From positions 1 to 20,681 of IMG/VR virus record IMGVR_UViG_3300035162_001676: DNA of 20,681 bases; one strand, given 5' to 3'. Of this stretch, positions 1 through 20,681 are shown in pieces. A program made the translations under genes and the position numbers. Positions within the stretch are counted from its first letter, which is position 1; each line of letters starts with the position of its first letter. This DNA comes from a virus. Below the pieces are notes generated by a model. It searched no databases. It saw nothing but the letters and a program-made list of their open reading frames with translations, and was not told where the DNA came from.

Positions 1-255
1 ATTGTGAAATGCAACAAACTCACTTGCAATGTGAACTAATGCTTGTAAAGATTCTTTACCACCATTAATATCAACTTCACGAAGTAAATAAATTAAATCT
101 CTTTTAACTTGATAAACATTAGATTTACCAAGATAAGATGTTAATTTAATTAACACATCTAAATCAACTAAAGCCAAGGCTCTGTTCATATCAGGAGTTA
201 AATCCATAACTTGGTTACCATTCACGTCAACAAACTTTTCTGAAATATTTTTCAT
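1..255 (-). CDS. Hypothetical protein, C-terminus outside the window
   Basis: An open frame reads from an ATG at 255 leftwards to position 1 with no stop, so 85 residues are visible and the C-terminus is missing. The protein begins MKNISEKFVDVNGNQ and continues as a mostly helical, soluble-looking sequence with no signal peptide or membrane segment. Leu-rich helices follow (DLDVLIKLTSYLG, then VKRDLIYLLREVD). I do not recognise the family. It is the first of three small leftward genes. It is separated from the next by that gene's terminator (326-354) and has its own upstream copy of the repeated element (287-316), so it is probably expressed as a separate transcript. The coding call rests on the uninterrupted frame, the A-rich start region and the fit with neighbouring gene structure. 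Confidence 0.7.
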   Translation of the reverse strand, partial: MKNISEKFVDVNGNQVMDLTPDMNRALALVDLDVLIKLTSYLGKSNVYQVKRDLIYLLREVDINGGKESLQALVHIASEFVAFHN

Positions 256-286
256 TTTTAAATATTTAATTATTAATAATATATAT

Positions 287-316
287 CAAGATATGGTAAA
301 GGCTGTCTCACAATGG
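287..316 (-). promoter_or_regulatory. Repeated upstream element, copy 1 (candidate promoter/operator)
   Basis: The 24-bp core at 293-316 matches the copy at 548-571 with two differences and is partly shared with 767-792. Read on the minus strand it contains TTG, 17 bases including ACAGCCTTTACC, then TATCTTG. That resembles the flavobacterial promoter pattern TTG-spacer-TAnnTTTG. It lies about 35-60 bases upstream of the gene starting at 255 and just past the terminator of the next gene. Whether it is the promoter itself or an operator/leader element is inference. Confidence 0.55.
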
Positions 317-325
317 GCATAGAAC

Positions 326-354
326 AAAAAAAAGGAGAGTAATTAAACTCTCCT
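326..354 (-). terminator. Rho-independent terminator after the 360-542 gene
   Basis: On the minus strand the 8-bp stem AGGAGAGT / ACTCTCCT encloses the loop TTAATT and is followed directly by a run of eight T. It lies five bases past the stop codon of the 360-542 gene. The loop is the same as in the plus-strand terminator at 10395-10422. Confidence 0.85.
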
Positions 355-359
355 GTAAC

Positions 360-542
360 TTATTGCCATTTTTCCCACGTCTTAAATCCTGCAAGGGAAA
401 TAACACCTGTGAATAAAATAACAAAAGTCCATATAAATTGCTGAATATCACTCCAAGCATTATATTGTAACAACAAACTCCATACAGAGATGATGAAAAA
501 TATAAAGCAACAGAATGATAAATAAAATATAAATGTTCTCAT
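360..542 (-). CDS. Small two-pass membrane protein, unknown function
   Basis: A 60-residue protein from ATG at 542. It is very hydrophobic, with two predicted membrane segments of about 20 residues (around residues 3-25 and 39-55). They are joined by a short polar loop containing NAWSDIQQF, and the tail is FKTWEKWQ. A longer start, GTG at 566, would add eight residues but lies inside the repeated element at 548-571, so the ATG is preferred. There is no other in-frame Met. The gene has its own terminator immediately downstream (326-354) and a repeat copy immediately upstream. I do not recognise the family. Small membrane proteins in non-structural phage regions often act on the host envelope, but nothing here shows this. 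Confidence 0.65.
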   Translation of the reverse strand: MRTFIFYLSFCCFIFFIISVWSLLLQYNAWSDIQQFIWTFVILFTGVISLAGFKTWEKWQ

Positions 543-547
543 AATGT

Positions 548-571
548 ATGGTAAAGGCTGTTTCACTATGG
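548..571 (-). promoter_or_regulatory. Repeated upstream element, copy 2
   Basis: This 24-bp copy differs from 293-316 at only two positions. It abuts the ATG at 542 with only five bases between. If its TACATT (minus strand, 548-543) were a -10 box, transcription would start inside the gene. So in this copy the element may instead be an operator or leader sequence, or the true start codon may be the GTG at 566. Confidence 0.55.
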
Positions 572-583
572 TTTATAGTGGTA

Positions 584-614
584 AAACAAATAGAGTATTA
601 AACTCTATCTGTTT
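584..614 (-). terminator. Terminator overlapping the stop of the 598-750 gene
   Basis: A 13-bp stem (584-596 with 602-614, one G-T wobble when read as minus-strand RNA) has a 5-base loop TTAAT, followed on the minus strand by TTTGTTTT-type sequence. The stop codon TAA of the 598-750 gene lies in the loop. The pairing can extend outward to a GTGG/CCAC clamp with a small bulge. Confidence 0.75.
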
Positions 615-750
615 CCACAACAACATCATTACTACCATATGCATCACAATATCCTGCACTACAAGATGACTTGCAAGAGCACATAGTGTAAATGAATAAA
701 CCTGTTATAGCAATATAAATTGCTAATCTAATTTTAGTTGAATCTTTCAT
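598..750 (-). CDS. Small Cys-rich membrane-anchored or lipoprotein-like protein
   Basis: This 50-residue gene runs from ATG at 750 to TAA at 598-600. The protein has a short basic N-terminus (MKDSTKIR), a hydrophobic stretch of about 15 residues, then a compact Cys-rich segment (TMCSCKSSCSAGYCDAYG) and an acidic tail ending in ETDRV. Cysteines are at residues 24, 26, 30 and 35. The hydrophobic segment before Cys suggests either a lipoprotein with a weak lipobox or a one-pass protein whose Cys-rich part lies outside the membrane. The coding call is supported by the terminator hairpin overlapping the stop and by an upstream repeat copy at 767-792. The family is not recognised. Metal binding or disulphides are possible, not shown. 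Confidence 0.65.
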   Translation of the reverse strand: MKDSTKIRLAIYIAITGLFIYTMCSCKSSCSAGYCDAYGSNDVVVETDRV

Positions 751-766
751 ATATTTATTTACTATT

Positions 767-792
767 AGGATAAGGCTGTTAACAAACTATGG
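767..792 (-). promoter_or_regulatory. Repeated upstream element, divergent copy 3
   Basis: It shares TAAGGCTGT and the flanking CTATGG with the copies at 293-316 and 548-571, but with two or three inserted bases between them. It lies 17-42 bases upstream of the ATG at 750 on the minus strand, the position expected of a promoter or operator. Confidence 0.45.
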
Positions 793-805
793 CAATTCTA
801 AAGAC

Positions 806-822
806 CACAATCAAAGATTGTG
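806..822. repeat. Short perfect inverted repeat, operator-like
   Basis: CACAATC and GATTGTG are exact reverse complements separated by AAA. The element lies upstream of the leftward gene at 750 and next to the divergent repeat copy. It has no T-run, so an operator-like protein site is more plausible than a terminator. Confidence 0.35.
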
Positions 823-1040
823 CTGCAGTATGGGTATATATAGTTACAAAACTCAGACATCATTTATATATAATACATGAGAGATCACACATGATACTTA
901 CATTATTAACAACACATACAACATACCATTGATATCATACATCATACATAGTTAGATACACACAAGGTATAAATCTTTCCTACAGTAATTCTTTTTGTTT
1001 TTTATTCTCTGTGAAAACACAATCCTCTCTACAAACTTAA

Positions 1041-1094
1041 GGGGGGTAGCACCAGGGTGGTGGTGGGTGGGGGTCTTGTTATATAGGACCCACC
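1041..1094 (+). other. G-rich block with G-quadruplex and hairpin potential
   Basis: Within an AT-rich genome, 1041-1073 holds G-runs of 6, 3, 3 and 5 (1041-1046, 1055-1057, 1065-1067, 1069-1073), separated by 8, 7 and 1 bases. That is a near-canonical intramolecular G-quadruplex pattern. The same strand can instead pair GGTGGGT (1062-1068) with ACCCACC (1088-1094), or GGGTC (1071-1075) with GACCC (1087-1091). These are mutually exclusive structures. The function is unknown. Confidence 0.5.
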
Positions 1095-1132
1095 TCTATG
1101 TCTACCACAAAGTATTTCTACCACCGTAACCC

Positions 1133-1161
1133 TTGACAATGTCCTCAGTAATTGCTATCTT
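1133..1161 (+). promoter_or_regulatory. Candidate host-type promoter for the 1168 gene
   Basis: TTGACA (1133-1138) is followed after 17 bases by TATCTT (1156-1161). This fits a sigma-70 pattern and also the flavobacterial TTG-spacer-TAnnTT form. A start site about seven bases beyond would coincide with the ATG at 1168, giving a nearly leaderless message. It differs from the GTATATT boxes used by the other plus-strand units. Confidence 0.45.
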
Positions 1162-1167
1162 ATATGT

Positions 1168-2016
1168 ATGAAGCTATTGACTTTTTTATTTTTATTCCCT
1201 ATACTTATAGCATATGCACAAATTGATGAAGATTTTAATAGTTTTAATGGTACTGGGGAGTGGCTTAGTCCTGGGGGTAACACTGGTTCTCATGATGGTG
1301 ATCTTTGCTTTAATATTACAGGAAACTATTTGGCTAATGAGTTCTATGTATTTCAGTCTCCTATGTATGACTTTAGTACGTGGAGTACAGTGGAGTTATT
1401 CTGGAATCAAGAAAGTAGTGTTCGTAATGGGGATAGTTTTAGATTATACTTATATGATAATGGTTGGAGTTACTATGATATTAGTAATCTTAGTGGTTAT
1501 TATGGAGTCACTGTCAATACTACCACCACGGCCTTAGCTTTTGTATTAGTTACAAATGGATCAGGTAATCTTAATGGTAGGTATTCACATGTAAGGTTTT
1601 TATCTATATATGATCCGACACCTTTACCTGTAGAGTTATTAGATTTCTCTGCAAGCTTGCGAGATAAAGGAACAATGGTTGAATGGTCTACAGCATCAGA
1701 AAACAACTCACTGAAGTTTGATTTGTATAAATCTTCAAATGGAAGTACCTGGGGGATGTTATCAGAGATCCCTGCAGCGGGGTTCAGTAATAGTGAACTT
1801 ACATATAAATACTTTGACACACGTATATCATCTGGATACAGCTACTATAAGTTAATTCAGATTGATATAGATGGAGAAGAAGATGTATATGGCCCCGTGT
1901 ATACATACCGTAATGTATTTTCCGAGCCGAGGAAGTATAACTTAATGGGACAAGAAGTAAATGAATCTTACAAAGGTTTAATAATAAATAATGGTAAATT
2001 AGAAATAAATGAATAA
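1168..2016 (+). CDS. Secreted protein with type IX secretion-like C-terminal region
   Basis: A 282-residue protein with a clear signal peptide (hydrophobic residues 2-16, likely cleavage after AYA at residue 17). Residues 18-150 form an aromatic, Asn/Ser/Gly-rich beta-sandwich-like domain. Residues 152-252 match the style of a domain common in secreted Bacteroidota proteins: LPVELLDFSA, then VEWSTASENNS, a YKSSNGSTW strand, and SYYKLIQIDIDGEE. The last 26 residues (YNLMGQEV, then KGLIINNGK) resemble the type A T9SS sorting domain, which usually carries a GxEV-like motif and a GxYxxxxxxNGK-like ending. It seems slightly degenerate. In the cell the product would be exported to the periplasm and perhaps the surface. 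Its biochemical activity is not recognised. Such genes are typical of hosts, so acquisition from a host is likely. It overlaps the next gene by eight bases. Confidence 0.85.
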   Translation: MKLLTFLFLFPILIAYAQIDEDFNSFNGTGEWLSPGGNTGSHDGDLCFNITGNYLANEFYVFQSPMYDFSTWSTVELFWNQESSVRNGDSFRLYLYDNGWSYYDISNLSGYYGVTVNTTTTALAFVLVTNGSGNLNGRYSHVRFLSIYDPTPLPVELLDFSASLRDKGTMVEWSTASENNSLKFDLYKSSNGSTWGMLSEIPAAGFSNSELTYKYFDTRISSGYSYYKLIQIDIDGEEDVYGPVYTYRNVFSEPRKYNLMGQEVNESYKGLIINNGKLEINE

Positions 2017-2176
2017 AGAAGAAATGCTTGCAAAAGTTGAGTTTTTAAAAGAACAGCTTTCGGGTGATATGTTTGAAGATATGGATATCAAAGATGAGAT
2101 ACATAACTTACAAATGAAGATAGATGGGAATAAGCCAATGGATACAAGTATTGATTGTATAGGTTGTGGTTCTTAA
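2009..2176 (+). CDS. 55-aa protein ending in CIGCGS
   Basis: It starts at ATG 2009, overlapping the upstream gene by eight bases, and stops at TAA 2174-2176. The 55-residue product is an acidic, Lys/Glu-rich helical segment (MNKEEMLAKVEFLKEQLSG, then DIKDEIHNLQMKID). A short C-terminal tail carries CIGCGS with a CxxC pair at the very end. The helix-then-CxxC architecture looks conserved-phage-like, and I have an impression of similar small proteins in marine phages, without a named function. A terminal CxxC could bind metal or act in thiol exchange or as a tag, all inference. The short overlap implies cotranscription and possible translational coupling with the secreted protein. Confidence 0.65.
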   Translation: MNKEEMLAKVEFLKEQLSGDMFEDMDIKDEIHNLQMKIDGNKPMDTSIDCIGCGS

Positions 2177-2182
2177 AATTAT

Positions 2183-2191
2183 TTCTATATT
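2183..2191 (+). promoter_or_regulatory. Promoter box variant (CTATATT) before the co-chaperonin
   Basis: TTCTATATT preceded by T-rich sequence differs from the common TTGTATATT box at one base. It lies 19 bases before ATG 2211, in the same spacing class as the other boxes. Confidence 0.45.
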
Positions 2192-2210
2192 TGTTTAAAA
2201 CCAACAAATT

Positions 2211-2513
2211 ATGAGTGAATTTATTTTAAGAGGTCAACGAATATTGATTGACAAGCCTGAGAAGAAAGAGAAAAAAGAAGGTGAGTTAGATCTTATCATT
2301 CCCGATAACATGGAAAAAGATGCTGAGAAGGAGATGATGAAGGAATGGACTCATCTAAATGTTTGTGCCGTAGGTACAGATGTGACTGATGTAAAAGTCG
2401 GAGATAAGGTTTATGTTAAAACAGGCGCTTTACACAATGCAGAGATTATTGATTTAAATGGATCTATTAAAATGATGGTAACTGTACATGACATTGTAAT
2501 GATATGGCAATAA
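2211..2513 (+). CDS. GroES/gp31-like co-chaperonin
   Basis: A 100-residue protein that fits the GroES fold. The N-terminal strand FILRGQRILIDKP is followed by a long, charged, probably disordered loop (about 16-46) containing the hydrophobic tripeptide LII (28-30). It matches in position the IVL-type tripeptide with which GroES mobile loops bind GroEL. Residues 51-69 (VCAVGTDVTDVKVGDKVYV) give the classic V-x-A-V-G...VKVGDKV strand pair, and the C-terminus TVHDIVMIW matches the final strand. It should form a heptameric lid for the host GroEL, as T4 gp31 does for capsid protein folding. No GroEL is seen here, so it would work with the host chaperonin. The capsid genes lie in the same window. 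It overlaps the next gene by ten bases. The loop is longer than in bacterial GroES. Confidence 0.85.
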   Translation: MSEFILRGQRILIDKPEKKEKKEGELDLIIPDNMEKDAEKEMMKEWTHLNVCAVGTDVTDVKVGDKVYVKTGALHNAEIIDLNGSIKMMVTVHDIVMIWQ

Positions 2514-2791
2514 AAGAATCAGCTAAAGATTGGTACAAAGATATGCATGAAGGAGTTTATGCAAATATGTCAAAAGGTATTGTACCTGTAAAGTCAGCTA
2601 GTGAAGATAGTATTGTTAAGTCTGTTAGAGATAAGTATCAAGAAAGATCTGATGTAGGTAAATTAAAGTATGGTAAGACATTAGATAGAAAAGATTTAAC
2701 TATGAAAGAATGGTTAAATCATTTGCAAGAAGAACTTATGGATGCTACTTTATACATAGAAAAGTTATTAAAGGAAATACAATCATTATGA
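2504..2791 (+). CDS. Small helical phage protein with EELMD motif
   Basis: A 95-residue, all-helical, charged protein. The C-terminal half holds the run GKLKYGKTLDR (52-62) and then HLQEELMDATLYIEKLL (73-89). Sequences of this type are common in tailed phages and are usually annotated as hypothetical. The ExxxD spacing in EELMD recalls part of the ExxE/ExxD metal site of MazG-like pyrophosphohydrolases, but only half of such a site is visible, so an enzymatic role is weakly supported. It overlaps the co-chaperonin by ten bases and the next membrane protein by four (ATGA), so the three are probably translated from one message. Confidence 0.75.
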   Translation: MAIKESAKDWYKDMHEGVYANMSKGIVPVKSASEDSIVKSVRDKYQERSDVGKLKYGKTLDRKDLTMKEWLNHLQEELMDATLYIEKLLKEIQSL

Positions 2792-2991
2792 TAGTAAAAA
2801 TTCTTATAACTATAGTAGCATTAGTATCTATAATATTTTTAGGAGTAATATCTAATGCTCTTATCCAACCTATATGGAATAATACAGAAAAGAAAAGAAT
2901 TGAAGACTTTGAAGGCAAGGTGTTAGGGTATGCAGGATTTGCAGCATGTAGTATTATATTTATGCTGTGGTATCATTATATTTTCGGATAG
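2788..2991 (+). CDS. Two-pass small membrane protein
   Basis: A 67-residue protein. The start chosen is ATG 2788, in the ATGA overlap with the upstream stop, rather than an upstream in-frame ATG at 2710 that would lie deep inside the previous gene. Residues 2-25 are a strong membrane segment (IVKILITIVALVSIIFLGV). A polar middle follows (NNTEKKRIEDFEGKV), then a second segment (YAGFAACSIIFMLWYHYIF). The family is not recognised. Its distance from the amidase and spanin argues against it being the main holin. It ends the operon before the terminator at 3017-3047. Confidence 0.7.
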   Translation: MIVKILITIVALVSIIFLGVISNALIQPIWNNTEKKRIEDFEGKVLGYAGFAACSIIFMLWYHYIFG

Positions 2992-3016
2992 CTGAATATA
3001 TAATCCTCTAATTTAT

Positions 3017-3047
3017 AGCCTCTAGTTTTTCTACTAGGGGCTTTTTT
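3017..3047 (+). terminator. Rho-independent terminator before the virion operon
   Basis: Stem AGCCTCTAGT (3017-3026) pairs with ACTAGGGGCT (3033-3042), with one wobble and a 6-base loop, followed by a run of T to 3047. It separates the 1168-2991 operon from the promoter box at 3075. Confidence 0.9.
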
Positions 3048-3074
3048 ATATCAATAATTTTTACTATATTATAC

Positions 3075-3083
3075 TTGTATATT
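3075..3083 (+). promoter_or_regulatory. Promoter box TTGTATATT before the virion operon
   Basis: TTGTATATT lies 17 bases before ATG 3101 and directly follows a terminator. The same box with identical 17-base spacing occurs before ATG 7639. No matching -35 sequence is visible. Confidence 0.65.
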
Positions 3084-3100
3084 TATTTAAAAACACTAAA

Positions 3101-3709
3101 ATGGCATCAACAGGATTAAAAAGCAGCTCTAAAGTTCTAAAAGAGTTTGCAATTAAAAAAAGAACACAACTTTGGCAGTATTTAAATACTAGTGTAGATT
3201 TCTTTCTTAGATCAGTAGGTCTTAGAACTACTAAAGAAATATTACCAGGTGCAACATCATCTACTGCAGCAAATCTTGAATTAGTAGAAAATGAAACATT
3301 TGTTTTAGGTGGAGTTCCTTATAAAAAATATGTTTTTCATTCTTGGATGGTTTTATCAGGCGCAAATGCTTATGTACAAGATATGGGTTTAATTAACGTA
3401 TCTCAAGGATTTATGCTTATTACAGATCAATCAACTAATATTGTTGCTGATGATACAGCGGGTATTGGTGGATTTACTAACGGAGCTATTGCAAACGGAG
3501 GAACATTAGTAGAAGACAATGGTACTTCTATAACACAATTTGCTACACTTGCATATGTTAACCAAGATAATACCCTAACTGGTGTAGATGATAATTATAT
3601 GTATTTAATATTAGCTAATACAGGATTAGTTTCATTAGAAGCAGAGGCATATGTAAAGTTTGAGTTTGTTGTAGAACAAGCTGCTAACGTAGAATTTATT
3701 CAATTTTAA
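3101..3709 (+). CDS. Putative virion structural protein, unknown
   Basis: A 202-residue protein. A helical, basic N-terminus (KSSSKVLKEFAIKKRTQLWQYL) precedes a long beta-rich, Gly/Thr/Asn-rich body with few charges (VLGGVPYKKYVFHSWMVLSG, DDTAGIGGFTNGAIANGG). It ends EFVVEQAANVEFIQF. Such sequences are typical of phage head decoration or tail proteins. I do not recognise the family. Its place as first gene of the fibre operon, under its own late-type promoter box, supports a virion component made in quantity. There is no signal peptide or membrane segment. Confidence 0.75.
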   Translation: MASTGLKSSSKVLKEFAIKKRTQLWQYLNTSVDFFLRSVGLRTTKEILPGATSSTAANLELVENETFVLGGVPYKKYVFHSWMVLSGANAYVQDMGLINVSQGFMLITDQSTNIVADDTAGIGGFTNGAIANGGTLVEDNGTSITQFATLAYVNQDNTLTGVDDNYMYLILANTGLVSLEAEAYVKFEFVVEQAANVEFIQF

Positions 3710-3720
3710 AAAAAAATAAA

Positions 3721-4140
3721 ATGGCAGAAGAAGTAAAATTAAAAGCTGTTGCTCAAGAAGACTCAATGACAGCAAAAACAAGAATTCAAACATTAGAGGC
3801 TGATGTTAAAATAGAAGCTAGGTATAAAGATGAACCAGAATTTACAGTTATATCTGATACAGCTATGGCTAAAGGTGAAGTGAAATCTGAAGAAGGAGCA
3901 TGGGAAAAGGTTCCAGCAGGTAAAGAAATGGTAGAACGTAAAGTAACTATTACTCCTAAAAACATTGCTTGGTATAAGTCCAGAACTGCTGTTACATCTG
4001 TTAAACTAGGACCAGGAGATTATATAGGTAGTCCAGGTGAGTCTTTTAAGTTAGTTGGTGAAAAACCAAGAACAAAAAAACTTAGAAAAACTTATGCATC
4101 AGATGCTAAAACAACTAAGTTAGCTAAACTTAAGGTATAA
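3721..4140 (+). CDS. Lys-rich hypothetical protein in the virion operon
   Basis: A 139-residue, strongly basic protein (Lys-rich throughout, C-terminus KTTKLAKLKV) with alternating strands. The central part reads KVTITPKNIAWYKSRTAV and the following part LGPGDYIGSPGESFKLVGE. The pattern of a short beta-rich domain with a charged tail would fit a small virion or adaptor protein, but no family is recognised. It lies 11 bases after the preceding structural gene and 13 before the next, in one transcription unit. The start has an A-rich upstream region (AAAAAAATAAA) instead of a Shine-Dalgarno site, as is usual in Bacteroidota and their phages. Confidence 0.7.
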   Translation: MAEEVKLKAVAQEDSMTAKTRIQTLEADVKIEARYKDEPEFTVISDTAMAKGEVKSEEGAWEKVPAGKEMVERKVTITPKNIAWYKSRTAVTSVKLGPGDYIGSPGESFKLVGEKPRTKKLRKTYASDAKTTKLAKLKV

Positions 4141-4153
4141 TAAATACATAATT

Positions 4154-4360
4154 ATGCCAGCTAAATTTATACCAGAATCACCAGATCCTTTTTTAAAAAA
4201 AGGTGCAGACATGGCTCCAGCTAAGTTTGGTCATATTAATGAGATATTAAGAATGACTCAAAGAGAATTTGCAGATGATACAGCAGCTCTAGCTGCTGGT
4301 TTGCAGATCGGTGAACTTTATAGTCAACCATCTGGAGCAGTACATGTAGTAAAACCTTAA
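4154..4360 (+). CDS. Small protein with phage AAGLxxGELY tail motif
   Basis: A 68-residue protein. The N-terminal part is Pro-rich (MPAKFIPESPDPFLKKG). Residues 24-37 (KFGHINEILRM) suggest a helix. The C-terminal part is DDTAALAAGLQIGELYSQPSGAVHVVKP. The ending A-A-A-L-x-x-G-L-x-x-G-x-x-Y...V-x-V resembles a short beta unit often seen at the ends of marine phage virion and tail proteins, where the function is not settled. It may be a stand-alone version of that unit. The gene sits between structural genes and only three bases before the collagen-like fibre gene, so it probably belongs to the virion set. Confidence 0.7.
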   Translation: MPAKFIPESPDPFLKKGADMAPAKFGHINEILRMTQREFADDTAALAAGLQIGELYSQPSGAVHVVKP

Positions 4361-4363
4361 ACT

Positions 4364-5161
4364 ATGTTAAGAAATATAAATAACTTCTTTAATATCATTA
4401 AAGAGAAAAGAGTTAAAAAGACTCTTAAGAATACGGATATGATTCCTATTGGTTCTAGAGATACTCTTAATCCTTCTCAATATAATGATACTGCAATTAG
4501 TTGGCAAGATTTTCAATCAATTGGTGGTGGTGGAACAGGACCGCAAGGACCAGCAGGACCTCCAGGAGCAAATGGTGCTCCAGGTTCTACAGGTGCAACA
4601 GGACCTATAGGCCCTCCAGGACCAGTTGGTGCTGCAGGATTAAATTTTGTTGGTACATGGAGTGCAGCTACAGCATATAGTGCAAATGATGTTGTATTCT
4701 ATAATGGATCAAGCTATGTTGCAGCAAATGCAGTTGGGCCATCAGCCACTCCTCCAGATACAGATACAGCTAACTGGGATTTCTTAGCATTACAAGGTCT
4801 AGATGGTCCACAAGGTCCTATTGGTCCAATTGGTCCAGCAGGAGCTAGTCTATGGACACCTATAGTACCTTTAACATTTGCAGGAGCTGCAGATACAATT
4901 GATCTTTCTACAGGTAATACGTTTACTATAGATATTACTGGAAGTACTACAATATCAATGTCTAATTTAGGTGTAGGAGATTATATCTTTATTGTTGATA
5001 ATACTGGTGGCTTTACTGTAACTTTACAATCTGCTCCAACTAATACATTTACTAATAATGGTTTACAACCTGTATTTTCAGGCATAACACTTATGAAAGG
5101 AACTTCTGATGGAACAAGTATATACATTACTTCATTAGAGAACATGCAACAAACAACATAA
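4364..5161 (+). CDS. Collagen-like tail fibre protein
   Basis: A 265-residue protein whose two Gly-X-Y blocks define it. Residues 59-92 carry about eleven triplets (GPQ GPA GPP GAN GAP...) and 145-162 carry six (GLD GPQ GPI GPI GPA GAS). Between them (93-144) is a compact domain, FVGTWSAATAYSANDVVFY then GSSYVA and TANW, whose Trp/Tyr pattern resembles carbohydrate-binding modules of family 5/12. The C-terminal part (about 165-265) is a Thr/Ser/Asn-rich beta domain. Collagen-like triple helices are known as trimeric shafts in phage tail fibres, so a fibre with a sugar-binding module is likely. It is followed one base later by the LamG fibre gene. The N-terminus (residues 1-50) probably anchors to the virion. 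Confidence 0.85.
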   Translation: MLRNINNFFNIIKEKRVKKTLKNTDMIPIGSRDTLNPSQYNDTAISWQDFQSIGGGGTGPQGPAGPPGANGAPGSTGATGPIGPPGPVGAAGLNFVGTWSAATAYSANDVVFYNGSSYVAANAVGPSATPPDTDTANWDFLALQGLDGPQGPIGPIGPAGASLWTPIVPLTFAGAADTIDLSTGNTFTIDITGSTTISMSNLGVGDYIFIVDNTGGFTVTLQSAPTNTFTNNGLQPVFSGITLMKGTSDGTSIYITSLENMQQTT

Positions 5162-5162
5162 T

Positions 5163-6596
5163 ATGATTCCAGTTAGAAGAAACATAGACACAGATGATTT
5201 AATCTTCTGGTTAGATCCTTCTAATCCTTTGTCATATATTGGTAATGAAGCTTCTGTAAGTTATACAGGAAATGGTAAGAATCAATTTGCAGGAACTCTT
5301 GACTTTACAAATACAGGTCTAGGTGTAACATCTAGAGTTTGGAATGATACAGCAGCTGGTATAGACAATGCTACAGTAGCTAATGAACCTTTAGTACTTG
5401 ATCCAAATGGTGGAACTGAAACTACAGCTTTTATTGAAACTGCTAATACTGGTACTAAGTTTTTAAATACTAGAATTGAAATAGTACCACCCGCTCCTCA
5501 AGACTCATCTATTAGAGATCAAATTACTTATTCACTTTATGTAAAACAAGGTCCTGGAAGTAGAAATATTAGAATATCTCATTCTAATGCTCCACCCAAT
5601 AGTACAATTATTTTTGATTTTTCTACAAATACAATTACATCTGCAGTTAATGTAGATGACTCAGGTTTTGAAGATGCTGGTGGAGGCTGGTACAGAATAT
5701 GGTATACAACTATAATGGATACCACAACTACTCTTAATAATACTCAAGCCAGAACATACATTTATATTTTAGGTCCTGGAGATGCAATAACATATACAGG
5801 AGATGGTACATCAGGAGTATATATATGGGGTCCTCAATGGGAACAAGGTGTTTTATCTAATTATACAGAAAGACCTAGTGCAGCAAATTTTGAATATTTT
5901 CAAAACAATAAATTTGTAAGAATATCAACAGATACAACTCTTGCAAACCCAACACCATATACTACTTCATTTGAAGGTACAAACTTTAGATTTGATGGTG
6001 TAAATAGAGGTTTTTATGGAGGTGCTGATATAAGAACACCTTTTAGACCTAATCCAGATAATGCATCTTTACAAGATCATTCTGCATTTGCTTGGGTTAA
6101 ATTAGATAAAACAGGAAATCCTGACCAAGGTTTGGGATGGTCTCCTAATCTTAAAGTATATACAGTTTTAGGTAATATAGGAGGAAGATCTAATAGTGGT
6201 GTATTTGGTATTGAAGAAAACGGTACTTCATTAATTTATAAATTAAGATGTATAAAGTCCATTGGAGGTGTTACATCTCCTGTTTTACAATCTGCGGCTA
6301 TTGCAGATTTAGATAACAGTTGGCACTTAATTTCTTTTAGTTTTAATTTTACTTTAAGAACCGCATATTTTTATCTTGATGGTGCTCTTATTAGCTCTGA
6401 GCAAATATTTGATCCTATTGCTTCTATAAATGGTAGTACAGGATCTGGTACAATAGGATATTTTCCTATATCTGGGCAACCTACACCATCTGGACAATTT
6501 AAAGGTTCTATGAATAGTGTAGGACTTTATAATAAAGAATTATCTGCAGATGACCATGAAGGGTTATATAATGCAACTAAATATAGATTTACATAA
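5163..6596 (+). CDS. Tail fibre/receptor-binding protein with LamG domain
   Basis: A 477-residue protein. It opens with DDLIFWLDPSNPLSY (11-25), a signature of many marine phage fibre proteins with concanavalin A-like (LamG) domains. Around residues 110-235 lies a second beta-sandwich typical of phage fibres and sugar-binding modules (TYSLYVKQGPGSRNIRIS, GGGWYRIWYT and WEQGVLSNYTERPSAANF). Residues about 300-477 form the LamG fold, with HSAFAWVKLD, NSWHLISFSFN, AYFYLDGALI and FKGSMNSVGLYNKELS as its usual strands. It probably binds host surface glycans as a tail fibre or spike. It lies one base after the collagen-like fibre and shares its operon. Confidence 0.85.
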   Translation: MIPVRRNIDTDDLIFWLDPSNPLSYIGNEASVSYTGNGKNQFAGTLDFTNTGLGVTSRVWNDTAAGIDNATVANEPLVLDPNGGTETTAFIETANTGTKFLNTRIEIVPPAPQDSSIRDQITYSLYVKQGPGSRNIRISHSNAPPNSTIIFDFSTNTITSAVNVDDSGFEDAGGGWYRIWYTTIMDTTTTLNNTQARTYIYILGPGDAITYTGDGTSGVYIWGPQWEQGVLSNYTERPSAANFEYFQNNKFVRISTDTTLANPTPYTTSFEGTNFRFDGVNRGFYGGADIRTPFRPNPDNASLQDHSAFAWVKLDKTGNPDQGLGWSPNLKVYTVLGNIGGRSNSGVFGIEENGTSLIYKLRCIKSIGGVTSPVLQSAAIADLDNSWHLISFSFNFTLRTAYFYLDGALISSEQIFDPIASINGSTGSGTIGYFPISGQPTPSGQFKGSMNSVGLYNKELSADDHEGLYNATKYRFT

Positions 6597-6607
6597 AATA
6601 AAATAAA

Positions 6608-6967
6608 ATGTCAATAGGAAATTTAAAAACAGAAGGTAGTAAAGGGACAAACTTCCCTTGGCAATATAAAATGCTTAAAGGTATAGGTGAGCTTGTTAGA
6701 GTATCAGGTGGAGGTGGATCCACAGCAATAAAAAGAACAGTTAATTCAAAAAGACCTGCAGCAGGTGATCTAGATGATGCTGGTACTATAGAAGATGCTT
6801 ATTCTGCATCTTTTGCAAATGTAGGTGCAGTAGATATTAGAGTTGACAATACTATAGTTAAGGTTGGAGAAACTGTAAATTTTGATGGTGGAGGACCTTT
6901 ACTTAGTGATATAAGCTATGATGCTAGTATTGCAACTGCAGAAGTATTGATAATTTATATAACGTAG
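6608..6967 (+). CDS. Conserved small phage tail-region protein
   Basis: A 119-residue protein beginning MSIGNLKTEGSKGTNFPWQYKMLKGIGEL. I recognise this opening as one that recurs next to fibre genes in marine phages, without a named function. A Gly-rich linker (SGGGGST) follows, then a C-terminal beta domain from about residue 55 (ASFANVGAVDIRVDNTIVKVGETVNFDGGG). The latter part reads like a small beta-sandwich that presents a positioned value, as in virion accessory domains. It is probably a fibre or baseplate accessory protein because of its position between the LamG fibre and the next beta-rich protein. Confidence 0.75.
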   Translation: MSIGNLKTEGSKGTNFPWQYKMLKGIGELVRVSGGGGSTAIKRTVNSKRPAAGDLDDAGTIEDAYSASFANVGAVDIRVDNTIVKVGETVNFDGGGPLLSDISYDASIATAEVLIIYIT

Positions 6968-6968
6968 T

Positions 6969-7514
6969 ATGTCTACATCTATAAAAATACCACCTAAATA
7001 TAATCCTGGATTATTTGCTCAGACATCTCCTGGGCCTATAGTAACCGATACTATAGTTCCAACAAGTATTATTGGTTCTGGAGTAGGAGAGTTAGTTGTA
7101 CCACCAAATAACTTTCAAGTAGGCGACAGCTATCATGCTAAATTAGGAGGAATTATTTCTGCAGCAAATAATAACGCATTAACAATTATTATAAAATCAG
7201 ACGGTACTGTTTTAGCAACATCAGGTTTGATACCATTATCCACAAGTACAAATCAAGCTTGGGAAATGGAAATAGACTTTACAATAATCTCAATAGGAGC
7301 AACAGGATCTGTTATAACAAATGGTAACTTTATTTATAATAGAAATTCAGGAACTTATGAAGGCAGAGCTTTTAATGATACAGAAATAATTAATACAACT
7401 ACTCCACAAGCAATAGATGTAGAAATTCAATGGGATCAAGCAAGCGCAGCTGACTCTATAGTTTGTTATCAGTTTATACTTCATAAAACATACGGTATTA
7501 CAAAGCTTTTTTAA
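6969..7514 (+). CDS. Beta-sandwich virion/fibre protein
   Basis: A 181-residue protein, beta-rich and lacking signal or membrane segments. Residues 35-75 (GVGELVVPPNNFQVGDSYHAKLGGIIS) and 85-130 show the spaced aromatic and Gly pattern of a jelly-roll domain often found at the tips of phage fibres. The C-terminal strand is ADSIVCYQFILHKTYGI. Its short Pro-rich N-terminus (SIKIPPKYNPGLF) may attach it to the virion. It follows the previous gene after one base and is followed two bases later by a tiny ORF with a related-looking start. The exact role is unknown; a fibre head or accessory protein is the best inference. Confidence 0.7.
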   Translation: MSTSIKIPPKYNPGLFAQTSPGPIVTDTIVPTSIIGSGVGELVVPPNNFQVGDSYHAKLGGIISAANNNALTIIIKSDGTVLATSGLIPLSTSTNQAWEMEIDFTIISIGATGSVITNGNFIYNRNSGTYEGRAFNDTEIINTTTPQAIDVEIQWDQASAADSIVCYQFILHKTYGITKLF

Positions 7515-7516
7515 TT

Positions 7517-7603
7517 ATGCCTACAAACATCAACTTTGATAAAAAATTAGGAATAAGTGGGGGAACAAAAATTTCTTTACCTCCTGAAACACCTTCAGAA
7601 TAA
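7517..7603 (+). CDS. Possible 28-aa peptide at the end of the fibre operon
   Basis: ATG 7517 to TAA 7601-7603 encodes 28 residues (MPTNINFDKKLGISGG, then a KISLPPETPSE-like tail). It starts two bases after the previous stop and fills the gap up to the next promoter box. Its length makes the call uncertain. The tight spacing, the A/T start context shared with its neighbours and a Pro/Ser tail like the preceding gene's N-terminus argue for it. It could be the remnant of a longer fibre gene. Confidence 0.4.
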   Translation: MPTNINFDKKLGISGGTKISLPPETPSE

Positions 7604-7612
7604 TTAAATTTT

Positions 7613-7621
7613 TTGTATATT
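7613..7621 (+). promoter_or_regulatory. Promoter box TTGTATATT before the phosphoesterase
   Basis: TTTTTTGTATATT ends 17 bases before ATG 7639, the same spacing as at 3075-3083. It gives the phosphoesterase its own transcription start separate from the fibre genes. Confidence 0.65.
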
Positions 7622-7638
7622 AAGGCAAAAATCTAAAA

Positions 7639-8529
7639 ATGAAATTAATTAAACATGCTAAAAATATTCATGAGTTAAAGATTAAAGGTACTCATGCAAA
7701 AGTTGCAATGTTGTCAGATTTACATTGGGATAATCCCAAATGTAATTGGAAACTATTAAAAAAAGATTTAGATTACTGTGTAAAAGAATCTATTCCTATT
7801 CATATAAATGGAGACATGTTTTGTCTTATGCAGGGTCAAGGAGATAGAAGAAAAAATAAATCTGACATTAGACCAGAACATAATAACTCTAAATACTTAG
7901 ATAGTATTGTTGAAACAGCAGTAGAGTGGTGGTCACCTTATTCTCATTTACTTACAGTTATAGGTTATGGAAACCATGAGACAGCCATTATTAAATGGCA
8001 AGAAACAGATATATTATCCAGATTTGTAAAACTACTTAATCTTAAAAACCATACTAATGTACAAGTAGGCGGTTATGGAGGTTGGTTTATAGTTAACCAA
8101 ACATTAAAGGAAAGTCCTCTTGGGAAAGCTAGCACTAAATCTATGAAAGTAAGATACTTTCACGGATCAGGTGGAGGAGGTGTAGTAACTAAAGGAGCTC
8201 TTAACCTTACTAGAGCTTTAGAAATGTATGAAGACTTTGATGTTTTTTCAATGGGTCACATTCATGAGAATGCTGCTCGTAATGATGCAAGAGATTCTAT
8301 AGTACAAGGTCAAGATGCTTACAGACAAGTACAGAGGCAAATACATATGATGATTACGGGAACCTACAAAGAAGAATATGGTGATGGATCTAAAGGGTGG
8401 CACGTTGAAAGAGGTGCGCCAATTAAACCAGTTGGGGGTAGAATCATGACTATTGATTATAAAAGGATTAGAAATAATGGTGCAGACTATTATGAAAGAC
8501 AAATAGATTCTAGAAAATTTCCATTATAA
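7639..8529 (+). CDS. Calcineurin-like metallophosphoesterase
   Basis: A 296-residue enzyme with the full set of binuclear-metal motifs of the calcineurin-like superfamily: SDLH (D27, H29), NGD (D59), GNHE (N112, H113), YFHG (H175) and GHIH (H207, H209). It would hydrolyse phosphoesters using two metal ions such as Mn/Fe/Zn. The substrate is not shown. In phages this fold occurs in DNA exonucleases (SbcD-like, Mre11-like), protein phosphatases and RNA 2',3'-phosphodiesterases. The surroundings (structural genes before, lysis genes after) do not settle it. A long Gly-rich loop (GSGGGGV, 176-183) follows H175. No DNA-binding or capping domain typical of SbcD is seen. Confidence 0.9.
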   Translation: MKLIKHAKNIHELKIKGTHAKVAMLSDLHWDNPKCNWKLLKKDLDYCVKESIPIHINGDMFCLMQGQGDRRKNKSDIRPEHNNSKYLDSIVETAVEWWSPYSHLLTVIGYGNHETAIIKWQETDILSRFVKLLNLKNHTNVQVGGYGGWFIVNQTLKESPLGKASTKSMKVRYFHGSGGGGVVTKGALNLTRALEMYEDFDVFSMGHIHENAARNDARDSIVQGQDAYRQVQRQIHMMITGTYKEEYGDGSKGWHVERGAPIKPVGGRIMTIDYKRIRNNGADYYERQIDSRKFPL

Positions 8530-8563
8530 ACCTAAGTGTAACTACTTATTATTTAAATATTTT

Positions 8564-8572
8564 TTGTATATT
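8564..8572 (+). promoter_or_regulatory. Promoter box TTGTATATT before the lysis genes
   Basis: TTTTTTGTATATT lies 23 bases before ATG 8596. The leader after it is a pure TA tract (8572-8586). Confidence 0.6.
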
Positions 8573-8586
8573 ATATATATATATAT
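8572..8586 (+). repeat. TA dinucleotide tract between promoter box and start
   Basis: Seven and a half TA units directly follow the promoter box and precede the lysis operon start by nine bases. Such a tract can change length by slippage and would then change promoter-to-start spacing. Confidence 0.6.
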
Positions 8587-8595
8587 TTATAAAAA

Positions 8596-8922
8596 ATGGG
8601 AGTTACAGGATTTGAAATAGGTTTTGAAGCGTTAATATCATTATTATCAGCTATTGTAGGAGCATTAACTGTATGGTACAGTTTAAAAGGAAAGGTGGAT
8701 ATTCAGTCTGTAATTTTAAGTAATCTTAAATTAGACATGGATGAGCTTAAAGAAGATAAAAAATCAGGTCACCTAACATTACACAAAAGAATTGATGATG
8801 TTAAAAAACAGGTTGAAGAAAACCGTGTTACTCAAGACAGAGCAATAGCAGATCTAAAAACAGAAATGCAGGCTATGGAACTAAGAATAATAACAGCCAT
8901 TCATGAAGCTAGGGCTAAGTAG
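8596..8922 (+). CDS. Membrane-anchored coiled-coil protein of the lysis cassette
   Basis: A 108-residue protein with one N-terminal membrane segment (about residues 8-30, ISLLSAIVGALTVWYSL). A long charged heptad-like helix follows (about 38-105, LKLDMDELKEDKKSGHL through KTEMQAMELRI). A single membrane helix with a cytoplasmic or periplasmic coiled coil resembles XhlA-type accessory holins or antiholins. Its place at the head of the lysis operon supports that, but the family is not certain. Its 3' end overlaps the spanin-like gene by 20 bases, so the two are co-translated or coupled. Confidence 0.7.
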   Translation: MGVTGFEIGFEALISLLSAIVGALTVWYSLKGKVDIQSVILSNLKLDMDELKEDKKSGHLTLHKRIDDVKKQVEENRVTQDRAIADLKTEMQAMELRIITAIHEARAK

Positions 8923-9355
8923 TTTTATATTACTAATACTATTAATTACATCATGTACTCCTCAAAGGAGATTCATGAGACTTATAGAGAAACACCCTAA
9001 ACTTCTTACAACAGATACAATAACAATACATGATACTGTTATTGTTGAGATCCCCAGTGTTATTCATGATACAGTTTTTACAGAACACTTCTTTACAGAA
9101 ATAACTAGAGATACTTTAATACTTCAAAAGGAAAGACTTACTGTAAAAATATTTCATGACACAATAAAGAAAAGTGTTTATATATATGGAGAATGTGATA
9201 CTGTAATTGTAGAAAAGATTATAGAAAGAAAGATACCAGTAAAGTATTACGAGAAAACACCTCTTTGGAAAAAGGTTCTAAATTGGTTAATTATAGCAGT
9301 TATAATTTATGCAATAGTTAGACTGTTTTTATTTTTAAAAAAAAGATTACTATGA
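8903..9355 (+). CDS. Unimolecular spanin-like lipoprotein
   Basis: A 150-residue protein. The N-terminus is a lipoprotein signal (LILLITSC, lipobox ITSC at 15-18), which anchors the protein to the outer membrane. Residues 19-120 form a beta/charged periplasmic stretch with repeated HDTV-type segments (IHDTVIVEI, IHDTVFTEH, FHDTIKKS). A C-terminal membrane helix (about 128-145, WLIIAVIIYAIVRLFLFL) ends in KKR. A lipid anchor on one end and a membrane span on the other is the u-spanin architecture, known from T1 gp11, which fuses inner and outer membranes at the last lysis step. The amidase gene lies two genes downstream. The start chosen overlaps the previous gene by 20 bases; the lipobox fits that start. 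Confidence 0.8.
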   Translation: MKLGLSSFILLILLITSCTPQRRFMRLIEKHPKLLTTDTITIHDTVIVEIPSVIHDTVFTEHFFTEITRDTLILQKERLTVKIFHDTIKKSVYIYGECDTVIVEKIIERKIPVKYYEKTPLWKKVLNWLIIAVIIYAIVRLFLFLKKRLL

Positions 9356-9585
9356 AAAAGTTTTTTAAAGAATTATTAAGTGATGAGTCAGGACACTATT
9401 CATCAAAAAGATTAGGTGGTTTACTTTGCGTTTTAGCACTTGTAATATCATTAATAGCTAACACCTTCACTCATGGAGATATAAAGCCTGCAGAGTATCT
9501 TGTAGATGCTGTAGCTTTATTTGCATTTGGATCATTAGGGTTAACTTCAATTGACAAATTTACTAAAGCAAGAAATAAGAAATAA
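9352..9585 (+). CDS. Holin-like two-pass membrane protein
   Basis: A 77-residue protein with two membrane segments (about 21-38, LGGLLCVLALVISLIANT, and 49-66, YLVDAVALFAFGSLGLTS). A charged N-terminus (KKFFKELLSDESGHYSSKR) and a Lys-rich C-terminus (DKFTKARNKK) flank them. The size, the hairpin topology with a basic tail and the position between the spanin-like gene and the amidase all fit a class II holin, which opens the inner membrane to release the amidase. I recognise the DESGHYSSKR-type start as common in marine phage holin-like proteins. It overlaps the spanin-like gene by four bases. Confidence 0.75.
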   Translation: MKKFFKELLSDESGHYSSKRLGGLLCVLALVISLIANTFTHGDIKPAEYLVDAVALFAFGSLGLTSIDKFTKARNKK

Positions 9586-9604
9586 GATGGGGTAAGTGCA
9601 ATTT

Positions 9605-9613
9605 TAGTATATT
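9605..9613 (+). promoter_or_regulatory. Promoter box TAGTATATT before the amidase
   Basis: TTTTAGTATATT, the A variant of the box, is identical over 12 bases to the one at 18140-18151. It lies 46 bases before ATG 9660. A second weaker TTAATATAT at 9625-9633 is closer to the start. Confidence 0.5.
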
Positions 9614-9659
9614 TAACATTCTTTTTAATATATACTATACCTACAATAATAAGATACTT

Positions 9660-10358
9660 ATGGAAAAAATTATAACATGTCCAAATTGCAAAACAGAGTT
9701 TGATATGTCTGTTACACCTCATCAAACTGAAGAATCTAAATATCTTTGGATATTTGACAATGGTCACGGTGGAATAATAGATGGCGTTTATCAAACTGCT
9801 GGTAAAAGATCTCCAGTTTGGCCAGATGGTCAACAACTTTTTGAAGGAGAATTTAATAGAGCTATAGTAGCTAGATTAATGGATCTATGTAAAGCAAATA
9901 ATATAGATGCTGTTAACTTAGTAGACACTCAAGAAGATGTACCTTTATCTTATAGAACAGATAAAGCAAACTCACTTGCTAAATCCTCTGGAAAACCTTG
10001 TATATATGTAAGCATACATGCAAATGGTTTTGATCAGGAGTCTGCAAATGGTTGGTCAGTGTATACATCTCCAGGAGAAACAAAATCAGATGGGATTGCT
10101 ACAATTCTTTTTGAGAAATCTATGAGAGAATTTCAAGGAGAGTACATGAGAAAAGATACTACTGATGGTGATCCTGATAAAGAGTCAAACTTTTGGGTGC
10201 TTGTAAATACTACTATGCCTGCAATACTTTCTGAGAACTTCTTTATGACTAACTCAGATAACTGCCATAAGTATCTTCTTTCAGAGGATGGTAGAGATAG
10301 AGTAGCTAAGATTCATTTTGAAATGATTCAGCAGGTAGAAGCTGAGAATAAAGTTTAA
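9660..10358 (+). CDS. N-acetylmuramoyl-L-alanine amidase (endolysin)
   Basis: A 232-residue Amidase_3 enzyme that cuts the bond between muramic acid and L-alanine in peptidoglycan. Zinc ligands and the catalytic Glu can be placed as H36 in DNGHGG, E62 or E64 in FEGEFNR, H120 in SIHANG, and E192 in SENFFM. The usual Amidase_3 strand order (LWIFDNGHGG, ..., YVSIHANG, ..., AILSENFF) is kept. An N-terminal CPNC (C7, C10) suggests a partial zinc ribbon that may guide binding, but a second CxxC is not visible. No signal peptide is present, so it should need the upstream holin-like protein to reach the wall. It is the last gene of the lysis block, followed by the terminator at 10395-10422. Confidence 0.9.
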   Translation: MEKIITCPNCKTEFDMSVTPHQTEESKYLWIFDNGHGGIIDGVYQTAGKRSPVWPDGQQLFEGEFNRAIVARLMDLCKANNIDAVNLVDTQEDVPLSYRTDKANSLAKSSGKPCIYVSIHANGFDQESANGWSVYTSPGETKSDGIATILFEKSMREFQGEYMRKDTTDGDPDKESNFWVLVNTTMPAILSENFFMTNSDNCHKYLLSEDGRDRVAKIHFEMIQQVEAENKV

Positions 10359-10394
10359 TTAAAAGTTCATAGGTTTAATTAATTTATCGAAGAG

Positions 10395-10422
10395 ACCTAG
10401 GTTTAATTACCTAGGTTTTTTT
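10395..10422 (+). terminator. Rho-independent terminator after the amidase
   Basis: The palindromic arms ACCTAGGT (10395-10402 and 10409-10416) enclose loop TTAATT, followed by a run of seven T. It closes the lysis operon. Confidence 0.9.
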
Positions 10423-10450
10423 ATTTAAACTTCTGTGGTTTAAACTTTAT

Positions 10451-10459
10451 TTGTATATT
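10451..10459 (+). promoter_or_regulatory. Promoter box TTGTATATT before the packaging operon
   Basis: TTATTTGTATATTTGG lies 23 bases before ATG 10483 and just after a terminator, so it should start the run of genes through the portal. Confidence 0.65.
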
Positions 10460-10482
10460 TGGTTAAATAAAAATTTAAACCA

Positions 10483-10752
10483 ATGGAAAACCCAGAAAAT
10501 TTATCACCAGAAGAATTGACAGCTAAGAAGGAAGAAATGCTTCAGTTCTATAAAGAATCAATGCCTTATTTAGAAGCTCAACTTAAGTATGAAAAAATGC
10601 TATCAGAGATAGATGAAATGAGACTTAAAAGAACTCAAATTCAAATGGCATATGCTCAAATGATGGCTCCCCCTCAAGAAGATTCAATGCGTGAGCCAGA
10701 GGATGAAATGCCTAAAGTTTCTAAAAAAAGAAAACTTAAAACAGAAGCATAA
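10483..10752 (+). CDS. Small coiled-coil protein at the head of the packaging operon
   Basis: An 89-residue protein, nearly all helical and charged. Residues 8-65 form a coiled coil with Met/Leu heptads (EELTAKKEEMLQFYKES, EAQLKYEKMLSEIDEM). A Pro-rich hinge (MAPPQEDSM) and a basic tail ending KKRKLKTEA follow. Family not recognised. Being first in the operon with the nuclease, TerL and portal suggests a DNA-packaging or head-assembly accessory role, but this is only positional. Its stop overlaps the next start by one base (TAATG). Confidence 0.7.
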   Translation: MENPENLSPEELTAKKEEMLQFYKESMPYLEAQLKYEKMLSEIDEMRLKRTQIQMAYAQMMAPPQEDSMREPEDEMPKVSKKRKLKTEA

Positions 10753-11111
10753 TGGCTGTTGTTAAACGAGTTCAGAAAAAAGTAGTAATGTCCAGAAAAG
10801 ATGTTATTAAGTTTCAATTAATTACTCACTGTTATTTAAATAAAATAACGGTGAGTAACTCTGATCTTGAATGTTTAACATTACTTAGTTCTACAGGACC
10901 TATAGAAATTGCTCATTTTTGTTATGATGCTGCGGATGAGCAAAAGATATTTAAGTCTCAACAAACAGTTAGAAATTGTATTAATAAATGCATAAAGTTT
11001 AAGCTTGTAGTAAGAGATTCTAAAAATAAAAAACTTGTTCATCTAAATCCTAAATTAAACATTGAAACTTTAGGCTCTATATTTTTAGATTATAATTTTC
11101 TTGCTAAATGA
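10752..11111 (+). CDS. Putative helical DNA-binding-like phage protein with internal hairpin
   Basis: A 119-residue basic protein with KRVQKKVVMSRKDVIKF at the N-terminus and a helical core (NSDLECLTLLSSTGPIEIAHF, then FKSQQTVRNCINKCIKFKLVV). The turn IFKSQQTVRNCINKCI reads like the recognition helix of a winged-helix or helix-turn-helix fold, so DNA or RNA binding is possible. I do not recognise a named family. It lies next to the HU/IHF-like gene. Codons near 24-36 carry a strong RNA hairpin (10822-10858), noted separately, which makes translational or autoregulatory control worth considering. It overlaps the next gene by four bases. Confidence 0.65.
   Translation: MAVVKRVQKKVVMSRKDVIKFQLITHCYLNKITVSNSDLECLTLLSSTGPIEIAHFCYDAADEQKIFKSQQTVRNCINKCIKFKLVVRDSKNKKLVHLNPKLNIETLGSIFLDYNFLAK
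10822..10858 (+). repeat. 16-bp inverted repeat inside a coding sequence
   Basis: 10822-10837 pairs with 10843-10858 through 16 positions with a single G-U wobble (10830 with 10850) and a 5-base AAATA loop. There is no following T-run, so it is not a standard terminator. It lies about 70 bases inside the 10752-11111 gene. Confidence 0.8.
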
Positions 11112-11491
11112 AACCTACAAAAGCTAATTCTTTATGTCAAGAACTATCTGAACAAGATGATTTATCAAAACATCTTGTAGAAAATTTAGTTGATTTTTAC
11201 TATAAAAATGTTAGAACTTTACTAAGTGAGTTATATCATCCAAGAATAAACATTACAGGCTTAGGTGTATTTACAGTTAGAGAAGGAATTATTAAAAAAG
11301 CCATTCCTAGATTTGAAAGATATTTATTAAGTCATGATACATCTACATATTCTGCATATTACAATAAAAAAATGCTAGAAGAAAAAATAGAATTTTTAAA
11401 TTGTATAAAAGAACAAATTAATTCTGAAAAGAAAAGAAAAGAAGAATTTAAAAAAGTTAAAAATGGATCTAAAAAAGATTTGGAAAAATAG
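11108..11491 (+). CDS. HU/IHF-like DNA-binding protein
   Basis: A 127-residue protein. Residues 21-72 fit the HU/IHF fold: helices KHLVENLVDFYYKNVRTLLSEL, then strand INITGLGVFTVREG, where GLGVF replaces the G-x-G-x-F turn of HU/IHF. The beta-arm region KKAIPRFERYL follows. The C-terminal part (about 85-127) is a Lys/Glu-rich helix not found in bacterial HU (SEKKRKEEFKKVK). It should bend or condense DNA. Paired IHF-like genes near TerL are known in crAss-like phages, which fits this place in the operon, but the second copy is not clearly identified here. It overlaps the previous gene by four bases and the next by 29. Confidence 0.65.
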   Translation: MKPTKANSLCQELSEQDDLSKHLVENLVDFYYKNVRTLLSELYHPRINITGLGVFTVREGIIKKAIPRFERYLLSHDTSTYSAYYNKKMLEEKIEFLNCIKEQINSEKKRKEEFKKVKNGSKKDLEK

Positions 11492-11759
11492 AAAAGAAAT
11501 TTATGAAGGGATTAAAAATTCTGTAATAAGAGATGATTTTGTAGAAGATGTTTCTGCTAAGAGAATGGCTATTTGCATTGAATGTCCTGAAATAGATAGA
11601 AAAGGTTCTAAATGTGAAGTATTAGGTACACAACCTTGCTGTGGTGAGTGCGGTTGTTCACTAGGTTTTAAAACAAGAGCTTTATCTACAGAATGTCCAT
11701 TAGGAGAATGGAAAGCTATAATGACAGAGGATGAAGAAGATAAACTTGGTGAGCTATGA
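11463..11759 (+). CDS. Cys-rich small protein, probably metal-binding
   Basis: A 98-residue protein with eight cysteines at 38, 41, 51, 59, 60, 63, 65 and 78. The core is RMAICIECPEID...CEVLGTQPCCGECGCSLGF. The C-x2-C and CC-x2-C-x-C spacing points to a zinc-binding or Fe-S fold. Proteins like this, with an ending such as TECPLGEWK, recur next to phage packaging genes in Bacteroidota but lack a settled role. The long overlap (29 bases) with the HU/IHF-like gene and the 4-base overlap with the nuclease gene show it is part of a coupled chain. No signal peptide. Confidence 0.75.
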   Translation: MDLKKIWKNRKEIYEGIKNSVIRDDFVEDVSAKRMAICIECPEIDRKGSKCEVLGTQPCCGECGCSLGFKTRALSTECPLGEWKAIMTEDEEDKLGEL

Positions 11760-12592
11760 GTATAATATTTACAGAACAAGATCATAGTTACAAATCATCA
11801 AATGATGATAGTGCTATAGATTGGATGAGTGTAACAACCCTTACATCTTTTTTTAAAGAACCTTTTGATGCTAAAAAAGTAGCACAGAAAGTTTCTAAAA
11901 GAAAAAACTCTAAGTGGTATGGAATGACTCCTAAAAAAATTCAAGAAGTTTGGAAAAAAGAATCTGAAAGAGCAATGGCTCTTGGAACTTTCTATCATAA
12001 TCAAAGAGAAGATGACTTATGTTCATTAGCTTCAATTGAAAGAAATGGGATTACTGTACCTGTTTTTACTCCTATTATAAAAGATAAGGGTGTTAAAATT
12101 TCTCCAAAGCAAAAATTAGATCCAGGTGTATATCCAGAACATATGGTATATTTAAAATCTGCTGGCATATGTGGACAATCAGATCTAGTAGAAGTTCTTG
12201 AAGGAAAAGTATATATCATAGACTATAAGACTAATAAGGAAATAAAGATGCAATCTTATGTAGATTGGGAAGGTATATCACAAAAAATGCAATTTCCTGT
12301 TAACCACTTAGATGATTGTAATTTTAATCATTATGCTCTACAACTCAGTATTTATATGTATATTATAATAAAGCATAATCCTAAGTTAAGACCAGGTCCT
12401 ATGTATATTCATCATGTTCAATTTGAGGAGGAATCAAAAGATGAACATGGTTATCCTATTACTAAATATACTAAAGAAGGGGATCCTGTATTAAAAGATT
12501 TAGTTCAAATACCTGTACCTTATTTAAAGGATGAAGTAATATCATTAATACATTATCTACATGATAATAGAAAAAAACTAAAAAAGAAATGA
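11756..12592 (+). CDS. PD-(D/E)XK nuclease (RecB/Cas4-like)
   Basis: A 278-residue protein with the full motif series of the RecB-like exonuclease family: GTFYH (77-81), GICGQSD (137-143), IIDYKTNK (154-161, the D-x-K pair D156 and K158) and the Q-x3-Y motif QLSIY (196-200). The aspartate D143, the D156-x-K158 pair and H81 would hold the catalytic metal. It should be a DNA exonuclease or flap nuclease. In phages of Bacteroidota such a nuclease often sits near TerL and may trim ends or process replicative DNA before packaging, which is inference. No helicase domain and no Fe-S cysteine set (only C139, C188 and a few others) are seen. Confidence 0.85.
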   Translation: MSIIFTEQDHSYKSSNDDSAIDWMSVTTLTSFFKEPFDAKKVAQKVSKRKNSKWYGMTPKKIQEVWKKESERAMALGTFYHNQREDDLCSLASIERNGITVPVFTPIIKDKGVKISPKQKLDPGVYPEHMVYLKSAGICGQSDLVEVLEGKVYIIDYKTNKEIKMQSYVDWEGISQKMQFPVNHLDDCNFNHYALQLSIYMYIIIKHNPKLRPGPMYIHHVQFEEESKDEHGYPITKYTKEGDPVLKDLVQIPVPYLKDEVISLIHYLHDNRKKLKKK

Positions 12593-13104
12593 TTGCAAAA
12601 CTATTTGATATACAAAATGGCAAAGTAGTTCCAACAGAACATTGTTATACACTTAAGTCTCTTAAAGATATAATGGATAACTATCCAGATGATCATCTAA
12701 AAATCTATCAGTATTTATTTTACATGACATGTCCTAATCCAGATATGAACCCGTTCTTTCATACTCCTGAACATGAAAAAGAAGAAGTTATAATGAAAGA
12801 AGTAGATGGGGAGTTTTCTACAGAAGATGATGATGTATGGGCAGCGCTTAAGTTTTGTGAAAAGATGTATCAAACACCAACATCCAGAGCATATAAAGGT
12901 ATTGCAGCTATGTTAGATAGATTAGGTAGATATATGGAAACTACACCTATTGAACACGGTAGAGATGGTAATATTAATTCTTTAGTAAATGCAGCTGCCA
13001 AGTATCAGCAAATTAGAGAATCATTTAAAGGTGCATATAAAGATCTTCAAGAAGAACAACAGAGCAATGTACGAGGTGGAATAGGCTTAGGGTATGATCA
13101 ATGA
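12589..13104 (+). CDS. Candidate small terminase subunit (conserved protein before TerL)
   Basis: A 171-residue protein directly upstream of TerL, overlapping the nuclease gene by four bases and TerL by 11. It contains an N-terminal segment with YPDDHLKIYQYLFYMTCPNP, a His/acid-rich middle, and a helical region (about 80-160) containing ALKFCEKMYQTPTSRAYKG and LVNAAAKYQQIRESFKGAY. The position and size fit a small terminase that recognises DNA and regulates TerL. I recognise the type as a conserved neighbour of TerL in phages of Bacteroidota, but no helix-turn-helix is plain in the sequence. The function is therefore inferred from place. Confidence 0.6.
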   Translation: MIAKLFDIQNGKVVPTEHCYTLKSLKDIMDNYPDDHLKIYQYLFYMTCPNPDMNPFFHTPEHEKEEVIMKEVDGEFSTEDDDVWAALKFCEKMYQTPTSRAYKGIAAMLDRLGRYMETTPIEHGRDGNINSLVNAAAKYQQIRESFKGAYKDLQEEQQSNVRGGIGLGYDQ

Positions 13105-15310
13105 TACAGAAATATATCAAGATATTCCTACATGGGATAATGGTACATGGACTAGTACAGACTTTGATACTAGAGAAGACTTTGCAAGTTATGTAAGAAA
13201 TCTATTTAAAGAACCTGGTCAGTACGCATTTGATAATACATCTTATGAATTTAATGTAGAAGCTACTAAGTTTAATACACAAGGTTTTTATTGTGCAGCT
13301 CCTTTTAAATCAAGAGACTTTATTAACTACTGGGAAGGAGAAAAGAAAAAATGTAGAAAAGGTGTAATATATAAATCAAAAGATAAGGTTTGGTATATCG
13401 CAAGGGACTACTACATGTGGTTAAACTTCTTACCAATCTTTAACAAGGAGATTCAAAAGTTTGGATTTGCTGATATTAGAGATGCTCAATATCATATGGC
13501 CTTATATGAAATGCTAGCAGAGTTAAATTTTAAGCATGTAGCTATTCTAAAAAAAAGACAGATAGCTTCTTCTTATTATCATATGGCAAAGCTTATAAAC
13601 CAGCAATGGTTTGAACCAGGGGTAACTCTTAAGATAGGAGCTAGCCTTAAAGATTACATAAATGAAAAAGGATCCTGGAAGTTTCTAGATGAGTACGCAG
13701 CATTCTTAAATGAACACACCGCATGGTATAGACCAATGAATCCCAGTAAGGTAATGATGTGGCAGCAAAAGATTGAGGTCAGAAAAGGTAATAGAAAAAC
13801 TGAAGTAGGTCTAAAAGGAACTATACAAGGTATGTCATTTGAGAAAGATCCTACAAATGGAGTAGGGGGTCCAGTAAAATACTTTTTTCATGAGGAAGCT
13901 GGTATAGCACCTAAGATGGATAAGACCTATGAGTACATGAGACCAGCAATGAGATCAGGACTTACTACTACAGGACTATTTATAGCCGCAGGATCCGTAG
14001 GTGACCTGTCACAATGCAACCCTCTTAAGGATATGATTCTTAATCCAACTTCTAAAGATGTTTACGCTGTAGAAACTAATTTAATAGATCACAAAGGTAC
14101 TGAAGGTATGTCAGGTTTATTTATTCCTGAACAATGGTCTATGCCTCCGCACATAGATAAATATGGTAATTCTAATGTAAAAGAAGCCGTAGTAGCTTTG
14201 CAAAAACAATTTGATCATTGGAAAAGAGAATTAAATCCAGAAGACTACCAGCTTAGAATATCTCAGCATCCAAGAAACATTAAAGAAGCATTTGATAATA
14301 GATCAGTATCAGTATTTCCTACACATCTTCTTTCTGCACAAGCTCGAAGAATAGAAGAAAAAGAATATGGATATGAGTTTTTAGATATATTAACAGATGC
14401 TGACGGTAAACCAAAAGTTGTAAAAAGCAATAAACAACCAATAAAAGATTTTCCAGTAAATAAAAAGACTGAAGATAAAACGGGCTGTCTTGTAGTATGG
14501 GAAAGACCTAATAAAGAAAAACCAGACTTTGGAAGTTACTATGCTTCTATTGACCCCGTAGCTGAAGGTAAGACTACAACATCTGATTCATTATGTTCTA
14601 TATATGTAATGAAGAACTCTGTAGAAGTTACTAAAGTAACAGGTACTGAAACAGAAACTTATATAGAACAAAGTAAAATTGTAGCTGCATGGTGTGGAAG
14701 ATTTGATGATATCAAACAAACTCATCAAAGACTAGAGCTTATAATAGAATGGTACAACGCATGGACTGTAATAGAGAACAACATTTCTTTGTTTATTAAT
14801 TACATGATAAGTAGAAAGAAACAAAAGTATCTAGTTCCTAAAAGTCAAATAATGTTCTTAAAAGATCTAGGTGCTAATAAGAATGTATTCCAGGAATATG
14901 GTTGGAAAAATACAGGTACTTTATTTAAATCACACCTTCTTAGTTATGGGATAGAATTTGTAAGAGAAGAACTTGATCAAGAAACAAAAGAAGATGGTAC
15001 TGTTGTAAAAACAACATATGGAATAGAAAGAATTCCTGATCCAATGCTTATAAAAGAAATGCAAGAATATGCAGATGGAGTCAATGTGGATAGATTAGTA
15101 TCATTTGTAGCTCTTGTTTCTTTTATGAGAATACAAGAATCTAACAGGGGATATGCTAAACAAGTTATAAGGGATGACGCAGCTAAAAAGTTGCAAAAGT
15201 CAGAAAATTTGTTTAAATTAAATAGTAGTCCGTTTAGACATATGGGCAGAAAAGGTAGAGCATCAAAAGGTAGAGGTTTTAAAAAATCTGCTTTTAAAAA
15301 TATTAAATAA
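13094..15310 (+). CDS. terL: Terminase large subunit (ATPase/nuclease)
   Basis: A 738-residue packaging motor. The ATPase half shows a divergent nucleotide loop (KKRQIASSYY, residues 153-162, R155) and a Walker-B-like KYFFHEEAG with E267 and E268. The C-terminal RNase H-like nuclease has its acidic residues at D487 (YYASIDP), E561 (WTVIENN) and D666 (VNVDRLVSFVAL), in the usual order. The protein should pump genome DNA into the prohead and cut it. The length is normal for TerL of large podoviruses. A basic C-terminal tail (MGRKGRASKGRGFKKSAFK) is unusual and may contact DNA. It overlaps the upstream gene by 11 bases and is five bases from the portal gene. Confidence 0.9.
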   Translation: MINDTEIYQDIPTWDNGTWTSTDFDTREDFASYVRNLFKEPGQYAFDNTSYEFNVEATKFNTQGFYCAAPFKSRDFINYWEGEKKKCRKGVIYKSKDKVWYIARDYYMWLNFLPIFNKEIQKFGFADIRDAQYHMALYEMLAELNFKHVAILKKRQIASSYYHMAKLINQQWFEPGVTLKIGASLKDYINEKGSWKFLDEYAAFLNEHTAWYRPMNPSKVMMWQQKIEVRKGNRKTEVGLKGTIQGMSFEKDPTNGVGGPVKYFFHEEAGIAPKMDKTYEYMRPAMRSGLTTTGLFIAAGSVGDLSQCNPLKDMILNPTSKDVYAVETNLIDHKGTEGMSGLFIPEQWSMPPHIDKYGNSNVKEAVVALQKQFDHWKRELNPEDYQLRISQHPRNIKEAFDNRSVSVFPTHLLSAQARRIEEKEYGYEFLDILTDADGKPKVVKSNKQPIKDFPVNKKTEDKTGCLVVWERPNKEKPDFGSYYASIDPVAEGKTTTSDSLCSIYVMKNSVEVTKVTGTETETYIEQSKIVAAWCGRFDDIKQTHQRLELIIEWYNAWTVIENNISLFINYMISRKKQKYLVPKSQIMFLKDLGANKNVFQEYGWKNTGTLFKSHLLSYGIEFVREELDQETKEDGTVVKTTYGIERIPDPMLIKEMQEYADGVNVDRLVSFVALVSFMRIQESNRGYAKQVIRDDAAKKLQKSENLFKLNSSPFRHMGRKGRASKGRGFKKSAFKNIK

Positions 15311-15315
15311 AAAAT

Positions 15316-18075
15316 ATGCAGGTATTTAACGCACTTCAATTAAAAAAAGGAGCTAAATCAGAACAAAATAGAATTGGTTCTGTTACTCAACCTTTACAAT
15401 TTTTACCTAAAAAGAAAAAAGATGCAGAATGGGCAGCTTGGAATTTAGATTGGCTAGAGTGGAATGGTTTAAAGCAATTGCGTAGAAACGGAAGAAGACT
15501 TTCTAAAAATTATAAACTTGCAAAAGGCCATATTGATAGATCTGATTACATAGTTGAAGAGGATAATGAAACAAGAACTATTGTTGACTTGCTGACTCAA
15601 AGTGATGAAGGTTCTGCATTAGAATTAAAATTTTATCCTATAATCCCAAATGTAATAAATGTATTAGTAGCTGAGTTTGCTAAAAGATCTACTAAACTTA
15701 CTTACAGAGCAGTTGATGAATTCTCATATAATGAAATGCTTGAGCAAAAAAGAGCTATGGTAGAGGAGGTTCTGTTAACACAAGCTTCTACTAAAGTTAC
15801 TGCAGCATTATTAGAACAAGGTTTAGATCCAGACTCTGAAGAAGCGCAAGAACAACTTAGTGGTGATAAGTTAAAAAGTCTTCCTGAAATAGAAATGTTT
15901 TTTAAAAAGAGTTATAGATCTATGATTGAAGAGTGGGCAACTCATCAGCATAAGGTAGATATGGAAAGATTTAATATAGATGAACTTGAGGAAAGAGGTT
16001 TTAGAGACATGCTTATTACTGATAGAGAATTTTGGCATATGAGAATGATGGAAGATGACTATGAAGTAGAACTTTGGAATCCTCTTTTAACTTTTTATCA
16101 TAAGTCTCCTGATCAAAGATACATATCAGATTGTAACTGGGTTGGTAAAAGTGATATGATAACTGTATCAGACGCAATTGATAAGTATGGATATCTTATG
16201 GATGAAGACCAGTTAAAATCTTTAGAGTCTATATATCCTGTAAGAGCAGCTGGTTATAATATTACGGGTTATCAAAATGATGGTAGTTTTTATGATGCTA
16301 CTAAATCTCATGAGTGGAATACTCAAAGACCATCTTTAGCAATGAGACAATATACTAGCTTTATGGGTCAAGAAGGTATTACAGATGGTAATGATGCTGT
16401 TCAACAAATACTTGCTCAAAGTGAAGATTATAAAGATGATGGTAATGCTTACTTAGTAAGAGTTAGTACAGCATATTGGAAGTCACAAAGAAGACTTGGT
16501 CATCTTACTAAAGTTAGTGAGCAAGGAGAAGTAATAACTGAAATAATTACAGAAGATTATCAAATAACTGATAAACCAATATATGATACAAGATTGTTTA
16601 AAAACAAATCAAAAGATAATATTGTATTTGGTGAGCACATAGATTGGATATGGATTAATGAAGTTTGGGGAGGTATTAAAATAGGTCCCAATTTACCAAG
16701 TTACTGGGGTATGAATACTTCTGATGGATTTACTCCAATGTACTTAGGTATAGATAAACCAAATCCAGGACCACTTAAGTTTCAATTTAAAGGTGACAAT
16801 TCTTTATATGGTTGTAAGCTTCCCGTAGAAGGAGCTGTATTCTCAGATAGAAATACAAAGTCTACAGCTTTAGTAGATCTTATGAAACCATTTCAAATAG
16901 GTTATAACATTGTTAATAACCAAATGGCAGACATATTAGTAGATGAATTAGGTACAGTTATAATGCTTGATCAAAATACACTACCTAAACATTCATTAGG
17001 TGAGGATTGGGGTAAAGGTAACTTAGCCAAAGCTTATGTAGCAATGAAAGATTTTCAAATGCTGCCCCTGGACACTTCTATTACAAATACAGAAAATGCA
17101 TTAAACTTTCAGCATTTTCAGAAACTTGATTTAGATCAAACTAATAGGCTTATGTCTAGGATTCAACTAGCTAATTATTTTAAGCAACAAGCTTATGAAG
17201 TAATAGGTGTTAATCCACAAAGAATGGGTCAACAAATTTCTCAGCAAACTGCTACTGGTGTAGAACAAGCTGTAAATGCATCATATGCTCAAACAGAAAT
17301 GTATTTTATTCAGCATGCAGATTATTTAATGCCAAGAGTTCATCAGATGAGAACAGACTTAGCGCAATATTATCATAGTACTGCTCCATCTACAAGATTG
17401 AGTTACATTACATCTGCTGATGAAAAAGTTAATTTTGAAATTAACGGTACAGATATGTTAATGAGAGATTTAAATATATACTGTAGCACAACTGCAAATC
17501 ATAGAGCTGTATTAGAACAACTTAAGCAAATGGCAATGCAAAATAATACTACAGGTGCTAGCATATATGATCTTGGTAAAATTGTACAGTCAGATTCTAT
17601 TGCTGAATTAAATGCTGCTATGAAAGATTCAGAAGCAAAACAGCAAGAGCAAAAGCAACAAGAAATGCAGTCTCAACAACAAATGCAAGAACAGCAAATT
17701 CAAGCTCAACAACAAGAACAACAAGCTGAAAGAGACTTTAAAGTTACAGAAGCTGAAAAAAGAGATCGTAAGGATATTCTTATTGCAGAAATTAGAGCTG
17801 CTGGTTATGGTTCAATGATGGACATTAATCAAAATGAACAATCTGACTATCAAGATGCTATGGCTGATATTAGAAAAACAGATCAATATCAGCAGCAAAC
17901 TCAAATGCAAAGAGAGAAGCAAGCTAATGATATGATTAAACATAATCAAAAAATGAGCATTGAAGAACAAAAGATTCAAGCTCAAAGAGATGTAGCTAAT
18001 AAACAACTAGAAATAGCTAGAGAAAATAAAAACAAATATGATGATAAATCATCAAAACCAAATAAGAAAAAATAG
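15316..18075 (+). CDS. Portal protein with long Gln-rich coiled-coil tail
   Basis: A 919-residue protein, five bases after TerL. Portal features include the clip/stem-style start (NLDWLEWNGLKQLRRNGR), FYPIIPNVINVLVAEFAKRS near residue 110, and a central region with FSDRNTKSTALVDLMKPFQ and VNNQMADILVDELG. Helical crown parts follow (YFKQQAYEVIGVNPQRM). It forms a dodecameric ring through which DNA passes and to which TerL docks. Residues 775-807 are extremely Gln-rich, and helical repeats run to the C-terminus (to about 919), making the tail longer than most portals. This tail may be a scaffold-like or DNA-contacting extension. I call portal from position, length and style; the sequence family is diverged. 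Confidence 0.85.
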   Translation: MQVFNALQLKKGAKSEQNRIGSVTQPLQFLPKKKKDAEWAAWNLDWLEWNGLKQLRRNGRRLSKNYKLAKGHIDRSDYIVEEDNETRTIVDLLTQSDEGSALELKFYPIIPNVINVLVAEFAKRSTKLTYRAVDEFSYNEMLEQKRAMVEEVLLTQASTKVTAALLEQGLDPDSEEAQEQLSGDKLKSLPEIEMFFKKSYRSMIEEWATHQHKVDMERFNIDELEERGFRDMLITDREFWHMRMMEDDYEVELWNPLLTFYHKSPDQRYISDCNWVGKSDMITVSDAIDKYGYLMDEDQLKSLESIYPVRAAGYNITGYQNDGSFYDATKSHEWNTQRPSLAMRQYTSFMGQEGITDGNDAVQQILAQSEDYKDDGNAYLVRVSTAYWKSQRRLGHLTKVSEQGEVITEIITEDYQITDKPIYDTRLFKNKSKDNIVFGEHIDWIWINEVWGGIKIGPNLPSYWGMNTSDGFTPMYLGIDKPNPGPLKFQFKGDNSLYGCKLPVEGAVFSDRNTKSTALVDLMKPFQIGYNIVNNQMADILVDELGTVIMLDQNTLPKHSLGEDWGKGNLAKAYVAMKDFQMLPLDTSITNTENALNFQHFQKLDLDQTNRLMSRIQLANYFKQQAYEVIGVNPQRMGQQISQQTATGVEQAVNASYAQTEMYFIQHADYLMPRVHQMRTDLAQYYHSTAPSTRLSYITSADEKVNFEINGTDMLMRDLNIYCSTTANHRAVLEQLKQMAMQNNTTGASIYDLGKIVQSDSIAELNAAMKDSEAKQQEQKQQEMQSQQQMQEQQIQAQQQEQQAERDFKVTEAEKRDRKDILIAEIRAAGYGSMMDINQNEQSDYQDAMADIRKTDQYQQQTQMQREKQANDMIKHNQKMSIEEQKIQAQRDVANKQLEIARENKNKYDDKSSKPNKKK

Positions 18076-18142
18076 TTTAGCTATATAATGCAAAATTTTT
18101 AATAAAAGTTTGTAAATAATTTTAAATTTTTAAGATTTATTT

Positions 18143-18151
18143 TAGTATATT
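18143..18151 (+). promoter_or_regulatory. Promoter box TAGTATATT before the scaffold/capsid genes
   Basis: TTTTAGTATATT, identical over 12 bases to the box before the amidase, lies 26 bases before ATG 18178. It would drive the scaffold-like and major capsid genes separately from the portal. Confidence 0.65.
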
Positions 18152-18177
18152 AAAGTAATAACCAACAAAAACAATAT

Positions 18178-19458
18178 ATGTCAGAAGAATTAAATGAGGA
18201 AACTCAAACACAAGATACTACAACGGTAGAAGAAGTAGATGTAAATATTGATGAAATATTTGGAAACCTAGGAGCAGAAAATGTAATGCTACCTGAAGAA
18301 GAAAAAAAGTCAAACATCTTTTCTAAACCAGAACAAGTTGACACTTCGTTCATTGACAAGCCTGAAACAACTACAACTGAAACTCCTCAAAAGGAAATGA
18401 CAGCTGAAGAGAAGATTCAATCAACTCCAGATTCTGTAGTAGATGAAGCTTTAGCTGAGTTAGATGATGCAATTGCAGAAGAAGAATCTGGAGATGGTAA
18501 AACTGGTAGACGTAAAACAGATAAAAATGGTTTACACGAGTTAGCTGCTAAGATGATAGAGGAAGGTACTCTATTTGGATTTGATGATGATAAAGATTTA
18601 GAAGATTATACTACTAAAGATTTTAGAGAATTATTTGAAGCCAACTTCCAAGAAAGAGAAAGTAAAATTAGACAAGATACTCCTAAAGAATTCTTTCAAT
18701 CACTTCCTGATGAATTGAAAGTAGCTGCAAAATATGTAGCAGATGGTGGTACAGATTTAAAAGGTTTATTTAGAACTCTTTCCCATGTAGAAGAAGTTAT
18801 TGAATTAGATGCTTCTAATCCTGACCATCAAGCTAGAATTGCAAGACAGTATCTTACTGCTACTAACTTTGGTACAGCTGAAGAAATAGAAGAAGAAATA
18901 GAAACTTGGGAAGATTCAGATAGATTGGGTAAAAAAGCAAATCAGTTTAAACCCAAATTAGATAAGATGCAAGAAAAGATTGTTGCTCAACAATTAGCTC
19001 AACAAGAGAATAAGAAAAGGCAACAAGAACAGCAAGCTTCTGTATATATGGATAATGTGTACAATACACTCTCTCAAGGTAAACTTGGTGATCTTAAGTT
19101 AGATAAGAGAGTTCAGAATCATTTATATTCTGGATTAGTTCAACCTAATTATCCTTCTATATCTGGTAAGCCTACTAATTTATTAGGACACTTACTTGAA
19201 AAGTATCAGTTTGTAGAACCAAGACATGACCTTATTGCAGAAGCACTATGGTTACTTTCTGATCCTAACGGATATAAAGAAAAAATTAAAGGTCTAGGAA
19301 GTCAGGCAGCTGTAGCAGATACGGTTAGAAAACTAAAAACTGCACAGTCTAAAAAGAATGTTAGTTCTTCTACTCCAGTTAGTGAAGAATCAACAAAAAG
19401 AAGAAAAGGTACAAAATCAACAGTACAAAGAAAGAACAATATGTTCAAAAGATTTTAA
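18178..19458 (+). CDS. Scaffold-like head assembly protein
   Basis: A 426-residue protein between portal and MCP, the usual place for a scaffold. The N-terminal 110 residues are very acidic and disordered (EELNEETQTQDTTTVEEV, EEESGDGKTGRR). A helical middle (about 115-285) is followed by a Gln/Lys-rich helix (IVAQQLAQQENKKRQQEQQ). The C-terminus (about 395-426) is strongly basic (KRRKGTKSTVQRKNNMFKRF). An acidic start with a basic end is common for scaffolds, which guide MCP assembly and then leave. No protease motif is seen. The A-rich leader holds no Shine-Dalgarno site. Confidence 0.75.
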   Translation: MSEELNEETQTQDTTTVEEVDVNIDEIFGNLGAENVMLPEEEKKSNIFSKPEQVDTSFIDKPETTTTETPQKEMTAEEKIQSTPDSVVDEALAELDDAIAEEESGDGKTGRRKTDKNGLHELAAKMIEEGTLFGFDDDKDLEDYTTKDFRELFEANFQERESKIRQDTPKEFFQSLPDELKVAAKYVADGGTDLKGLFRTLSHVEEVIELDASNPDHQARIARQYLTATNFGTAEEIEEEIETWEDSDRLGKKANQFKPKLDKMQEKIVAQQLAQQENKKRQQEQQASVYMDNVYNTLSQGKLGDLKLDKRVQNHLYSGLVQPNYPSISGKPTNLLGHLLEKYQFVEPRHDLIAEALWLLSDPNGYKEKIKGLGSQAAVADTVRKLKTAQSKKNVSSSTPVSEESTKRRKGTKSTVQRKNNMFKRF

Positions 19459-19487
19459 TTAGTAAACAAATAAAAACAAAATAAATA

Positions 19488-20681
19488 ATGGCAACTCCAG
19501 TATTAAACAATGGTATCTTTCTACGGGATACAGCGTACAACGCAAGTTCACACGTAGATTCTTATCACTTGGTTAACATGTTGAAGGATGCAGAACCAAT
19601 GGACTTAGGTCCTGTGGACCTATGGGCTATGTCCCAGAAGGTAGAAATGCCCCTTTATCAAATGTCTAGCTTTGGTGGGAAAAATGTAATTATGGTAGAC
19701 AATGCTCGTGGTGAGTATAAATGGCAAACACCAGTCTCAAATGATCTTCCTTATATTATTGAAGATATTGAAAATCCTGAAGCAGTTCTTGGTGTAGATG
19801 GTTCAACTTTCCGCATTAAAATAAGCCGTAGAGAATTTGGTCATGGTGACATTATTACTTATGACAAGTACAATGGTACTGAACTTTACATTACAGAGGA
19901 TGATATTCTTCCAATGGGTGATGGGTTTATCTATACTGTTCAGCTTGTTAATAATAACACTGCTGCATCTTTAGATAGAGCATTTTTAGCTAATGGAACT
20001 AAGTTTTTTAGAAAAGGTTCTGCTAGAGGTGAATATGGAGAAAGATTCTCTGATATTACAACAAAAACTGGTTTCCGTGAATTCTACAACTATGTAGGTG
20101 GAGCAGAAGCACACGTTCACTATTCAGTTTCTTCTAGAGCTGATCTTATGATCAAAGGTGGAATGAATGCTGATGGTACTGTACCAGTAACTGAAATCTG
20201 GAGAACTTCAAGTGATAGTATGGATCCTTCTGTAACTTCTTTAGAAGATATGGTAAAAGTAATGGGTAAAGATAAAGTAAGAAGAGCTGTTGATAATGGT
20301 GATCTTTCTAGAACTTTCCTTACTCAAATGGAATCTGCTCACTTAACAAAAGTAGCAAATGACATCGAGTCTTACCTAATGTGGGGACAAGGTGGTAGAG
20401 TTAGACAAGACGGACCAGATGATTTAAGATTATCTGTAGGTCTTTGGGCTCAACTTGATAACTCTTTCAAAAGAGTATACAATAAGAATAACTTTAACCT
20501 AGACTTATTCCGTTCTGAGATTTATAACTTCTTTAATGGTAAAGTTGAATTCCAGGGTCCAGATCCAAAAAGACAATTGATTGTCCAAACTGGTATGGGT
20601 GGAATGAGAATGGTTAATGAAGCTATCAAGCGTGAGGCTGTAGCATCAGGACTTGTAATTCAAGCTGCTGATATAGGTGCA
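19488..20681 (+). CDS. Major capsid protein, 3' end outside the window
   Basis: An open frame starts at ATG 19488 and runs without a stop to the end of the window (398 residues). It starts MATPVLNNGIFLRDTAYNAS, then DLGPVDLWAMSQKVEMPLYQM. Parts read like a phage capsid protein of the HK97 fold, including the SRREFGHGDIITY strand and long helical segments such as SLEDMVKVMGKDKVRRAV. It should be the main shell subunit. Position after the scaffold-like gene under a shared promoter supports this. The family was not recognised from a specific signature, so the call rests mainly on order, length and style. It uses more C-ending codons in places than its neighbours, as expected for a highly expressed gene. 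Confidence 0.75.
   Translation, partial: MATPVLNNGIFLRDTAYNASSHVDSYHLVNMLKDAEPMDLGPVDLWAMSQKVEMPLYQMSSFGGKNVIMVDNARGEYKWQTPVSNDLPYIIEDIENPEAVLGVDGSTFRIKISRREFGHGDIITYDKYNGTELYITEDDILPMGDGFIYTVQLVNNNTAASLDRAFLANGTKFFRKGSARGEYGERFSDITTKTGFREFYNYVGGAEAHVHYSVSSRADLMIKGGMNADGTVPVTEIWRTSSDSMDPSVTSLEDMVKVMGKDKVRRAVDNGDLSRTFLTQMESAHLTKVANDIESYLMWGQGGRVRQDGPDDLRLSVGLWAQLDNSFKRVYNKNNFNLDLFRSEIYNFFNGKVEFQGPDPKRQLIVQTGMGGMRMVNEAIKREAVASGLVIQAADIGA

What the first reader, a model, noticed from the sequence alone, without database searches (positions are those of the whole stretch)
1168..2016. Phage gene for a secreted protein with a T9SS-like C-terminal sorting region
The protein has a signal peptide, an LPVELLDFSA-type domain and a C-terminal YNLMGQEV...KGLIINNGK stretch, typical of proteins that Bacteroidota send to their surface through the type IX system. 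A phage making such a cargo could decorate or modify the surface of its infected host, for example to block superinfection or change adhesion, or it may be a captured host gene. The sorting end looks slightly degenerate (no canonical final GKK), so function is not assured.
Basis: partly seen in the sequence, partly recalled or inferred. Interest (0 to 1): 0.75.

Follow-up and report, generated by a model that had tools for sequence, protein, structure and literature searches.

The report
Phage-encoded surface protein with compact sorting-like tail
A crAss-like phage carries a gene for a secreted, adhesin-like protein whose last ~30 residues resemble a compact surface-sorting tag found on unrelated secreted enzymes of flavobacteria, so the phage may decorate its infected host by borrowing the host's own type IX secretion machine.

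Summary
ORF 1168-2016 (282 aa) is a real gene under purifying selection, present in about 20 related viral contigs and syntenic with the terminase/portal module of a crAss-like phage. It encodes an N-terminal signal-peptide-like segment, a MAM-like jelly roll (18-152), an Fn3-like LPVELLDF domain (153-249) and a short tail (254-282). The tail does not match the type A, B or C T9SS sorting models. It belongs to an uncatalogued compact C-terminal signature (NLmGQEV..KGl.iE.y.DGt..Kk) found in 56 of 150 sampled genomes of one flavobacterial order. All 40 distinct tails examined lie within 8 residues of the stop, and they occur on unrelated secreted domains. On secreted endonuclease I this tail replaces the usual type A domain. 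At least two other phage types (T4-like, huge phages) carry such proteins. Phage-encoded T9SS cargo is already published, so the idea is not new; the family and the compact tail appear to be. The window's own copy has lost the last, lysine-rich part of the tail, and export was not tested. Best reading: a phage-encoded surface adhesin sent out through Sec and then probably T9SS. Its benefit to the phage is a guess.

The parts
1168..2016 (+). gene for the secreted phage protein (282 aa)
   Evidence: full-length relatives; dN/dS 0.20-0.34
1168..1218 (+). signal-peptide-like N-terminus, residues 1-17 (MKLLTFLFLFPILIAYA)
   Evidence: read from sequence; same pattern in most relatives; no SignalP-type tool available
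1219..1623 (+). MAM-like jelly-roll domain, residues 18-152
   Evidence: AlphaFold2 model (pLDDT mostly 82-94 here); VIA-align Z 13.0 Elapor1, 12.6 meprin beta; conserved in 7 phage sequences
1624..1914 (+). Fn3/Ig-like LPVELLDF domain, residues 153-249
   Evidence: Z 11.9 to N-terminal domain of pectate lyase PelI; 30-49% identical to the penultimate domain of many Bacteroidota secreted proteins
1927..2013 (+). compact C-terminal tail, residues 254-282; profile match covers residues 255-273, last 9 residues diverged
1133..1167 (+). possible promoter abutting the start codon: TTG-N20-TATCTTATATGT|ATG; similar TATnTTATAGT|ATG or TATATTATTAT|ATG in L001, L002, L098, L099, L101, L107
   Evidence: read from sequence; the TATnTTATAGTATG pattern is not enriched elsewhere in the window; a weak, descriptive feature

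Best explanation
[quoted passage not shown] Outside, the MAM-like jelly roll acts as a binding module on an Fn3-like spacer and changes what the infected cell's surface binds; most plausibly it masks receptors against further phage or makes cells stick. Shown here: gene, conservation, domain architecture, and relationship of the LPVELL domain and tail to host secreted proteins. Inferred: signal peptide cleavage, recognition of the tail by T9SS, surface display, and benefit.
For: Signal-peptide-like N-termini in most relatives. The same LPVELL domain is followed either by a full type A sorting domain or by this compact tail in Bacteroidota proteins. The tail profile hits 56 of 150 genomes of one flavobacterial order and none of 120 other genomes drawn from the phylum of a Campylobacteraceae MAG, apart from one mis-binned phage contig. 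All 40 distinct tails examined end within 8 residues of the stop; 25 of 27 whole ORFs have signal-peptide-like starts; 16 of 40 lack the LPVELL domain. They sit on endonuclease I, arylsulfotransferase and PHB-depolymerase domains. Natural swap: endonuclease I proteins of the same order end either in a PNP-type CTD (L175, L176, L177, L202) or in this tail (L172, L198, L200). A huge-phage relative carries a genuine TIGR04183 domain (L009). Literature: the last 22 residues of the HBP35 CTD suffice to export GFP (PMC10202324); phage-encoded T9SS cargo reported (PMC7468147; PMC6949934).
Against: No curated T9SS model matches. Profile-profile comparison of the tail with type A CTDs gives 3% probability, though in the expected register. 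Type A CTDs are seven-stranded sandwiches with about 40% of their surface buried in SprA/PorV (PMC10994853), which a 30-residue tail cannot imitate alone. The window copy lacks the conserved lysine-rich end, and two relatives (L098, L101) stop before KGLII. Tail and T9SS co-occurrence is uninformative, as 149 of 150 genomes have type A cargo.
Confidence: 0.58

Rival explanations
1. Secreted but not a T9SS substrate: the protein goes to the periplasm by Sec and acts there or is released at lysis; the tail is a vestige in this clade.
For: Tail end diverged in the window copy; L098 and L101 lack the KGLII part; no T9SS model match.
Against: The NLMGQEV..KGLII core is kept in most relatives down to about 50% identity; dN/dS in the last 45 columns is about 0.32, as in the rest of the gene (few sites).
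Confidence: 0.22
2. A virion component (decoration or receptor-binding protein) encoded next to the head genes.
For: Gene lies at the edge of the packaging/head module in the window lineage and close downstream of the major head protein gene in a T4-like phage (L114); Ig- and jelly-roll folds are common in virions.
Against: Signal-peptide-like start, and LPVELL and tail homology to host secreted proteins; virion proteins are assembled in the cytoplasm.
Confidence: 0.12
3. A recently captured host gene with no role for the phage.
For: LPVELL domain and tail are common in flavobacteria.
Against: Purifying selection; conserved in about 20 contigs and syntenic with TerL in nine; N-domain not found in 150 flavobacterial genomes (which had no positive control).
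Confidence: 0.05

Closest known systems
T9SS type A sorting domain (TIGR04183 / PF18962)
   Same: C-terminal position, behind the same LPVELL Fn3-like domain; a glycine followed by hydrophobic residues and then, in canonical tails, a lysine-rich end; alternates with it on endonuclease I
   Different: About 30-37 residues instead of 72-85; no PNP first half; not detected by the models; profile comparison not significant
Phage-encoded T9SS cargo of Cryophage (PMC7468147)
   Same: Phage gene for a protein presumed to use the host T9SS
   Different: Cryophage carries type A domains on an endoglucanase, a GH39 and a PA14 protein; here a MAM-like/Fn3 protein with a compact tail
T9SS sorting-domain ORFs upstream of the head section in crAss-like phages (PMC6949934)
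   Same: Phage group and genome position
   Different: Those are gut phages with recognised sorting domains, next to BACON proteins
MAM domain proteins (meprin, RPTP mu) and reelin subrepeats
   Same: Jelly-roll fold; in RPTP mu also followed by an Ig-type domain
   Different: Sequence identity only about 10%; fold-level likeness shows no function

Membership tests
T9SS type A sorting domain (TIGR04183/PF18962) | Match to the family profile | tested here: not met
   No NCBIfam hit for P0001 or its close phage relatives at E up to 10; no Pfam Por_Secre_tail hit
T9SS type A sorting domain (TIGR04183/PF18962) | PNP-containing first half (motifs A and B), about 72-85 residues | tested here: not met
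   Only about 30 residues follow the Fn3-like domain; no PNP
T9SS type A sorting domain (TIGR04183/PF18962) | Conserved lysine(s) near the C-terminus (motif E) | tested here: not met
   Window ends NNGKLEINE, one lysine and no KK; KK-type ends exist in L094, L096, L111 and host proteins
T9SS type A sorting domain (TIGR04183/PF18962) | Secretion depends on T9SS | not testable with these tools
   Needs an experiment
T9SS type B (TIGR04131) and type C (ChiA-like) CTDs | Match to an NCBIfam model | tested here: not met
   No NCBIfam hit of any kind for P0001
Compact tail group defined here (alignment A4) | Profile match at the extreme C-terminus of a protein with a signal-peptide-like start | tested here: met
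   29.5 bits, residues 255-273, but without the last third of the profile
LPVELL Fn3-like domain of Bacteroidota secreted proteins | Sequence homology | tested here: met
   212 confirmed stretches in genome contigs, best 80 kept with E about 1e-12 or better
Sec signal peptide | n-, h- and c-region with cleavage site | tested here: inconclusive
   Pattern read by eye and conserved; no predictor available
crAss-like phages (Crassvirales and relatives) | Portal, TerL and major head protein of the group | tested here: met
   phrog_6547 5.5e-97, phrog_6681 1.3e-56, phrog_11589 2.2e-15; portal hits to crAss-like and Cellulophaga phages

The most novel reading that the evidence does not exclude
The compact tail is an uncatalogued class of T9SS sorting signal used by one flavobacterial order and by at least three kinds of phage, which use it to coat infected cells with binding proteins.
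Probability: 0.42. Interest if true: 0.75.

Novelty: new variant of a known kind. Interest (0 to 1): 0.55.

Why it matters
If right, many flavobacterial secreted proteins, and phage proteins shown on infected cells, are missed by current sorting-domain models. A 30-residue natural tag would also test what the T9SS translocon minimally needs, and would make phage remodelling of the host surface through T9SS testable across several phage groups.

Tried and rejected
NCBIfam and Pfam scans of the whole protein, tail and N-domain: nothing credible (Flagellin_D3 at 0.02-0.12 is sub-threshold). Profile-profile link of the tail to type A CTDs: not significant. Co-occurrence with T9SS: uninformative, because nearly all genomes of the order have type A cargo and SprA is common in the phylum (229 of 296). 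PDB sequence search with the family alignment: no hit. Isolated phages: no homologue in the phage collection except four uncultured huge phages. The Campylobacteraceae MAG relative (L012) is taken as mis-binned phage: a 7-kb contig, about 62-64% identical, followed by a phage gene of the window's lineage. Literature search for a short T9SS signal: nothing found, within an open-access library only.

Full report
What is there. The ORF at 1168-2016 is exactly as described: 282 aa, plus strand. The window is a 20.7-kb virus record with portal, terminase, major head protein and endolysin; the portal's relatives are crAss-like phages, including Flavobacterium and Cellulophaga phages.

The gene is real and old. 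Scans of viral contigs gave relatives covering both the N-domain and the C-terminal half in about 20 contigs at 41-81% identity. In nine contigs it lies upstream of the same TerL gene as in the window, and in others next to the same GroES-like, phosphoesterase or endolysin genes. Pairwise dN/dS is 0.20-0.34.

Architecture. A signal-peptide-like N-terminus ends in A/G-Q in most relatives. The AlphaFold2 model (mean pLDDT 83.9, pTM 0.52, 17 sequences) gives a jelly roll at 14-152 that aligns with MAM, reelin and Eph ligand-binding domains (Z 10-13) and an Fn3-like domain at 155-249 (Z 11.9 to PelI). The best viral matches are mostly uncharacterised phage proteins. The low pTM means the domain arrangement is not reliable. 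A shared fold shows no function; 'binding module' is inference.

The tail. None of the curated models matches. Yet among relatives of the LPVELL domain, some Flavobacteriales proteins end in a full PNP-type domain and others in a short tail like the phage's. A profile of 12 short tails (A4), which excludes the window protein, finds it with 29.5 bits against 8.5 for the best of 3000 shuffles. The same profile has hits in 56 of 150 genomes drawn from one order (the order is that of a Crocinitomicaceae MAG, L024), but only in the centre genome itself of 296 drawn from the phylum, and in none of 120 other genomes drawn from the phylum of the Campylobacteraceae MAG, besides the mis-binned phage contig. 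Four host genomes contributed rows to A4 (one of them is in the order sample), so their own hits are by construction. All 40 distinct tails examined end 0-8 residues from the stop; 16 are not preceded by an LPVELL domain, and some are on clear enzyme domains.

A natural swap. Among secreted endonuclease I proteins of the order, several end in a PNP-type sorting domain and three (L172, L198, L200) in the compact tail. This is the strongest sequence argument that the tail does the job of a sorting domain. It remains an argument by position, not a demonstration.

Weak points. Homology to type A CTDs is not shown. The known recognition of type A CTDs uses a whole beta sandwich (PMC10994853), although 22 residues of HBP35 sufficed to export GFP (PMC10202324). 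In the window copy the profile match stops at residue 273; the canonical E.y.DGt..Kk end is replaced by NNGKLEINE, a variant shared in style by L102, L103, L107 and L122. L098 and L101 lack everything after LGQE[VI]K[QY].

Other phages. Tails of the same kind occur on larger proteins with CUB and GEVED domains in contigs that carry T4-like genes, in one case close downstream of a major head protein gene (L114), and on a huge-phage protein (L008). Another huge phage has a true TIGR04183 domain (L009).

What is known. Phage-encoded T9SS cargo was reported for Cryophage (PMC7468147), and T9SS sorting-domain proteins upstream of the head section in crAss-like phages (PMC6949934). The concept is therefore known; the MAM-like phage family and the compact tail were not found described in the library searched.

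Verdict. A new variant of a known kind: a phage-encoded secreted protein that probably uses the host T9SS through an uncatalogued compact tail. Interest 0.55.

Noticed in passing
window 2211-2513: GroES-like co-chaperonin gene, sub-threshold Cpn10 match (E 0.0007); conserved neighbour in L001, L002, L006, L107.
   Followed up: partly
window 8596-10358: Probable lysis cassette: Amidase_3 endolysin at 9660-10358, preceded by a lipobox-bearing protein with a C-terminal hydrophobic segment at 8903-9355 (possible spanin) and small membrane proteins; the latter read by eye.
   Followed up: no
window 4364-6596: Collagen-like protein with a CBM5/12-like stretch and a neighbouring protein with tail-protein matches; the Pfam matches are just under cut-off.
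   Followed up: no
window 566-1167: About 600 bases without an obvious gene between a leftward arm and the rightward structural arm, with G-rich runs near 1040-1076; pieces such as GGACCCA and CTACCAC recur upstream of the gene in L001 and partly in L107.
   Followed up: partly
L012 (CAKZOX010000148.1): Contig of a Campylobacteraceae MAG holds a 64% identical copy followed by a gene of the window's phage lineage: probably a mis-binned phage contig.
   Followed up: partly
window 15316-18075: The top-ranked portal match is Leptolyngbya phage Lbo-JY46, a phage recorded from a cyanobacterium (33% identity), unexpected for this mostly Bacteroidota-infecting group.
   Followed up: no
L098 and L101: Two related phages have the tail cut after LGQE[VI]K[QY] by a stop, with no downstream continuation in the other frames.
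   Followed up: yes
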